The position numbers and the translations under genes were made by a program. A DNA stretch of 64,000 nt from Agrobacterium tumefaciens (lineage in GTDB: Bacteria > Pseudomonadota > Alphaproteobacteria > Rhizobiales > Rhizobiaceae): assembly GCF_009649785.1 (NCBI RefSeq), contig NZ_WJOK01000001.1:186001-250000 (forward strand), in the 5' to 3' direction. The notes beneath the pieces were generated by a model. The model made no database searches and had not been told where the DNA came from. It saw only the letters and a list, made by a program, of their open reading frames with translations. Below, one piece after another: positions 1 to 64,000 of this stretch; position 1 is the first letter of the stretch; each line of letters starts with the position of its first letter.

Positions 1-52
1 TCAAGCCATGCCATCAAGCTTTTCTCCTCAATCCTGCCCCAGAAAATTATCG

Positions 53-841
53 ATGAACGACTTCATACCCTATGAAATCATAGAAGGCGATTATGACAAA
101 GGCATGGTTCTTCTGGCGGACCATGCCATGAACCTCCTGCCGGCACACTACGGCAAACTTGGCCTTCCGCAAACCGCTTTTCATCGTCACATCGCATTTG
201 ATATTGGCATTGAAGGGCTGACGCGCTCTCTTGCGGCCCGCCTCGGCGTGCCGGCCGTGCTTGGACGATTTTCGCGCCTCCTGATCGACCCCAATCGCGG
301 CGAGGACGATCCGACCCTTATCATGAAGATTTCGGACGGGGCGATCATCCCCGGCAACCACCCGATTTCGGATGATGAATGGCAAAGACGGATCGAGTTT
401 TTTCATCGTCCCTATCACAATGCCGTCGATCGCGTGCTCACCGGTGTAGCGCAGTCGTCGGGGGAAGCGCCGCTTGTTCTGTCGCTGCATTCGTACACGC
501 CGTTCTGGAAAGAAACACCGCGTCCCTGGCATGCGGCGGTTCTGTGGGACACGGATAATCGTGCGGTCGATCCGCTTCTGGCGCATCTGCGCGCGACCGG
601 CGACATTCTCGTTGGTGACAACGAACCCTATGACGGGGCGCTGAAGGGCGATACCATGTATCGCCATTGCATGATGAAGGGCATACCGCATGCGCTTCTT
701 GAAGTTCGGCAGGATTTGATCGCGGATGAGGAAGGGATTGCCGAATGGTCGGACCGGCTCGCTCCCATTTTCGCCGCAATGAACGACGATCCCATTTTGC
801 ATGAATATGAGCTGTTCACCTCTCGCACCGGCCCCTACTGA
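53..841 (+). CDS. N-formylglutamate amidohydrolase family protein
   Basis: About 262 aa. The family hydrolyses N-formylglutamate or related N-acyl amino acids (histidine degradation branch, cytoplasmic, metal dependent). Family-like blocks seen are LLADHAMN near residue 22, DPNRGEDDP near residue 81 and SLHSYTPF near residue 145, the last carrying a likely metal or catalytic His. I chose the internal ATG at 53 (MNDFIPYEI); an in-frame ATG at 8 would add 15 residues with no family resemblance. No hut genes flank it, so the substrate is not fixed by context. The next gene, a DUF1244 protein, follows after 15 bp and is probably co-transcribed. Confidence 0.85.
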   Translation: MNDFIPYEIIEGDYDKGMVLLADHAMNLLPAHYGKLGLPQTAFHRHIAFDIGIEGLTRSLAARLGVPAVLGRFSRLLIDPNRGEDDPTLIMKISDGAIIPGNHPISDDEWQRRIEFFHRPYHNAVDRVLTGVAQSSGEAPLVLSLHSYTPFWKETPRPWHAAVLWDTDNRAVDPLLAHLRATGDILVGDNEPYDGALKGDTMYRHCMMKGIPHALLEVRQDLIADEEGIAEWSDRLAPIFAAMNDDPILHEYELFTSRTGPY

Positions 842-856
842 GCCTGGAGCTGCCCC

Positions 857-1162
857 ATGACGACACCGAATGACAAACAGCAGATTGAATTCGAGGCCGC
901 CGCATTTCGCCGTCTCGTCGAGCATCTTCGCGAGCGTCACGATGTGCAGAACATCGACCTGATGAATCTCGCGGGCTTTTGCCGCAATTGCCTTTCCAAC
1001 TGGTATGGGGATGCCGCTAACGAGGCCGGCGTTGCACTCACCAAGGAGCAATCCCGGGAAATCGTCTACGGAATGCCCTATGAGGAGTGGAAGGAAAAAT
1101 ATCAGGCGGAGGCGAGCGACGCCCAGAAAGCTGCCTTTGAGCAGAACAAGCCAACGGAATAA
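857..1162 (+). CDS. DUF1244 family small protein
   Basis: 101 aa, soluble, no signal peptide. It matches the short conserved DUF1244 family of proteobacteria, whose role is unknown. Typical features seen are a central NLAGFCRNCL segment with two cysteines spaced CRNC, then an aromatic-rich GMPYEEWKEKYQ block. A good ribosome binding site (GGAG, 7 nt before ATG) supports the start. It follows the N-formylglutamate hydrolase gene closely, which suggests co-transcription but gives no functional clue. The Cys pair could bind metal; this is inference only. Confidence 0.85.
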   Translation: MTTPNDKQQIEFEAAAFRRLVEHLRERHDVQNIDLMNLAGFCRNCLSNWYGDAANEAGVALTKEQSREIVYGMPYEEWKEKYQAEASDAQKAAFEQNKPTE

Positions 1163-1301
1163 CCCCCGATCGACGGAAACGACTTGACGTGAGGCCCGTC
1201 AGTGGGCAGGTCACAGGCCGGAATTTTTGCTGCCCGGCTGGCGGCGACCGGCGAAGGCTTCGCCTGGATTTAATGAACAAGGCTCACCCGAGCTGCTACC
1301 A

Positions 1302-1571
1302 ATGAAGGATGATATGATGGACGAAACGAGCACCACCGAAACCGTCGCCGCCGCCGAACTGCGTCAATTCATCGAGCGCGTCGAGCGTCTCGAAGAGGAA
1401 AAGGCCGCCATTCAGGGAGACATCAAGGATGTCATGGGTGAGGCGAAGGGTCGTGGCTACGATACCAAGGCGATCCGCACCATCATCCGCCTGCGCAAGA
1501 AGGACGCCAACGAGCGTATCGAGGAAGAAACCATTCTTCAGACCTATATGGCTGCGCTTGGCATGGAATGA
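1302..1571 (+). CDS. gapR: GapR family (DUF2312) nucleoid-associated protein
   Basis: About 89 aa (84–89 depending on which of the ATGs at 1302, 1314 or 1317 is used). It matches the DUF2312/GapR family. In Caulobacter GapR is an essential nucleoid protein that clamps overtwisted DNA ahead of replication and transcription forks. Visible here are a long coiled-coil helix (residues about 18–50, [17 protein letters not shown]), then the conserved [20 protein letters not shown] block with its DNA-contacting basic residues, and the end YMAALGME. The in-frame extension to 1227 lacks family similarity. A strong bidirectional terminator follows. Confidence 0.88.
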
Positions 1572-1592
1572 TCGGTTGACGGTCCCACAATG

Positions 1593-1622
1593 AAAAATCG
1601 CCGCTTTTGCGGCGATTTTTGT
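1593..1622. terminator. Bidirectional rho-independent terminator
   Basis: An inverted repeat AAAATCGCCGC / GCGGCGATTTTT flanked by A and T runs lies between the convergent gapR and TPR-protein genes. It can serve both strands. Confidence 0.85.
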
Positions 1623-1640
1623 TTGGATCGTCTGCGATAT

Positions 1641-2261
1641 TCAGCTGCGAGTGCCAGCCAGCTTTTCAGAAAGGTCAGCGGCCTCTTTGCGGGCGTCCTT
1701 GTCCGCGGGATAGAGCGCGAGATAGCGTTCCCAGGCTTTCAGCGCCAGATCGTCACGGCCTGAGGCTTCGAGGATGTTTGCAAGGCTCGCCAATGCCGGA
1801 AAATAGCGCGGCTCCTTCTCCAGCGTCAGATTGATATCCGCCATCGCCTTTCGGGTGTCGCCATCCGCAAAATGCACCATGGCGCGGCGATAGGGCGCCT
1901 GCACGTAGTCCGGATCGAGTAAAATAGCCTGGTCGAGAAAATCGTAAGCGGCGGCGTTGCGCTTCTCGTCTGCGGCTTCGCCTGCCCATTGCATCAGGAG
2001 ATTGATTGTCGCGCTGCCGGAATCGTTCCATTCGGAAGCGATCTGGTTGGCAATGCTGCGCGCCTTGACCGCATTCCGCTCTTTTTTCAGCGATGCGAAA
2101 AGACTGTCAACTGTCTTTGCAGGTGAAGGCGCAGCCTCCAGGGCTGCGGGAGGCTGACCATCTGCCGCATGACCAAGGGACGCCATTCCTGAAAGCAGGA
2201 GGCCCGAAAGCAGGAAACCCTGAGCGACGATGATAGCCGTGCAAAAACGATTTGGGCGCAT
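1641..2261 (-). CDS. Periplasmic tetratricopeptide-repeat protein
   Basis: 206 aa. The N-terminus is a signal peptide (hydrophobic residues 8–30 ending AHAAD-like at GHAADG). A predicted helical repeat region follows, with at least two TPR units: about 101–134 (AAYDFLDQAILLDPDYVQAPYRRA) and 141–195 (LTLEKEPRYFPALASLANIL, then ALKAWERYLALYPADKDA). TPR domains mediate protein contacts; the partner is unknown. The gene is monocistronic, convergent with gapR and upstream of L36 on the opposite flank. The ATG is directly abutted by a GGGTTAA/TTAACCC palindrome, with no obvious Shine-Dalgarno. Confidence 0.8.
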   Translation of the reverse strand: MRPNRFCTAIIVAQGFLLSGLLLSGMASLGHAADGQPPAALEAAPSPAKTVDSLFASLKKERNAVKARSIANQIASEWNDSGSATINLLMQWAGEAADEKRNAAAYDFLDQAILLDPDYVQAPYRRAMVHFADGDTRKAMADINLTLEKEPRYFPALASLANILEASGRDDLALKAWERYLALYPADKDARKEAADLSEKLAGTRS

Positions 2262-2278
2262 GGGTTAAAGCTTAACCC
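2262..2278. promoter_or_regulatory. Palindrome abutting the TPR-gene start codon
   Basis: GGGTTAA-agc-TTAACCC, 7-bp perfect arms with a 3-bp spacer, ends directly at the ATG of the TPR protein gene. It replaces a recognisable ribosome binding site. It could be an operator or an mRNA hairpin that limits initiation. Confidence 0.45.
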
Positions 2279-2361
2279 GACTGCGCCCAATATCAAATGC
2301 AAAGTTCTGCACTGTCAACAAAGTGATCCGCGATGTGATCGCGAACCGCAGTGGCACTCAA

Positions 2362-2487
2362 TCAGCCCTGACGAGCCTTGAAGCGCGGGTTCTGCTTGTT
2401 GATGATGTAGACGCGGCCCTTGCGGCGAACCAGGCGGTTATCGCGATGACGGGCCTTAAGCGCTTTAAGCGAATTCTTGATTTTCAT
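2362..2487 (-). CDS. rpmJ: 50S ribosomal protein L36, zinc-free (Cys-less) form
   Basis: 41 aa, highly basic, [16 protein letters not shown]... ending [12 protein letters not shown]. It is the smallest protein of the large ribosomal subunit. The classical L36 has a zinc ribbon (CxxC...CxxxxH). This copy has no cysteine, so it is the C-minus (YkgO-like) type, which does not need zinc. The ATG at 2487 fits the family length; the in-frame extension upstream has no similarity. It stands alone between the TPR-protein gene and purK, not in the spc operon. Confidence 0.92.
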
Positions 2488-2537
2488 TTTACTGGTCCGC
2501 AGTTTTGCACGGCTTTTACCGTGCTTATTCAAACAAT

Positions 2538-2567
2538 CAAAAGCGCGCAACGGGGCGCGCTCTTTTC
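2538..2567 (-). terminator. Probable terminator downstream of purK
   Basis: GCGCGC arms (2543–2548 and 2555–2560) form a hairpin. On the minus strand they are followed by TTTTG. It lies between the purK stop and the rpmJ start, so it would end purEK transcripts. Confidence 0.5.
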
Positions 2568-2626
2568 GGTTGGCAGGCAAATACCCGTTTGACCCCTGCC
2601 TGTCAACACTTCCAGACGTCTTTGCC

Positions 2627-3709
2627 TTAAAAGACTGAGGCTTTTCCTGTGTGCAAAAGCTCGGTCACATGGCCCATCTTGCGGCCAGGCCGTGCTTGTG
2701 TCTTGCCGTAAAGATGCACGAGACAGTCTTTTTTCGAAAGCCATGCTGGCACATCGTTGATGTCATCGCCGATGAGGTTCGTCATGACGCAATCCGAATG
2801 GCGGGCCGTGCTGCCGGGGACAAGACCGGAGACGGCTCGTATATGCTGTTCGAATTGCGAGACCACGCAGGCCGCTTCCGTCCAGTGGCCGGTATTGTGC
2901 ACGCGCGGCGCCATTTCATTGGCAACGAGCGAACCATCGGTCAGGACGAAAAACTCGATGCCGATCACGCCGACATAGTCGAGCGCAGCCAGAAGCTTTT
3001 CCGCCGATTGCACGGCAACCGCCTTCGCCGCATCGGAGAGTGCTGCCGGCACCGTGGATGTATGCAGAATGCCGTTCAGATGAATGTTTTCGGCCGGATC
3101 GTAGCAGGTAACGGTGCCATCCCTGAAACGGGCGGCAATGATCGAGATTTCCCGCTCGAAAGCGACGAAGCTTTCGAGGATGAGCGGCACGCCACCGAGT
3201 GTTGCGAAGGCGCCTGCGATGTCCTCACCACCCTTGAAAAGCCTCTGGCCCTTGCCGTCATAGCCCATGCGGCGGGTTTTCAGCACACCCTTGCCACCAA
3301 AAGCGGCCAATGCCGCCTCCAGTTCTTCCTGATTATCCACGGCGCGGAAATCGGCGGTCGGAATGCCGCAACCGTTGAGGAAGCGTTTCTCCGTCAGCCT
3401 ATCCTGCGAGGCGCTGAGAGCCTGCGGCGGGGGATAAACGGGAACAGAAGCGCTCAGCGTCTCGGCTGCGGTGACGGGTACGTTCTCGAATTCGTAGGTC
3501 ACGACATCGCAAAGGCGAGCGAGTTCCGCAAGCGCCGTCTCGTCACCGTATTCCGCGACGATCTGGCTGTTGCAGACCTGCGCCGCCGGACAATCGGCTT
3601 GCGGTTCGAGAACGATGGTGCGGTGGTTGAGGCGTGCGGCGGCCATTGCCAGCATGCGGCCAAGCTGCCCGCCGCCGATGATGCCGATGGTGAGATTGTT
3701 CGTATTCAT
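2627..3709 (-). CDS. purK: N5-carboxyaminoimidazole ribonucleotide synthase PurK
   Basis: About 360 aa. It carboxylates AIR to N5-CAIR with ATP and bicarbonate in purine biosynthesis; PurE then rearranges the product. It is an ATP-grasp enzyme. The N-terminus has [14 protein letters not shown] (nucleotide-fold loop). In the ATP-grasp core are [12 protein letters not shown] and [15 protein letters not shown], then a metal-binding end block [16 protein letters not shown]. The start is taken at 3709 (MNTNNLTIG); an ATG two codons earlier (3715) is equally possible. The gene lies about 17 bp behind purE on the same strand, so the two form an operon. Confidence 0.95.
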
Positions 3710-3726
3710 CGTCATGTTAGAGGCTG

Positions 3727-4227
3727 TCACTGGGCGCTGTCCATGGGATATTCGGCAACGGCCGCTGACTGGCGCGCGCGCCATGCATCGAGCCGGTCTG
3801 CCAGGTCCTCGTCGCCCAGCGCCAGAACCGCAGCTGCCAGAAGTGCGGCATTGATAGCGCCGGCCTTGCCGATGGCAAGCGTTCCGACGGGAATGCCAGC
3901 GGGCATCTGGACGATGGAATAGAGGCTGTCCTGCCCGGACATCGTCTTGGATTGTACCGGGACGCCGAAAACCGGCAGCGGGGTCATGGCGGCGGTCATG
4001 CCCGGCAGATGGGCGGCGCCGCCGGCACCCGCGATGATGACCTTGAAGCCTTCGTCTTTCGCGCCATTGGCAAAATCATAAAGGCGATCAGGCGTGCGGT
4101 GGGCGGAAATGATGCGGGCTTCGTATTCCACGTCCAGCGCATCCAGCGTATCGGCGGCATTCTTCATGGTCTCCCAGTCGGACTGGCTGCCCATGATGAT
4201 GGCGACGGGGGGTGTCTCTGCTGTCAC
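3727..4227 (-). CDS. purE: N5-carboxyaminoimidazole ribonucleotide mutase PurE
   Basis: 166 aa. It converts N5-CAIR to CAIR in purine synthesis. Class I PurE hallmarks are present: [12 protein letters not shown] at the N-terminus (phosphate-binding serine), [12 protein letters not shown] with the catalytic histidine, [13 protein letters not shown], and [22 protein letters not shown]. The start is GTG at 4227, preceded by a GGAGAAG ribosome binding site. It is the first gene of the purE–purK pair. Confidence 0.95.
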
Positions 4228-4348
4228 TTCGCTTCTCCGGCTTACAGCATAGGCGCAAAAATCGATTTTGATTTCTGCAAGGCACGATGCGTAAATTCAA
4301 TAGATTAGAGCGTCTCTCGTGCATCCGGCAGGAAGCACGGAAGCCACT

Positions 4349-4552
4349 CTAGGCAATGATATCGGGAATGACCTGATCTTCGATCTGGGTCATCTTGTCC
4401 TTGACGGCCAGCTTTTTCTTTTTCATGCGTTGTATTCTCAGCGCATCGCAGTTGGTCTGGATCATCGCGTTGATCGCAGCGTCATAATCCTCATGCTCCT
4501 GGCGCAGCCGCGCCAGCGTAAGCCTGATGTCCGCCTGGTCCTGATCGGGCAT
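4349..4552 (-). CDS. YdcH/DUF465 family small coiled-coil protein
   Basis: 67 aa, charged, predicted all-helical: LTLARLRQEHEDYDAAI...RIQRMKKKKLAVKDKM. It fits the DUF465 (YdcH) family by its heptad pattern and the K/R-rich KKKKLxxKD block. The family has no settled function. A second member of the same family lies about 240 bp away on the other strand, and the two genes are divergent. Confidence 0.8.
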   Translation of the reverse strand: MPDQDQADIRLTLARLRQEHEDYDAAINAMIQTNCDALRIQRMKKKKLAVKDKMTQIEDQVIPDIIA

Positions 4553-4788
4553 CTTGTCATCCCCATTTTATGCCAGCCGGAGAGCCTCCGGCGCGTATGT
4601 CATCGGTTCTCGAGCCTCTATCATCAAATCGCGGTAACGGGAAGTTATCCCTTGCGACCAAATTGCCCACTTATTGCCTTCATTTCGCCTTCGACAAGAC
4701 CAACGATCCATGTCACATTGTCGTCGCAAACCTGAAACTCCAGCGATGGAGAGCTGGAGGTAGGCTTAAAAATGGAAGGACGTGCCGC

Positions 4789-4965
4789 ATGACCATTCAG
4801 GCTCATATTGCATCGCTCGAAAAGAAACACGGTGCTCTGGAGGAGGAGCTCGAAAGTATTCTTGCTTCCCCGTCCTCTGACGATAGAGAGATCGCCGATC
4901 TCAAACGCCGTAAACTGCGCCTGAAGGATGAACTACAGAGGCTTCGCGCCTCCACAAGGCATTGA
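4789..4965 (+). CDS. YdcH/DUF465 family small coiled-coil protein
   Basis: 58 aa: MTIQAHIASLEKKHGALEEE... with the family block DLKRRKLRLKDELQRL. The ATG at 4789 has a GGAAGGA ribosome binding site 8 nt upstream and gives a protein of normal family length. The in-frame extension to 4570 is dissimilar and non-family. It is divergent from the other DUF465 gene. Function is unknown; such proteins are usually short homo-oligomeric coiled coils. Confidence 0.82.
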   Translation: MTIQAHIASLEKKHGALEEELESILASPSSDDREIADLKRRKLRLKDELQRLRASTRH

Positions 4966-5065
4966 TTGATGCCATTCCCCAGCCTTCGATGAAGGACTGA
5001 CGGATTCTTTTTCGGCCCTGGCGGTACGTGCGTGCTGCCAGGGCTTTTTAGTGGCCGCCTTGGGT

Positions 5066-5830
5066 CTAGAAAGGCAGCCCGTCCCACAGCAGTTTCAGCG
5101 CCGCGATCAGCGCCATGGTATACATCAGCGGGTAGAACACTGATGGTTTCAGATATTTCACCACCCTTGCGCCGGCAAGCGTCGCCAGCATTGCCACCGG
5201 CAACAGGCTGGCCGATGTCTTGAGGTTGGTGGCATCAAGCGCGCCGAGCGCGAAATAGGGAATGAGCTTGATTGCATTCATGATCGCGAAGAAACGCACG
5301 CTCATGCCGGTATAGGTCTTGGGATCGAGCTTCAGCGGCAGAACATAGATCTGGAAGGGTGGGCCACCCGCATGGGCCACGAAACTCGCATAACCGGACA
5401 GGCTGGACCAGAGTGTTGCAGCCACCGGACGCTGCGGTCTGGCCGGAATCTCCTGCCCTTTGCGGCTTTTGAAGCTCTCCTGGAAATAACGCAGTACGAA
5501 CAGGATCGTCACCGAGGCGACGACGAGGCGCATGGCGTCTGCCGAGATGAGGCTTGAGGTCGCCCAGCCGAGAGTAATGCCGGCAATCGCGCCCGGAAGC
5601 ATGATGAGGAGCGTTTGCCGGTGGTTGTGGTGCCGCCAGGCCCATAGCGCCACAAGATCCATCACGATCAGGATCGGCAAGAAGATTGCCGCCGCCTGCA
5701 CGGGCGGGATGGCAAGCGCCATCAGCGGCACGCCCATCAGTGCCAGCGCACCGCCCAACCCGCCCTTGGAAAGGCCGACAAGCACGACTGCGGGGATGGC
5801 GACGAGGAAAAAATGAAAATCGGTCAGCAT
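5066..5830 (-). CDS. TauE/SafE family sulfite/anion exporter-like membrane protein
   Basis: 254 aa with about 7–8 hydrophobic segments. It fits the TauE/SafE (DUF81) family, which exports sulfoacetate, sulfite and other organic or inorganic anions. Family signs are the early GLSKGGLGGALALMGVPLMAL loop and a second-half repeat with SGYASFVAHAGGPPFQIYVLP. It is an inner membrane protein and monocistronic. The substrate cannot be inferred, because no sulfur or taurine genes flank it. It is divergent from the ThiE-like gene, separated by a 91-bp shared promoter region. Confidence 0.85.
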   Translation of the reverse strand: MLTDFHFFLVAIPAVVLVGLSKGGLGGALALMGVPLMALAIPPVQAAAIFLPILIVMDLVALWAWRHHNHRQTLLIMLPGAIAGITLGWATSSLISADAMRLVVASVTILFVLRYFQESFKSRKGQEIPARPQRPVAATLWSSLSGYASFVAHAGGPPFQIYVLPLKLDPKTYTGMSVRFFAIMNAIKLIPYFALGALDATNLKTSASLLPVAMLATLAGARVVKYLKPSVFYPLMYTMALIAALKLLWDGLPF

Positions 5831-5921
5831 GGATGAAGGTTGATCCTTTCGCCGGTCCGGTCTATCGGATTTATCATATCAAAACGAGTGCAGATAACGC
5901 CGAAAGTGTCTTCTGCCTGAA

Positions 5922-6587
5922 ATGGACGAACCGATGACCAAAGTTGATAACCGTTGCCGCCTTGTTCTGATCGTCCCGCAATTGGACGACGCGCAAAAGC
6001 AGGCGACAGAATTGCAAGAAGCACTGCGAGGCGGCGATGTGGCTTCGGTCATCATTCCGCAATATGATCTGGATGACGCCACTTTCCAGAAACGCGCCGA
6101 ATTGATCGTGCCGATGGTGCAGGAGGCTGGTGCCGCTGCCCTTATCGCGGGCGACAGCCGCGTTGCGAGCCGGGTGAAGGCGGATGGCCTGCATGTGGCG
6201 GGCAATGCCGAGGCGCTTGCGGAGGCCGTGGAAAATTTCGCGCCGAAGCTGATCGTTGGCGGTGGCAATGCCGATGATCGGCATAAGGCTCTGGAGATGG
6301 GTGAGTCCAATCCGGACTACGTGTTTTTTGGAAAGCTCGAAGGCGACATCAAGCCGGAAGCGCATCCCAAAAATCTGGCACTCGGCGAATGGTGGGCATC
6401 GATGATCGAGATTCCATCCATCGTCATGGGCGGCACCGATATCTCGTCGGTGGTTGCCGTGGCCGAAGCCGGCGTGGAATTCGTGGCGATGCGCAGCGGC
6501 GTTTTTGACAATGCCTCGGGTGCTGCCCAGGCCGTTTCTGAAATCAACGCGTTGCTTGACGAAAAAGCGCCACGGTTTGACGGTTGA
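5922..6587 (+). CDS. ThiE-like thiamine phosphate synthase family protein (divergent)
   Basis: 221 aa TIM-barrel protein of the thiamine phosphate synthase/TenI family. Family position markers are recognisable but altered. The usual IND segment reads GDS, the HLGQ segment reads LHVAG, the VSxH segment reads VGGGN, and the GPxxPTxTK loop reads FGKLEGDIKP. Late blocks PSIVMGGTD and VEFVAMRSGVF are normal. The pyrophosphate and substrate contacts are thus not canonical, and the enzyme may have another activity. The start is ATG 5922 or 5934. The next gene begins at or just after its stop, which suggests coupling. Confidence 0.7.
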   Translation: MDEPMTKVDNRCRLVLIVPQLDDAQKQATELQEALRGGDVASVIIPQYDLDDATFQKRAELIVPMVQEAGAAALIAGDSRVASRVKADGLHVAGNAEALAEAVENFAPKLIVGGGNADDRHKALEMGESNPDYVFFGKLEGDIKPEAHPKNLALGEWWASMIEIPSIVMGGTDISSVVAVAEAGVEFVAMRSGVFDNASGAAQAVSEINALLDEKAPRFDG

Positions 6588-6595
6588 TACAGGCG

Positions 6596-7696
6596 ATGTT
6601 GATGCGCTCGGTTCACGTCTGCCTTTCTATTTCGCTGCTGGCGCTGTCTTTAGGCGCGCCGGCGGGCGTTGCTTTTGCCCAATCCGGACCGCAAAGCGAA
6701 AGCAACGCGCTTTCCCGCCAGTTGGAGGATGAGGCGCAGCCTTCCCGTCAGGGCAGGGTGCAGTCCGAAGAGCAGAAGGACTTGCAACCGTCGCAGGGCG
6801 TCAACGTCTATCAGCGCATGGGCGCGGACCTGCCGGCCTTGCCGCCTGAAAAGGAGTTCAAGGGCCGGGTGGATGAGGCCTATGGGCATTTCCAGCGCGG
6901 CGAATATGTCCAGGCGCTCGACAAGGCGCTCAACCGTGCGCAGAACGGCGATGCGGCCGCCCAGACGCTGGTGGCGGAAATGATGTCGCGTGGTCTCGGC
7001 ATCGCCCGCGACGAAAAGACCGCGGCCTTCTGGTACCAGCAGGCGGCACAGGGTGGCGATCCCGTCGCGATGTTCAAATTCGCCCTCATTTTGATGGAGG
7101 GCAAGTTCGTTACCCGCGACAAGGCGAAGGCCGACGATTACATGCACCGTGCGGCGGAAGCCGGCAATGCTTCGGCTCAGTTCAACTGGGGGCAGATACT
7201 GGTTTCGGAAAATCCCGGCGTAAAGGGATTGCTGATGGCCATGCCGTATTATGAAAAGTCCGCCGAGCAGGGCATTGCCGACGCGCAATATGCGGTGTCG
7301 CAGATCTACCACTCGGTCAAGGATGTGCCGGCCGAAAAGAAGGCCAAGGCGCGCGATTGGCTGACGCGGGCCGCAAAGGCAGGCTACGATACCGCGCAGG
7401 TCGATCTCGGCATCTGGCTGGTCAACGGTTTTGGCGGCGAGCGAAATCTGGATGAAGGCTTCCGCTGGCTTTACGGTGCTGCGCAGCGCGGCAATGTCGT
7501 GGCGCAGAACAAGGTGGCGCATCTTTACATTCAGGCGCTCGGCACACGGCCCGATCCGGTGGAGGCGGCCAAATGGTACGTGCTTTCCCGCCGCGCCGGG
7601 CTGAAGGATCCGTCTCTCGAGGATTTTTATCTCGGGATCACCGACGAGCAGCAGAAAAAGGCTATCGAGGCGGCAAATCGTTTCCGTCCGATGTGA
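6596..7696 (+). CDS. Secreted Sel1-like (TPR-type) repeat protein
   Basis: About 366 aa. A signal peptide (hydrophobic CLSISLLALSLGAP, cleavage near AFAQSG) is followed by a Q/E-rich linker. Then come at least six Sel1-like repeats of about 36 residues: AAQTLVAEMMSRGLGIARDE, AAFWYQQAAQGGDPVAM, ADDYMHRAAEAGNASAQ, AMPYYEKSAEQGIADAQYA, ARDWLTRAAKAGYDTAQ, GFRWLYGAAQRGNVVAQ. Sel1 proteins are periplasmic or membrane scaffolds, and here no partner is known. The start is uncertain: ATG at 6596 or 6602, or TTG at 6584 overlapping the ThiE-like stop. It is likely in an operon with the upstream gene. Confidence 0.82.
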   Translation: MLMRSVHVCLSISLLALSLGAPAGVAFAQSGPQSESNALSRQLEDEAQPSRQGRVQSEEQKDLQPSQGVNVYQRMGADLPALPPEKEFKGRVDEAYGHFQRGEYVQALDKALNRAQNGDAAAQTLVAEMMSRGLGIARDEKTAAFWYQQAAQGGDPVAMFKFALILMEGKFVTRDKAKADDYMHRAAEAGNASAQFNWGQILVSENPGVKGLLMAMPYYEKSAEQGIADAQYAVSQIYHSVKDVPAEKKAKARDWLTRAAKAGYDTAQVDLGIWLVNGFGGERNLDEGFRWLYGAAQRGNVVAQNKVAHLYIQALGTRPDPVEAAKWYVLSRRAGLKDPSLEDFYLGITDEQQKKAIEAANRFRPM

Positions 7697-7860
7697 TGCA
7701 AGGCCGGTTGTTCGGCGCCAGCGTGCATGTGCAGGCTTTTTGCCTTGAATTTCCGCGCGTTTTGTGGTCTTGAACCGCAAACTTTCAATTCAAGAAAATA
7801 ATGACGTTCCTGCCCGGCTAGCTTGCGGGTGGTTCGCAAGCTTTCCAGGAAACAAATTCG

Positions 7861-8661
7861 ATGGCACGTTCAGCCCTTCTCAATGTGATGGTTCAGGCCG
7901 CCCTCAAGGCGGGTAAGTCTTTGTCGCGTGACTTCGGTGAAGTGCAGAACCTTCAGGTTTCGGTCAAGGGACCGAGCGATTTCGTATCGCAGGCGGACCT
8001 CAAGGCTGAAAAGATCGTGCGCGACGAGCTGATGAAAGCCCGCCCCACCTACGATTTTCTGGGTGAGGAAGGCGGCGAGGAAAAGGGCAGTGATGGTGCG
8101 CATCGCTGGATCGTCGACCCGCTGGATGGCACGACCAACTTCCTGCACGGCATTCCGCATTTCGCCGTTTCCATCGCGCTCGAGCGTAACGGAGAAGTCG
8201 TAGCCGGCGTGATTTTCAATCCCGCGACCGACGAACTCTACACCGCCGAGCGTGGCGGCGGCGCGTTCCTTAACGATCGTCGTATCCGCGTTGCCGCGCG
8301 GAAGGCCTTGACGGATTGCGTCATCGGCTGCGGTGTGCCGCATCTCGGTCGCGGCAATCACGGCAAATTCCTTGTCGAACTTCGCCATGTCATGGGTGAA
8401 GCAGCCGGCATCCGCCGCATGGGTGCTGCAGCACTCGACCTTGCCTATGTTGCAGCAGGTCGCCTCGACGGTTTCTGGGAAGCAGAGCTTTCGCCGTGGG
8501 ATATGGCGGCCGGTCTGGTGCTGATTCGCGAAGCTGGCGGGTTCACCTCCGACGCCAAGGGCGGCGCGGATATCTTCGGCAGCGGCAGTGTTGCTGCCGG
8601 AAACGAATATATCCACAAGGCACTTGTGGAAGTTGCCAACCGTCCGATTCCGGGTCGTTGA
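7861..8661 (+). CDS. suhB: Inositol-1-monophosphatase family protein SuhB
   Basis: 266 aa. It is a Mg2+-dependent phosphatase of the inositol monophosphatase family; SuhB also acts as a ribosome/transcription antitermination factor in enterobacteria. The metal-binding motifs are intact: GEEGG (Glu), WIVDPLDGTTNF and, near the C-terminus, ELSPWDMAAGLVLIREAGG. It has an AGGAAA ribosome binding site. The gene has a clear rho-independent terminator behind it and about 160 bp of upstream sequence in which I saw no recognisable structured RNA. Confidence 0.92.
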   Translation: MARSALLNVMVQAALKAGKSLSRDFGEVQNLQVSVKGPSDFVSQADLKAEKIVRDELMKARPTYDFLGEEGGEEKGSDGAHRWIVDPLDGTTNFLHGIPHFAVSIALERNGEVVAGVIFNPATDELYTAERGGGAFLNDRRIRVAARKALTDCVIGCGVPHLGRGNHGKFLVELRHVMGEAAGIRRMGAAALDLAYVAAGRLDGFWEAELSPWDMAAGLVLIREAGGFTSDAKGGADIFGSGSVAAGNEYIHKALVEVANRPIPGR

Positions 8662-8703
8662 TCGATTTCGGCAGAAAACCTGCCGTTTAATCCAGGTTTT
8701 AGG

Positions 8704-8738
8704 CGCCCGGCGAACTATCGCCGGGCGTTTTTGTTTTT
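8704..8738 (+). terminator. Rho-independent terminator of suhB
   Basis: CGCCCGGCGA-acta-TCGCCGGGCG, a perfect 10-bp stem with a 4-nt loop, followed by TTTTTGTTTTTT. Confidence 0.92.
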
Positions 8739-8861
8739 TCGGTCTTCGGTCAAGCCGGCTTTCGTGAAATGCCTGTGACGAAAGACAGGCTTTTCGCTTC
8801 AAATCGTCGCAATTTTCAAATAGCGTCCGGTTGATACGTGACCGAAGGGAATGCGAACGTT

Positions 8862-9881
8862 ATGGCGGATTCGGAGTTGCTCGATCTCGGCGTGGAGAAG
8901 CCGGTGACCACACGGCAATACAGCCACAAGCTGTCCAGCCCCACACCGTTTCTGTGGACGATGGTTCTGTTTCTGATCCTCGTCGGCTTTCTGGCGGCCA
9001 TTCTTTACCGGCAGGCGCACACGGCCTTCATGACGAATCCGGGCTTGAACGGCTTCATTCTCGGCGTTCTCGTCATCGGCATCATTCTGGTATTCACCCA
9101 GACCATGAGCCTGCGTTCGGAAGTCCGCTGGTTTAACGCATTCCGGGCCGCCGGCAGCGCCGAGAAAGTCGGCCGCGCTCCAAAACTGCTGGCCCCCATG
9201 AGCACGTTGATCGGCAAGCGTGGCGAAGTCCGGCTTTCTGCAGTTACGCAGCGGACAATTCTCGATTCCATCGCGACACGCCTTGATGAATCGCGCGATA
9301 CTTCACGTTATCTTGTCGGCCTTCTGGTGTTTCTCGGCCTGCTCGGCACCTTCTGGGGTCTGATCGGCACCATCGGCGCCATCAGCAATGTCATTCAGTC
9401 GCTCGATCCCAGCGCCGGCACCAGCAACGATATTCTAAGCTCGCTCAAGTCCGGTCTCACCGCGCCGCTTTCCGGCATGGGAACGGCGTTTTCCTCGTCG
9501 CTCCTCGGCCTTTCAGGCTCGCTGATCCTCGGTTTCCTCGATCTTCAGGCCGGCCGTGCCCAGAACCGTTTTTACACCCAGCTCGAAAACTGGCTGTCGT
9601 CGGTGACGGATACGTCGGCGGATGGGCCAAAGGAATTCAACGCTGAACCCGGCGCAATGGTCAGCACTGAGCGCTCGCTCGCCGCCATGACGAGTCTTGC
9701 TGAAGGCATTCAAGGTCTGGTCAAGAACATGCGCAGCGAGCAGCAGATGTTGCGTGACTGGATCGAGGCGCAGCAGGAGGAATCGAAATCGCTTCGCCGC
9801 ACGCTCGACCGGTTGTCGACACGTATCGACGGCGAGACAAAATCCTCCGGACGCACCCGGCACGATAACGGGAGCGAGTAG
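8862..9881 (+). CDS. MotA/TolQ/ExbB-type proton channel family membrane protein
   Basis: About 339 aa. The first two TM segments lie at residues about 30–50 and 65–83. After a cytoplasmic loop come two TolQ-type helices, LVGLLVFLGLLGTFWGLIGT and the GMGTAFSSSLLGLSGSLILG region. A cytoplasmic coiled-coil tail (SEQQMLRDWIEAQQEESKSLRRTL) follows. MotA/ExbB/TolQ proteins form pentameric ion channels that power a partner with a peptidoglycan-binding domain, and exactly such a partner follows 2 bp downstream. The start is ATG 8862 (GAAGGGAA upstream) or GTG 8838. No flagellar genes are nearby and tolQ lies elsewhere in the window, so this is a separate system. Confidence 0.85.
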   Translation: MADSELLDLGVEKPVTTRQYSHKLSSPTPFLWTMVLFLILVGFLAAILYRQAHTAFMTNPGLNGFILGVLVIGIILVFTQTMSLRSEVRWFNAFRAAGSAEKVGRAPKLLAPMSTLIGKRGEVRLSAVTQRTILDSIATRLDESRDTSRYLVGLLVFLGLLGTFWGLIGTIGAISNVIQSLDPSAGTSNDILSSLKSGLTAPLSGMGTAFSSSLLGLSGSLILGFLDLQAGRAQNRFYTQLENWLSSVTDTSADGPKEFNAEPGAMVSTERSLAAMTSLAEGIQGLVKNMRSEQQMLRDWIEAQQEESKSLRRTLDRLSTRIDGETKSSGRTRHDNGSE

Positions 9882-9883
9882 CC

Positions 9884-10915
9884 ATGGCGCTTGCGCGCAA
9901 CCGCCGCCGCGACAGGGGTGTGGATTATTGGCCGGGTTTCGTCGATGCGCTGTCGACGCTGCTCATGGCCATCATGTTCCTGCTGACGGTCTTCGTGCTG
10001 GCGCAATTTGTTCTGTCGCGGGAAATTAGTGGCAAGGACGAGGTGTTGACCCGCCTCAACAGCCAGATTGCCGAATTGACCGAACTTCTGGCCATGGAAA
10101 AGGGCAGCAAGCAGGATATCGAGGACGCGCTGGCGAGCCTGCAATCAACCCTTGCCGCATCTGAAAGCGAGCGCTCACGCCTGCAGTCGCTTCTCGATGC
10201 GGGATCGGGCAACAATGCAAGCGCCAATGCCCGGATTGGCAGCCTGACCGGCGAGCTGGATGACCAAAGACAGGCCAATTCCCGCGCCTCCGCACAGATC
10301 GAATTGCTCAACCAGCAGATTGCGGCGCTCAGGGCGCAGATCGCATCGGTGGAAGCCGCCCTGCAGGCGTCGGAAGCCAAGGATACCTCATCACAAGTCA
10401 AGATCGCCGATCTCGGCCGCCGTCTCAATGTTGCGCTGGCGCAGCGGGTTCAAGAACTCAACCGCTATCGTTCTGATTTTTTTGGGCGTCTGCGTGAAAT
10501 CCTCTCGGATCGCGAAAACATTCGCATCGTCGGCGACCGCTTTGTCTTCCAGTCCGAAGTGCTCTTTCCATCCGGTGGCAACGACCTCAATCCGCAAGGG
10601 CAGGCGGAGATGGAGAAGCTGGCGGCCGCGCTGATCGATCTTGCCAAGGAAATCCCCACCGAGATCAACTGGGTTCTGCGCGTGGATGGCCACACGGACA
10701 ATGTCCAGCTTTCCGGGTCCGGCCGCTTCCGTGACAATTGGGAACTTTCCTCGGCACGCGCAACCTCCGTGGTGAAGTTCCTGATCTCCAAGGGTGTTTC
10801 GGCCAACCGGCTGGTCGCTGCCGGTTTCGGTGAATATCAGCCGATTGCCGAAGGCGACACGCCGGAAGCACGCCAGCAGAACCGCCGTATCGAACTGAAG
10901 CTCACCGAGCGCTGA
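9884..10915 (+). CDS. MotB/OmpA-like peptidoglycan-binding stator partner
   Basis: 343 aa. A short basic cytoplasmic N-terminus (residues 1–12) precedes one TM helix with a MotB-like acidic residue at its start, WPGFVDALSTLLMAIMFLL. A long coiled coil follows (residues about 48–185, several heptad runs), then an OmpA-type peptidoglycan-binding domain with VDGHTDNVQLSG, NWELSSARATSVVKFL and QNRRIELKL. The Asp in the membrane helix corresponds by position to the proton-carrying Asp of MotB. It lies 2 bp downstream of the MotA-like gene. The pair should form an ion-driven machine anchored to the cell wall; its job is unknown. Confidence 0.87.
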   Translation: MALARNRRRDRGVDYWPGFVDALSTLLMAIMFLLTVFVLAQFVLSREISGKDEVLTRLNSQIAELTELLAMEKGSKQDIEDALASLQSTLAASESERSRLQSLLDAGSGNNASANARIGSLTGELDDQRQANSRASAQIELLNQQIAALRAQIASVEAALQASEAKDTSSQVKIADLGRRLNVALAQRVQELNRYRSDFFGRLREILSDRENIRIVGDRFVFQSEVLFPSGGNDLNPQGQAEMEKLAAALIDLAKEIPTEINWVLRVDGHTDNVQLSGSGRFRDNWELSSARATSVVKFLISKGVSANRLVAAGFGEYQPIAEGDTPEARQQNRRIELKLTER

Positions 10916-10959
10916 CACCTTAAGCCGTATCATAGCGGTTGCCTTGAGCTGCAAGTGAA

Positions 10960-10975
10960 TTTACGTTCGCGTAAA
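10960..10975. promoter_or_regulatory. Palindromic operator-like site TTTACG-TTCG-CGTAAA
   Basis: A perfect 6-bp inverted repeat around TTCG, with a further CGTAA half repeat overlapping to its right, 30 bp before the flavoprotein start. The shape resembles the TTTACGT...ACGTAAA palindromes described for MerR-type regulators of branched-chain or fatty acid catabolism. This is inference from resemblance only. Confidence 0.45.
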
Positions 10976-11004
10976 CGTAATTCTGTCGCATCTGGGAGGA
11001 GCTG

Positions 11005-12651
11005 ATGGAGCGATATGATGTGATCGTTGTCGGCGCGGGGCTTGCCGGTCTGGTCGCAGCGACAGAGGCTGTTGAGCGCGGTTTCAGTGTTTGCCTTGTG
11101 GATCAGGAGGGGGAGCAGAACCTTGGCGGGCAGGCCTTCTGGTCGCTGGGTGGTCTTTTTTTTGTTGATAGTCCCGAACAGCGCCGAATGCGGGTGCGCG
11201 ACAATCTCGATCTTGCAAGGCAGGACTGGTTCGGCTCCGCCGGTTTTGATCGCTTGGAAGATCATTGGCCGCGCCGCTGGGCGGAGGCTTATCTCAATTT
11301 CGCCGCAGGCGAGAAACGTGAATGGCTGCATCGGCTGGGCATGCGCTGGTTTCCCGTGGTCGGCTGGGCCGAGCGTGGCGGTGCCCTTGCTCATGGCCAC
11401 GGCAATTCCGTTCCGCGTTTCCATGTCACCTGGGGCACTGGCCCCGGTGTGCTGGCGCCTTTCGTTGAAAAGGCAAAGATCATGACGGCAAGCGGTCGGC
11501 TCACCTTTCGGTTCCGCCACCGCGTCGATCATCTGGATATCACCGACGGCAGGGTGACGGGCATTTCCGGTGTTGTTCTTGCCAGGGATCCGGTGTTGCG
11601 CGGGCAACCAAGCAGCCGGGAAGAGCAGGGTGATTTTGTCCTTTCGGCCTCGGCGGTCATCGTCAGTTCCGGTGGCATCGGCGGCAATCAGGAACTGGTG
11701 CGGCGCAACTGGCCGTTGGAGCGGCTGGGCAAGCCCCCCGCGACCATGGTCTGTGGCGTGCCTGCGCATGTGGATGGCCGTATGATCGCTATTACGGAAG
11801 CAGCGGGCGGAACGGTCATCAATCGCGACCGTATGTGGCATTATACCGAGGGCGTGAAAAATCACGATCCGATCTGGCCGGACCATGGCATTCGTATTTT
11901 GCCCGGCCCCTCGTCTTTCTGGTGCGATGCGGATGGAAACCGGCTCGGAGCACCCGCGATGCCGGGCTTCGATACACTCGGCACGCTTAAGATGCTGGGC
12001 GAACGCGGCAGCGGTCACAGCTGGTTCATTCTGACCAAGGCAATCATCAAGAAGGAATTTGCGCTTTCTGGTTCGGAGCAAAATCCGGATCTGACGGGCA
12101 AGGATGTGCGGCTACTGCTTAAACGGTTGGGCAAGGAGCCGCCGGGGCCGGTGCAGGCTTTCATGGAACGCGGCGAGGATTTCGCCGTCCGTGATACGCT
12201 GGAAGAACTCGTGGCGGCGATGAATACCATAAACGGGGACAATCGGCTGAATATTGACCACATCCGCTATCAAATAGAGGCACGAGACCGGGAGATCGAA
12301 AACGGTTTCAGCAAGGATGCGCAGGTTACGGCGATCCACGGAGCGCGGCGTTATCTTGGTGATCGGTTGATGCGCACTGCAAAACCACATCGGTTGCTAG
12401 ACCCGACAAAAGGGCCGCTGATTGCGGTGCGCCTGCATGTGTTGACTCGCAAGACGCTTGGCGGTTTGCATACGGACCTAGAGGCGAGGGTGCTGGACGC
12501 GGCCGGCAACCCTGTTCCGGGCCTTTATGCTGCCGGAGAGGTGGCAGGCTTCGGCGGAGGCGGCATGCACGGATATAATGCGCTGGAGGGCACATTCCTC
12601 GGCGGTTGCCTGTTTTCGGGCCGTGTCGCGGGGGGTAGCGTGATGGCTTAA
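11005..12651 (+). CDS. FAD-binding dehydrogenase (fumarate reductase/KstD-like flavoprotein)
   Basis: 548 aa. The N-terminal Rossmann FAD fold is MERYDVIVVGAGLAGLVAA with GxGxxG, followed by an E/D-containing strand (VCLVDQEG). The C-terminal FAD block is GLYAAGEVAGFGGGGMHGYN...GTFLGGCLFSGR, typical of the fumarate reductase/3-ketosteroid dehydrogenase superfamily. It presumably oxidises or reduces a C–C double bond; the substrate is unknown. GGGAGGAG is a strong ribosome binding site. It stands alone, convergent with the ABC exporter gene, and a palindromic operator-like site precedes it. Confidence 0.85.
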   Translation: MERYDVIVVGAGLAGLVAATEAVERGFSVCLVDQEGEQNLGGQAFWSLGGLFFVDSPEQRRMRVRDNLDLARQDWFGSAGFDRLEDHWPRRWAEAYLNFAAGEKREWLHRLGMRWFPVVGWAERGGALAHGHGNSVPRFHVTWGTGPGVLAPFVEKAKIMTASGRLTFRFRHRVDHLDITDGRVTGISGVVLARDPVLRGQPSSREEQGDFVLSASAVIVSSGGIGGNQELVRRNWPLERLGKPPATMVCGVPAHVDGRMIAITEAAGGTVINRDRMWHYTEGVKNHDPIWPDHGIRILPGPSSFWCDADGNRLGAPAMPGFDTLGTLKMLGERGSGHSWFILTKAIIKKEFALSGSEQNPDLTGKDVRLLLKRLGKEPPGPVQAFMERGEDFAVRDTLEELVAAMNTINGDNRLNIDHIRYQIEARDREIENGFSKDAQVTAIHGARRYLGDRLMRTAKPHRLLDPTKGPLIAVRLHVLTRKTLGGLHTDLEARVLDAAGNPVPGLYAAGEVAGFGGGGMHGYNALEGTFLGGCLFSGRVAGGSVMA

Positions 12652-12662
12652 GCCCACACGGC

Positions 12663-14462
12663 TCACGCTTGAGCGCGCAGTTCGTCCGGCCCTGTCTGGA
12701 ATTGCAGCCGGGCAAGTCTCGCATAAAGGCCGTTCTGGCGGATAAGGCTCTGGTGCGTGCCTTCCTCGATGATACGGCCCTCATCCATCACCAGAATGCG
12801 GTCAGCCTTCAGCACAGTGGCGAGGCGATGGGCAATGACGATGGTGGTGCGGGTGTTCATCAGCTCATCGAGCGCCTTTTGCACCAGCGTTTCGCTTTCG
12901 GCATCCAGTGCGGAGGTCGCTTCGTCAAGAAGCAGGATAGGGGCGTTACGCAGGATGGCGCGGGCAATGGCGATGCGCTGGCGTTGACCGCCGGAAAGCG
13001 TTACGCCGCGCTCGCCCACCTGCGTGTCATAACCATCGTTCAGCCGGGCGATGAAGCTGTCTGCCTGAGCGGCGATAGCGGCCGTGCGCACTTCTTCGCG
13101 TGTCGCAGCCGGACGACCGAATGCGATGTTATCGTGGATGGAGGAGGCAAAGATCGCCACATCCTGTGGAACAATGGACAGTCGCGCGCGCAGATCGGCA
13201 AGGCTAACATCGCGGATATCGACGCCATCGATGGTGATGCGGCCCTCCTGCGGATCGTAGAATCGCATCAGCAGCGAAAAGACCGTGCTTTTTCCCGCCC
13301 CGGAAGGGCCGACGATGGCGACGGTTTCGCCGGCATTGACCTTGAAGGAGAGGCCGGAGATGATCGGGCCACCGGTTGCGAGTGGATAAATGAAACCGAC
13401 ATTCTCGAATGTCGCTTCGCCGCGCGGCGGCTGAACCATCGAAACGGGTGCTGACGGCTCGGCAACGGGCGAGCGCTCGTTCAGCAGTTCGGAAAGCCGT
13501 TCAGCCGCGCCGCCCGCCTGCGCCAGTTCACCCCAGACTTCGGAGAGCTGGCCCAGGCCGCTTGCCGCGATGACCGAATAAAGCACGAACTGGCCAAGCG
13601 TACCCGCTGTCATGCCGCCGGACAAAACGCTTTGCGCGCCATACCAGAGAATGCCGACGACGCTGCCGAAAACGAGCGCGATGGCGACGGCGGTGAGGAT
13701 GGAGCGGGCGCCTATCGCCGCCCGCGCACCCTGATAGGCCGCTTCTACGGAGGCGCCGTAGCGGGCATTTGCAAGCGCCTCGGCGTTAAAGGACTGCACG
13801 GTGCGGCTCGCCCCGATCGTTTCCGAGGCATAGGCGGCGGAATTGGCCAATGTGTCCTGCGTATTGCGGGAGCGGGCACGAACCGAGCGCCCAAAAGCAA
13901 TCAAAGGAAAAACGATGAACGGGATGGCCAGGAGCGCGAGGCCGGAAAGGCCGGGGCTGGTATAGATCATCATCGCCACCGCGCCGCAACACATGATGAT
14001 GTTACGCAGCGCAACGGAAGCTGAGGAACCGAACGCCGAGCGAATCTGTACGGTATCCGCGGTCAACCGCGAGGTCAGCTCTCCCGAGCGGTTGGCATCG
14101 AAAAACTGCTGCGACAGCGTGGTGAGATGAGCAAAGACATCCCGGCGCAGATCGGCAACGACCCTTTCGCCGATGGTCATGACATAATAATAGCGCATGG
14201 CGCTGGCGAGAGCGAGAAGGACGGCAATGGCCAGAAGCACAGCGAAGTAGCTGTTGATCATGCCACCGTCCGGCGTCTGGAAACCGTGATCGATGATGCG
14301 GCGAACGGCAAGCGGCAAGGCAAGCGTCGTGGCGGAAGAAAGCACAAGCGCAAACAGGGCCGCCGCCATCAGGCCGCGATACCGCCTGAGATAGGGAAAC
14401 AGGCCAAGCAGCGGCTTCAGGTTTCTCTGTTTAGCCGCTTTCTGCTCTTCAATGTCTGCCAC
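12663..14462 (-). CDS. MsbA-like ABC exporter (fused permease/ATPase)
   Basis: About 599 aa. An N-terminal six-TM exporter domain (residues about 20–310) precedes an ATPase domain with Walker A IVGPSGAGKSTVFSLL, signature VTLSGGQRQRIAIARA, Walker B ILLLDEATSALD and the H-loop TIVIAHRLATVLKADRI. Such half-transporters dimerise in the inner membrane and export lipids, drugs or peptides. I chose GTG at 14462 because GAGGAG lies about 10 nt upstream and it gives a normal N-terminus; the frame stays open to 14630. The stop is 12 bp from the convergent flavoprotein gene's stop. The substrate is unknown. Confidence 0.9.
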   Translation of the reverse strand: MADIEEQKAAKQRNLKPLLGLFPYLRRYRGLMAAALFALVLSSATTLALPLAVRRIIDHGFQTPDGGMINSYFAVLLAIAVLLALASAMRYYYVMTIGERVVADLRRDVFAHLTTLSQQFFDANRSGELTSRLTADTVQIRSAFGSSASVALRNIIMCCGAVAMMIYTSPGLSGLALLAIPFIVFPLIAFGRSVRARSRNTQDTLANSAAYASETIGASRTVQSFNAEALANARYGASVEAAYQGARAAIGARSILTAVAIALVFGSVVGILWYGAQSVLSGGMTAGTLGQFVLYSVIAASGLGQLSEVWGELAQAGGAAERLSELLNERSPVAEPSAPVSMVQPPRGEATFENVGFIYPLATGGPIISGLSFKVNAGETVAIVGPSGAGKSTVFSLLMRFYDPQEGRITIDGVDIRDVSLADLRARLSIVPQDVAIFASSIHDNIAFGRPAATREEVRTAAIAAQADSFIARLNDGYDTQVGERGVTLSGGQRQRIAIARAILRNAPILLLDEATSALDAESETLVQKALDELMNTRTTIVIAHRLATVLKADRILVMDEGRIIEEGTHQSLIRQNGLYARLARLQFQTGPDELRAQA

Positions 14463-14723
14463 GTCCGCTACACTCCTCGTTCCGTGCCGTTTTTCGGCCT
14501 TTTGCGGGTGAATTTCCGGCGCGCGGTAAAATTCTAGTCCCTGCGGCCATCTCCTTTCACAAGGGGATAGCAGGCTCTTGTTATCTGGGCGACCTTCATG
14601 TATAGGCTCCGCATCGAATTGGGAAGCCATAGCCCATCAGGACTATGGCTTCATTTATTGAAATGGCTCAGTTGACGCAATTGCGGCAAATGGACCGCAC
14701 GTCACTTAACCAGGAAGATTGTC

Positions 14724-14945
14724 ATGAAGGCTGATATCCATCCCGCTTATCACACGATCAAGGTCGTCATGACCGATGGCACCGAATACGAAACCCGCTC
14801 GACCTGGGGTTCGGAAGGCGCAGTCATGAACCTTGAAATCGACCCCAAGTCCCATCCGGCATGGACGGGCGGCAACCAGCAGCTTATGGACCGCGGCGGT
14901 CGCGTTTCCAAGTTCAACAAGCGTTTCGGCGGCCTCGGCCTCTAA
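14724..14945 (+). CDS. rpmE: 50S ribosomal protein L31
   Basis: 73 aa: [19 protein letters not shown]... with the conserved [19 protein letters not shown] and FNKRFGGL end. L31 bridges the two ribosomal subunits. It lacks the CxxC zinc motif seen in many L31 proteins, as usual in this lineage. A strong terminator follows directly, so it is monocistronic. Confidence 0.95.
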
Positions 14946-14967
14946 TCCACTTGTGGACGGATCATTT

Positions 14968-14996
14968 AAAAAAGCCCGGTTTTACCGGGCTTTTTT
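14968..14996 (+). terminator. Terminator of rpmE
   Basis: AAAAAAGCCCGGT-ttt-ACCGGGCTTTTTT. Its symmetric A/T flanks would allow use on both strands. Confidence 0.92.
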
Positions 14997-15040
14997 GTTG
15001 TCTGTCGATCCGGTGAAACGAGCCCATTGTAGGCCAAAAC

Positions 15041-15068
15041 AAAAAAGCAGGCCCATGAGCCTGCTTTT
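15041..15068 (-). terminator. Terminator of the DUF1465 gene
   Basis: AAGCAGGC / GCCTGCTT hairpin followed on the minus strand by a T run, 29 bp beyond the stop codon at 15097. Confidence 0.85.
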
Positions 15069-15096
15069 CAAATTGTCCGGATAAGGTCGTCTTTTC

Positions 15097-15612
15097 TCAG
15101 TTGATCGAGAAAGCCGTGCGCAGAAGGTTAAGCTGCGCCTGCACGCTGTTTTCGTTGTCAGGTACCTTGGTGGCTTCGGACGGGCGGTAAATTTCACGGT
15201 CGAGAAGGGCAACGCGGTTCTGGAGGCGGAGCGACCGCTCGATGAGGTCACGGAAGGACTCAGGCAGGTCGTTCCAGCCCGGAGCGTTGCGATCGACGTT
15301 GAAGCTGTCGAGCCGCACCTTGCTTTTTTCGCTGAGAACCTGATCGCGTGTCATCTCGCCATTGTTGACGGCGCGCTGCAGAAGCAGCCAGGACGCCATC
15401 TGCATCAGGCGGGTGGTGAGGCGCATCGATTCTGCCGCGTAAAGGACAGACGCCATGCGCGGCAGAACCTTTGAAGCGGTACGACCGGCTCCATCAAGAT
15501 AGCTCGCCGTTTCCTCAACCAAGGTCATGCCTTCGGTATAGAGGGTCTTGAACTGGTTGGAAGCAGCCGCGCGACCCGCAAAGCTAATGGTATTTAAAAC
15601 CTGTTCCGACAT
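15097..15612 (-). CDS. DUF1465 family protein
   Basis: 171 aa, predicted all-helical and soluble. It matches the alphaproteobacteria-restricted DUF1465 family. Typical blocks are SFAGRAAASNQFKTLYTEGM at the N-terminus, a central ESMRLTTRLMQMASWLLLQRAV region and SLRLQNRVALLDREIYRP near the end. Function is not established. The start is ATG 15612, since the frame upstream is unrelated. A TTAA-N7-TTAA box (CtrA type) and a GANTC methylation site lie in its upstream region, suggesting cell-cycle control. Confidence 0.82.
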   Translation of the reverse strand: MSEQVLNTISFAGRAAASNQFKTLYTEGMTLVEETASYLDGAGRTASKVLPRMASVLYAAESMRLTTRLMQMASWLLLQRAVNNGEMTRDQVLSEKSKVRLDSFNVDRNAPGWNDLPESFRDLIERSLRLQNRVALLDREIYRPSEATKVPDNENSVQAQLNLLRTAFSIN

Positions 15613-15729
15613 TTTCTTTGAATCCCTGCTCACGCACCACACTGTCAGGCAACGACGACCGGTAATATTTTGTTCCGGCCTTTAGTGTTTTCAGGATGGT
15701 ATCTTTACCTGAAATGCGCAAGGCAATTA

Positions 15730-15744
15730 TTAAAGAAGGGTTAA
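15730..15744. promoter_or_regulatory. CtrA-type box upstream of the DUF1465 gene
   Basis: TTAA-agaaggg-TTAA exactly matches the TTAA-N7-TTAA recognition sequence of the cell-cycle regulator CtrA. It lies about 118 bp before the DUF1465 start codon. A GAATC (CcrM-type GANTC) site is at 15620–15624. Confidence 0.6.
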
Positions 15745-15775
15745 TACCCACAGTTTTACGAAATCCGGTGATCGG

Positions 15776-15802
15776 TAAAAAAAGAGCCGCGAAAGCGGCT
15801 CT
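15776..15802 (-). terminator. Strong minus-strand terminator in an intergenic gap
   Basis: AGAGCCGC-gaaa-GCGGCTCT, a perfect 8-bp stem with a tetraloop. Read on the minus strand it is followed by seven T. It lies 215 bp beyond the DUF1192 gene and fits better as the 3' end of a small transcript. Confidence 0.85.
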
Positions 15803-15874
15803 CAAGGTAAAACAGGGAGAAAAATCAGACCAATTCGCCGTATGGAGAAGATGCCTGAGGCCCAGAAGAACTGG
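15776..15874 (-). ncRNA. Candidate CtrA-controlled small RNA (about 100 nt)
   Basis: No protein gene occupies this gap. On the minus strand a CtrA box (15915–15901) covers the position of a −35 element. TACTAT (15886–15881) fits a −10 box at the right spacing, which predicts a start near 15874. About 100 nt later comes a perfect terminator hairpin. The body has unpaired pyrimidine-rich tracts such as UUUUUCUCCCUG, which resemble the anti-Shine-Dalgarno tracts of trans-acting rhizobial sRNAs. A 17-codon frame (15878–15825) exists but its ATG overlaps the predicted start, so an RNA is more likely than a peptide. This is a prediction; I do not assign it to a known sRNA. Confidence 0.5.
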
Positions 15875-15900
15875 ACATGTATAGTAATCTCTCAGAAAGC

Positions 15901-15915
15901 TTAATTTTTGGTTAA
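15901..15915. promoter_or_regulatory. CtrA-type box overlapping a minus-strand −35 region
   Basis: TTAA-tttttgg-TTAA, an exact TTAA-N7-TTAA. On the minus strand it reads TTAACC...TTAA and sits 14 bp before a TACTAT −10 candidate, the usual geometry of CtrA-activated promoters. A GAATC site lies at 15938–15942. Confidence 0.6.
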
Positions 15916-16017
15916 TGGTAAACGAAAGACTGCATCAGAATCGTTAATCTCGTATGCCTTTCCGGCAGCAGCTTATCGAGTTAAGACTTGGCCGGAGGTT
16001 TTGCTGAAGGCCGCCTG

Positions 16018-16209
16018 TCAGGACCGGAAGAGGTTCTCCGCCGCAAGCCGGCCGGCAGACTTCCTTTTCCTCTCCTCTTCAAGTCGGGTGATTTCGGTTT
16101 GAAGAATGTCGATGCGGTTGCTCAGCTCGTCCACCGAAAGAAGGCTGAGATCGCTGCCGATCTCATGCGCTACCGGTTTTTGCGGACGGTCATCGTCCAA
16201 GAGGCTCAT
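16018..16209 (-). CDS. DUF1192 family small protein
   Basis: 63 aa. N-terminus MSLLDDDRPQKPVAHEIGSD, then LSLLSVDELSNRIDILQTEI and a short coiled coil with basic end RLEEERKRKS. It matches DUF1192, a small alphaproteobacterial family of unknown role. Its ATG overlaps the stop of the MFS transporter gene by four bases (ATGA), so the two are translationally coupled. Confidence 0.82.
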   Translation of the reverse strand: MSLLDDDRPQKPVAHEIGSDLSLLSVDELSNRIDILQTEITRLEEERKRKSAGRLAAENLFRS

Positions 16210-17495
16210 ATGCCTGCTCCTTTTTCAACATGGTCGCCATCGTCCTCGGGATATTGCGGCGCGCGCGGGTCAAGCGCAATGCTTTCCGGTGTCACGAGCG
16301 GTGAGGGCGTTGTCGGCATCATCGTCGAGAAATTGTCCTTTTCGGCGTTCGAAAGCGTGGCGCGCTGACGGCTTCTGATGATGGCATAGGCCGTGATCAG
16401 CACATGGGCGACGGCTGTCACCAGGAACAGCGCATAGGGGCCGGAATAGGTCATGACCGCGCCGCCGAGCGTCGGGCCGATGATGGTGCCGATGCCATAA
16501 AGCAGTAGCAGTCCACCGGAAACCTTGACGAAGTCTTCCGATGCCGCAAAGTCGTTGGCATGCGCCACGGCGATGGGATAAAGCGCGTTGGCGGCGGCGC
16601 CGTAAATGGCGATCATCGGAATGAGGACATAGACATCATGCGGCTGCACGGCCGCCACGGCCAAGCCCGCAACCGCGCCAAGCCCCGCCAGTCCGGCAAG
16701 CACATAACGGCGGTCAATCCGGTCCGAAAGGCGGCCTGCTGGAAACTGGGCGAGCGCGCCGACGAAAATCGTGACTGAAACCATGATGGCGATCATGGTC
16801 GGATCAAGGCCCGCCCGCGCGCCGAAAACGGCGCCAAGCGTACCGTAAGCACCATTGGCGATGCCGATCATCAGGATACCGACGAAGGAGACCGGCGAAT
16901 TCCGATAGAGGGCGGGTAAGTCCAGCTTCACCTTTTGCAAGGGCTGGGGACTGGCAGCCTTAGAAAGCGTGGCCGGCAGAATGGCGATGCAATAGATGAT
17001 GCCGCAGATCATGAACAGCGAGCTATTGCTGATATCGCCCATCGGCACGATCATCTGCCCAGCCACGACGCCAAGCAGCGTTATGGCGATATAGAGCGAA
17101 AAGATCATGCCGCGGCTCTCATTGGTCGCGCGCTCGTTCAGCCAGCTCTCGATGATCATGGAAGTGCCGGCGGTGCAGAACCCTGTAAGCGCGCGGAGCG
17201 TAATCCACCAGACATCATCGATAACGAGGCCGGTCATCAGCACGGTCAGGCAGACAAGCGCCACGAAGGAGGCAAATGCCCGCACATGCCCCGCACGTCG
17301 CACGATGGCGGGCGCCACAAAACACCCAATGACGAAGCCTGCCGCCCAGGAGGTGCCGAGAAAGCCCAGAATTTCATTGGAATAGCCTTCCGCCGAACCG
17401 CGCATGGGTAGCACGAGACCCTGAAGGCCGTTACCGAGAAAAAGAAACAGAGTGCTGGATAAAAGAGCGAATACGGGTAGAAGATTTCTGCTCAT
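16206..17495 (-). CDS. MFS transporter (YcaD-like)
   Basis: 429 aa with about 12 TM segments. It resembles the YcaD/Bcr-type major facilitator group. Seen are the loop 2–3 region PAIVRRAGHVRAFASF and the mid-protein GRLSDRIDRRYVLAGLAGLG (MFS signature A-like). The substrate is unknown. I start at ATG 17495 (MSRNLLPVFALLSS) with a GAGAG ribosome binding site; the frame continues upstream without membrane character. The last four bases overlap the DUF1192 start. Related proteins are annotated as efflux or unknown. Confidence 0.88.
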   Translation of the reverse strand: MSRNLLPVFALLSSTLFLFLGNGLQGLVLPMRGSAEGYSNEILGFLGTSWAAGFVIGCFVAPAIVRRAGHVRAFASFVALVCLTVLMTGLVIDDVWWITLRALTGFCTAGTSMIIESWLNERATNESRGMIFSLYIAITLLGVVAGQMIVPMGDISNSSLFMICGIIYCIAILPATLSKAASPQPLQKVKLDLPALYRNSPVSFVGILMIGIANGAYGTLGAVFGARAGLDPTMIAIMVSVTIFVGALAQFPAGRLSDRIDRRYVLAGLAGLGAVAGLAVAAVQPHDVYVLIPMIAIYGAAANALYPIAVAHANDFAASEDFVKVSGGLLLLYGIGTIIGPTLGGAVMTYSGPYALFLVTAVAHVLITAYAIIRSRQRATLSNAEKDNFSTMMPTTPSPLVTPESIALDPRAPQYPEDDGDHVEKGAGI

Positions 17496-17631
17496 GAAGA
17501 CACTCTCATGCGTTCGAACGTATGGTCGGCAGGCCATAAGACGGGGGTTACCCGAATGAGTTGCACTCTTCTGGTGAACGGTAAAAATGTCCAGCCTGTG
17601 ACGATGCAGAAATAAAGAAAAGGCTCAATAA

Positions 17632-17787
17632 ATGACAAAGGCGATCGGCCTTTTTTTACTGCTGGCGATGATTGTGCAGATCATCCGCCCCTTGGGCCTG
17701 CCCGGCCTCAAGAAAAGAGGCGATTGCTGGAAGATAGCGGTTGCCGCCTTCGTCATCTGGTCGGCGACGCTGCTTTTGCGCCCATAA
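17632..17787 (+). CDS. Small two-TM hydrophobic protein
   Basis: 51 aa: MTKAIGLFLLLAMIVQII..., a short basic turn (GLKKRGD), then WKIAVAAFVIWSATLLLRP. It is predicted to have two membrane helices with a cytoplasmic or periplasmic hairpin. AAGAAAAGG lies about 8 nt before the ATG, and a terminator begins 2 bp after the stop, which together support a real gene. Family is not recognised. It is divergent from the MFS gene and convergent with the fbaB aldolase gene. Confidence 0.6.
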   Translation: MTKAIGLFLLLAMIVQIIRPLGLPGLKKRGDCWKIAVAAFVIWSATLLLRP

Positions 17788-17789
17788 AG

Positions 17790-17822
17790 AAAAAGCCGCC
17801 CAAGGGGCGGCTTCAATTTTTT
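17790..17822. terminator. Bidirectional terminator between the small TM protein and fbaB
   Basis: AAGCCGCC-caagg-GGCGGCTT with an A run before and a T run after. It serves the converging genes on both strands. Confidence 0.88.
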
Positions 17823-17843
17823 ATAAATGCCTGGGGCTATGCC

Positions 17844-18869
17844 TCAGGCAGCCTTTTCGAGTTCCTGCTTCCAGTTGCCCTTGGCAGCCAGGGTGTTCAT
17901 CATCGCGCGGTGTGTGAAAGCACGCTGGCCGGCCGCGACATTTTCCTGCTTACCGCCCCACGCCTTGAGTGCGGTGTCCTGAAGGGCGCGGCCGTACGAA
18001 TAGGTCAGCGACCAGGGCAGGTCGTAACCGGCATTCATGGCGGAGAGATGTGCCGTCGCCTCTTCGGAGGACTGGCCGCCGGAAAGGAAAGCGATGCCGG
18101 GAACGGCAGAAGGCACGGTCGCCTTCAGAACCTTCACGGTCTTTTCCGCCACTTCATCAACGGAAGCCTTGCGGGCATTCTTGCCGTCGATGATCATGTT
18201 CGGCTTGAGGATCATGCCTTCAAGGTTGACGCGGGCGTCGAACAAATCCGCGAACACGGTCTGGAGAACCCATTGCGTGACTTCCGCACAGCGATCGATA
18301 TCGTGCGTACCGGGTTCGCCGTCCATCAGCACTTCCGGTTCCACGATCGGCACGATGTCTGCCTGCTGGCAGAGGGCAGCGTAACGAGCGAGCGACTGGG
18401 AGTTTGCCTTGATCGAACCCCAGCTCGGACGCTGATCACCGATGGTGATGACGCCGCGCCACTTGGCGAAACGCGCGCCGGCTTCATGGTACTTGCGCAG
18501 GCGCTCATACAGGCCGTCAAGGCCTTCGGTTATGAATTCACCCGGGTGGAAAGCCATCGGCTTGGCGCCGATATCCACCTTGATGCCCGGCAGGCTGCCG
18601 GCGGCCTTGATGATGTCCACGAATGGCGTACCGTCGGCGGCCTTCTGGAACAAGGTTTCTTCGTAAAGGATGACGCCGGAGATGCACTTCTTCATGGCGT
18701 CGTCGGAGCGGAACAGCATTTCGCGATAATCGCGGCGGGCGGTCTCGGTTGATTCCAGGTTGATGCTGTCGAAACGCTTCTTGATCGTTCCTGTGGATTC
18801 GTCGGCGGCGAGCAGGCCCTTGCCGTCTGCAACCATTTTGATTGCGATGTCTTCGAGACGTTCGGTCAT
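17844..18869 (-). CDS. fbaB: Class I fructose-bisphosphate aldolase
   Basis: 341 aa. It cleaves or condenses fructose-1,6-bisphosphate with glyceraldehyde-3-P and DHAP through a Schiff-base lysine. Class I signs are GLLAADESTGTIKKRF near residue 17, KWRGVITIGDQRPSWGSI, VPIVEPEVLMDG, the lysine block GMILKPNMI and LSGGQSSEEATAHLSAMN. GGGAG precedes the ATG. It lies downstream of pgk but is separated from it by a terminator and by an unusually good palindrome, so it likely has its own regulated promoter. Confidence 0.95.
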   Translation of the reverse strand: MTERLEDIAIKMVADGKGLLAADESTGTIKKRFDSINLESTETARRDYREMLFRSDDAMKKCISGVILYEETLFQKAADGTPFVDIIKAAGSLPGIKVDIGAKPMAFHPGEFITEGLDGLYERLRKYHEAGARFAKWRGVITIGDQRPSWGSIKANSQSLARYAALCQQADIVPIVEPEVLMDGEPGTHDIDRCAEVTQWVLQTVFADLFDARVNLEGMILKPNMIIDGKNARKASVDEVAEKTVKVLKATVPSAVPGIAFLSGGQSSEEATAHLSAMNAGYDLPWSLTYSYGRALQDTALKAWGGKQENVAAGQRAFTHRAMMNTLAAKGNWKQELEKAA

Positions 18870-18945
18870 TTGCTATTCTCCCAAGGCACAATAAATTCCC
18901 GATAACAGAAGTTCCAGGGCAGGGAAATGGCATGCTAACTCATTG

Positions 18946-18972
18946 AAACGATTGAAATCATTTCAATCGTTT
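18946..18972. promoter_or_regulatory. Large palindrome in the fbaB promoter region
   Basis: AAACGATTGAAAT-c-ATTTCAATCGTTT, 13-bp perfect arms about one base, with a further overlapping TTTCAA...TTGAAA repeat to 18976. LacI-type regulators of central carbon metabolism in rhizobia bind such TTTCA/TGAAA palindromes. It sits 77 bp before the aldolase start codon and behind the pgk terminator. Confidence 0.65.
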
Positions 18973-19000
18973 GAAACTTTCCTCCCATGCGCACTTACCA

Positions 19001-19036
19001 AAAAACAAGGCCGGCCAAGCATCGCTTGTCCGGCCT
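19001..19036 (-). terminator. Terminator of pgk
   Basis: AGGCCGG / CCGGCCT outer arms and CAAGC / GCTTG inner arms form a long hairpin. On the minus strand it is followed by TGTTTTTT. Confidence 0.82.
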
Positions 19037-19059
19037 CGTGTCAGGCAAGTGTGGGAAGT

Positions 19060-20262
19060 CTACTTGGCGGCGGTCAGGATGGCAACGCCCGGCAATTCCT
19101 TGCCTTCCATCCATTCTAGGAAGGCGCCGCCTGCCGTCGAGATATAGGTGAAATCGTCCGAGACTCCGGCATGGTTGAGTGCCGCGACCGTATCGCCGCC
19201 ACCGGCGACGGAGACGAGCTTGCCGGCCTTCGTGCATTCGGCGGCATGTTTTGCGGCAGCAACGGTTGCCGCATCGAAGGGCTCGATTTCGAAGGCGCCA
19301 AGCGGGCCGTTCCAGACCAGCGTTTCCGCGCGCGAAATCCAGGCTTTGATGCTTTCGACCGATTTTGGGCCGACATCGAGAACCATGGCGTCAGCGGGAA
19401 TGGCGTTGATATCGACGATTTCATTTGCCGCACCGGCCTTGAATTCGCGGGCAACCACGCCGTCTTCCGGCAGTACGATCGCACAGCCGGATGTCGCCGC
19501 CTCGATCATGATCTGTTTTGCGGTTTCGGCAAGGTCGTGCTCGCAGAGGGACTTACCGACTTGTGCGCCACGCGCGGCAAGGAAGGTATTGGCCATGCCG
19601 CCGCCGATGACGAGGGCATCGACCTTCTTGACGAGGTTCATCAGGAGATCGATCTTGCTGGAAACCTTGGCGCCGCCGACAATGGCGACGACCGGGCGAA
19701 CAGGCTGGCCAAGGCCTTTTTCCAGCGCCTCAAGCTCGGCCTGCATGGTGCGACCGGCATAGGCGGGCAGATGACGCGCCAAGCCCTCGGTGGAGGCGTG
19801 CGCACGGTGCGCGGCAGAGAAGGCGTCGTTCACATAGATATCGCCATTGGCTGCCAGAGCCTCGACGAAGGCGGTGTCATTCTTCTCTTCGCCTTTGTGA
19901 AAGCGGGTGTTTTCCAGAAGCAGGATATCGCCATCATTCATTTTCGCGACTGCGTCGGCTGCCGGCGCACCGATGCAATCGGATGCGAAGAAAACGGCGT
20001 GATCCAGCACTTCCTCGACCGCAGGCACGATCTGGGAGAGCGACATGTCGGCGACAGGTTCACCCTTGGGGCGACCGAAATGGGCGAGCAGAATGACTTT
20101 TGCGCCTTTTTCGGAAAGCTCCAGAATGGTCGGTGCAACCCGCTCGATACGGGTGCTGTCCGTCACTTTGCCATCCGCAACCGGCACGTTGAGATCAACA
20201 CGGACAAGGACGCGCTTTCCGGCAATATCGTTAAGGTCATCGATGGTCTTGAAGGCGGGCAT
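19060..20262 (-). CDS. pgk: Phosphoglycerate kinase
   Basis: 400 aa. It makes ATP and 3-phosphoglycerate from 1,3-bisphosphoglycerate. Features are [16 protein letters not shown] at the N-terminus, [22 protein letters not shown] mid-protein, the nucleotide block VVAREFK...[18 protein letters not shown] and C-terminal [13 protein letters not shown]. The start is MPAFKTIDD at 20262; the frame upstream is unrelated. It lies 68 bp behind the antiporter gene on the same strand. Confidence 0.96.
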
Positions 20263-20330
20263 AGGTCGATCCTGATTTCGTTGCGAGTTCGGGACGGACC
20301 ATACTATGCCTGATTGCCGACGCAAGCCGG

Positions 20331-22196
20331 TCAGGCCTCATTTTCTCTTGCCTCGTCTGAAGGCGCGGAAATGCCCTTGCCGGCAGCGGTGGAGCCCGAC
20401 TGGCGTCGCTGCGCCAGATAAGCGCGCACGCGGCGGAGAATTTCCGAAAAGCTGATAAAGATCGGTAGGCCGATAGCCGGTTCGACCGGCTCAAGCGAAA
20501 TTCCGATCCCGGTAATCGCCTCATGTTCGTCCAGCGCCCGAACGATGAGAACAATAGAACCAAGGCGCACCCGGTCGGCATAATCTGCCTTGCCGGAAAG
20601 GCGCGCCTCGATCAGTTCCGCGATGCTCATGGCATGCTCGTTGGCCGAAATAAGGCCGGGGCCGTAGGCGGCGTCAAGCTCCGTGGCCGGACGCGCGGGA
20701 GAGATTGCAAAGATTCCGAAGAAATCGGCGTCGTCATCCGCAACCGGCAGGGCGCTTGCAAACAGCCGGTCGATCAGCCGCGTATAACCGGGCGCGATAA
20801 AAAGATAGACGAGATCATTCTCGCGCAGGCGCCCGGCATATTGGTAGCGAATGGATTTGCCATCACGCACGACGAGCGAAGGCATCGCCCAGCGGGGAAT
20901 TCGCTCGCCCTGCATGATGGCGCTGCCTTTGGCCACGCGGTAGGAAATCAGTTCGTGATTGGCAGTGCCGGGAAGGTCCACTTCCAGTTTGTCGACATCA
21001 CCCATGCGCGGCGGCACGATCAGCCCGAGCCGTGTTGCCACCGGCTTGATGGTCCAGCCTTGCAGCAGAAGCGACACGAGCACGATGATGAAGGCGGCAT
21101 TGAAATAGATTTGCGCATCGTCCAGCCCGCCAAGAATGGGCATGATGGCAAGCAGGATGGAAACCGCTCCACGAAGGCCCACCCATGCCACGAAGGAGGT
21201 TTCCTGCTGGGTATAGTTGAAGGGCATGAGGCTGAGCCACACCGCAAGCGGGCGGGCGACAAAGATCAGGAAAAGCGCAAGCAGCACGGCCGGAATGGCA
21301 ATCGCTGGAAATTGCGATGGCGTTGCCAGAAGGCCGAGCATCAGGAACATGATGATCTGGGCAAGCCAGGTCAGCCCTTCATGGAAACGGCGGATGGTCT
21401 CCTTCGCAAAAATCCGGCGGTTGCCGGCAACGATGCCCGCCACATAGACCGCAAGAAATCCACTGCCGCCAATAGCGCCGGTGAAGGAGAAGACCAGCAG
21501 GGCAAGAGCCAGCACGAAGATCGGCGCCAGCCCGCGGTCGGCAGCGAAACGGTTGACGACTGTTGCGATCATGACGCCGCCGAGCAGGCCGAAAATAACA
21601 CCGAGACCCATTTCCTCGACGAACAGCAGCAGGAAGCCGGTGTCGATGCCGGCCAGTCCCTGTCCCTTGGCGATGATCTCGACCAGCGCGACGGTGAGGA
21701 AAATCGCCATGGGATCATTGGTGCCGGATTCGACCTCAAGCGTTGAGCGGACCTGATCGCGGATATGAATGCCGCCGATGCGCAAGAGAAAGAATACGGC
21801 TGCCGCATCCGTAGAAGCGACGATGGCGCCGAGCAGCAGGCCTTCCAGCCACGACAGTCCGAGCAGCAGGGCGGCAGCGCCTGCGAAAAACACGGATGTG
21901 AGGATGACGCCGACGGTGGCGAGGGCGACGGCGGGCGCTGCCGAAAGCCGGAAGGATTGTATCGACGTACCGAAACCGGAATCGAAAAGGATGACGGCGA
22001 GAACGAGCGAGCCGAGCATATAGGCGAGCGGATTGTTGGTGAACTGGATACCGAGGCCATCCACGCCTGCCGCAAGGCCAATCATCAGGAAGAGCAGCAG
22101 GAGCGGTGCGCCGAACCGGAAGGCGATGAGGCTTGAGAACGCTGCGACGAGAACCAGAACAGTTGCCACCAGCAACAGAAGATAAAATGATTCCAC
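20331..22196 (-). CDS. K+/H+ antiporter, NhaP2-like (CPA1) with TrkA_C and CorC-type domains
   Basis: About 621 aa. Twelve or so TM segments fill residues 1–390. In that region are [17 protein letters not shown] and [13 protein letters not shown], the cation-site motifs of CPA antiporters. A TrkA_C-like regulatory domain follows ([16 protein letters not shown]...) and a C-terminal CorC/HlyC-like domain. The family exports K+ in exchange for protons at the inner membrane. GTG at 22196 has AAGAGG 8 nt upstream and gives [12 protein letters not shown] 22202 is an alternative. It sits among glycolytic genes without an obvious functional link. Confidence 0.88.
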
Positions 22197-22582
22197 GTCC
22201 ACCGCCTCTTTCAAACCGCGCTGGCCGTCGCAATCAATGCCCTGCACGTTTGCAGTCAATGCGCCACGGGTTGCGGTCTGTCAGCGCTGTTGTGGGTGGC
22301 GATGAAAGGCGACGCAAGGCGGGGTGTATCGAATGATACGGCAGGGCCGAAGTGCATTGCGCACGACCGTTGTCCCTGTTCTTCTTGTCCGTTTCAAAGT
22401 GGACCAGACGAAGGCAGGAAATGGGATTTTTTTCGGCGCCCGGACGAAACGTTCATGGCGTGTAGCGCTGTGGATGTTTCGCGCAAACAATTCGCATGCC
22501 GGCGTTTCGACGTAACATAGAGACAATGCAGCTACGTTAGTTGTCGCGTCCGAGTTGCTTTCACCATGACCGGAGCGATCGG
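22197..22582. other. Divergent intergenic region, antiporter / small lipoprotein
   Basis: 386 bp between two divergent starts. It must carry both promoters. I see a short GTATC-gaat-GATAC hairpin at about 22325–22338 but no confident −35/−10 pair and no convincing small gene. Reading frames in it have atypical residue composition. Confidence 0.5.
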
Positions 22583-22849
22583 ATGAAACGGAAATCCATT
22601 ACTATATTTATTGCCTTGCTGGCGGTCGGCCCAATTGTTTCGGGCTGTTCTAGCACGGAACAGACGGCTGAAAACATGGCCGCCCAACGCGAGCGTTGCC
22701 GGGTGTTTGGTTACCCTGAAGGTTCGCGTGATTTCGCTGACTGCATGATGAAGCTTTCCATGCAGCAAAGCGATTTGAGGCAACAGACTTTCGATACGAT
22801 CTGGAGCGGTAGCAGTTCGGATCAGATTATCATCAACAACAAGAAATAA
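22583..22849 (+). CDS. Small lipoprotein of unknown function
   Basis: 88 aa. N-terminus MKRKSITIFIALLAVGPIVSGCSSTEQ has a lipobox (VSGC) at residues 18–21. The mature part contains ERCRVFGYPEGSRDFADCMMKL, a short Cys-paired block common in rhizobial small lipoproteins, and ends with polar residues. It would be anchored to the envelope after lipidation. GGAG lies before the ATG at 22583; an earlier start at 22541 would place a non-signal extension before the lipobox. It is followed by two tandem terminators. Confidence 0.75.
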   Translation: MKRKSITIFIALLAVGPIVSGCSSTEQTAENMAAQRERCRVFGYPEGSRDFADCMMKLSMQQSDLRQQTFDTIWSGSSSDQIIINNKK

Positions 22850-22951
22850 CGGGTTGTGCAGTTCATCAGACTTGGTCGGTTTGGTCTCATGCGCCTCTTG
22901 CCGGGCGATGGTTTTCGATCCGAAACGCCCCGCCTTGCTTCAGGAGCGATA

Positions 22952-22985
22952 CCGGCGGGTCCCTCGTCCCGCCGGCAATTTTTTG
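22952..22985 (+). terminator. Terminator of the lipoprotein gene
   Basis: CCGGCGGG-tccctcgt-CCCGCCGG followed by CAATTTTTT. Confidence 0.85.
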
Positions 22986-22991
22986 GCAAAG

Positions 22992-23023
22992 AAAAACCGG
23001 CAGGATTGCGCCTGCCGGTTTTT
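22992..23023. terminator. Second terminator, shared with gap
   Basis: AAAAACCGGCAGG-attgcg-CCTGCCGGTTTTT. The symmetric A/T runs let it end gap on the minus strand as well as read-through from the plus strand. Confidence 0.88.
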
Positions 23024-23049
23024 CGTAATTCGCGAACCGTGGTGCTTGT

Positions 23050-24060
23050 TCAGATGGTCTTCGCAAATGCGACGGCCGTATCCGACATGCGGTTGGAGAA
23101 GCCCCACTCGTTGTCGTACCAGGAAAGAACGCGCACGAACTTGCCTTCCATGACCTTGGTCTGATCGATCGCGAAGATCGAGGAGTGGCTGTCGTGGTTG
23201 AAGTCGCGGGAGACCAAAGGCTCTTCGGTGTAGCCGAGAATGCCCTTCAGCTTGCCGTTGGAAGCGGACTTGATTGCTTCGTTGACTTCCTCAACCGTCG
23301 TGTCGCGCTTGGCGATGAACTTGAAATCGACGACCGAAACGTTCGGGGTCGGAACGCGGATCGACGTACCGTCCAGCTTGCCCTTGAGGTGCGGCAGAAC
23401 GAGGCCAACGGCCTTGGCTGCACCCGTCGAGGTCGGGATCATGGAAAGGGCTGCGGCGCGGGCGCGGTACAGATCCTTGTGCATGGTGTCCAGCGTCGGC
23501 TGGTCGCCCGTGTAGGAGTGGATCGTTGTCATGAAGCCGTGATCGATGCCAACGACGTCATCGAGAACCTTCACAACTGGCACGAGGCAGTTGGTGGTGC
23601 AGGACGCGTTGGAAATGACCAGATGGTCTTTCGTCAGCTGATCGTCGTTGACGCCGAAGACAACCGTGAGGTCAGCGCCGTCAGCAGGAGCGGAAACGAT
23701 GACGCGCTTGGCGCCTGCCGTCAGGTGGGCAGCGGCCTTGTCGCGGGCGGTGAAGATGCCGGTGCACTCGAGCGCGATGTCGACACCCAGTTCCTTGTGC
23801 GGCAGCGTTGCCGGATCGCGAACGGCCGTAACCTTGATCGGCTTGCCGCCGCCAACGATGATCGTGTCGCCTTCGACCTTCACATCTGCCGGGAACTTGC
23901 CGTGGATCGAATCGTAGCGCAGCAGGTGGGCGTTGGTTTCAACCGGGCCGAGGTCGTTGATGGCAACGACTTCGATATCGGTGCGGCCGGATTCGACGAT
24001 GGCACGCAGAACATTGCGGCCGATGCGGCCAAAGCCGTTAATGGCAACTTTTACAGTCAT
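23050..24060 (-). CDS. gap: Glyceraldehyde-3-phosphate dehydrogenase
   Basis: 336 aa. It is NAD(P)-dependent and converts GAP to 1,3-bisphosphoglycerate. The N-terminal [17 protein letters not shown] is the Rossmann loop. [17 protein letters not shown] holds the catalytic Cys; [11 protein letters not shown]-like ([18 protein letters not shown]) and [13 protein letters not shown] are normal. Ribosome binding site GGGAG. It lies 62 bp downstream of tkt on the same strand, with no terminator seen between, so tkt–gap probably form an operon. Confidence 0.96.
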
Positions 24061-24122
24061 TTATAGTCTCCCGAACAAGATATGTGCTTGGTCTTTGCGG
24101 AATGTGAGGGCTTGGGAAGCCC

Positions 24123-26105
24123 TCATGCAAGTTTTGCCTCGACTGCGGCGACGACAGCTTCCGCCGTGATGCCGAAGTGCTTGAAGAGATCCTTCGCCGG
24201 CGCGGACGCACCAAAGGAATGCATGCCGACGAAAGCGCCGTCGGAGCCGATGAAGTAATCCCAGCCCTGGCGGATGGCGGCTTCCACCGCAATTTTGACC
24301 GGAGCCTTGCCGATGATGGCGTTGCGGTAGGTTTCCGGCTGTTCCTTGAAGAGCTCGAAGCAGGGAACGGAAACGACGCGGGCGGAAACGCCCTTGTCCT
24401 TCAGCGTCGCTGCAGCCTTGAGCGCTACTTCCACTTCCGAGCCGGATGCAAAGATCGAAACCTTGGCATCGCTTGCGGATACGAGTTCGTAGGCGCCGTA
24501 AGCGGAAAGGTTCTTTTCTTCGTATTCCTTGCGCGAAGGCGCAAGGTTCTGGCGGGTGAGCGCCAGTGCCGAAGGACGATGCTTCTGCTCAAGCGCCAGC
24601 TGCCAGCATTCCGCCGTCTCGGTTTCATCCGCCGGGCGGAAGACGAGCAGGTTCGGGATGGCGCGCAGCGCGGCGATCTGCTCCACCGGCTGGTGGGTCG
24701 GGCCGTCTTCGCCGACGCCGATGGAATCATGCGTCAGAACGTGGACGACGCGGATGCCCATCAGGGCAGCCAGACGGATCGACGGACGGCAATAGTCCGA
24801 GAAGATCAGGAAGCCGCCGGCATAGGGAATGAGACCGCCATGCAGTGCGATACCGTTCATCGCTGCTGCCATGCCGTGTTCGCGGATGCCGTAATGCAGG
24901 TACCGGCCGGAGAAGTCCGTCGGCGTGATGGACTTCATCTGGCTGGTCTTGGTGTTGTTGGACGGCGTCAGGTCGGCCGAGCCGCCGATCATTTCCGGCA
25001 GGATGCCGTTGATGACTTCAAGCGAGTCTTCCGAGGCCTTGCGGGTCGCAACGGTCGGGTTGTTCTCGATGATCTTCTTCTTGAAGGCATCGATCGCGCT
25101 GTGGAAGTTGCCGGGCAGATCGCCGGCGAAGCGGCGCTTGAATTCGGCCTTCTTGCCGGCTTCAGTGGCTTCGAGACGGGCTTCCCAGTCCTGACGGGTC
25201 TTGGTCGAGCGCAGGCCGGCGAGACGCCATGCATCCAGCACGTCTTCCGGAATGACGAAAGCTTCGGCTTCCCAGTTGAGGCTCTTGCGGGCGGCGGCGA
25301 TTTCTTCGGCGCCCAGCGGGTTGCCGTGAACCTTGTGGGTACCCTGCTTGTTGGGTGCGCCGAAACCGATCACGGTCTTGCAGGCGATGAAGGTCGGGCG
25401 GTCGGATTTATGTGCAGCTTCGATCGCGGCGGCAATCGCATCCGGATCATGGCCGTCGACGCGTATGGTGTTCCAGTGAACAGCCTGGAAGCGGGCGATC
25501 TGGTCGGTGCTGTCGGAAAGGCCAACTTCACCGTCGATGGTGATGTTGTTGTCATCCCAGAACAGAACGAGCTTGTTGAGCTTCAGGTGGCCGGCAAGCG
25601 CGATGGCTTCATGGCTGATGCCTTCCATGAGGCAGCCGTCACCACACAGCACATATGTGAAGTGGTTCTGCAGATCGGAGCCGAATTCTTCTTCCAGCTT
25701 GCGTTCGGCGATTGCCATGCCAACGGCGTTGGCGATGCCCTGGCCGAGCGGGCCGGTCGTCGTTTCGATGCCGGTCGCGTGGCCATATTCGGGATGGCCG
25801 GCGGTCTTGGAGCCGAACTGACGGAAACGCTTGATCTCGTCGATAGTCATGTCCTCGTAGCCCGTCAAATAGAGCAGCGAGTAAAGCAACATCGAACCAT
25901 GGCCCGCAGACAGCACGAAGCGGTCACGATCCGGCCACAACGAGCTCTTGGGATCGAACTTCAAAAAGCGGGTGAAAAGAACAGTGGCGACATCAGCTGC
26001 GCCCATCGGCAGGCCGGGATGGCCGGAGTTGGCCTTCTCTACTGCATCCATGGCAAGAAAGCGGATTGCATTGGCCATCCGGTCGTGTTTGTCGCGAGAA
26101 ATCAT
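24123..26105 (-). CDS. tkt: Transketolase
   Basis: 660 aa. It is thiamine-diphosphate dependent and transfers two-carbon units in the pentose phosphate pathway. TPP-binding blocks are [42 protein letters not shown] and DDNNITIDG. The central pyrimidine domain has [13 protein letters not shown], then [19 protein letters not shown]. The start is ATG 26105 ([10 protein letters not shown]); the longer frame adds unrelated residues. It is the first gene of the likely tkt–gap operon. An inverted repeat lies in its upstream region. Confidence 0.96.
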
Positions 26106-26429
26106 GGCTTTTCCGTCTGTTTCCGGGTGAAGGGAGATAGTTTTACGCAACTATCCAAAAAGCGGGTTGATCCATAGCAGGTGAGGCAGGCAAGTCAATA
26201 AATCCACGGGCAATTGCGGTTCTCTCAAGGATAAAAATCGTTTAGCAAAACGGGTGTCTCGAGAAAAATCGTGCGATATGTGTCGCCGTTTCCTCGTTCA
26301 TCCACAGAGCAAAACGCCTCAATGCACTGGTTTGATTGACGTGATGATAAATCGGGTAATAACCTCTTGGATGTTGAAAAGGCCTGAAACCGGACGATTC
26401 GGCCGGTTACTTGCGAGTTGGAAAAAACG
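26106..26429. other. Divergent intergenic region, tkt / DUF4164 gene
   Basis: 324 bp holding both promoters. The only structure noted is GATAGTT-ttacgc-AACTATC at 26136–26155, 31 bp from the tkt start, which could be an operator. I see no small gene. Confidence 0.5.
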
Positions 26430-26702
26430 ATGTCGGCTGAGAAGACCGTACAATCTGCGGTGACGGAGCTGAGCGCTGCCATCACAAATCTCGAAAATGC
26501 CATCGATATGCGTATCGAACGGCAAAGGGAGACGGGCGAAATCGATAACGAGGTCAAGCGGGTCCATGTCGATCGCGCAAGGCTCGCGCACGAGCTGGAC
26601 CAGGCCGAGTTTCGCGCCAATCGTCTCGAAGAAGTCAACCGCGAGGTTTCCCGCCGTCTGGTGACGGCGATGGAGACGATTCGCGCGGTGCTGGATCGAT
26701 AG
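26430..26702 (+). CDS. DUF4164 family coiled-coil protein
   Basis: 90 aa, almost entirely one predicted coiled coil: TELSAAITNLENAIDMRIER... ARLAHELDQAEFRANRLEEV. It matches DUF4164, a rhizobial family. Start ATG 26430 has GGAAA close by; a TTG 12 bp earlier is possible. It lies 11 bp before zapA and is surely co-transcribed. Position and coiled-coil nature suggest a partner or analogue of ZapB-like FtsZ-ring accessory proteins; this is inference. Confidence 0.8.
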   Translation: MSAEKTVQSAVTELSAAITNLENAIDMRIERQRETGEIDNEVKRVHVDRARLAHELDQAEFRANRLEEVNREVSRRLVTAMETIRAVLDR

Positions 26703-26713
26703 GGAGCGGTTTC

Positions 26714-27091
26714 ATGGCGCAAGTTACTGTTATGATCGACGGCAAGGCCTACCGCATGGCTTGCGAGGCAGGGCAGGAAGAGCACCTGACCGATCTCGCT
26801 ACCCGTTTTGACCGTTATGTGGGGCATCTAAAGAGCCAGTTCGGCGAAATCGGTGATCTGCGATTGACCGTCATGTCGGGCATCATGGTGATGGACGAAC
26901 TTTCCGAGCTCAACCGCAAGATCGAAAAGCTGGAGGGGGAAATAGCGTCCCTTTCTCGCAACCGCGACGGTATGGCCGAACACAAGGCAAGATCGGACGA
27001 GATGGTTGCCGTTGCCATCAGCGATCTGGCCGACCGTCTGAACGGTATTACCGAAAAACTCCTGGCGCGGCCAAAGCCTGCGGCGCATTGA
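26714..27091 (+). CDS. zapA: Cell division protein ZapA
   Basis: 125 aa. ZapA bundles FtsZ filaments at the division ring. The N-terminal globular part is AQVTVMIDGKAYRMACEAGQEEHLTDLA and RFDRYVGHLKSQ, followed by a coiled coil (LSELNRKIEKLEGEIASL). Good ribosome binding site AGGGAG. It is coupled by position to the DUF4164 gene and followed by the 6S RNA region, a common alphaproteobacterial order. Confidence 0.9.
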   Translation: MAQVTVMIDGKAYRMACEAGQEEHLTDLATRFDRYVGHLKSQFGEIGDLRLTVMSGIMVMDELSELNRKIEKLEGEIASLSRNRDGMAEHKARSDEMVAVAISDLADRLNGITEKLLARPKPAAH

Positions 27092-27119
27092 TCGCCGGCA
27101 AAGCTTTCCAGCAACAAAA

Positions 27120-27295
27120 TTCGTTCGTGGCCCTCTGGTGGTTTGGTTGGATACGTCCTATATCTAAGAGGCGTTCTGCGCTTCCCGACAGGAACCACAA
27201 TCCCTGGGGCCATACTCGATCCAAAGGGAGCTGTCCCTGGCCAGTCCCGTGGGGCTGGACACATGGCGCCCACCTACATTTGTAGGCACCCAGGA
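27120..27295 (+). ncRNA. ssrS: 6S RNA (boundaries approximate)
   Basis: A 455-bp gap follows zapA with no convincing protein gene. It contains a G/T-rich 5' half (CTCTGGTGGTTTGGTTGG, near 27133) and a C-rich 3' half with a CCTAC-atttg-TAGG hairpin near 27273. This is the usual look of the rod-shaped alphaproteobacterial 6S RNA, which binds RNA polymerase. Location directly behind zapA and before the 5-formyl-THF cyclo-ligase region is the conserved position. I could not fold it, so the ends are estimates. Confidence 0.7.
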
Positions 27296-27547
27296 TCGTA
27301 AATCTCCATCGGTCGCCGTGGATCGCACTTGAAGTTTCGGGTCACTCCCCGATTCTTCTTCTGACTCATATAGTGTCGACAGTTATTTTTCATTGCTGCC
27401 GGAGACGGCTTTTTTATGCTGCTGTCATTGCAATGGCGGAACAATTCCCTATTATCTCAATTGGTATGTCTGTCATGCCCTTTTTTTTGAAAGAGGGCGC
27501 TGCGGCCAAAACCGCGACGTGCCGTTCAACAGCCCAAAGAGCTAAAC

Positions 27548-28825
27548 TTGTTTACTGAAATTATGATCGTGGTCCTGCTCACCGTATTGAACGGTGTGCT
27601 TGCCATGTCCGAGCTTGCCGTTGTCTCCTCCAGACCGGCGAGGCTCAAGGTGCTTGCCGCGCACGGCAGCAAGGGCGCCACGATGGCGCTCGGTCTTTCC
27701 GAAAATCCCGGACGCTTTCTTTCCACGGTGCAGATCGGCATCACGCTGGTCGGCGTTCTCTCCGGTGCGTTTTCCGGCGCCACCCTCGGCGCCCGGTTCA
27801 CGGCATGGCTGTCGGTGCAGGGCGTCCCTGATCGGGTTGCCGATGCGTTGGGCGTGGGCTCCGTGGTCGTCGCCATCACGTATTTGTCGCTGATCGTCGG
27901 CGAACTGGTGCCGAAGCAGATTGCGCTGCGCGATCCGGAAAAGATCGCTGCCCGTGTTGCACCCACCATGGTGATGCTCTCTAAGGTCGGCGCGCCGCTG
28001 GTCTGGTTTCTCGACAAATCCGGCAAGGCCATCCTTGCGCTTCTCGGCCATAGCGGCACGTCCAATGCATCGGTCACGGATGACGAAATCCGCACGGTTC
28101 TGGCGGAAGCTCATAGCGCCGGCGTCATCGAAACCGAGGAATCGGCGATGATCACCAGCGTCATGCGCCTTGCCGACCGTAATGCCCGTGGCCTGATGAC
28201 GCCGCGCCGCGACGTGGAAGTCGTCGATATTGAAGACAGTGCGGAAGAAATCCGTGTTCAGCTTCGGGAAACGCAGCGTTCCCGCCTGCCCGTGCGCAAC
28301 GGCGCTTCCGATGAAATTCTCGGCGTGCTTTTCGCCAAGGACGCTTTCGATGCGCTGGCATCCGGCAAGGAGCTGAATGTGCGCGAGCTTCTGCGCGAAG
28401 TTCCCGTCGTCTCGGATCTGACGAGCGCTGTCGATGTCATCCAGTCATTGCGCCGTTCCACCGTGCATATGGTGCTGGTCTATGACGAATACGGCCATTT
28501 CGAAGGTATCGTCAGCTCTGGCGACGTCCTGGAAGCAATCACAGGTGCCTTCCAGGAAGACAATGACGAGGAGCCGGCGATCGTCGAGCGCGAGGACGGT
28601 TCGTTCCTCGTTGCCGGCTGGATGCCCGCCGATGAGTTCGCTTACCGCATGGGCTTCCAGATCGACGAAGACGCCGAGTTCGAGACCGTTGCCGGTCTGG
28701 TGCTTGACGAGTTCCGTCGCCTGCCGGAACTGGGCGAACACATCACCCGCAACGGCTGGCGTTTTGAGGTCATAGACCTTGATGGACACCGTATCGACAA
28801 GGTGCTCGTGAGCCGGGCTGCCTGA
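27548..28825 (+). CDS. CNNM/TlyC (hemolysin-like) membrane protein with CBS domains
   Basis: 425 aa. The DUF21 membrane domain spans about residues 1–165 with 3–4 TM segments (VVLLTVLNGVLAMSELAVVS at the start). Two CBS domains follow (LMTPRRDVEVVDIED and HMVLVYDEYGHFEGIVSSGDVLE). The C-terminus is a CorC/HlyC domain ending DGHRIDKVLVSR. The family is implicated in Mg2+/Co2+ efflux or homeostasis. The start appears to be TTG at 27548, which gives a full first helix. Its stop overlaps the next start (TGATG). Confidence 0.88.
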   Translation: MFTEIMIVVLLTVLNGVLAMSELAVVSSRPARLKVLAAHGSKGATMALGLSENPGRFLSTVQIGITLVGVLSGAFSGATLGARFTAWLSVQGVPDRVADALGVGSVVVAITYLSLIVGELVPKQIALRDPEKIAARVAPTMVMLSKVGAPLVWFLDKSGKAILALLGHSGTSNASVTDDEIRTVLAEAHSAGVIETEESAMITSVMRLADRNARGLMTPRRDVEVVDIEDSAEEIRVQLRETQRSRLPVRNGASDEILGVLFAKDAFDALASGKELNVRELLREVPVVSDLTSAVDVIQSLRRSTVHMVLVYDEYGHFEGIVSSGDVLEAITGAFQEDNDEEPAIVEREDGSFLVAGWMPADEFAYRMGFQIDEDAEFETVAGLVLDEFRRLPELGEHITRNGWRFEVIDLDGHRIDKVLVSRAA

Positions 28826-29406
28826 TGTCTGGCGACATCGCCGAAAAAGCAAGGCTGCGCGGCGAAAGGCTTGCCGCGCGTGATGCGTTGCCACAAGCCG
28901 AGCGTCAGCAAAAAAGCGAGGCGATGACGGCATATGGTGCATCTGCCATTCCGTTCTCGCCAGGTGCCGTTATTTCCGGTTTCATGCCCATCCGTTCAGA
29001 GGCCGATATTCGGCCGCTGATGGAGGCACTGCGGACAAGAGGCGGGCGCCTCGCCCTTCCCGTTGTGCTGAACCGGGAGACCATCGTTTTCCGCGCCTTT
29101 GATGCGGATGCACCGCTGGTGAAGACGGGCTTCGGCACGACCGGTCCGGCGGAGGACGCAGAAGTTCTCGATCCGGATATTCTGCTCGTCCCGCTCTCCG
29201 TCTTTGACGGGCAGGGTCAGCGTATCGGTTATGGCGCGGGTCATTATGATCGCGCTATTGCGAGATTGCACAGCAAAGGCCGAGCCCCCGTTCTCATCGG
29301 CGTCGCATTTGATTGTCAGGAAGTGCCATCCGTGCCGGCGGAGCCACATGACGTGCCGCTTCAGGCGGTTCTGACGGAGAGTGGCTTGCGCTGGTTTTCG
29401 GCGTAG
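28825..29406 (+). CDS. 5-formyltetrahydrofolate cyclo-ligase
   Basis: 193 aa. It converts 5-formyl-THF to 5,10-methenyl-THF with ATP. Signs are the N-terminal KARLRGERLAARDAL region, the nucleotide block GYGAGHYDRAI and late VPAEPHDVPLQAVLTE. Its ATG shares bases with the upstream stop (TGATG), so it is translationally coupled to the CNNM/TlyC gene. In many bacteria this gene follows zapA and 6S RNA; here the CNNM gene is inserted between. Confidence 0.9.
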   Translation: MSGDIAEKARLRGERLAARDALPQAERQQKSEAMTAYGASAIPFSPGAVISGFMPIRSEADIRPLMEALRTRGGRLALPVVLNRETIVFRAFDADAPLVKTGFGTTGPAEDAEVLDPDILLVPLSVFDGQGQRIGYGAGHYDRAIARLHSKGRAPVLIGVAFDCQEVPSVPAEPHDVPLQAVLTESGLRWFSA

Positions 29407-29511
29407 CCGTTGATGACCGGTCGGAAAAAGGCGCTTTAGCACTTTTTAAAAGATGGATTACCCGTTAGAGGGGACGGAATTTAGGAACATGCGCAAGATC
29501 GGGGCGGGTGA

Positions 29512-30336
29512 ATGAGGCTTCTTTTTCTCGGAGATATGGTTGGCAAGACCGGACGCACGGCTGTCTGGGACAGGTTGCCCGGGCTTATTTCCGATCTGAA
29601 GCTCGATTTCGTCATCGTTAATGGCGAAAACGCCGCCGGTGGTTTCGGCATCACCGAGGATATCTATCTCGAAACCATCAATGCCGGTGCGGATGTGGTG
29701 ACGACCGGCAACCATGTCTGGGACCAGAAGGAGGCCGTTTCCTTCTGCGAGCGCCATGACCAGTTCCTGCGGCCAGCCAATTATCCCGATGGTACGCCGG
29801 GCAAGGGCTCGGGCATCTTTTACGCCCGCAACGGTGCGCGTGTGCTTGTCGCCAACATCATGGGCCGGGTCTTCATGCATCCGGAACTGGACGATCCCTT
29901 CAAATCGGCGGAGAACATTCTCGCTGCCTGCCCGCTGAAGGAGCAGGCCGACGCCATCATCTTCGATTTCCACGCGGAAGCGACGAGCGAAAAACAGTGT
30001 TTCGGTCATTTCGTTGATGGACGTGCAAGCTTCGTCGTCGGCACCCACACCCATGTTCCGACTGCTGACGCCCAGATCTTGAACGGTGGCACGGCCTATA
30101 TGTCGGACGCCGGCATGTGCGGTGACTACGACAGCTCGCTTGGCATGGAAAAGGAAGAGCCGATCAACCGCTTCATTTCCAAAATGCCGAAGGGCCGTTT
30201 CGAAGCCGCCAGTGGACCTGCGACGATCTGCGGCGTCGGCGTCGAGATTTCCGACCGGACCGGCCTTGCGGAAAAGATCGCACCGCTGCGAATTGGCCCG
30301 AGGCTCTCCGAAACCCTCCCGTCCTTCTGGGCGTGA
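29512..30336 (+). CDS. YmdB-type metallophosphoesterase (TIGR00282)
   Basis: 274 aa. Binuclear metal phosphodiesterase family; Bacillus YmdB hydrolyses 2',3'-cyclic nucleotides. Ligand positions are present: FLGDMVGKTGR, VNGENAAGG, TTGNHVWDQKE, FDFHAEATSEKQ and GTHTHVPTAD. It has the characteristic C-terminal ISDRTGLAEKIAPLR. Start ATG 29512. It lies 105 bp after the folate enzyme gene on the same strand, possibly in the same transcript. Confidence 0.9.
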   Translation: MRLLFLGDMVGKTGRTAVWDRLPGLISDLKLDFVIVNGENAAGGFGITEDIYLETINAGADVVTTGNHVWDQKEAVSFCERHDQFLRPANYPDGTPGKGSGIFYARNGARVLVANIMGRVFMHPELDDPFKSAENILAACPLKEQADAIIFDFHAEATSEKQCFGHFVDGRASFVVGTHTHVPTADAQILNGGTAYMSDAGMCGDYDSSLGMEKEEPINRFISKMPKGRFEAASGPATICGVGVEISDRTGLAEKIAPLRIGPRLSETLPSFWA

Positions 30337-30463
30337 GCTTTCGGCTTCTAGCGCTCATCATCCGTTCACAATGACGAGATCGTGAGCGTTCCGCCGCTGT
30401 TGGCGCTGGACGCCCTGCAAAACCTGCCTCATCTTCCTTTCTTCGCAAGTTCGAGGGAGTGGC

Positions 30464-31306
30464 ATGATGCTGCGCGTGCTAATGCTTGCAATGGCCGGAC
30501 TGGTTGCGTGCGCGGGAGCGGCCTTTTCCCAGGCTGGAAGCCGCCCTCCCGTCAGCCAGTGCCAGGCAATCGCCCGCAACATTCCCGGCGTCATGTTCGC
30601 CAGCTTCAAACCGGCAGGTGCCCAGCTGGCGCAGGCCACGGCTAAGGAAGAGGTGAAGATCAGCTTCATCGGCCATTCCACCTATCTCATCGAAAGTCCT
30701 GGCGGCGTGACGATCGCCACAGATTATAATGGCGTCTATCGCCCACCGGTCACGCCGACAGTGGTGACGATGAACCGGGCGCATATGACGCATTTCACTC
30801 TTAGTCCGGATCCGGCCATTCAGCATGTGCTGCACGGTTGGAGCGATACGCCCGGAGAAAAGGCCGAGCACAAGCTTCTGGTCGGTGATGTCTATATCCG
30901 CAACGTCGCGACTGACATTCGCAACCGCTGGGGCGATTACGAATCCTTTCAGGAAAACGGCAATTCCATTTTCATCTTCGAGGTTGCGGGGCTGTGTATC
31001 GGCCATCTCGGCCATCTGCATCACGAACTGACGGACAAGCATTATGCCGAAATCGGTCGTCTGGATGTGCTGATGGTTCCAGTGGATGGTGGTTTGACGA
31101 TGGGGGCCGACAGCATGAGCCGCGTGGTCAAGCGCCTGCGCTCCGCACTGATCTTGCCCATGCACCGCACCGGGCCGCCGTTGGAGCAGTTTCTGACGAT
31201 GTTTGGGGAAAGCTTCCAGATCGCCTACGCAAAAGATGCGATCATCCGGGTCTCAATGAGGAACCTTCCCCGCCAGCCGCAGATACTGGTGCCAAAAGGC
31301 ATGTAG
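30464..31306 (+). CDS. Secreted MBL-fold metallo-hydrolase-like protein
   Basis: 280 aa. A signal peptide (VLMLAMAGLVACAGAAFSQA) precedes a metallo-beta-lactamase-fold domain beginning SFIGHSTYLIES. The usual HxHxDH metal motif is altered to NRAHMTHFT, though later His positions (GHLGHLHHEL and ILPMHR) and VDGG are kept. It probably is a periplasmic member of a UPF0173-like group with modified metal site. Start codons ATG 30464/30467 have a GGGAG ribosome binding site. Convergent with the stress-protein gene. Substrate unknown. Confidence 0.78.
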   Translation: MMLRVLMLAMAGLVACAGAAFSQAGSRPPVSQCQAIARNIPGVMFASFKPAGAQLAQATAKEEVKISFIGHSTYLIESPGGVTIATDYNGVYRPPVTPTVVTMNRAHMTHFTLSPDPAIQHVLHGWSDTPGEKAEHKLLVGDVYIRNVATDIRNRWGDYESFQENGNSIFIFEVAGLCIGHLGHLHHELTDKHYAEIGRLDVLMVPVDGGLTMGADSMSRVVKRLRSALILPMHRTGPPLEQFLTMFGESFQIAYAKDAIIRVSMRNLPRQPQILVPKGM

Positions 31307-31343
31307 TAAAGCGACCGGCGAGGAAAGTCGGGGGAGTCGTATC

Positions 31344-31847
31344 TCAGGCGAAGGCGAGGTGCTGGCGAACGCCGACATCAGGCATTTTATCGTCGGACAT
31401 ATTGGCCTTGGCGATTTCCCAGCCGAATTTTAGCGTGCTGTCAGTCGAGGCCCAGATTTCCGCGTCGTCAACATGCAGCGCCAGCATCGTCAGTTGCGGA
31501 TCGCTCTTACCGTGCTCGTACCAGGCTGCGGTTACGGAGTTCCAGTATTCTTCGATCTTTGTCCTGTCGTCGCGCGCCTCGAGCACACCCGAGAGGCAGG
31601 CGTGATAATCATGGTCCTTGCCGACGACACAAAAATGCGCCCGCGAACCCGGCTTCAGCGTTTTGACGAGATCGGTGTCTTTCTTGGAGAAAAACCAGAT
31701 CGTGTTGGTCTTGGGGTCGGCGTGCGGTGCCATCGGCTGCATATGATTGTGCAGGCCCTCGAGGCCAAGCATGCCGGCATGGACCGAATTGACCTCATCC
31801 CAGAGCTGGCGGGCAGGGTTTTCTCTTGCTTCAGTCAGGCTGACCAT
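31344..31847 (-). CDS. Pyridoxamine 5'-phosphate oxidase-like general stress protein
   Basis: 167 aa. Split-barrel FMN-binding family related to Bacillus general stress protein 26. Features are [20 protein letters not shown] (substrate/FMN strand), [18 protein letters not shown] and [18 protein letters not shown]. These proteins bind FMN or F420 and reduce small molecules; precise role unknown. GGAGG ribosome binding site lies before the ATG. Confidence 0.85.
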
Positions 31848-32047
31848 GTGTTTCCTCCGTTGGGTTTGCTGCGGCGACCGGGAGGGTGAAAAATGTCCCG
31901 CTCTTCCGCTTTCATTGTCAAAACGAAAAGCGGATAAATCAGTTCCTTATATTCTTGCGGCCAAGAGAAAGCGCTTGCGGGCTTGAACGGCGGGCATATC
32001 GCACTTATAAGGCCCGCAATCTCCAAATTAAGACAATCAGGTTTTCC

Positions 32048-32794
32048 ATGGCTGGTCATTCACAGTTCAAGAACATCATGCACCGCAAGGGCAAGCAGGA
32101 CTCCGTTCGGTCCAAAATGTTTTCCAAGCTTGCGCGTGAAATCACCGTTGCGGCAAAGGCGGGCATGCCCGACCCGAACATGAACGCGCGCCTGCGCCTG
32201 GCAATTCAGAACGCCAAGGCCCAGTCCATGCCGAAGGACAATATCGAGCGCGCGATCAAGAAAGCTTCCGGTGCAGACAGCGAAAACTACGATGAGGTCC
32301 GTTACGAGGGTTACGGCCCGGGTGGCGTCGCGGTCGTCGTCGAGGCCTTGACCGACAACCGCAACCGCACCGCCTCCAACGTCCGCTCCATCTTCACCAA
32401 GGCTGGTGGCGCACTCGGCGAAACCGGATCGGTTTCCTTCTCCTTCGACCGCGTCGGTGAGATCACTTACAAGGCCGAAGTCGGCGATGCCGACAAGGTC
32501 ATGGAAGCGGCTATCGAAGCTGGTGCCGACGATGTCGAATCTTCTGAGGACGGTCACACCATCATCTGCGGTTTCGAGGCGATGAACGAGGTTTCCAAGG
32601 CGCTGGAAGGCGTGCTCGGCGAAGCTGAAAGCGTCAAGGCCATCTGGAAGCCGCAGAACACGGTGCCGGTGGATGAGGAAAAGGCGCAGTCGCTGATGAA
32701 GCTCATCGACAATCTCGAAGACGATGACGACGTGCAGAGCGTCTATTCCAACTTCGAAGTTTCGGAAGAAATTCTCGCCAAGCTTTCCGCCTGA
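32048..32794 (+). CDS. yebC: YebC/PmpR family protein (TACO1-like)
   Basis: 248 aa. N-terminus [18 protein letters not shown] and [18 protein letters not shown] are the family signature. YebC proteins help ribosomes through polyproline stretches and some act as transcription regulators. The start at 32048 is the family start; the frame upstream is not coding. In many proteobacteria yebC precedes ruvC. Here a flavin monooxygenase and a chemoreceptor gene on the minus strand separate it from ruvCAB. A strong terminator follows. Confidence 0.95.
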
Positions 32795-32805
32795 CGGTTC
32801 AGACT

Positions 32806-32844
32806 AAAAAAAGCCCCGGCAGCGTCATCGCTCCGGGGCTTTTT
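32806..32844. terminator. Bidirectional terminator between yebC and the LLM-type gene
   Basis: AAAAAGCCCCGG...CCGGGGCTTTTT hairpin with an A run before and a T run after; it serves both converging genes. Confidence 0.9.
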
Positions 32845-32846
32845 GT

Positions 32847-33848
32847 TTAGGCGGCCTTCCTGATGGAGGTCCGCACATCGGCGAAGATCTCCACGGATCG
32901 CAGCCGTTTTTCGATATTGTGGATCGGCATCGAGACGATCAGTTCGTCGGCCTGCGTTTCGGCGAGGAAGCCGTCGAGGTGGCGTCCGATTGTTTCAGGC
33001 GAGCCGACGGCGGCGAAACGCAAGGTATGTTCCACCGAAAAACGCTCCATCTCGTTCCAGTGGTCGTCCATGCTGTGAACCGGCTTGGGGAACGGGACGC
33101 GTACATTGCGGCGCAGGTTGACGAATTGCTGCTGTGACGAGGTGAAGAGATATTGCGCTTCCTCGTCGGTATCGGCGCCGACTCCCATCACTCCAACCAT
33201 CACATAGGGCTTGTCCAGCGTCGCAGAGGGCTGGAAGCGCTCGCGATAGATATGGATCGCCTCCATCAGCATGTCAGGCGCAAAATGCGACGCAAAGGAA
33301 TAGGGCAGGCCGAGTGCCGCTGCCAGATGCGCGCTATAGGTGCTTGAGCCAAGCAACCAGAGCGGCACGTGCGAATTCATGCCGGGCACGGCAAGGATCG
33401 CCTGATCCTGCTGGGGCTGGCCAAGGTACTGCTGGAGCTCGATGATGTCGTGCGGGAAGTTCTCCGCACCGGCATCAAGATTGCGGCGCAGCGCCCTTGC
33501 CGTCCGCATATCGGTTCCCGGCGCGCGGCCAAGTCCGAGATCGACCCGGCCAGGCAACAGTGCCGCCAGCGTGCCGAATTGTTCGGCAATGACGAGCGGG
33601 GAGTGGTTAGGCAGCATGATGCCGCCTGAACCGACGCGAATATGTTTCGTGGCGGCACCAACATGGGCGATCACGAGCGATGTGGCTGCGCTCGCAATAC
33701 CAGGCATGCCATGGTGCTCCGCAAGCCAGATGCGGTTGTAACCGTGGTCTTCAGCCTTGATCGCCATGCGGCGAGAATTTTCAAGCGCCTGGCTGACGCT
33801 CTCGCCTTCGCCGATTGGCGAAAGGTCGAGAATGGAAAAGGGGATCAT
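32847..33848 (-). CDS. LLM-class flavin-dependent oxidoreductase
   Basis: 333 aa, luciferase-like monooxygenase fold. N-terminus [20 protein letters not shown] and [18 protein letters not shown] are the MsnO8/YhbW-type group signature; mid-protein [14 protein letters not shown] is conserved FMN-site sequence. It would use FMNH2 and O2 on an unknown substrate. GGAGCG ribosome binding site before ATG 33848. Monocistronic and convergent with yebC. Confidence 0.88.
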
Positions 33849-33940
33849 CCAACGCTCCTACACAAATTCTGTCTTTGATGCGGATGTAAGGCGCGTGTCC
33901 CGATTTACCATAGAAGTCGCGCAGAATTGAAGGATGGTTC

Positions 33941-33970
33941 AAAAAAATTGGGGCCTCGAAAGAGGCCCCT
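33941..33970 (-). terminator. Terminator of the chemoreceptor gene
   Basis: GGGGCCTC-gaaa-GAGGCCCC with a tetraloop; on the minus strand it is followed by AATTTTTTT. Confidence 0.88.
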
Positions 33971-33980
33971 TTTCATTTTT

Positions 33981-36290
33981 TTAGCCCGCTCGACGGAATT
34001 GCCGGGTTTCGCGATGGTCTGGAGGTTGCCGGTCGGAAGCGAGCACGAATTGTCCGAGCCTGCCGTCCATCTCTCCCGCCTCGGAAGCGAGATTGTGAAT
34101 GGCCGCCGTCGTCTCCTCCACCATGGCGGCGTTTTGCTGGGTCATGGTGTCGAGACTGGTGACGGTGCTGTTGATTTCAGCAAGCGTATGCGCCTCCTCG
34201 CGGGTGGATTCCATGATCTCTTCGATGCGGGAACTGATGGTCTGCACGTGCTTGCCGATGCCGGTTAGCGAGGCCCCCGCCTTTTCGACCAGTGCCACGC
34301 CGGTGGAAACCTCGTCGGTGGAGCGCTTCAGCAGGCTGGTGATTTCTTTTGCGGCGGCGGCCGAGCGTTGTGCCAGCTCGCGCACCTCCTGCGCCACAAC
34401 GGCAAAACCCTTGCCGGCCTCGCCCGCACGCGCGGCTTCCACACCTGCGTTCAGGGCGAGAAGGTTGGTCTGGAAGGCGATTTCATCGATAACGCCGATG
34501 ATCTGGTTGATCTGGCGCGACGAGGTCTGGATCGCTTCCATGGCGGCGATGGTCTGCTCCATGACGTGGCTGGACGCAGTGGCCTGCGTACTGGCGTCGC
34601 GGGCGATCCGTGTTGCCTGTTCGGCACGTTCGATCTGGTCGCGGACGGCTTCGGTGATTGCCTTGATGGCGCTTGCCGTCTCGGTAATGGAGGCGGCCTG
34701 CCGTTCAGTGCGCTCAGCGAGCTGGTCTGCACCTACCCGCATTTCCTCCGAGCCGCCGCGAACGGCGGCGGAATTGCCGCCGATGGCCTGCATGGTCTCG
34801 CTGAGCCTTGCAAGCGCCGTATTGAAGTTGTGGCGCAGACTTTCAAGATCGTCTGGGAAGACAGTCTCAATGCGATAGGCGAGATTGCCGCTTGCCAGTC
34901 GATCCAGCCCTTCGTCAAGAGAACGCACGACCATTTGCAGCGTGCCGGCCTCGGCCTCTCGTTCCGCAAGATGTGCGCGGCGTGCCGTTTCGGCTTCCTC
35001 GCGCGTGCGGGACGTGGTCGCTTCCATTTCCCGCTGCAAAATGAGTTTTTCACGGAAACTGCCAAGCGCGCGCGCCATGCGGCCGATCTCGTCCTTGCGG
35101 TCCTGATTGCCGATCTCGGCATCGAGACGGCCTGCCGCCACTTCGCCAGTCAGCCCGGCCAGCTTCTCCAGCGGTGCGAACAGGCGCCGTGCAAAAAAGG
35201 CGGTTGCCGCGCACATGGCTGCCAGAACGCAAAGGCCGATGACGGCTAACGTGCCGGCAATCGAAATGGAACCGGCGTTCAACTCGCTGCGCAACATGCT
35301 TTCCACCGCGAGGTATTTTTCACCGGCAAACGAGAAGGCGCGGGCATAGGCATTGGCTTCGCCGTCCGGACGGTTGATCTTGGCAATCGTCATGCCGGAC
35401 GTATTAAGTGCTTGTGCATGGAAGGCATAGATTGCCGGATTAAGGCTGACGAGACCGTTGCCATCCACGCCCAGAACCTTGCCATCGGCGGAAACGATCG
35501 CGGATTGTTCGGAGCTGCCGGCGGAGATGCCTTTCGCGAGGATCTGGCTGAAGACCTCTTGTTTGACGCGGAAGAGAACGATGCCCTTGAACGCACCGAA
35601 TTTGACTACCGGAATACCGAAATAGATGCCGGCCTCTTTAGTCGCGGCGTCGATGCGCAGACCGGAGAAACTCGTCTGCGCCACGTCGTTCACGGCTTTT
35701 CCTGCGTTGGTGGCTCCGCGCGCAAAAGCAGCCCCAAGGCCGCTATCCGCCCAGGCGCCACCCGTGACGGTTTCCCCGAAAGCCGGTCCTTTCAGATAGG
35801 AGTAATAAACCGTGCCGGCCGGATCGATGAATAGAACATCGCTGAATGGGGTTCCCTTGAGGTAGCCGCCGATATCCGTCTGGGTTTTTTCATGGGTGGA
35901 ATAATAAAAGCCGCTCGGATTTTCGGGCTTGATGAGCTTTTCTTTCTCTCCGTAGGGGTTCTCCTTGACGAAGACGCGTTGCAGTTCCGCCTTTGCGTCG
36001 CCGGAACTCTTCTGCACGGTGCCCCAGCCGCTGCGCATGGAAACTACCGCCATTTGCAGGGATTCGATCTTGGCGATGGAATCCGCCTGCGTTTCAAGCT
36101 GCTCAAGGCGTTCCTGCAGCATATCGCCCCTGAAGACGAGAATGCTCTCCATGGATTTCGACGCCTGTTCCTCGAGAACGCCGCTGCTGCTTTGATAGCC
36201 GAGAAGCGTGAGAGCCCCGGTCGAGATCGTCATCAGCGCAAGGAAAATCACGAGCACTTTGGTGGATATGGAATGAAAACGGTTCAGCAT
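33981..36290 (-). CDS. Methyl-accepting chemotaxis protein
   Basis: 769 aa. TM1 is at about residues 8–30 ([20 protein letters not shown]). A large periplasmic sensor (about 30–350, Cache-like by layout) is followed by TM2 near residue 360 ([19 protein letters not shown]), a HAMP domain, a second HAMP-like linker and a cytoplasmic signalling domain. The hairpin tip is [22 protein letters not shown], perfectly typical. No CheR-binding pentapeptide is at the C-terminus. Start MLNRFHSIS at 36290. No che genes adjacent. Ligand unknown. Confidence 0.9.
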
Positions 36291-36538
36291 GGCCGATGCA
36301 GCCCTTAATGCCGTATCACTTCCCGCACCATGCATTGATGGCGCCACCGGATGGCTGATATGGCGAAAATATTGCGCTGCGGATCATCATGTCCGCAGCT
36401 CCCCTTTTTTGATTTTGTGCGGGAACAATGCGGTACGCGGTTTAAGCAGAGGTAAATGCTGCACTGCAAATTTGATCAATGTTGTCGTTTTGTTCACTTA
36501 TCGCTGGCAGGGTCGCAGCCGAAAAGATAGGGTGGCTT

Positions 36539-37051
36539 ATGCAAAAGACGATTCGAATCATCGGTATCGACCCCGGGTTGCGGCGCACCGGATGGGGTGT
36601 CATCGAAACCTTCGGCAACAGCCTTCGGTTTGTCGCTTCCGGCACGGTGACATCGGATGGTGATATGGATCTCGCCTCCCGCCTGTGCCAGCTGCATGAT
36701 GGGCTGGCGGATACTGTTCACAGCTATCAACCCGATGAGGCGGCGGTGGAGCAGACGTTCGTAAACAAGGATGCTGTCGCCACGCTGAAGCTCGGTCAGG
36801 CGCGCGGCATTGCCATGCTGGTTCCGGCGCGGGCAGGGTTGCCTGTTTTCGAGTATGCGCCGAACGCGGTCAAAAAAGCCGTCATAGGTGTTGGGCACGG
36901 CGAAAAGCAGCAAATCCACATGATGCTGAAAATCCTGATGCCGAAAGCAGAATTCAAGGGTAACGATGCGGCGGACGCCTTGGCGATCGCAATCTGCCAC
37001 GCCCATAATCGCGGCGGCGACAGGATGGCGCGGCTATTGGCAGCCGGTTGA
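36539..37051 (+). CDS. ruvC: Holliday junction resolvase RuvC
   Basis: 170 aa. RuvC cuts Holliday junctions symmetrically. [18 protein letters not shown] has the first catalytic Asp; [23 protein letters not shown] carries the catalytic Glu; [17 protein letters not shown] and [15 protein letters not shown] bring the last acidic residues. The start is ATG 36539 (MQKTIRIIG); the longer frame to 36479 is unrelated. First gene of ruvC–ruvA–ruvB. Confidence 0.95.
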
Positions 37052-37082
37052 ATATTGAAGTCTCATTGCAGCGGGCGGCATC

Positions 37083-37700
37083 ATGATCGGAAAACTTAAA
37101 GGCACCATCGAGGAAATCGGCACGGATTACGTGCTGGTGGATGTGCACGGCGTTTGTTACGTCGCCTATTGCTCGGCGCGCACACTCTCAAAAATAGGTT
37201 CCGCTGGTGAAGCGGTCGTCCTCTTCATCGAAACCTATGTGCGCGAAGACCAGTTGAGGCTGTTCGGCTTTTTGTCGGCACTTGAGCGGGAATGGTTCAA
37301 TCTGCTGCAGAGCGTGCAGGGGGTCGGTTCGAAAGTGGCGCTGGCCGTCTTGTCTACCCTGTCGCCTTCTGAACTCGCCAATGCGATAGCGCTGCAGGAC
37401 AAGGTGATGATTTCACGTGCGCCGGGCGTAGGGCCGAAGGTGGCGGTGCGCCTCGTTACCGAGCTTCGCAACAAGGCGCCTGCCTTTGCAGGAGAAGCTT
37501 CGGCTTCCATCGGACTCAAGCAGGAACTTGGCGAGGGTGTGGCCTCCGCGCCGGTGGCGGATGCCGTGTCGGCGCTCACCAATCTCGGCTATTCACGCGA
37601 TCAGGCCGCAAATGCCGTTGCGGCCGCGCTGAAGAACGGCGGGGAGGGCGGCGACAGTGCCAAACTCATCCGGCTCGGCCTGCGCGAACTTTCACGCTAA
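37083..37700 (+). CDS. ruvA: Holliday junction branch migration protein RuvA
   Basis: 205 aa. Tetrameric junction-binding subunit of the RuvAB motor. [21 protein letters not shown] is the OB-fold start; helix-hairpin-helix parts are [20 protein letters not shown] and [21 protein letters not shown]-terminal domain [22 protein letters not shown] contacts RuvB. Follows ruvC after 31 bp. Confidence 0.96.
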
Positions 37701-37826
37701 GCTGCGCGCAGCAAGCGAACGAAGCCGGGTGCGATGCTGAATTTCGTGAAGCGCCTTCGTGCGACAGTCGTGATATAGCGGCGAAGACCATCTCTTGAAT
37801 TGGTTTAGAACAATGGAATGCCCTCT

Positions 37827-38867
37827 ATGAGCGATGCGGACAGACTGATTTCGGCGGACAAGCGCGGTGAAGATATCGACACCACAATGCGCCCGCAGTC
37901 GCTGGACGATTTTACCGGCCAGGCCGAGGCTCGCGCCAATCTCAAGGTGTTTATCGAGGCGGCAAAGAACCGTGGCGAGGCGCTGGACCATGTGTTGTTC
38001 GTCGGGCCTCCCGGTCTCGGCAAAACCACGCTGGCGCAGATCATGGCAAAGGAGCTTGGCGTCAACTTCAAGTCCACCTCCGGACCAGTGATCGCCAAGG
38101 CTGGCGACCTTGCCGCACTTTTGACCAATCTCGAGGAGCGCGATGTGCTCTTCATCGATGAAATCCATCGTCTCAACCCGGCAGTCGAGGAAATTCTCTA
38201 TCCGGCAATGGAGGATTTCCAGCTCGACCTCATCATCGGTGAGGGGCCTGCGGCCCGCTCGGTGAAGATCGATCTTTCCAAGTTCACCCTCGTTGCCGCG
38301 ACCACGCGTCTTGGTTTGTTGACAACGCCGCTGCGCGACCGCTTCGGCATTCCTGTCCGTCTGGCCTTCTACACTGTCGATGAGCTGGAGCTGATCGTTC
38401 GGCGCGGCGCGCGGCTGATGGGTCTGAACATGACCGACGATGGCGCACGCGAGATAGCAAGGCGTGCACGCGGCACGCCGCGCATCGCCGGACGGCTCTT
38501 GCGCCGGGTTCGCGATTTCGCTGAGGTGGCACGGGCGGAAGCCGTCACCCGTGAGATTGCCGACGAAGCGCTGACGCGGTTGCTTGTCGACAAAATGGGT
38601 CTCGATCAGCTGGACATGCGCTATCTGACCATGATCGCGGTCAATTTCGGCGGCGGCCCTGTTGGTATCGAGACCATCGCCGCTGGCTTGTCGGAGCCGC
38701 GTGATGCGATCGAAGACATCATAGAACCCTACATGATCCAGCAGGGTTTCATCCAGCGCACGCCGCGCGGCCGCGTTCTGACCGGCACTGCCTGGAAACA
38801 TCTGGGCATGCAGCCGCCTAAAGATCTCGAGGCGGCGCAATTCCGGCTGACGCTGGAAGAGGATTGA
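37827..38867 (+). CDS. ruvB: Holliday junction ATPase RuvB
   Basis: 346 aa. AAA+ hexameric motor for branch migration. [21 protein letters not shown]-terminal signature; Walker [16 protein letters not shown]; Walker [17 protein letters not shown]; sensor 1 [21 protein letters not shown]-terminal winged helix [18 protein letters not shown]. The start may be ATG 37827 or 37818 (three residues longer). It follows ruvA by about 120 bp, so it may have an additional promoter. Confidence 0.96.
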
Positions 38868-38913
38868 GGGAACAAGCCCGGCGCTTTCGCATTTGATTTT
38901 CTTTGGTCAGGAA

Positions 38914-39138
38914 ATGATGATGTCTGGATATCGCAAGGGTACGAAGGTTCGCTGGAAATGGGGCAACGGAACCGGCGAAGGAAAAATCGTCGAGACGTTT
39001 ACTGATGATGTCGAAAAAACGATTTCCGGTTCCACGATAAAGCGCAAGGCTAGCAAGGACGAACCCGCTTATCTCATCGAGCAGGAAGATGGGGCGAAGG
39101 TTCTGAAGAGCAAGTCCGAGCTTGAACACGTCGATTGA
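38914..39138 (+). CDS. HVA1/DUF2945 Tudor-like domain protein
   Basis: About 74 aa (ATGs at 38914, 38917 and 38920). Hypervirulence-associated Tudor-like (DUF2945) family: GYRKGTKVRWKWGNGTGEGKI then SGSTIKRKASKDEPAYLIEQEDGAKVLKSKSEL. It has a small beta-barrel; no enzymatic role is known. AGGA lies before the first ATG. It lies 46 bp behind ruvB and begins a four-to-five gene insert between ruvB and ybgC. Confidence 0.85.
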   Translation: MMMSGYRKGTKVRWKWGNGTGEGKIVETFTDDVEKTISGSTIKRKASKDEPAYLIEQEDGAKVLKSKSELEHVD

Positions 39139-39175
39139 AAAGCGGCGTTATCAGGCTCCATGAGAAGGGACGTCG

Positions 39176-39754
39176 ATGGCCTACGATCCGATGCGGGTTT
39201 TCCGCAAACTCGCGCGCAACAACCGGCTGGCTAATTTAAGGCTGCATCAGGCTTGTCGTCAGCTGTTGCAGGAGGAATTCGTGGCCGCTCGCGTCAGCTT
39301 CTTTCCAACCCTTCGGGCCACCCTGAACCACATCTACACCGTTGACCTGTTTTATATCGACGCGATTAAAGGCGGGACGCTCGGCCTTGCCGCTTTTGAA
39401 GAGGAAGAGCCTTTCGCCACCATGGCGGAGCTGCATGCTGCCCAAGCGAAACTGGACGAAGAACTGATCGATTTTGTCGACATGCTGGATGAAGACGGCC
39501 TCGCTGCCATCGTCAATATCCATCGTGGAACACGCATCCAGCAGGATCGCTGCGACGATGTGTTGTCCCATCTCTTCCAGCACCAGACGCATCATCGCGG
39601 GCAGGTGCATGCCATGTTGTCCGGCACCATGATCAAGCCGCCACAACTGGATGAATTCATTGTGGGAGACGACGCAAAGGCGAGAAAAGCCGAGATGGAT
39701 GCGTTAGGGTGGACGGAAACCGATTTGATGTTTCCAGCCAGCAGGTTCAGTTAA
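39176..39754 (+). CDS. DinB family putative metal-dependent transferase
   Basis: 192 aa, four-helix bundle of the DinB/YfiT superfamily. The three metal histidines are visible: NHIYTVDLFY near residue 44 and HQTHHRGQVHAML near residue 140. Relatives include thiol (bacillithiol or glutathione) S-transferases and damage-inducible proteins. AGAAGGGAC before ATG. The stop TAA overlaps the ATG of the Nudix gene (TAATG), so translation is coupled. Confidence 0.85.
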   Translation: MAYDPMRVFRKLARNNRLANLRLHQACRQLLQEEFVAARVSFFPTLRATLNHIYTVDLFYIDAIKGGTLGLAAFEEEEPFATMAELHAAQAKLDEELIDFVDMLDEDGLAAIVNIHRGTRIQQDRCDDVLSHLFQHQTHHRGQVHAMLSGTMIKPPQLDEFIVGDDAKARKAEMDALGWTETDLMFPASRFS

Positions 39755-40281
39755 TGATACAAGACACCACGGTGCAGGACACCCGTATCCGCATGAAATT
39801 CAAGCCGAAACGCATTTTCCAGATGCGCGTTGCGGGGCTGGCGTTTCGGGATGGCCACGTGTTGGTGCACCGCGCGTCCCATGAGAAATTCTGGACCTTT
39901 CCAGGTGGTCGCGCCGAAATGGGCGAGCGTTCCGAAGAAACGCTGGCGCGCGAAATGGTCGAGGAACTTGGTGTCGAAGCGAAGGTCGGGCGGCTTCTAT
40001 GGGCGGTCGAGAATTTTTTCCATTATGAGGGTAAGGAGTGGCACGAACTCGGTTTCTATTACCTGATGGATTTGCCGGAGACCCTTGCCTTTCACCCGAC
40101 GGATATCATTCACCGCGTTCAGGATGGCGATAACGAGCTTGAGTTTCGCTGGGTCGCTGCGACCCGTGATGCATTGACCGAACTCGATATTCCGCCCTAT
40201 TTCATCGCGGATGAAATAGAACACCTGCCTGAGACCACAAGACACCTTGTCTGGTATGACGGCGACCTGGACGCCAAATGA
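39754..40281 (+). CDS. Nudix hydrolase (first of a tandem pair)
   Basis: 175 aa. The Nudix box is complete: GGRAEMGERSEETLAREMVEELGVE (fits Gx5Ex7REUxEExGU), shown here by its key residues G, E, REMVEELG. Family members hydrolyse nucleoside diphosphates linked to a moiety X. The ATG overlaps the DinB stop, and its own stop overlaps the next ATG (ATGA). The neighbouring Nudix gene is about the same length and clearly homologous, indicating tandem duplication. Confidence 0.88.
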   Translation: MIQDTTVQDTRIRMKFKPKRIFQMRVAGLAFRDGHVLVHRASHEKFWTFPGGRAEMGERSEETLAREMVEELGVEAKVGRLLWAVENFFHYEGKEWHELGFYYLMDLPETLAFHPTDIIHRVQDGDNELEFRWVAATRDALTELDIPPYFIADEIEHLPETTRHLVWYDGDLDAK

Positions 40282-40814
40282 CTTCTGCCCCTGAGCGCCA
40301 TATGATCCGGCTGGACCGCAAGCCGCAGCTGTTCAGCATGCGTGTGGCGGCGTTGATTTTCCACGACAACTATCTTCTCGTCCAGCGTGGCGCCAAGGAT
40401 AGCTATTGGGCCCTGCCGGGCGGGCGGGCGGAAATCGGTGAAAGCTCAGAGCAGACCATCATCCGCGAGATCGGCGAGGAGCTTGACCGGGATTGCGCCG
40501 TCGAGCGTCTTCTCTGGTCGGCGGAGAATTTTTTCGCCTATGATGATTATGTCGCGCATGAATTGGCATTTTATTATCTGGTTTCGCTGCGCCAGCCTTT
40601 GCCGTTCCATGAAAGCGATATAGTGCATCGCGTGCTGGATGGCGTCGAGGTGGAGTTCTGCTGGCTGCCCGCGCAGCCTTCCGCGCTGCTGGAACACGAT
40701 CTCAGACCCCGTTTCATTGCTGAGCGCATCGCGATGCTGCCTCAGCGCCACGAGCATCTTATCGTCCGCGAAGGTCGTTCAGGTGCGGCCGAACTTTCCA
40801 AGGAGATATCATGA
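40278..40814 (+). CDS. Nudix hydrolase (second of a tandem pair)
   Basis: 178 aa. Same architecture as the preceding protein: MRVAALIFHDNYLLVQRGAKD, then the box GGRAEIGESSEQTIIREIGE with EELD after it. In the box the final Gly (EELG in the first copy) is Asp (EELD), a deviation that may alter turnover. ATGA overlaps join it to the first Nudix gene and to ybgC. An internal ATG at 40302 gives a shorter start. Substrate unknown; paralogues of one event by sequence similarity. Confidence 0.87.
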   Translation: MTSAPERHMIRLDRKPQLFSMRVAALIFHDNYLLVQRGAKDSYWALPGGRAEIGESSEQTIIREIGEELDRDCAVERLLWSAENFFAYDDYVAHELAFYYLVSLRQPLPFHESDIVHRVLDGVEVEFCWLPAQPSALLEHDLRPRFIAERIAMLPQRHEHLIVREGRSGAAELSKEIS

Positions 40815-41251
40815 GCGAGCTTGTGGTTTCGCTTTCCGGCGAACTCATCGAACATGGGCACCGCCTGACCCAGCGGGTCTATTACGAGGACACGGATTTT
40901 TCCGGCCTCGTTTATCACGCGCGCTATCTGCATTTTCTCGAGCGCGGTCGAACCGACTACCTGCGTTGCCTCGGCTGCGAGCAAAGCGCACTCCTGACCG
41001 CCGACGAGGAGGGTCTCGTTTTCGTCGTCCATCGTATGGAGATCGATTTCAAGAGCCCGGCCCGGATGGATGATGTGTTGACGATCACCACCCTTACCGA
41101 AAAGGCCGGGGGCGCAAAAATGGTGCTCAATCAGGAAATCCGGCGCGGCGAAACGCTCCTTGTTGCCGCCAAGGTCATCATCGCCGTCATCAATGCCAAT
41201 GGCCGGCCAAGGCGCCTTCCGGAGACGGTGGCCGAAAAATTCCTGAAGTAA
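40811..41251 (+). CDS. ybgC: Tol-Pal system acyl-CoA thioesterase YbgC
   Basis: 146 aa. Hot-dog fold 4-hydroxybenzoyl-CoA thioesterase family. LTQRVYYEDTDFSGLVYHARYLHFLERGRTDYLR carries the catalytic Asp in the YEDTD motif. It hydrolyses short acyl-CoA or acyl-ACP and belongs to the tol operon in many proteobacteria. Its start overlaps the second Nudix stop (ATGA). The tolQ gene begins 261 bp later. Confidence 0.93.
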   Translation: MSELVVSLSGELIEHGHRLTQRVYYEDTDFSGLVYHARYLHFLERGRTDYLRCLGCEQSALLTADEEGLVFVVHRMEIDFKSPARMDDVLTITTLTEKAGGAKMVLNQEIRRGETLLVAAKVIIAVINANGRPRRLPETVAEKFLK

Positions 41252-41304
41252 GTTCGGGGCTGGTCCAGTAAATCCATCAGACGTGGCGCGGTTGTAACAC
41301 TCCT

Positions 41305-41314
41305 TTAACCATAA
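41305..41314 (+). promoter_or_regulatory. CtrA half-site-like motif upstream of tolQ
   Basis: TTAACCATAA at 41305–41314, in the 261-bp gap before tolQ. The same ten bases occur before pal (45372–45381). TTAACCAT is the conserved half of some CtrA sites. Confidence 0.35.
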
Positions 41315-41512
41315 TGGTGTCTTACTTTAGCAACTGGCATTTGTGCGGCGCACGCCTTCCTTTCACCAAATTTATTGGCAAGTAAGGCTTACTGGCAAGT
41401 ATCGGGGTATGGCAAAGGGGTTTGCGGCTGTTGCTGCATAGCTTCGAGCGTTAACACGCGTTTGAATCGCCCGGTCCCGTACCGGGCGTTTGGATTCGGG
41501 GATTGGATATTT

Positions 41513-42232
41513 ATGGAACAGGCAGGTTTGGCAGCGGCGACGCACGATGTAAGTCTCTGGGCGCTGTTTATGCAGGCGGGCCTCATCGTGAAGTTCGTGA
41601 TGATTGGACTTATCGCCGCCTCGGTCTGGACGTGGGCGATCGTCTTCGACAAATACGTAAGCTTCGGCAAGGCAAAGCGCCAGTTCGACCAGTTCGAACA
41701 GGTCTTCTGGTCTGGCCAGTCGCTCGAAGAGCTTTACCGCACTCTGGCAGAACGCCAGAATGTTGGTCTCGCGGCAATTTTCGTTTCCGCCATGCGGGAG
41801 TGGAAGAAATCATTTGAACGCGGCGCCCGTTCACCCATCGGTCTGCAAATGCGTATCGACCGGGCAATGGACGTGACGATTGCTCGTGAAGGCGAACAAT
41901 ACGAGGCCCGCCTCGGTTCGTTGGCGACGATCGGTTCTGCCGGTCCGTTCATCGGCCTCTTCGGTACGGTCGTTGGTATCATGACCTCGTTCCAGGCGAT
42001 TGCCGGTTCGAAGTCCACCAACCTTGCGGTCGTGGCGCCGGGTATCGCCGAAGCGCTTCTGGCAACGGCCATCGGTCTTGTCGCGGCTATTCCGGCGGTT
42101 ATCGCCTACAACAAGTTCACGGCTGACGCGCACAAGCTTTCCGCTCGTATGGAAGGTTTCGCCGACGAGTTCTCCGCGATCTTGTCGCGCCAGATCGATG
42201 AAAAACTTCAGACGCGGCAGGCAGCCCAATAA
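41513..42232 (+). CDS. tolQ: Tol-Pal proton channel subunit TolQ
   Basis: 239 aa. TolQ/TolR use the proton gradient to move TolA. TM1 about residues 22–42 (LIVKFVMIGLIAASVWTWAIVF); the second and third helices lie at SLATIGSAGPFIGLFGTVVGIM and ALLATAIGLVAAIPAVIAYN. Start ATG 41513 follows family length. First gene of tolQ–tolR–tolA–tolB–pal–cpoB. Confidence 0.95.
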   Translation: MEQAGLAAATHDVSLWALFMQAGLIVKFVMIGLIAASVWTWAIVFDKYVSFGKAKRQFDQFEQVFWSGQSLEELYRTLAERQNVGLAAIFVSAMREWKKSFERGARSPIGLQMRIDRAMDVTIAREGEQYEARLGSLATIGSAGPFIGLFGTVVGIMTSFQAIAGSKSTNLAVVAPGIAEALLATAIGLVAAIPAVIAYNKFTADAHKLSARMEGFADEFSAILSRQIDEKLQTRQAAQ

Positions 42233-42278
42233 GCGCGCCGCGCAGTAATTTGCCGCAAGGCAAAATGGAGTAGATGTT

Positions 42279-42737
42279 ATGGGTATGTCAGCAGGTGGCA
42301 GCAGCGGCGGTTCCGGTGGACGCCGTGGGCGCGGCGGACGTCGCAGGGGCGGCGCGATCAGCGAAATCAACGTGACGCCACTGGTTGACGTCATGCTTGT
42401 GCTTCTCATCATTTTCATGGTGGCCGCACCGATGATGACGGTCGGCGTTCCGATCGACCTGCCGCAGACATCTGCCAACGCGCTGAATTCGGATACGCAG
42501 CCGATCACGATTTCCGTCAATGCCAATGGCCAGATCCATTTGCAGGAAACGGAAATCCAGGCGGCCGAGGTGGCCGACAAGCTGCAGGCAATCGCCACGA
42601 CAGGTTATAACGAACGCATCTTCGTGCGCGCGGATTCCGTTGCCGCCTACGGCGTCGTCGCCGACGTGATGGCGCGTATCCAGGCAGCGGGCTTCAAGAA
42701 TATCGGCCTTGTGACCCAGCAGAAACAGGATAATTGA
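42279..42737 (+). CDS. tolR: Tol-Pal channel subunit TolR
   Basis: 152 aa. Gly/Arg-rich cytoplasmic start (SSGGSGGRRGRGGRRR), one TM helix with the essential Asp: INVTPLVDVMLVLLIIFMV; periplasmic domain MVAAPMMTVGVPIDLPQTSA... The Asp in PLVDVM is the proton carrier. GGAG ribosome binding site. It follows tolQ by 46 bp; TTG 42734 of the tolA frame overlaps its end. Confidence 0.95.
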   Translation: MGMSAGGSSGGSGGRRGRGGRRRGGAISEINVTPLVDVMLVLLIIFMVAAPMMTVGVPIDLPQTSANALNSDTQPITISVNANGQIHLQETEIQAAEVADKLQAIATTGYNERIFVRADSVAAYGVVADVMARIQAAGFKNIGLVTQQKQDN

Positions 42738-42745
42738 CGTCAGCG

Positions 42746-43915
42746 ATGAAGGGCAGCCTTACCACATCCGCGATCGTGCACGCATCGCTTCTGGCTTTCG
42801 CCCTCGTTTCCCTGGGCTCGCCGGAGCCTCTTGACGTGTCGCAGGCTGAGGCACTGCCTGTGGAGCTGGTGCCAATCGAGGAATTGAGCCAGATCCAGCA
42901 AGGCGACAAGAACGCGCCGAAGGCGGAAAAGTCGGCCCCGGTTCCGACTACACGTCCGGATATCGTTCCGAACGCTCAGAATGTCGGCAACAACGTGGCC
43001 GATATAGAAGCGCCGCCGACGCCTACTACAAAGCCGAACGACAATATCAGTGCGGCCGCTCCGCCAAAGCAGGAAAAGCCGCAGCCGGTTGTCGACACCA
43101 AGGCGAATGAGGTGAAGGAAATCGTCAAGGAAGAGACCTCGGCTCCGAAGCCGCAGGAAATGGCCGCCTTGCCGCAGACCAAGCCCGAGATCGCGCCGCA
43201 ACCGAAGACGGAGCCGCCGCCGCAGGAAACGAAAGCGGAAGAGCCACCCCCGGTGCAACAGGAACCGGCCGAAATTCCCGTGCCGCCGAATGTGCCGCGC
43301 CCGAATTCCCGCCCGGAGCCGCCGAAGCCGGAAGTGCCGAAACAGGCTGAGACCAAACCTGCCGAGCAGAAGCCCGCTGAGAAGCCTGCAGAGACCAAGC
43401 CCGATCAGGCAAAGTCCACGGACAAGCCTTCCGACAAGAAGCCGGGTGAGAAAAAGCAGGAAACGGCGAAATCCGCTTCGTCGAAGGAAAGCGATTTTAA
43501 CGCTGACGATGTTGCCGCGCTTTTGAACAAGCAGGCGCCCTCCGGCGGTGGTGCAAAGCGCTCCACCCAGCAGGCATCGCTTGGCGGCAAAAAGACCACG
43601 GGCGGTTCGACGCTCAGCCAGACGGAAATGGATGCGCTGCGTGGCGCAATCCAGAAAAACTGGCAGATCATTCCCGGCATGGCGGATGCCTCGGACGTTC
43701 GCGTTCGGGTCACCATGAAGCTTGACCGTGATGGATCCATCATCGGCCGACCCGAGATCGAAGCAACGGGTGGTTCCGAGGGAACGCGTCGCGCCCTTTC
43801 CGGTGGTGCCTATCGTGCCATCATGCGTTCTGCTCCGTTCACGAACCTTCCTGCCGACAAATATGATGCATGGAACGAAGTCGTAGTGAATTTCGATCCC
43901 AGTGAATTGCTATGA
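42746..43915 (+). CDS. tolA: TolA-like trans-periplasmic protein
   Basis: About 389 aa. TM helix near the N-terminus ([18 protein letters not shown]). A long Pro/Lys/Glu-rich periplasmic rod follows (residues about 45–260). The C-terminal domain has [20 protein letters not shown] and [19 protein letters not shown], the TolA_C signature. It links TolQR to Pal through TolB. Start ATG 42746 is chosen; TTG 42734 would overlap tolR. The last four bases overlap a candidate start of tolB (ATGA). Confidence 0.88.
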
Positions 43916-43935
43916 ATGCTGAAAGGCCTGGCAAC

Positions 43936-45243
43936 ATGAAGATATTTTCGCCGATCCGGCTGGTGCTCGCTGTCGCGGCCCTTATGTCGGTTTTCTCCGC
44001 ACCGGCTTTTGCGCGGGTGGAAATCAACATCAACAAGGGTAACGTCGAACCCTTGCCCATCGCCATCACCGACTTCATCTCGGGTGACGGCATCGGCGCG
44101 CAGGTATCGGCCGTAATTGCTGCCGATCTGCAGCGTTCCGGCCTGTTTGCGCCAGTCAACAAGAGTGCCTTCATCGAAAAAATCGCCAACCCGGATCAGC
44201 AGCCGCGTTTTGAGGACTGGAAGGTTATCAACGCGCAGGCACTCGTAACGGGCCGCGTGACGCGTGAAAGCGACGGCCGTCTGCGTGCCGAGTTCCGCCT
44301 TTGGGATACTTTCGCAGGCCAGCAGATGACCGGGCAGCAGTTTTTCACGCAGCCGGAAAACTGGCGCCGTGTCGCCCACATCATCGCGGACGCCATTTAT
44401 GAGCGCGTCACCGGTGAAAAGGGCTACTTCGATACCCGCGTCGTTTTCGTCTCCGAAAGCGGCCCGAAGACAGCCCGCAAGCGTCAGCTGTCGATCATGG
44501 ACCAGGACGGCTTCAACGTCCGTAACCTCACCAATTCGAACGACATCGTTCTGACGCCGCGTTTTTCGCCGAACCGTCAGGAAGTCACCTACATGTCGTT
44601 TGAAGGCCAGCAGCCGCGCGTTTACCTGCTGCAGCTGGAAACCGGACAGCGCGAAGTGGTCGGTAATTTCCCCGGCATGACATTCTCGCCGCGCTTCTCG
44701 CCGGATGGCCAGAAGGTCATTATGAGCCTTCAGCAGGATGGTAACGCCAATATCTACACCATGGACCTGCGCTCACGAACCACGACGCGCCTGACGAACA
44801 CGTCCGCGATCGATACTGCACCGTCATTCTCCCCGGATGGGCAACGTGTTGCCTTTGAAAGCGACCGTGGCGGCCGTCAGCAAATTTACGTAATGAATGC
44901 CGATGGTTCAGGACAGCAGCGTATTTCGTTCGGCGACGGGTCGTATTCCACGCCGGTCTGGTCGCCACGCGGCGATCTGATCGCCTTCACCAAACAATCG
45001 GGCGGCAAGTTCTCGATTGGCGTGATGAAAACCGACGGTTCGGGTGAGCGCATTCTGACCAGCGGCTTTCATAATGAAGGCCCAACATGGGCGCCGAACG
45101 GCCGTGTGCTGATGTTCTTCCGCCAGAACGCTGGTGCTGGCGGTCCGCAGCTCTATTCGATCGACTTGACCGGCTACAACGAACAGCTGATCAAGACTCC
45201 CACCTTCGCTTCAGACCCGGCCTGGTCGCCGCTTCTGGACTGA
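43936..45243 (+). CDS. tolB: Tol-Pal beta-propeller protein TolB
   Basis: 435 aa, periplasmic. Signal peptide at [25 protein letters not shown]-terminal domain [26 protein letters not shown], then beta-propeller repeats: [58 protein letters not shown] and [11 protein letters not shown]. It interacts with Pal. Start ATG 43936 has GAAAGG before it; ATG 43912 overlapping the tolA stop is an alternative. A very strong terminator follows. Confidence 0.95.
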
Positions 45244-45253
45244 TATTGACTGC

Positions 45254-45293
45254 CATGACGGCGCCGGCCCAACCGGCGCCGTCATGTTTTTAC
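45254..45293 (+). terminator. Strong terminator between tolB and pal
   Basis: CATGACGGCGCCGG-cccaa-CCGGCGCCGTCATG, a 14-bp perfect stem, followed by TTTTT. It separates tolQRAB transcription from pal, so pal probably has its own promoter. Confidence 0.9.
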
Positions 45294-45371
45294 ATATGCC
45301 GTACGGGAAACTGCCTCTTTCTTGCCGCAAAGTGTTGTGAGGGAGCAAAAAAGTGGGACGTTTCCTTTCTG

Positions 45372-45401
45372 TTAACCATAAGCGTTTGTCGGCTATTAAC
45401 C
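45372..45401 (+). promoter_or_regulatory. Two TTAACC motifs upstream of pal
   Basis: TTAACCATAA (45372–45381) and TTAACC (45396–45401) lie 53–82 bp before pal. They resemble CtrA half-sites but their spacing does not give a full TTAA-N7-TTAA. Confidence 0.35.
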
Positions 45402-45453
45402 TCGATCCGTTAGTGTCTGGCAACGTTATTGCAATCCCAAGGAGAGACCGGCG

Positions 45454-45987
45454 ATGAGCCGTACACACACTTCGGCACTCAGCCCGATGCAGAAACTGGC
45501 CCGTAATCCGGCTGTTATCGCCATGACGCTCGCTCTTGCTCTCGCAGGCTGCGCGAACAAGAAGAACATGCCGAACAGCGCCGGTGAGCTCGGTCTCGGC
45601 GGTGCGGGTTCTGCGACGCCCGGCTCCCAGCAGGACTTCACGGTTAATGTTGGCGACCGCATCTTCTTTGATACGGACTCGACGTCCATCCGTGCAGACG
45701 CGCAGCAGACGCTGCAGCGCCAGGCACAGTGGCTTGCCCGTTACCCGAAATACGCCATCACCGTCGAAGGCCATGCCGACGAGCGCGGTACGCGTGAATA
45801 CAACCTGGCGCTCGGCGCCCGTCGTGCCGCTGCAACCCGTGACTTCCTGGCGTCCCAGGGCGTTCCGGCAAGCCGCATGAAGACGATCTCCTACGGCAAG
45901 GAAAAGCCGGTCGCCGTCTGCGATGACATTTCCTGCTGGTCGCAGAACCGCCGCGCTGTGACGGTTCTCGGTGGCGCAGGCATGTAA
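45454..45987 (+). CDS. pal: Peptidoglycan-associated lipoprotein Pal
   Basis: 177 aa. Lipoprotein signal with lipobox LALAGC (residues about 30–35). OmpA-type C-terminal domain binding meso-DAP: FFDTDSTSIRADAQQTLQRQ, EGHADERGTREYNLALGARRAAA, SYGKEKPVAV and QNRRAVTVL. It links outer membrane and peptidoglycan and is the target of TolA/TolB. AAGGAGAG ribosome binding site. Terminators lie both before and after it. Confidence 0.95.
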   Translation: MSRTHTSALSPMQKLARNPAVIAMTLALALAGCANKKNMPNSAGELGLGGAGSATPGSQQDFTVNVGDRIFFDTDSTSIRADAQQTLQRQAQWLARYPKYAITVEGHADERGTREYNLALGARRAAATRDFLASQGVPASRMKTISYGKEKPVAVCDDISCWSQNRRAVTVLGGAGM

Positions 45988-46014
45988 TCGCCTGACGCTT
46001 TTGTGATCTCGAAT

Positions 46015-46048
46015 GGAAGGCGGTCTATGGGCCGCCTTTCGTTTTTTT
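46015..46048 (+). terminator. Terminator of pal
   Basis: AAGGCGG / CCGCCTT hairpin followed by TCGTTTTTTT. Confidence 0.85.
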
Positions 46049-46145
46049 CATAGTTTGGCCGAAGTTAAGTTGCTTTTTCGGTTGATATGGAAAAAATCCG
46101 GCTTGCGCCATTCCGGTGCAAATCAGTTAAGGCAGGGCAAATGAG

Positions 46146-47138
46146 ATGAAGAAACTTGTCGTGGCGGGAATGCTGGGGCTTGCAGCCTGCACCGGCTTGA
46201 GCGGCACAGCCGTTTCGGGTCCGCTGTTCGGTGCGGGGGGTAGCTTCGGCACGATCAACTCTCAGCAGGTCCCAATTGTGCGGGTTCAGGCCAATGAAGC
46301 CTATAAGGTTCAGCAGCTTGAAGAACAGATCCGGCAGCTCAACGGCCGTATCGAAGAAATGAGCTTCCAGCTTTTGCAGATGCAGGAAACGATCCGCAAG
46401 GCGCAGGAAGACAATGAATTCCGCTTCCAGGAACTGGAAGGCGGCAAAGGCGCGAGTACCACCGCGCCGAAAAAGAAGGCGGAGGCCACTCCGGCCGCTC
46501 CGCCGAGCGACGACGTTGCAACGATCATCGAAACGCCACCTCAGGGTGGCGCTTCCGTTTCGCCGTCCTCTTCCGCGAACGCGCCGACGAGTGCACCGGG
46601 AGAGACGACGCTTGGCTCCATCGAGCTTGATTCCAAGGGCATGCCGATCGGTGGCTCATTGAACCAGGGTGCCAACAATTCTTCCGGTAGTCTTCCGGGC
46701 GTTACCACCGGCAACGGTTCGCGCAAGACCGATCCGGTCAACACCGCAGCACTCACCAGCGAGGGCGATATCTATCAGGCTGCTTACGGTCATGTTCTTT
46801 CCGGCGATTACAAGCTTGCGGAGCAGGGGTTCCAGCAATATCTCCAGGGTTACCCGAAAGGCACCAAGGCCGCCGATGCCAGCTTCTGGCTGGGCGAGGC
46901 ACAATATTCGCAGGGCAAGTTCAACGAGGCCGCAAAAACTTTCCTGAACGGCCATCAGACCTATGGCAAGTCTCCGAAAGCACCGGAAATGCTGATGAAG
47001 CTCGGCATGTCGCTTGCAGCTCTGGACAACACCGAGACCGCCTGCGCCACGCTGCGCGAAGTGCCGAAGCGTTATCCCAGTGCTTCAAAGACTGTGCTGA
47101 ACAAGGTTGCCAGCGAACAGAAGCGGCTGAGCTGCTGA
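46146..47138 (+). CDS. cpoB: Tol-Pal associated protein CpoB (YbgF)
   Basis: 330 aa, periplasmic. Signal sequence about residues 1–26; trimerising coiled coil EAYKVQQLEEQIRQLNGRIE; Pro/Ser linker; C-terminal TPR block YGHVLSGDYKLAEQGFQQYL, GEAQYSQGKFNEAAKTFL and ACATLREVPKRYP. CpoB links Tol function to peptidoglycan synthesis during division. Follows pal; tilS begins 30 bp after. Confidence 0.92.
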   Translation: MKKLVVAGMLGLAACTGLSGTAVSGPLFGAGGSFGTINSQQVPIVRVQANEAYKVQQLEEQIRQLNGRIEEMSFQLLQMQETIRKAQEDNEFRFQELEGGKGASTTAPKKKAEATPAAPPSDDVATIIETPPQGGASVSPSSSANAPTSAPGETTLGSIELDSKGMPIGGSLNQGANNSSGSLPGVTTGNGSRKTDPVNTAALTSEGDIYQAAYGHVLSGDYKLAEQGFQQYLQGYPKGTKAADASFWLGEAQYSQGKFNEAAKTFLNGHQTYGKSPKAPEMLMKLGMSLAALDNTETACATLREVPKRYPSASKTVLNKVASEQKRLSC

Positions 47139-47168
47139 TCTTGCTCCTGCCATGGCGGCGGTCTTTCC

Positions 47169-48506
47169 ATGCCGGTTGATGTCCGCATTTTGAACGAAAA
47201 GACGGTTGCGCCGCTCGCTGCGGCTAGGTCCTTCGTCGAAAATCTTCGCAAACCCGTCCATATTCTCATCGCAATCTCCGGCGGTAGCGATTCCACCGGT
47301 CTGTTGCTGGCAATGCATGAGGCGAGGGCGGAGGCAGACCCCGACCGGGTGCGGCTTTCCGCCGTCACGGTTGACCATGCCCTAAGGGCGGAATCCGCTG
47401 ATGAGGCTCACAAGGTCTCCCTGCTCTGCGCGGAACTCGGTATCCCGCATACCGTGCGCCGATGGGATGATCCCAAACCCGCTTCCGGCATTTCCGAAGC
47501 CTCTCGTCTTGCCCGATATAGTCTGATCGCCGACGTTGCGAGCGACATTGGCGCCGATCTCATCGTGACAGGGCATACTCTTGGCGACCAGCGGGAAACC
47601 GTGGCGATGCGTGCCGCCAGAAGCGGCAGCAGCGAAAATCTCGGCCTCGCCGGCATGGCGGATGCTGTATTATACGGTGGACGCCACTGGATCATGCGGC
47701 CGTTTCTGACCTGTGAAAGACAGGAGATCCGCGATTTCGTATTATCTCGCTCGCGTGGCTGGTCTGACGACCCTAGTAATGACAACGCGCGCTACGAGCG
47801 GGTTCGTGTGCGGCAGTCGCTTTCCGACTCTCCGCCGCCGTTTGATGCGCAGGCCGCCGTCAAACGACAGGCATATTCCGAGAAAACCGCCTTTTTTCTC
47901 CAACAAAACGTAGAAGTCTTTCACGCCACGCTCGCCAGATTGTCGATTGAAGGCCTGATGCCCGATCTTCCCGAATTTCGGCACGGGCTAGCGGTGCTCA
48001 TCGCTAATCTCGGTGGAAGGGCCTATTTCCCGGCGGCCAGCAGCATGGATCGGGTGTTGCAGTTTCTCAAAACCAGCGAGAACGGACGGATAACGGTTGG
48101 CCGCGTTCTTTTCGATCGCCGAAAGGACGGGCTTTATCTTTTCCGCGAGCATCGGAATATGCCGGAACTGCAAGTCGAGGCTGGCGGGCAGGGCCTCTGG
48201 GACGATCGTTTCTTTGTGAAAAACACATCGGCTTTTCCGGTCAATATTGCGGCGGGCAGGACGGGTGGCATTGCGGATGCGGCAGCGCTTTTTCCAGCGG
48301 TGCCGCCAGGGATTGCAAAACAGGCGATGGCGATCCTGCCGCAAATTGCCGCGTTGGTTCCCGGTCGAGCCTCTCCGGAAGGTGCCATCAGTATCGTGCC
48401 GAGGCTTGCCCCCTTCGATCTTTTTCTGCCGCGCTTCGACCTTGAGTTGGCGAATGCCATCGCGGTTTCATTCGGCCGTGCGGCCTATCCACAGCCGCCG
48501 GTTTAA
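47169..48506 (+). CDS. tilS: tRNA(Ile)-lysidine synthetase TilS
   Basis: 445 aa. It modifies C34 of tRNA-Ile2(CAT) to lysidine so it reads AUA. PP-loop [63 protein letters not shown]. The C-terminal domain is less conserved, as is usual. Start ATG 47169. Follows cpoB closely and is probably in the same transcript. A tRNA with anticodon CAT lies later in the window. Confidence 0.92.
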
Positions 48507-48660
48507 ATCCGGCCTCTTTTTCGTGAATTGCCTTGGAATAGTTTTTACACCAAAACGCATCAGATAACGCCCTTTGCCTTGGCAACGGCAGATGTCGTCC
48601 TTATGTTAGGGTCGAGTAATAGCGGGCAGCAAACATGTCCGTGTGAGTTCGGGGAGTTCG

Positions 48661-50625
<1,965 letters not shown>

Positions 50626-50649
50626 TTGCCTGGCCAAGACGACTATTGA

Positions 50650-50685
50650 AAAAGGTCATCCGGTTTTCCGGGTGGCCTTTTCAGT
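50650..50685 (+). terminator. Terminator of ftsH
   Basis: AAAGGTCATCCGG-tttt-CCGGGTGGCCTTTT, a 13-bp stem with two G–U pairs. Confidence 0.82.
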
Positions 50686-50813
50686 TTGGTAACAAGATAT
50701 AAGCCATTTTTGCGGTAATTTACGTGCTGTTTATCGTGGTTTGTGGCATTTAGCCAAAAACGCTTCCGGTAGTTTTATGCTATGCCGGAATGCCCGAAAG
50801 ATTTGGAGTTCAA

Positions 50814-52166
50814 ATGGCACGCCGTTATTTCGGAACCGATGGTATCCGCGGACAATCGAACGTCTTCCCCATGACGCCGGATCTGGCGATGCGTGTGGGC
50901 ATTGCGGTCGGAACGATCTTCCGCCGGGGCCATCATCGCCATCGTGTCGTGATCGGCAAGGATACCCGGCTTTCGGGCTACATGCTGGAAAACGCGCTGG
51001 TCGCAGGTTTCACCGCGGCCGGCCTTGATGTCTTCCTGCTCGGGCCCATTCCAACCCCCGCTGTTGCCATGCTGACCCGCTCGCTGCGGGCCGATATCGG
51101 CGTAATGATCTCGGCGTCGCACAACCCATTTTCCGATAATGGAATCAAGCTTTTCGGACCCGACGGATACAAGCTTTCCGACGAGCTTGAGCTGGAAATC
51201 GAAGATCTTCTCGACAAGGATCTCTATGCCCAGCTCGCCAAGCCGAGCGAGATCGGACGCGCCAAGCGCGTGGATGGCGATATCTACCGCTATATCGAAT
51301 TCGTCAAACGTACCCTGCCGCGTGATGTGACGCTGAGCGGGCTCAGGATTGCCATCGACTGTGCCAATGGCGCTGCCTACAAGGTGGCTCCCGCAGCGCT
51401 CTGGGAACTGGGCGCCGAAGTCGTTACCATCGGCAACGAGCCGAACGGCATCAATATCAATCTCGAATGCGGCTCCACCCACCCGGAAGCCCTGCAGAAA
51501 AAGGTGCATGAGGTGCGGGCCGATATCGGCATCGCGCTCGATGGCGATGCGGACCGTGTCATCATCGTCGACGAACGCGGCGAGATCGTCGATGGCGACC
51601 AGCTCATGGCGGTGATTGCCGACAGCTGGGCTTCCGACAATACCCTGCGTGGTGGCGGCATCGTCGCAACCGTGATGTCCAATCTCGGTCTTGAGCGTTT
51701 CCTTGGCGACAAGGGTCTCACCCTTGCCCGCACCAAGGTGGGCGACCGTTATGTTGTCGAACATATGCGCAACCACAATTTCAACGTCGGCGGTGAGCAG
51801 TCCGGCCACATCGTCTTGTCGGATTACGGCACGACTGGCGATGGGCTGGTGGCAGCTTTGCAGGTTCTCGCCAAGGTCAAACGTTCGGGCCTCACCGTCA
51901 GCGAGGTTTGCCGCAAGTTCGAGCCGGTGCCGCAGCTTTTGAAGAACGTCCGTATTTCCGGCGGCAAGCCACTGGAGAATCCGATCGTGCAGCAGGCGAT
52001 CGCGGATGCGGAAAGCGCATTGGCCAATAATGGCCGCCTCGTCATCCGCCCTTCCGGTACGGAGCCTTTGATCCGCGTCATGGCGGAGGGCGACGATAGT
52101 GCGAAGGTGGAGCAGATCGTCAACGATCTCGTCGGGGTCATCACCAATGCCCGCTCGGCTGCATAA
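50814..52166 (+). CDS. glmM: Phosphoglucosamine mutase GlmM
   Basis: 450 aa. It makes glucosamine-1-P for UDP-GlcNAc (peptidoglycan and LPS). [12 protein letters not shown] at the start, phosphoserine loop [19 protein letters not shown], metal loop [14 protein letters not shown], sugar loop [10 protein letters not shown], phosphate loop [15 protein letters not shown] 50814 has GGAG 5 nt upstream. Own terminator follows. Confidence 0.96.
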
Positions 52167-52187
52167 ATTGCGCCACCAAATGTGAAA

Positions 52188-52222
52188 AGAAAAAGCCGGC
52201 TTTCGAGTCGGCTTTTTCTTTG
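52188..52222 (+). terminator. Terminator of glmM
   Basis: AAAGCCGGC / GTCGGCTTT hairpin followed by TTCTTTG. Confidence 0.85.
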
Positions 52223-52256
52223 AGTATTGCCTAATAAATATAGTGAATGATCGTGG

Positions 52257-52271
52257 TTAATCGGGACTTAA
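52257..52271. promoter_or_regulatory. CtrA-type box upstream of an outer membrane protein gene
   Basis: TTAA-tcgggac-TTAA, followed by CCAT, an exact TTAA-N7-TTAA(CC) CtrA site, 83 bp before the start codon of the outer membrane protein gene and clear of the glmM terminator. Confidence 0.62.
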
Positions 52272-52354
52272 CCATTTTACGCCAATCTCCGTGACTGAAC
52301 AGTTCACTGGCATTTGCTGCCGCAACGGCAGGTGCCTCTTCTGGAGTGGAAGTC

Positions 52355-53200
52355 ATGAAAAACGCTTTGGCCGGCATTCTGGCCGTTCTGATGACCGGCA
52401 CGAGCGCCTTCGCTGCCGATCTTTATCAAGCTGAACCTGCACCTGCCTATGTAGAGGCACCCGAAGTGCAGATCACGCAGGCAAGTGGTTGGTATCTGCG
52501 CGGCGACGTCGGTTATTCCTTCAACAAGCTTCGCGGCGCCAACTATTATCAGGGTGGACCGGGTGGTTATCTCGCCGATTTCGATACGGCTAATGTCAAG
52601 GATAGCTACATCGTCGGCGCCGGTGTCGGTTATCAGTTCAACAACTATTTCCGCAGTGACGTAACCTTCGATTACATGGGTAAATCGGATTTCCGCGGGT
52701 CTACCATCGGCGGCTGTGGTTCCGTGCCCGGTCCCTGCGTTTCAGCGGATCTCAGCTCGCTTAGAGCATACACGCTGATGGCAAACGCCTATGTCGACCT
52801 TGGTACCTATGGCCGCATCACGCCTTATGTTGGCGGCGGTATCGGCGGCTCCTACGTCAAATGGGATAAGCTGCGCAATACTTCGTGCAGCACCAATGGC
52901 CTTGGCTGCGACCCGACCACCGAACACGGCGGCAGAGGCAAGTGGCGCTTCGCCTATGCCCTGATGGCCGGTGCGTCGATCGATGTTACCTGTAATCTGA
53001 AGGCAGATGTCGGTTACCGCTTCCGCCAGATCAACAAGGGCGACATGTTCGATTTTGCGAATGGTGGCGGTCCTGGCCGCGACAAGGGTCTGTATTCGCA
53101 TGAGGTTCGCGTCGGTGGCCGTTATGTCTTTAACGGCTGCGATACCGCGCAATACATGCCGCCTGCCGATATTCCGCTGCAGCCTGCCGTTTATAAATAA
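52355..53200 (+). CDS. Outer membrane beta-barrel protein (Omp25/OmpA-like porin family)
   Basis: 281 aa. Signal peptide MKNALAGILAVLMTGTSAFAADL. Barrel strands with alternating pattern: GWYLRGDVGYSFNKL, YIVGAGVGYQFNNYFRSDVTFDY, ITPYVGGGIGGSYVKWD, FAYALMAGASIDV, CNLKADVGYRFRQINKG and YSHEVRVGGRYVF. Resembles the rhizobial/Brucella Omp25-Omp31 group. Two cysteine pairs in loops. ATG 52355 with GGAG. A CtrA box lies upstream, pointing to cell-cycle timing. No peptidoglycan-binding domain. Confidence 0.88.
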   Translation: MKNALAGILAVLMTGTSAFAADLYQAEPAPAYVEAPEVQITQASGWYLRGDVGYSFNKLRGANYYQGGPGGYLADFDTANVKDSYIVGAGVGYQFNNYFRSDVTFDYMGKSDFRGSTIGGCGSVPGPCVSADLSSLRAYTLMANAYVDLGTYGRITPYVGGGIGGSYVKWDKLRNTSCSTNGLGCDPTTEHGGRGKWRFAYALMAGASIDVTCNLKADVGYRFRQINKGDMFDFANGGGPGRDKGLYSHEVRVGGRYVFNGCDTAQYMPPADIPLQPAVYK

Positions 53201-53332
53201 ACGTCACGCCCGACTGTTAGCTTCAGCCGTTCGCATCCTCCTCCGGTGCGGGCGGTTTTTGTTTTCAGCGGTATCCAGTTCGTCGCATGACGCATATGGA
53301 CTAAAATTCTCATGCGTAGCGACATATTCCGC

Positions 53333-53410
53333 TTGACGGAGGCCGGTGAGAGGAATAGCAACGGCGTCAGGACACCTCTCCCTAACGAGAGGCGCCTATC
53401 TGAAAGGGTA
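53333..53410 (+). promoter_or_regulatory. Structured leader upstream of serC (candidate serC RNA motif)
   Basis: Helix 1 pairs TGAC..GCCG with CGGC-GTCA (53334–53369, one side bulged). Hairpin 2 is CCTCTC-cctaac-GAGAGG at 53375–53392. Then a GAAAGGG ribosome binding region and the serC ATG at 53416. Alphaproteobacteria have a conserved serC leader of this kind before serC–serA. Match to that motif is by recollection, not by model search. Confidence 0.55.
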
Positions 53411-53415
53411 GTCAA

Positions 53416-54594
53416 ATGACAGATATAGTGAAGCCGGACCTCCGTCCGGGCAATACGCATTTTTCTTCTGGTCCCTGCTCGAAGCGTCCCGGTTGGTCGC
53501 TAGATGCTCTCTCCGATGCACCGCTCGGTCGCTCGCATCGCGCCAAGGTTGGCAAAGCCAAGCTGAAGCAGGCCATCGATCTCACCCGTGAAATTCTCAA
53601 TGTTCCCGCCGATTATCGCATCGGTATCGTTCCCGCGTCTGACACCGGCGCCGTTGAAATGGCCCTTTGGTCGCTGCTTGGTGAACGCGGCGTCGATATG
53701 CTTGCCTGGGAAAGCTTCGGTGCCGGCTGGGTTACCGATGTCGTCAAGCAGCTGAAGCTGAAGGACGTACGCAAGTTGGAGGCCGATTACGGCCTGCTGC
53801 CGAACCTGGCGGAAGTCGATTTCGACCGCGATGTGGTTTTCACCTGGAACGGCACCACCTCCGGTGTCCGCGTTCCCAATGCCGATTTCATTCCTGCTGA
53901 CCGCAAGGGTCTGACGATCTGCGATGCCACCTCGGCGGCCTTCGCGCAGGATATGGACTTTGCAAAGCTCGACGTCGTAACCTTCTCCTGGCAGAAGGTT
54001 CTGGGCGGCGAGGGTGGCCACGGCGTCATCATCCTTTCGCCGCGCGCTGTCGAGCGTCTGCTGAGCTACGCGCCGGCATGGCCGCTGCCGAAAATCTTCC
54101 GCATGGTCTCCGGCGGCAAGCTCATCGAAGGCATCTTCACTGGCGAAACCATCAACACCCCGTCCATGCTCTGCGTTGAGGATTATATCGACGCGCTGCT
54201 GTGGGCGAAGAACCTTGGTGGCCTGAAGGCGCTGATTGGCCGTGCTGATGCCAATGCCAAGGTCATCTACGACTTTATCGAGAAGAACGACTGGATCGCC
54301 AACCTGGCCGTCAAGCCGGAAACCCGCTCCAACACCTCCGTCTGCCTGAAGATCGTCGATCCCGACGTACAGGCGCTGGATGCTGCTGCGCAGGCGGATT
54401 TCGCCAAGGGCATCGTTGCCCTGCTTGAAAAGGAAAATGTCGCCCTCGATATCGGCGCTTACCGTGACGCACCGTCCGGTCTGCGCATCTGGGCCGGCGC
54501 AACCATCGAGACGGCCGATATGGAAGCCGTCATGCCCTGGCTCGCCTGGGCCTACCAGACGCAGAAGGCAACACTTTCCAAGGCTGCCGCCTGA
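53416..54594 (+). CDS. serC: Phosphoserine aminotransferase (alphaproteobacterial type)
   Basis: 392 aa, PLP-dependent. It makes phosphoserine from 3-phosphohydroxypyruvate and glutamate. [18 protein letters not shown] is the alpha-type (TIGR01365) start; the PLP-binding Lys lies in [31 protein letters not shown] is conserved. Structured leader upstream. serA follows after 83 bp, so serC–serA form an operon in which both proteins act in serine synthesis. Confidence 0.95.
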
Positions 54595-54677
54595 TTTTGA
54601 TACCGGCCCTGCGTTGATGCAGGGCCGCCGATTTCCCGCTTTTAAAACTGCACCGTTTTTCAAGGAGCCCCTGAACC

Positions 54678-56273
54678 ATGGCACCTCGCGTACTCGTATC
54701 CGACGAACTGTCGGAAACCGCCGTCCAGATTTTCCGTGATCGTGGCGTCGAAGTCGATTTCCAGCCGAAACTCGGCAAGGACAAGGACAAGCTGGCTGAA
54801 ATCATCGGCAATTACGATGGTCTTGCCATTCGTTCCGCCACGAAGGCGACCGAAAAGCTGATCGAAGCGGCGACCAATCTCAAGGTCATCGGCCGCGCCG
54901 GCATCGGCGTCGATAACGTCGATATCCCGGCCGCTTCGCGCCGCGGTATCATCGTCATGAACACGCCGTTCGGCAACTCTATCACCACTGCCGAACATGC
55001 GATTGCGCTGATGTTCGCCGTCGCGCGTCAGCTTCCGGCTGCCGATAGCTCCACGCAGGCGGGTAAGTGGGAAAAGTCGAAATTCATGGGTGTCGAAATC
55101 ACCGGCAAGACGCTCGGTGTCATCGGTGCCGGCAACATCGGCTCCATCGTCTGCTCGCGCGCACTTGGCCTGAAGATGCACGTTCTGGCCTACGATCCCT
55201 TCCTGTCGCCGGAGCGCGCGCAGGAAATGGGCGTGACGAAGGTTGAGCTGGATGAGCTGTTGGCGCAGGCCGATTTCATCACCCTGCATGTGCCGATGAC
55301 CGACAAGACACGCGGCATCCTCAATGCCGAAAACCTTGCCAAGACCAAGAAGGGCGTACGCATCGTCAATTGCGCCCGTGGCGGTCTGGTGGATGAGGCG
55401 GCTCTTGCCGACGCCATCAAGTCCGGCCATGTCGCCGGTGCAGGCTTTGACGTTTTCGAAGTCGAGCCCGCCACCGAGAGCCCGCTTTTTGGTCTTCCCA
55501 ATGTCGTCTGCACGCCGCATCTCGGTGCTTCGACCACGGAAGCACAGGAAAACGTTGCACTTCAGGTTGCCGAGCAGATGTCGGATTATCTGGTCAAGGG
55601 TGCCGTCTCCAACGCCATCAACATGCCATCGATCACGGCGGAAGAAGCACCGCGCCTGAAGCCTTTCATCCGTCTGGCGGATGTTCTCGGCTCCTTCGTC
55701 GGTCAGGTGCAGGAAAGCGCCACCAAGGAAATCGAAATCCTTTATGATGGCGCAACCGCCAACATGAACACCAAGGCGCTGACCAGCGCGTTGCTGGCGG
55801 GCCTTATCCGCAGCCAGGTTGCGGATGTGAACATGGTTTCCGCGCCTGTTATGATCAAGGAAAAGGGTGTTATCCTGTCCGAGGTCAAGCGTGACAAGAC
55901 CGGCGTTTACGACGGTTACATCAAGTTGACGGTCAAGACTGAAAACCAGGTTCGCTCGGTTGCTGGTACGGTGTTCTCGGATGGCAAGCCGCGCTTCATC
56001 CAGATCAAGAACATCAACATGGATGCGGATGTTGGATCGCACATGATCTACATCACCAACACCGACGTTCCCGGCATGATCGGCTTCATGGGCACCACGC
56101 TTGGTGAGGCTGGCGTCAACATTGCCAACTTCCAGCTCGGTCGTGAAAAGGAAGGCGGCGACGCCATCGCGCTTCTTTATGTCGATGGTCCGGTTTCCGA
56201 AGACGTGCTGGACAAGCTGCGCGCCAACCCGGCAATCCGCCAGGTCAGGCCGCTGACATTCAACATCGACTGA
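54678..56273 (+). CDS. serA: D-3-phosphoglycerate dehydrogenase
   Basis: 531 aa. Oxidises 3-phosphoglycerate to 3-phosphohydroxypyruvate, the first serine step. Rossmann loop TLGVIGAGNIGSIVCSRALG; catalytic Arg/His blocks VNCARGGLVDEAAL and CTPHLGASTTEAQ; ASB domain about 320–450 and C-terminal ACT domain (NTDVPGMIGFMGTTLGEAGVNI) likely for serine feedback. AAGGAG before ATG 54678. Confidence 0.96.
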   Translation: MAPRVLVSDELSETAVQIFRDRGVEVDFQPKLGKDKDKLAEIIGNYDGLAIRSATKATEKLIEAATNLKVIGRAGIGVDNVDIPAASRRGIIVMNTPFGNSITTAEHAIALMFAVARQLPAADSSTQAGKWEKSKFMGVEITGKTLGVIGAGNIGSIVCSRALGLKMHVLAYDPFLSPERAQEMGVTKVELDELLAQADFITLHVPMTDKTRGILNAENLAKTKKGVRIVNCARGGLVDEAALADAIKSGHVAGAGFDVFEVEPATESPLFGLPNVVCTPHLGASTTEAQENVALQVAEQMSDYLVKGAVSNAINMPSITAEEAPRLKPFIRLADVLGSFVGQVQESATKEIEILYDGATANMNTKALTSALLAGLIRSQVADVNMVSAPVMIKEKGVILSEVKRDKTGVYDGYIKLTVKTENQVRSVAGTVFSDGKPRFIQIKNINMDADVGSHMIYITNTDVPGMIGFMGTTLGEAGVNIANFQLGREKEGGDAIALLYVDGPVSEDVLDKLRANPAIRQVRPLTFNID

Positions 56274-56302
56274 TACCTATCGTTCCTCCCAAGGGGACAA
56301 TA

Positions 56303-56341
56303 AGGGCCGGTGCAGGGGAAACCCTGTGCCGGTTTTTTTGT
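56303..56341 (+). terminator. Terminator of serA
   Basis: CCGGTGCAGGG-gaaa-CCCTGTGCCGG, a long stem with wobble pairs, followed by TTTTTTT. Confidence 0.85.
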
Positions 56342-56498
56342 TTCTGAACCGCCGGTTTCACCGAAATGTGTGCGTGTTTCTCTCTCTGGTTGCATATCAC
56401 GAAAAATTTAAGGCGGGCATACTAAAAATGATGATCATGAGTTGCTATATCGCGTGCTGATATGCCGCTCATGGGAGGGTGGCCAACAGGAGATAGTG

Positions 56499-57581
56499 AT
56501 GTTTGCTGCCTTTCGGCGCTTCAAAGGTTTGTTCGCAGTCGCCGCGCTTGGTATCGCGGTATCTTTCGTAGCCGTCGATATGGCGGAAGCACGCCGTGCG
56601 AGCGGCGGTTTCGGTAGCCGCGGCACAAGGACGTTTTCCGCGCCGCCGTCGACCAGCACCGCCCCCGGCCAGACCGCGCCGATCAACCGCAGCATGACTC
56701 CTAACACCCAGCAAAACCAGGCGACGCCCGGTGCTGCACAGCCGGCGCGTCCCGGTGCGCAGGCACCGCAGCAGAGCCGTGGCCTGTTTGGCGGCATGAT
56801 GGGTGGCTTGATGGGCGGACTGCTGATGGGTGGCCTGTTCGGCATGCTCATGGGTGGCGGTTTCGGCGGTATGGCCGGTTTCTTCGGTATGTTGCTGCAG
56901 GTGGCGCTGATTGGCCTTCTGGTCATGTTCGCCATGCGTTTCTTCGCATCGCGCCGTCAGGGCCAGCCGGCTTTCGGTGGCGCAGGCGGATCGCAGCGCA
57001 CGGATCATTCCGGCTCCTCCTTTAATGGCGGCCCGCAGGCAGGTCCTTCCGCATCCTCGTTCAAGATTCCGAAGATCGGCGCGCTTGCCGGTGCTGCGGG
57101 CGGCGCAGCCGCGGCCACTGCCGCAACCGCAAAGCCGGTGGCACATGCCAATGCTATGTCCGAAGGTGACGAAATTGGCATTACCCAGAGCGATCTCGAA
57201 GTCTTCCAGAAAATGCTGCAGGATGTTCAGGCTGCCTATGGGGCTGAAGATTACGGCACGTTGCGCAAGCTGACGACGCCGGAAGCCATGTCCTATCTTG
57301 CTGAGGAACTGAGCGACAACGCGACGAGCGGCGTGAAAAACGACGTGCGCGACGTAACGCTGCTGCAGGGCGATGTTGCCGAAGCCTGGCACGAAGAGGG
57401 CCAGGACTATGCAACGGTAGCCATGCGCTACTCCGCCATCGACATTATGCGCGACCGCACCTCCGGCAAGGTGATCGAAGGGGACGAGCAGCATCCGTCC
57501 GAAGCGGTGGAAATGTGGACCTTCGTGCGCCGTGGCGGTAACGACAACTGGCAGGTCGCCGCCATTCAGGCCGCTGCCTGA
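56499..57581 (+). CDS. Tim44-like domain membrane protein
   Basis: 360 aa. A hydrophobic start (GLFAVAALGIAVSFVAVDMAEA) acts as signal or anchor. It is followed by a Pro/Gln/Ser-rich stretch and a striking Gly/Met-rich region (LFGGMMGGLMGGLLMGGLFG...). A TM helix (VALIGLLVMFAMRFF) precedes the C-terminal Tim44/TIM44-like domain from about residue 225 (QSDLEVFQKMLQDVQAAYG to MWTFVRRGGNDNWQVAA). Mitochondrial Tim44 recruits Hsp70 to the import channel; bacterial roles are unsettled. ATG 56499 with AGGAG. Confidence 0.85.
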   Translation: MFAAFRRFKGLFAVAALGIAVSFVAVDMAEARRASGGFGSRGTRTFSAPPSTSTAPGQTAPINRSMTPNTQQNQATPGAAQPARPGAQAPQQSRGLFGGMMGGLMGGLLMGGLFGMLMGGGFGGMAGFFGMLLQVALIGLLVMFAMRFFASRRQGQPAFGGAGGSQRTDHSGSSFNGGPQAGPSASSFKIPKIGALAGAAGGAAAATAATAKPVAHANAMSEGDEIGITQSDLEVFQKMLQDVQAAYGAEDYGTLRKLTTPEAMSYLAEELSDNATSGVKNDVRDVTLLQGDVAEAWHEEGQDYATVAMRYSAIDIMRDRTSGKVIEGDEQHPSEAVEMWTFVRRGGNDNWQVAAIQAAA

Positions 57582-57610
57582 GACGACGCGTAGTCTTGTC
57601 TGAATGAAAC

Positions 57611-57642
57611 AGCCCGGAGGTTTTACCAACCTCCGGGCTTCT
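57611..57642 (+). terminator. Terminator of the Tim44-like gene
   Basis: AGCCCGGAGG-ttttaccaa-CCTCCGGGCTT hairpin with a weak T tract. Confidence 0.7.
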
Positions 57643-58070
57643 GCGTGCCGCGATGCGTGATGCCGCGACATTGTCTTTCGTCGATAATTCAGTGATCGCG
57701 GTGGCAGATCACAACTCTCCAAAAAAATGACTGATAAATCTAACGGGTGATATCTGTATCGTCCCGCGAGTGGCTGTCCGCGTTTTCCCTGCCATGCAGG
57801 GGTTTGCGCCCTCTTCGTCGAGGTTTGGCGCTGACGCATAGCTCTTTTGCTCCACGGAATTGCCGTTTTTCATTCATCCGGTGTTCAGTCCGCGCATCCT
57901 AACCAGCATGCGTACACGTCAATGTTACTTTTCGCGCCGGTTCTAAACCGCTTTGGGAAGGGAACCACAGGCGCAAAACAGCGTTGACAATCCAATTCCC
58001 GGCCCGCCTCCCGCAAGCCGGGCTGGGTGGCCGGGCAATGCACGGCCCGCGAGAACGGAGAGCTATCGAG
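57643..58070. other. Long upstream region of the OpgC gene
   Basis: 428 bp without a convincing gene. A TTGACA at about 57983–57988 could be a −35 element but I see no good −10. The frame continuous with OpgC to 57984 starts outside family similarity, so it is treated as non-coding. No repeat or structure stands out. Confidence 0.5.
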
Positions 58071-59261
58071 ATGAAACGCTTTGACCTGATCGACGGGATG
58101 CGTGGTTACTTCCTCGTCTTCATGCTGATCAACCATCTGGTGTTTGCAGGCGGTTTCTGGCTGGTGGAAATCAATCACCGCCAGTTTGCCTTCGTGGAAG
58201 ACGCGCAGGGTTTCGTCTTTCTGTCTGGTCTGCTGATCGGCATGGTCTATGCCCGCAAGATGATGAAATATGGCTATGACGCCGGAAAACAGATGATCTG
58301 GAACCGGGCGATGGAGCTCTATCGCTATGCGATGGGTCTCGTCATCGCCGTGCTGTTCTTCCGCATGGTCATCCCGCATGCGCCGTACATCTGGTACAAC
58401 TGGCTGGGCATGACTTCGTTCGACGATCCGCTGCGTCTGGCGGCGATCGCCACATTCCTCTTCCAGCCGACATTCATGGATATTCTGCCGCAGTACATTG
58501 TTTACATGCTGTTCGCACCCGTCCTCGTTAAACTCTGCCTCGACGGCAAATGGGCTTATGTCATGGCAGGCTCGCTGCTGGTCTGGATGGCCGGCCAGCT
58601 CGGTCTTCAGCAGATCGTGACGACGCCTCTCAATGAACTCGTCAAGGGTGCCGACGAGCAGGGTATCCGTGTCAGCTTCAACCTTCTCGGTTGGCAGCTT
58701 GTATTCTACTCGGCGCTGGTGCTGGGCGCGATGACGGCGCAGAACCGCATTCCGTGGAAGGCGATCTTCTCACCGCAACAGACATGGCTTCCGAAGGCGG
58801 CACTTCTCATCTGCCTGTTTTTCATGCCGCTTCGTATTGCAACCGCCTGGGGCCTGATGCCGGAATTCGTGATGGGCAAGTTCTCCACGATGGAGATCCG
58901 TGCCGATTTCGGCCCGGTCTACCTCATCAATTTCCTTGCTGTTGGTGTGGGTCTCACTTGGCTGGTGATCGCCGGTCCGAAGCATCACCGCCCGATCGTC
59001 CGCTCGATTGCGCAGGGCGTGATCTGGGTGCTCTCGCTGAAATTCCTGCAGCTGCTCGGCCGCCATTCGCTTCAGGTCTATGTCTGGCACGTGGCTATCG
59101 TCTATGGCGTCTATTATCTGGATGGCCGTACGGCCGAACTTTCGCAGGTCAGCAAGACGCTGATCGCCCTTACCGCAATAGGCTTGCTGGCTTTGCCGGC
59201 CCTGTGGAGGGAGCGCGACAAGTGGATTGGCAGCAGCGGCCAGAAGACGGCGGGCGCTTAA
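58071..59261 (+). CDS. opgC: OpgC membrane protein (osmoregulated periplasmic glucan succinylation)
   Basis: 396 aa with about 10 TM helices. Family start KRFDLIDGMRGYFLVFMLINH with D...RG (acyltransferase-3-like), QGFVFLSGLLIGMVYARKMM and HSLQVYVWHVAIVYGVYYL. OpgC adds succinyl residues to periplasmic glucans, in rhizobia the cyclic beta-1,2-glucans. Start ATG 58071 with GGAGAG. Monocistronic between the Tim44-like gene and mnmA. Confidence 0.9.
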   Translation: MKRFDLIDGMRGYFLVFMLINHLVFAGGFWLVEINHRQFAFVEDAQGFVFLSGLLIGMVYARKMMKYGYDAGKQMIWNRAMELYRYAMGLVIAVLFFRMVIPHAPYIWYNWLGMTSFDDPLRLAAIATFLFQPTFMDILPQYIVYMLFAPVLVKLCLDGKWAYVMAGSLLVWMAGQLGLQQIVTTPLNELVKGADEQGIRVSFNLLGWQLVFYSALVLGAMTAQNRIPWKAIFSPQQTWLPKAALLICLFFMPLRIATAWGLMPEFVMGKFSTMEIRADFGPVYLINFLAVGVGLTWLVIAGPKHHRPIVRSIAQGVIWVLSLKFLQLLGRHSLQVYVWHVAIVYGVYYLDGRTAELSQVSKTLIALTAIGLLALPALWRERDKWIGSSGQKTAGA

Positions 59262-59454
59262 CAACCGGTCACCACTTCACTCTGATTGCTTTACGGGGCG
59301 GTTTTCCGCCCCGTACTTGCGTGCGCGGCCATTCCTTTCTATATGCAGCCCTTAAATCCGCATGGTGGCGAGGCCGGACAGTCTTTTTCGACTGAGGCTT
59401 CCCGCAGCGGATGACCGACAGGCGGCGGGGCCTTTACCCCCGTTATGACTGACG

Positions 59455-60663
59455 ATGGGAAAAAACGTGAATACGCTCGATTTTGACAAGAGGCCGGAAG
59501 ACACCCGGATCGTTGTCGCCATGTCCGGTGGCGTCGATTCTTCGGTTGTGGCCGGTATCCTCAAGCGCGAGGGCTATGACGTCCTCGGCATAACTCTCCA
59601 GCTTTACGACCACGGTGCGGCTGTGCACCGCGCCGGCTCCTGCTGTGCGGGACAGGATATTGACGATGCGCGCAGGGTCTGCGAAACGCTCGGCATTCCC
59701 CATTATGTGCTGGATTATGAAGCGCGGTTCCGCGAAACCGTCATCAATCCCTTTGCCGAAGCCTATGCGATGGGTGAAACACCGATCCCCTGCGTTGCCT
59801 GCAACCAGACGGTAAAATTCGCCGATCTGCTCGCCACTGCTCAGGAACTCGGCGCAGATGCGCTGGCGACCGGCCACTACATCCGCTCGCGTCCTAATCC
59901 CGTTGCCGGCCAACCGGGACGCCGCGCGCTCTATCGCCCGATCGACAGTGATCGTGACCAGAGCTGGTTCCTGTTTGCAACGACGCAGGAGCAGATCGAC
60001 TATCTGCGGTTTCCGCTCGGCGGCCTCTCAAAGGCCGAAACACGCGCGCTGGCGGAAGACATGGGTCTCGTCGTCGCCAAGAAGGCCGACAGTCAGGACA
60101 TCTGTTTCGTGCCGCAGGGCAAATATACCGATATCATCAACAAGCTGAAGCCAAATGCGGCGTTGGCGGGCGATATCGTCCATCTGGACGGGCGTGTACT
60201 CGGCCGCCATGACGGTATCGTGCATTATACCATCGGTCAGCGCCGGGGTATTGGTGTCGCGACTGGAGAGCCGCTGTACGTCGTGCATCTCGATGCGCGT
60301 GGCCGCAGGGTTATCGTCGGTCCGCGGGAGGCGCTGGAGACCCGCCGTGTCTATCTGCGAGACATGAACTGGCTTGGCGATGGCGCGCTTGCGGACGAGG
60401 CCGGGCAGGGCTTTGCATGCTTCGCCAAGGTGCGCTCTACCCGCCCGCCAACCGAAGCGATGTTGCATGCCGATGAAAACGGCATCTACGTGGATTTGAT
60501 GACCGGCGAGGCGGGTGTCGCTCCCGGTCAGGCCTGCGTGCTCTATTCTGCACCGGGCGCTGATGCCCGCGTTTACGGTGGTGGTTTCATCGAACGTTCG
60601 GAACGCTCGGTGGACGCCGAGGCTTCGCTGAAGGCGCTTTTGGAAAAGCCGGTTGCTGCCTGA
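59455..60663 (+). CDS. mnmA: tRNA-specific 2-thiouridylase MnmA
   Basis: 402 aa. It thiolates U34 of tRNA for Lys, Glu and Gln. PP-loop [19 protein letters not shown]; catalytic Cys in [38 protein letters not shown]; second Cys in [37 protein letters not shown]-terminal barrel normal. ATG 59455; GTG 59467 alternative. Confidence 0.95.
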
Positions 60664-60717
60664 AACAATTCGGTTTTCACCGCCGTGTGGAAAGCGAATT
60701 TTTTGCGCGTCATGCGC

Positions 60718-60747
60718 TTGACACTTTGGGGAGCGGCACCTTATAAG
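60718..60747 (+). promoter_or_regulatory. Promoter of the tRNA gene
   Basis: TTGACA (60718–60723), 18-bp spacer, TATAAG (60742–60747). The tRNA begins about 45 bp beyond the predicted start site. Confidence 0.7.
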
Positions 60748-60798
60748 CCGCTCATCCTGATGGAGCGGACGGTCACATGGCTGTCACGTTTTCCCTGT

Positions 60799-60875
60799 GG
60801 CGGGGTAGCTCAGGTGGTTAGAGCAGCGGAATCATAATCCGCGTGTCGGGGGTTCAAGTCCCTCTCCCGCTACCA
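60799..60875 (+). tRNA. tRNA-Met (anticodon CAT)
   Basis: 77 nt with encoded CCA. Cloverleaf: acceptor GGCGGGG with TCCCGCT (two G–U pairs), D-arm GCTCAGGTGGTTAGAGC, anticodon stem GCGGA / TCCGC with loop aTCATaa (CAT at 60833–60835), T-arm GGGGG-ttcaagt-CCCTC. G1–U72 pairing excludes initiator. An elongator Met identity is likely; tRNA-Ile2(CAT), the substrate of TilS, cannot be ruled out from sequence alone. Confidence 0.92.
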
Positions 60876-61000
60876 TTCATCTTCAATGAGAAAAGCAAAG
60901 TTTGCGTCGTCTTCTGGACGTACGTTGAGAATTTGCGGCATTCCTCGCACTGCCTGTGGCTGGCCGGACGCCAATGTACCCTGTAGCGCGATTTCGGAAT

Positions 61001-61049
61001 TTTGACACGAGAAATCGGAATTTCATCCGTTTCCGATCGTAGTGTCAAA
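61001..61049. repeat. Nested inverted repeat near the accessory junction
   Basis: TTTGACAC ... GTGTCAAA (8-bp outer arms, 61001–61008 and 61042–61049) encloses ATCGGAA ... TTCCGAT (7-bp inner arms, 61014–61020 and 61031–61037). It lies between the tRNA and the first accessory gene, in its likely promoter region; TTTGACA could also act as a −35 box. Confidence 0.55.
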
Positions 61050-61144
61050 TTGGCGCTTGGCGCTAATTCCCGCATCGCTGTTTTCATTACAAGTTGTTCT
61101 CTGTTAGCGTCTATGCCGAAGCGGTAGCAGGGGAGAATGACGAG

Positions 61145-61495
61145 ATGAGAGTTCAAAAGCGGTCGGTAGTTGCATTGTCCGCGCGAAGTAGGGTGATTGC
61201 CACTTTGGCTCTGATTGCGAATTGTGCGGCTATATCGAGTGCGTTGGCTCTCGACAGTGATCAAAAGCAGATAGCACAAGGTCTAGCTAATATCCTATCC
61301 AGCGCGCCCTCTTGTGGCTTCGAAGTCGATACACCTGCGCTTGAGGCGTACTACGCAAAAACCGGCTTGGACACGCCTGAGGGTCTCGCCTACTTCAACC
61401 ATATGATGACAGTAGTTGCCGGAAGCGGGGGGGACAAAAACGCCTGCGCCCTAGCGAAGACCACAGCCAAATCCATCGGCATACTGCAAAATTAA
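61145..61495 (+). CDS. Hypothetical secreted protein
   Basis: 116 aa. Signal peptide with hydrophobic VIATLALIANCAAISSALAL; mature part LDSDQKQIAQGLANILSSAPSCG... with Cys at about residues 58 and 103 that could form a disulfide. Not recognised. The ATG at 61145 follows AGGGGAGAA. Lower GC and different codon use than the core genes before it. The stop overlaps convergently with the next gene's stop at TTAA (61492–61495). Confidence 0.6.
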   Translation: MRVQKRSVVALSARSRVIATLALIANCAAISSALALDSDQKQIAQGLANILSSAPSCGFEVDTPALEAYYAKTGLDTPEGLAYFNHMMTVVAGSGGDKNACALAKTTAKSIGILQN

Positions 61496-61905
61496 TCTCC
61501 GCCACCAAACATCGGCTTCAGGTTGATCGCATCGCTCGGCTTGTAGGTCCACCGCCATTTATCCGATAGAGCCTTTGCCAAACGCGCCGCAATCTCGTTG
61601 CGAGCAGGCTCCGAATAGAGGGTGAGTTTGTTGGCATAGGTCTTTGCGAGATCGTCAGGCACAGCCGTCAATTCACCAGCGAGGAAAATTTCCACGTCTC
61701 GTTTCTCAATGACCTCTGCGCCTCCAAAGAAGGTGTATGTGCGGCCGAGAAAGCGGGCGACGATGACTGCCACCTCCATGGTCGCGTGTGGCATCCTCCG
61801 ACGATGAACACCTGTCCCACCGAACCCGTTGCGAAACGTCCTCGGCACCACCGCTAGAGCGACGCATATAGATTTTTCAATATTGTCTTCCAGCCCCGGA
61901 GCCAT
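61492..61905 (-). CDS. Hypothetical protein
   Basis: 137 aa, soluble, no signal peptide. Blocks: SICVALAVVPRTFRNGFGG, FLGRTYTFFGGAEVIEKRDVEIF, YANKLTLYSEPARNEIAARLAKAL. No family recognised. ATG 61905 has AGGAGAAGG immediately upstream; a perfect hairpin lies just before that ribosome binding site. Ends at the same TTAA as the convergent secreted-protein gene. Confidence 0.6.
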   Translation of the reverse strand: MAPGLEDNIEKSICVALAVVPRTFRNGFGGTGVHRRRMPHATMEVAVIVARFLGRTYTFFGGAEVIEKRDVEIFLAGELTAVPDDLAKTYANKLTLYSEPARNEIAARLAKALSDKWRWTYKPSDAINLKPMFGGGD

Positions 61906-61921
61906 GGCCTTCTCCTGAAGG

Positions 61922-61949
61922 CTCAACGCGGTTTTGAGGCCGCGTTGAG
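61922..61949. repeat. Perfect 10-bp hairpin before the ribosome binding site
   Basis: CTCAACGCGG-ttttgagg-CCGCGTTGAG between two minus-strand accessory genes, ending about 6 nt before the AGGAGAAGG of the downstream gene. No T run follows, so it is not a classical terminator. Confidence 0.6.
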
Positions 61950-62033
61950 GATGTTTTGAGGGGTCTTTAATAACCGCTTAAATGGGCATTTTGAGAGTTC
62001 GCCACGCATACGCTGCGCAGGCCCTTTGATCAT

Positions 62034-62543
62034 TCAGTTTTGGTCGGTGGTTTGCTCCAATATGGGTGAAACAAAAAGCGGTTTTCGGCGCGTGCTATTC
62101 CGGTCAAACTCACTCGCCCACAACACCCAATGTTCAGTTGCTGTCCCAACGTACTGAACTGCCCGTTCTGATTCCCCCGATCTTAAATTAAAGAAGGTCA
62201 AATCGTTGTGTTGCTGGTGATCATAGAGCGAGAGAACCGGCTCGCCCGTTTCGCTGAAAGTCAGAAGTCCTTCTTGTTTCACAGCCTTAGTACCGTCGAC
62301 AAACTTTTGCGAAATGTCGACCGGCTCGATGAGCCAATCGCTACCGAGATCCAGGGCATCTCGATCAAAATTTACTTCTCCGTGGCGAAAAGATTTTTTG
62401 TGCAAGTCAACTATGACTAGCCTCGACGTTTGGCTTGCCTGCTCACAAACAATCGCAAGATAGGAATTGCCTTCGTGATCAAACCGAATAAGTGATCCGA
62501 CCTTGGCTTTCTTGGTGGTCGTCGATTTGATGTTCAATGTCAT
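62034..62543 (-). CDS. Hypothetical protein
   Basis: 169 aa. N-terminus TLNIKSTTTKKAKVGSLIRF, then beta-rich segments YLAIVCEQASQTSRLVIVDL and EHWVLWASEFDR. Not recognised; could have a small SH3-like or barrel start. Visibly lower GC than the core chromosome. Divergent from the next gene; the gap between carries a 14-bp palindrome. Confidence 0.6.
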   Translation of the reverse strand: MTLNIKSTTTKKAKVGSLIRFDHEGNSYLAIVCEQASQTSRLVIVDLHKKSFRHGEVNFDRDALDLGSDWLIEPVDISQKFVDGTKAVKQEGLLTFSETGEPVLSLYDHQQHNDLTFFNLRSGESERAVQYVGTATEHWVLWASEFDRNSTRRKPLFVSPILEQTTDQN

Positions 62544-62654
62544 GCGTTAATACCCCCATTGACTGAAATTTGCGAGGGTATCCTAACCGTGAAACGGCAG
62601 ACTGCAAGTTGCAAAAGCCGCTCCGCAACCAACGGCAATTGATGTAAGAGTAGC

Positions 62655-62688
62655 GAGACCGATGCGTGTTGACGCACGCATCGGTCTC
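62655..62688. promoter_or_regulatory. 14-bp perfect palindrome overlapping a promoter-like sequence
   Basis: GAGACCGATGCGTG-ttgacg-CACGCATCGGTCTC. The 6-base loop is itself a −35-like TTGACG, and TATAAT follows the right arm at 62689–62694 (spacer 14, shorter than usual). It lies between divergent accessory genes, as an operator would. Confidence 0.6.
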
Positions 62689-62727
62689 TATAATCCCCAC
62701 ATGAACCGCTCACATGGAGATAATGGC

Positions 62728-63018
62728 ATGAAAAGCAAGATCGAAGCGTTACGGGCCCGAATGGAGGGCGCGCAGAGCAAAGGAGCAAAATCCATGTGGT
62801 ATATGCTGTTCGCAAATGCCGTTGCCGATAGACTGTGCGAGGTAGAAACCATCACCCGGCAGGATATGAAGGCGATTTTTGAACGACGCCTAAACGAGGT
62901 TCGGGATGGGCCTGAGGCTGGTTTGCTCGGTCCTGGTTATGAAGAGTGCCTTGCCCGCCTCGATGAATTCACACCCGACGGTAAAAGCGCAAACGGCTAT
63001 GAACCGTCTGGCCTGTAA
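62728..63018 (+). CDS. Hypothetical protein
   Basis: 96 aa: MKSKIEALRARMEGAQSKGAKSMWYMLFANAVADRLCEVE... DMKAIFERRLNEV. Predicted mostly helical. GGAG lies about 10 nt before ATG 62728; ATG 62701 is in frame but has no ribosome binding site. No family recognised. It follows the 62655 palindrome and may be controlled through it. Confidence 0.6.
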   Translation: MKSKIEALRARMEGAQSKGAKSMWYMLFANAVADRLCEVETITRQDMKAIFERRLNEVRDGPEAGLLGPGYEECLARLDEFTPDGKSANGYEPSGL

Positions 63019-63055
63019 GCGAGATTCAGTTTTCGAAGAACAGGAACCATCAATT

Positions 63056-63073
63056 GGGGTGTTTCGGCACCCC
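63056..63073. terminator. Possible terminator hairpin
   Basis: GGGGTG-tttcgg-CACCCC, midway between the ends of two convergent genes. Lacks a T run on either side, so termination is doubtful. Confidence 0.35.
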
Positions 63074-63110
63074 GGCCACCCGGTCTTGGCCGGAAGGACA
63101 TTCGCAAGTT

Positions 63111-64000
63111 CTACGGCCTCACCAGTCCGAGGCGAGGCACCAGCCCCTCAATGATCACGACCCGCTGAAGCCATGCAGCATCAGCGGTGGGCGGTGCCGA
63201 AGCACCAAACGCCGGAACAAACTTGTAACTCGAATTGGCATCGGTATTGCCCGCATCACAGGGAATGCCGCCATAGACAATCGGCATCCACCCGCCTAAA
63301 CCCGACGCGCCCGCTTGGGGACTCCACAACAACCCACCCCCGCTGTAGGTTCGAAGCCCGTTGTTAGCTCGCGTCACGAAGCTGGTGAACGGATGGCGCT
63401 GCAAGGGATTTGCCTTGGCGAGCATGATGGCGGTGACCGTTTTACCGGACATCGATGCCCGCTCGGTAGCATCGAACGAATTCGATATGGACGAAAAATG
63501 ACCGTTCGTGTCTGCTGGCTTCACCTTGGCCGAGTAAGCCGCACCCGTGCCGGGGTGAATGTTTTCCGGATCGGTGTCCTTGGTTGCCGAACCATTCGAC
63601 ACAGCAGAGAAGTTCACCGGAAGTGCACCAGACCAGGTTGCAATATCGCCGTTGACGAACAGGTTTGTGCCGATCGGAAGTTCGAACCAGCTGACTGTCG
63701 AAAACGCCGCTTTCTTGGCCTTCCTGAAGGCAGCCATAAGCGCATCAGCAGCGAGCCTCGCGCCCTCGTCGTTACCCTGGGTGTCAGACGGGTGATAGGT
63801 GGGGAAGACATCGTTCGTCCGGTAAAGGATCGGGTCTTTGCCCGCGTCTATGTAAAGCTTGTGGGTGTCAACGATGGTGAGGCTCGGGAAAACGGAGGCA
63901 ACGGCCACGATCGCACTGTAGACTTTGTCGTACCCGGCATTGTCACGCCACGGGTTCTGCGTGGTTATGACCTGCGGCACGCCCTGCCATTGCCAGCTAA
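63111..64000 (-). CDS. SGNH-type hydrolase / phage tail-like protein (5' end beyond window)
   Basis: At least 296 aa; the frame is open to the window edge, so the N-terminus is missing. The first part is the end of an SGNH/GDSL hydrolase: PQVITTQNPWRDNAGYDKVY, SLTIVDTHKLYIDAGKD and THE-like YHPSDTQGNDEGARLAADAL, where D and H may form the catalytic D-x-x-H (order varies). A beta-rich segment follows (FVNGDIATWSGALPVNFSAV) resembling a carbohydrate-binding domain, then an Asn/Gly-rich end. Such combinations occur in phage tail fibres and envelope-modifying enzymes. No phage structural gene is seen to confirm. Confidence 0.6.
   Translation of the reverse strand, partial: SWQWQGVPQVITTQNPWRDNAGYDKVYSAIVAVASVFPSLTIVDTHKLYIDAGKDPILYRTNDVFPTYHPSDTQGNDEGARLAADALMAAFRKAKKAAFSTVSWFELPIGTNLFVNGDIATWSGALPVNFSAVSNGSATKDTDPENIHPGTGAAYSAKVKPADTNGHFSSISNSFDATERASMSGKTVTAIMLAKANPLQRHPFTSFVTRANNGLRTYSGGGLLWSPQAGASGLGGWMPIVYGGIPCDAGNTDANSSYKFVPAFGASAPPTADAAWLQRVVIIEGLVPRLGLVRP

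Follow-up and report, generated by a model that had tools for sequence, protein, structure and literature searches.

Between the DUF1192 and DUF1465 genes of Agrobacterium tumefaciens lies a short gap whose minus strand carries a possible CtrA box and a terminator, and an earlier note on this DNA took it for a likely small RNA (sRNA) driven by CtrA. The locus raises the question of whether such an sRNA exists, to which family it belongs, and whether CtrA acts on it or on a neighbouring gene.

Features of the gap

All coordinates are those of the window, by which we mean the whole stretch of 64,000 nucleotides that was analysed (contig NZ_WJOK01000001.1, positions 186,001 to 250,000). On the minus strand the genes follow in the order MFS transporter gene, DUF1192 gene, gap and DUF1465 gene (Pfam). 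DUF1465 (PF07323) is the RcdA family, and RcdA is the adaptor for CtrA proteolysis. The earlier note had neither equated DUF1465 with RcdA nor listed the second box at 15744-15730. In the accessible text of PMC10469942, atu3742 of C58 is named rcdA, and from family and context we infer that it is the ortholog of the rcdA gene in the window. The features, with the evidence for each, are as follows.

16018..16209, minus strand: DUF1192 gene (PF06698), upstream of the sRNA; Pfam match
15901..15915, minus strand: predicted CtrA box TTAACCAAAAATTAA, at -39 to -25 of the predicted +1; sequence and conservation
15883..15888, minus strand: -10 element ATTACT; sequence, with ATTACT or TTTACT aligned in many relatives
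15777..15876, minus strand: sRNA of about 100 nt, BjrC1505/SmelC671 type; covariance model, fold z and published length
15862..15874, minus strand: stem-loop 1 (CCAG/CUGG); fold, and double changes at 5 of 6 pairs in alignment A3
15825..15858, minus strand: stem-loop 2 (UCAGGC...GUCUGA, inner helix); fold and Rhizobiaceae alignment
15804..15824, minus strand: unpaired linker UUUUUCUCCCUGUUUUACCUU; fold
15811..15819, minus strand: CUCCCUGUU, anti-Shine-Dalgarno-like (anti-SD) proposed seed; conservation
15782..15803, minus strand: intrinsic terminator hairpin GAGAGCCGC-TTTC-GCGGCTCTT; sequence, terminator scan and fold
15730..15744, minus strand: second predicted CtrA box TTAACCCTTCTTTAA, upstream of rcdA; conservation
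15623..15628, minus strand: CAGGGA in the rcdA ribosome-binding region, complementary to UCCCUG of the sRNA; sequence and leader comparison
15097..15612, minus strand: rcdA (DUF1465, PF07323), 171 aa; Pfam match of 202.4 bits

The TTAA-N7-TTAA box described for the minus strand is exact (15915-15901). TACTAT, which had been named as the -10, is indeed present at 15886-15881, but relatives align on ATTACT two bases upstream (15888-15883), an element that is itself less conserved in Sinorhizobium. The terminator hairpin and its seven T (15783-15777) were found as described, with 9 pairs counting the end G-T, 6 of them G-C. The predicted 5' end was moved from 15874 to about 15876, because the last 100 nt of the Sinorhizobium meliloti 4H41 homologue (100 nt being the length published for SmelC671), counted back through its T-run, start at ATCCGG, the base equivalent to 15876.

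The window has four TTAA-N7-TTAA boxes where 100 shuffles average 0.12, and two of the four lie in the sRNA gap, at 15915-15901 and 15744-15730. Another exact box (52257-52271) is located about 75 nt upstream of a 284-aa ORF (52346-53200, plus strand) which by eye looks like an outer membrane protein and is possibly a CtrA target. The fourth (61967-61981) lies between the minus-strand ORFs 61492-61926 and 62034-62543. The window also holds a serC leader at 53365-53416 (RF00517, 61.6 bits).

A generic sigma-70 scan missed the sRNA promoter, giving one site in 3 kb, elsewhere, against 1.5 expected, and the terminator scan gave sites near chance level (5 against 3.8 expected). Both scans speak against the observation, and the case for the sRNA therefore rests on conservation.

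The sRNA is conserved together with rcdA

DNA matches to the sRNA stretch were obtained in 37 of the 37 genus genomes searched (own genome included) and in 223 of 297 family genomes, the distant ones matching only over the last ~43 nt. For wider searches we used R1, a covariance model built from the 64 sequences of alignment A1, which scores the window sRNA at 107.1 bits, the window sequence being itself among those used to build it. R1 matched in 149 of 199 genomes of the order and in 15 of 190 class genomes; three of these 15 are of the order itself (the own genome and two more), and several of the others are weak.

Among the matches listed, rcdA lies downstream on the same strand in 187 of 195 loci, at a distance of 169-504 nt (median 218), and the remaining 8 end before rcdA is reached, with DUF1192 on the other side. 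The sRNA sequence served to select these loci (L001-L195), and two collections share some of the genomes. The queries for L001-L056 held the promoter; L057-L076 came from the same searches, mostly via core-only matches. All 30 best loci of the order search, 6 of which belong to the same family, have rcdA downstream, as do 7 of 15 further loci from the class search, the other 8 lacking it there. Related genomes share ancestry, so locus counts here and below are not independent.

Some loci that lack rcdA downstream match something else or match poorly. L239 (over the cut-off of 41 bits) and L237 (39 bits, just under it) match the suhB/MmgR family rather than the sRNA, and L240 and a tandem pair in L234/L241 are weak R1 matches (29-32 bits). 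The tandem matches, at 1501-1598 and 1741-1838 of L234, come from an AT-rich genome that belongs to another order; CTCCCTGTTCAAACTT and a terminator are present in the first of them. A rhizobial sRNA core was also seen in L193, a contig labelled Arenimonas sp. (MAG), which is possibly a contaminating contig.

The RNA has a conserved fold

The strand from 15875 to 15776 folds at -32.6 kcal/mol (z -4.56), better than 200 of 200 shuffles, and the prediction consists of three stem-loops, including the terminator. The earlier note had proposed looking for compensatory changes in aligned homologues, and these were found. In A3, an alignment of 44 distant rows, 13 of 18 pairs show double changes; the shuffled mean is 3.8 and none of 500 shuffles reaches 13. 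In the same alignment 95.3% of cells pair, and shifting the partner by 1-3 columns lowers pairing to 27-48%.

In A4 (31 Rhizobiaceae rows) 97.2% of cells are paired and double changes occur in 4 of 24 pairs, a number reached by 3 of 500 shuffles; further pair types are no better than in shuffles (317 of 500). Covariation is thin in Rhizobiaceae since the terminator is invariant there and, in stem 1, the alignment of three rows is off by one base. RNAalifold run on all 64 rows of A1 gave only stem 1 and the terminator, with double changes at 4 of 13 pairs, and stem 2 is lacking since it differs between the two groups. A1 holds 64 of 68 nonredundant rows (L061, L077, L082 and L167 left out). A3 and A4 were chosen by hand, A3 without L058, L061, L066, L067, L068, L071, near-duplicates and doubtful matches, and A4 without 17 Rhizobiaceae rows of A1 with an odd stem-2 length.

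All nine letters of CUCCCUGUU are invariant in the 64 aligned sequences, which were mostly found with a core pattern that contains them; the motif is also kept in L200-L233, which were found by the covariance model. Conservation, covariation and the published transcripts of the probable S. meliloti ortholog strongly support the small RNA, complete with promoter and terminator, that had been proposed for the gap, and we regard the existence of the sRNA as almost certain.

The sRNA belongs to the BjrC1505 family and is very probably SmelC671

The earlier note had held that no known gene product accounts for the terminator. This is not so, as a known sRNA family (BjrC1505) does. An Rfam search of the gap at the gathering threshold gave no match; below it, RF02356 BjrC1505 aligns to the window end to end with 34.4 bits (cut-off 50, E 6.5e-05 for 451 bases). 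The cut-off is passed upstream of rcdA in 15 scanned relatives (51.5 to 97.1 bits), namely 4 in a first scan of 10 sources (L201, L227, L229 and L236) and 11 of 14 in a second (L057, L060, L062, L066, L074, L076, L205, L210, L213, L216 and L220). L231 and L233, which have no nearby rcdA, also score above it. The copy in L146 (R. leguminosarum) reaches 35.2 bits, below the cut-off; at E 0.01 the BjrC1505 model did not match L137 (S. meliloti 4H41) or L124 (A. vitis). The window sRNA is linked to accepted members of the family through intermediate sequences at the same locus. Because these relatives upstream of rcdA pass the Rfam cut-off, we place the Rhizobiaceae form in the BjrC1505 family on sequence comparison, as that family seen from its far side. 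This also links BjrC1505 to the Sinorhizobium/Agrobacterium branch, where the copies scanned score below the Rfam threshold. When aligned to 15922-15777 of the window, the BjrC1505 model covers the promoter and CtrA box with its first ~45 positions. Either promoter sequence may have been taken into the Rfam family, or transcription in Bradyrhizobium may begin further upstream.

Comparison with published rhizobial sRNA sets, also suggested earlier, led to a named transcript. From its flanking genes, strand and length, the sRNA is very probably sm84/SmelC671 (SMc06875) of S. meliloti. Table 1 of PMC2573895, in its accessible part, lists sm84 on the sense strand of the intergenic region SMc03988> SMc03989> with a Northern band of ~80 nt and a microarray signal; the band is shorter than the ~100 nt predicted here. 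RNA-seq placed SmelC671 at 2986421-2986520 on the plus strand, 100 nt long (PMC2873474, accessible text). The consulted portion of PMC3927594 gives it a terminator and relatives across Rhizobiales, including R. etli ReC71, and that of PMC7143759 lists expression in nodule zone II and no sigma-factor motif. A length of about 100 nt, an intrinsic terminator and a Rhizobiales-wide distribution are shared by the two RNAs, and flanking order and strand probably agree as well.

In 4H41, the strain in which the flanks were compared, the homologue lies between DUF1192 and rcdA on the same strand. The distance between the sRNA and 6S RNA is 12.4 kb in 4H41, 14.2 kb as implied by the 1021 coordinates, and ~12.4 to 17.0 kb in eight other Sinorhizobium/Ensifer genomes (assuming a shared contig), a range that includes 14.2 kb. 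The window has its 6S RNA (RF00013, 79.1 bits) at 27170-27328, about 11 kb from the sRNA and in opposite orientation, an arrangement also present in Sinorhizobium. A literature text search for the sRNA core sequence gave no match.

A CtrA box is conserved at the sRNA promoter

Members of the CtrA regulon carry a conserved TTAA-N7-TTAA at the promoter, and such a box was found at the sRNA. It is exact upstream of the sRNA in 41 of 75 nonredundant close loci, and present with at most one mismatch in 66 of the 75, among the matches listed. More distant loci have the exact box in 18 of 20 cases and model-search loci in 16 of 25, with shuffled means of at most 0.23. Among the 68 nonredundant core-pattern loci in the matches listed, for which the query did not contain the promoter, 35 have the exact box and 57 have it with at most one mismatch. 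The 'order' set of these box counts includes L227, L229 and L230, which are of other orders, and L200, which is of the same family; L204 and L206 in it are the same places as L072 and L073.

The geometry of the box is also kept. Among the matches listed, the spacer is 7 in 128 of 193 distinct upstream regions, spacers of 5, 6, 8 and 9 occurring in 5, 1, 1 and 1; 66 of the 128 boxes start exactly at -39 and 27 at -38, the exact box is missing in 65 of the 193 regions, and in 12 fewer than 7 of the 8 letters are matched. Each upstream region was counted once however many loci share it, the 5' end was set wrongly for a few of the box positions, and L108, L119, L120, L172, L183, L231, L232 and L236, where the 5' stem motif was not found, are outside the count. 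Over 229 loci (redundant, among the matches listed) there are 158 N7 sites in 17,175 promoter-window bases against 10 in 1,226,411 bases elsewhere, with 260 nt on the rcdA side excluded. The exact box stays at the sRNA where rcdA is not adjacent: in L232 (genome G561) rcdA is 41 kb away, in L231 (G687, of the same genus as G561) there is no rcdA within 1.5 kb, and the genome of L233 (G521) has no PF07323 match.

Because of the depth, spacer and position of the box, control of the sRNA by CtrA, as the earlier note had suggested, is supported, and it fits the CtrA ChIP-seq sites in the rcdA promoter region of S. meliloti (PMC4433202, accessible text). That the box belongs to the sRNA promoter is, judging from these alignments, well supported, and the conserved CtrA promoter would be new: no paper stating it was found in a search of article texts, mostly outside subscription journals. 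CtrA very probably controls the sRNA directly, and it likely acts as an activator.

Other readings of the box and the RNA

Both boxes lie upstream of rcdA, and one could argue that they serve this gene and that a real sRNA just sits in its control region. A search within 50-150 nt of the core gave an exact rcdA-proximal box in 57 of 61 close loci, 13 of 20 more distant ones and 2 of 27 in the 'order' set. CtrA sites have also been assigned to rcdA: in the accessible texts, several TSSs and possible CtrA sites are given for its orthologs in each of the three agrobacterial lineages (PMC10469942), and a CtrA motif precedes an rcdA TSS in S. meliloti (PMC3616915). However, the box at the sRNA is conserved more deeply than the rcdA-proximal one. 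In 26 loci of other families or orders 15 have an exact sRNA box (25 if one mismatch is allowed), and 2 have an exact box anywhere between the RNA and rcdA (7 if one mismatch is allowed). The sRNA box is moreover near-fixed relative to the RNA 5' end and, as seen above, persists where rcdA is elsewhere or not found. In Hyphomonas, rcdA is not CtrA-regulated as far as the accessible text of PMC7200025 goes. CtrA depletion in S. meliloti leaves rcdA unchanged in spite of the ChIP-seq sites there, according to the accessible part of PMC4433202, whose passage on the rcdA region makes no mention of an sRNA. An sRNA promoter at the ChIP site would explain why CtrA is bound near an unresponsive rcdA, though the peak could also come from the second box. 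On balance, we find it improbable that the boxes serve rcdA instead of the sRNA. A role for CtrA as repressor of the sRNA is unlikely too, if less so; a box overlapping the -35 can repress, but the basal -35 is poor (no sigma-70 match), as expected of an activated promoter, and -39 to -25 is the usual geometry of CtrA-activated promoters.

Whether the RNA is an independent transcript has to be asked as well. The terminator might end the MFS-DUF1192 mRNA, with the RNA as a 3' UTR product: the strand is the same, the predicted start is 142 nt past the DUF1192 stop, and DUF1192 lies upstream in 55 of the 56 closest loci. We consider this very improbable, given that conservation begins at the promoter and not at the DUF1192 stop codon, and that the published descriptions of sm84 and SmelC671 are of intergenic sRNAs having a promoter (PMC2573895 and PMC2873474, accessible parts). 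A weak point against it is the lack of a tblastn match to DUF1192 in 14 of 20 more distant loci, of which at least 2 (L065 and L073) look by eye like missed divergent copies. Reading the RNA as an rcdA leader whose transcription ends prematurely (attenuator) is likewise very improbable. The terminator does precede rcdA on the same strand, and pairing in cis is conceivable between CUCCCUGUU and the CAGGGA of rcdA; against this, Rhizobiaceae have another box and a CTTGCG -35-like element downstream of the terminator, unlinked copies of the sRNA exist, and the distance to rcdA varies as widely as given above among the matches listed. We find it quite likely that the gap encodes a trans-acting, CtrA-controlled anti-SD sRNA of the BjrC1505 family.

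Candidate targets of the sRNA

The fold predicts an exposed C-rich motif complementary to ribosome-binding sites, and an anti-SD mechanism would be rather probable for this sRNA. Among the matches listed, CAGGG is present in 82 of 107 distinct rcdA leaders, against 5 of 127 for DUF1192, 0 of 67 for rpmE and 1 of 28 for fba, and the median duplex z is -1.64 for rcdA against -0.13, -0.52 and -0.35, respectively. Identical leaders were counted once, and only loci with a tblastn match from residue 1 were used. In the window itself, CAGGG occurs in the leaders of 2 of 46 genes. A conserved ribosome-binding site alone could yield such leader counts.

For cdnL, 19 of 30 leaders contain CAGGG and the median z is -2.08. 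The cdnL (CarD-like) leaders L321-L350 show a conserved AACAGGGAG in many genera of the family, which is the exact complement of CUCCCUGUU of the sRNA. Neither ctrA (CAGGG in 0 of 30 leaders, median z 0.43) nor gcrA (2 of 30, median z 0.23) was supported as a target. From these leader comparisons, rcdA and cdnL mRNAs are the best-supported candidate targets in Rhizobiaceae; each of them taken singly is possible, with the chances somewhat against it.

In other families of the order, where the sRNA is conserved, CAGGG precedes rcdA in only 1 of 19 loci with a predicted ATG (L201, L202, L204, L206-L214, L218-L220 and L222-L225; 5 more have no predicted ATG). Since the pairing is limited to a lineage though the sRNA is conserved, rcdA appears unlikely to be the ancestral target. 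The exact 9-nt complement AACAGGGAG has 28 sites in the own genome against 12 for a reversed control pattern, and 21 against 16 in S. meliloti 4H41, one site per genome being the sRNA itself. The two site lists, compared by eye, share no gene at a start codon.

Proposed mechanism and comparison with known systems

In the mechanism that we propose, phosphorylated CtrA would bind the box overlapping the -35 and activate the sRNA during the CtrA phase of the cell cycle. The sRNA would then expose CUCCCUGUU between stem-loop 2 and the terminator, and the motif would pair with purine-rich ribosome-binding sites and block translation. Repression of rcdA, if it occurs, would stabilise CtrA (positive feedback). 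If this is true, CtrA, a master regulator, turns on an anti-SD sRNA whose gene is next to that of the adaptor for CtrA proteolysis. In its widest form, the proposal would have BjrC1505/SmelC671 belong to the CtrA regulon directly and ancestrally throughout Rhizobiales, repress rcdA (and cdnL) in Rhizobiaceae in a positive loop on CtrA stability and form a counterpart of Caulobacter CcnA; we put this forward as a speculation which is more doubtful than any of its parts given above.

The suhB/MmgR family (RF00519), of AbcR type, shares with the window sRNA a 3' module in which a CUCCCU anti-SD is followed by the terminator. Its model scores 21.9 bits against the window, below the cut-off of 41, and the two differ in the 5' part, the locus and the promoter. 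AbcR/MmgR-type sRNAs are thought to block translation by pairing with ribosome-binding sites.

EcpR1 (SmelC291), which the earlier note had mentioned as a possible identity, is a rhizobial cell-cycle sRNA and, like SmelC671, is listed with nodule zone II expression in the accessible text of PMC7143759; it differs from the window sRNA in its locus (divK-pleD/rpmG) and loop motif UCCGCCGCAUCU (PMC4414408). GspR (SmelC775) is a stem-loop sRNA linked to CtrA, as the window sRNA would be, but it lies between SMc03844 and SMc03845, is likely restricted to Sinorhizobium and targets ctrA. Both are listed alongside SmelC671 (PMC7143759, same portion), and both were rejected by locus as the identity of the window sRNA.

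Caulobacter CcnA is presumably a CtrA-activated ncRNA with a C-rich pairing motif and so resembles the window sRNA (PMC8959179). It differs in lying at the replication origin and in binding the ctrA and gcrA leaders, both unsupported as targets here, and its authors did not clearly detect a homologue in S. meliloti (PMC8959179).

The reports on SmelC671/sm84 itself, in their accessible parts, name neither a function nor a CtrA link (PMC2573895, PMC2873474, PMC3927594). What we describe is a known sRNA family in a new genome, the well-supported novelty being its conserved CtrA promoter. An sRNA that is widely conserved in rhizobia thereby acquires a possible cell-cycle role that can be tested.
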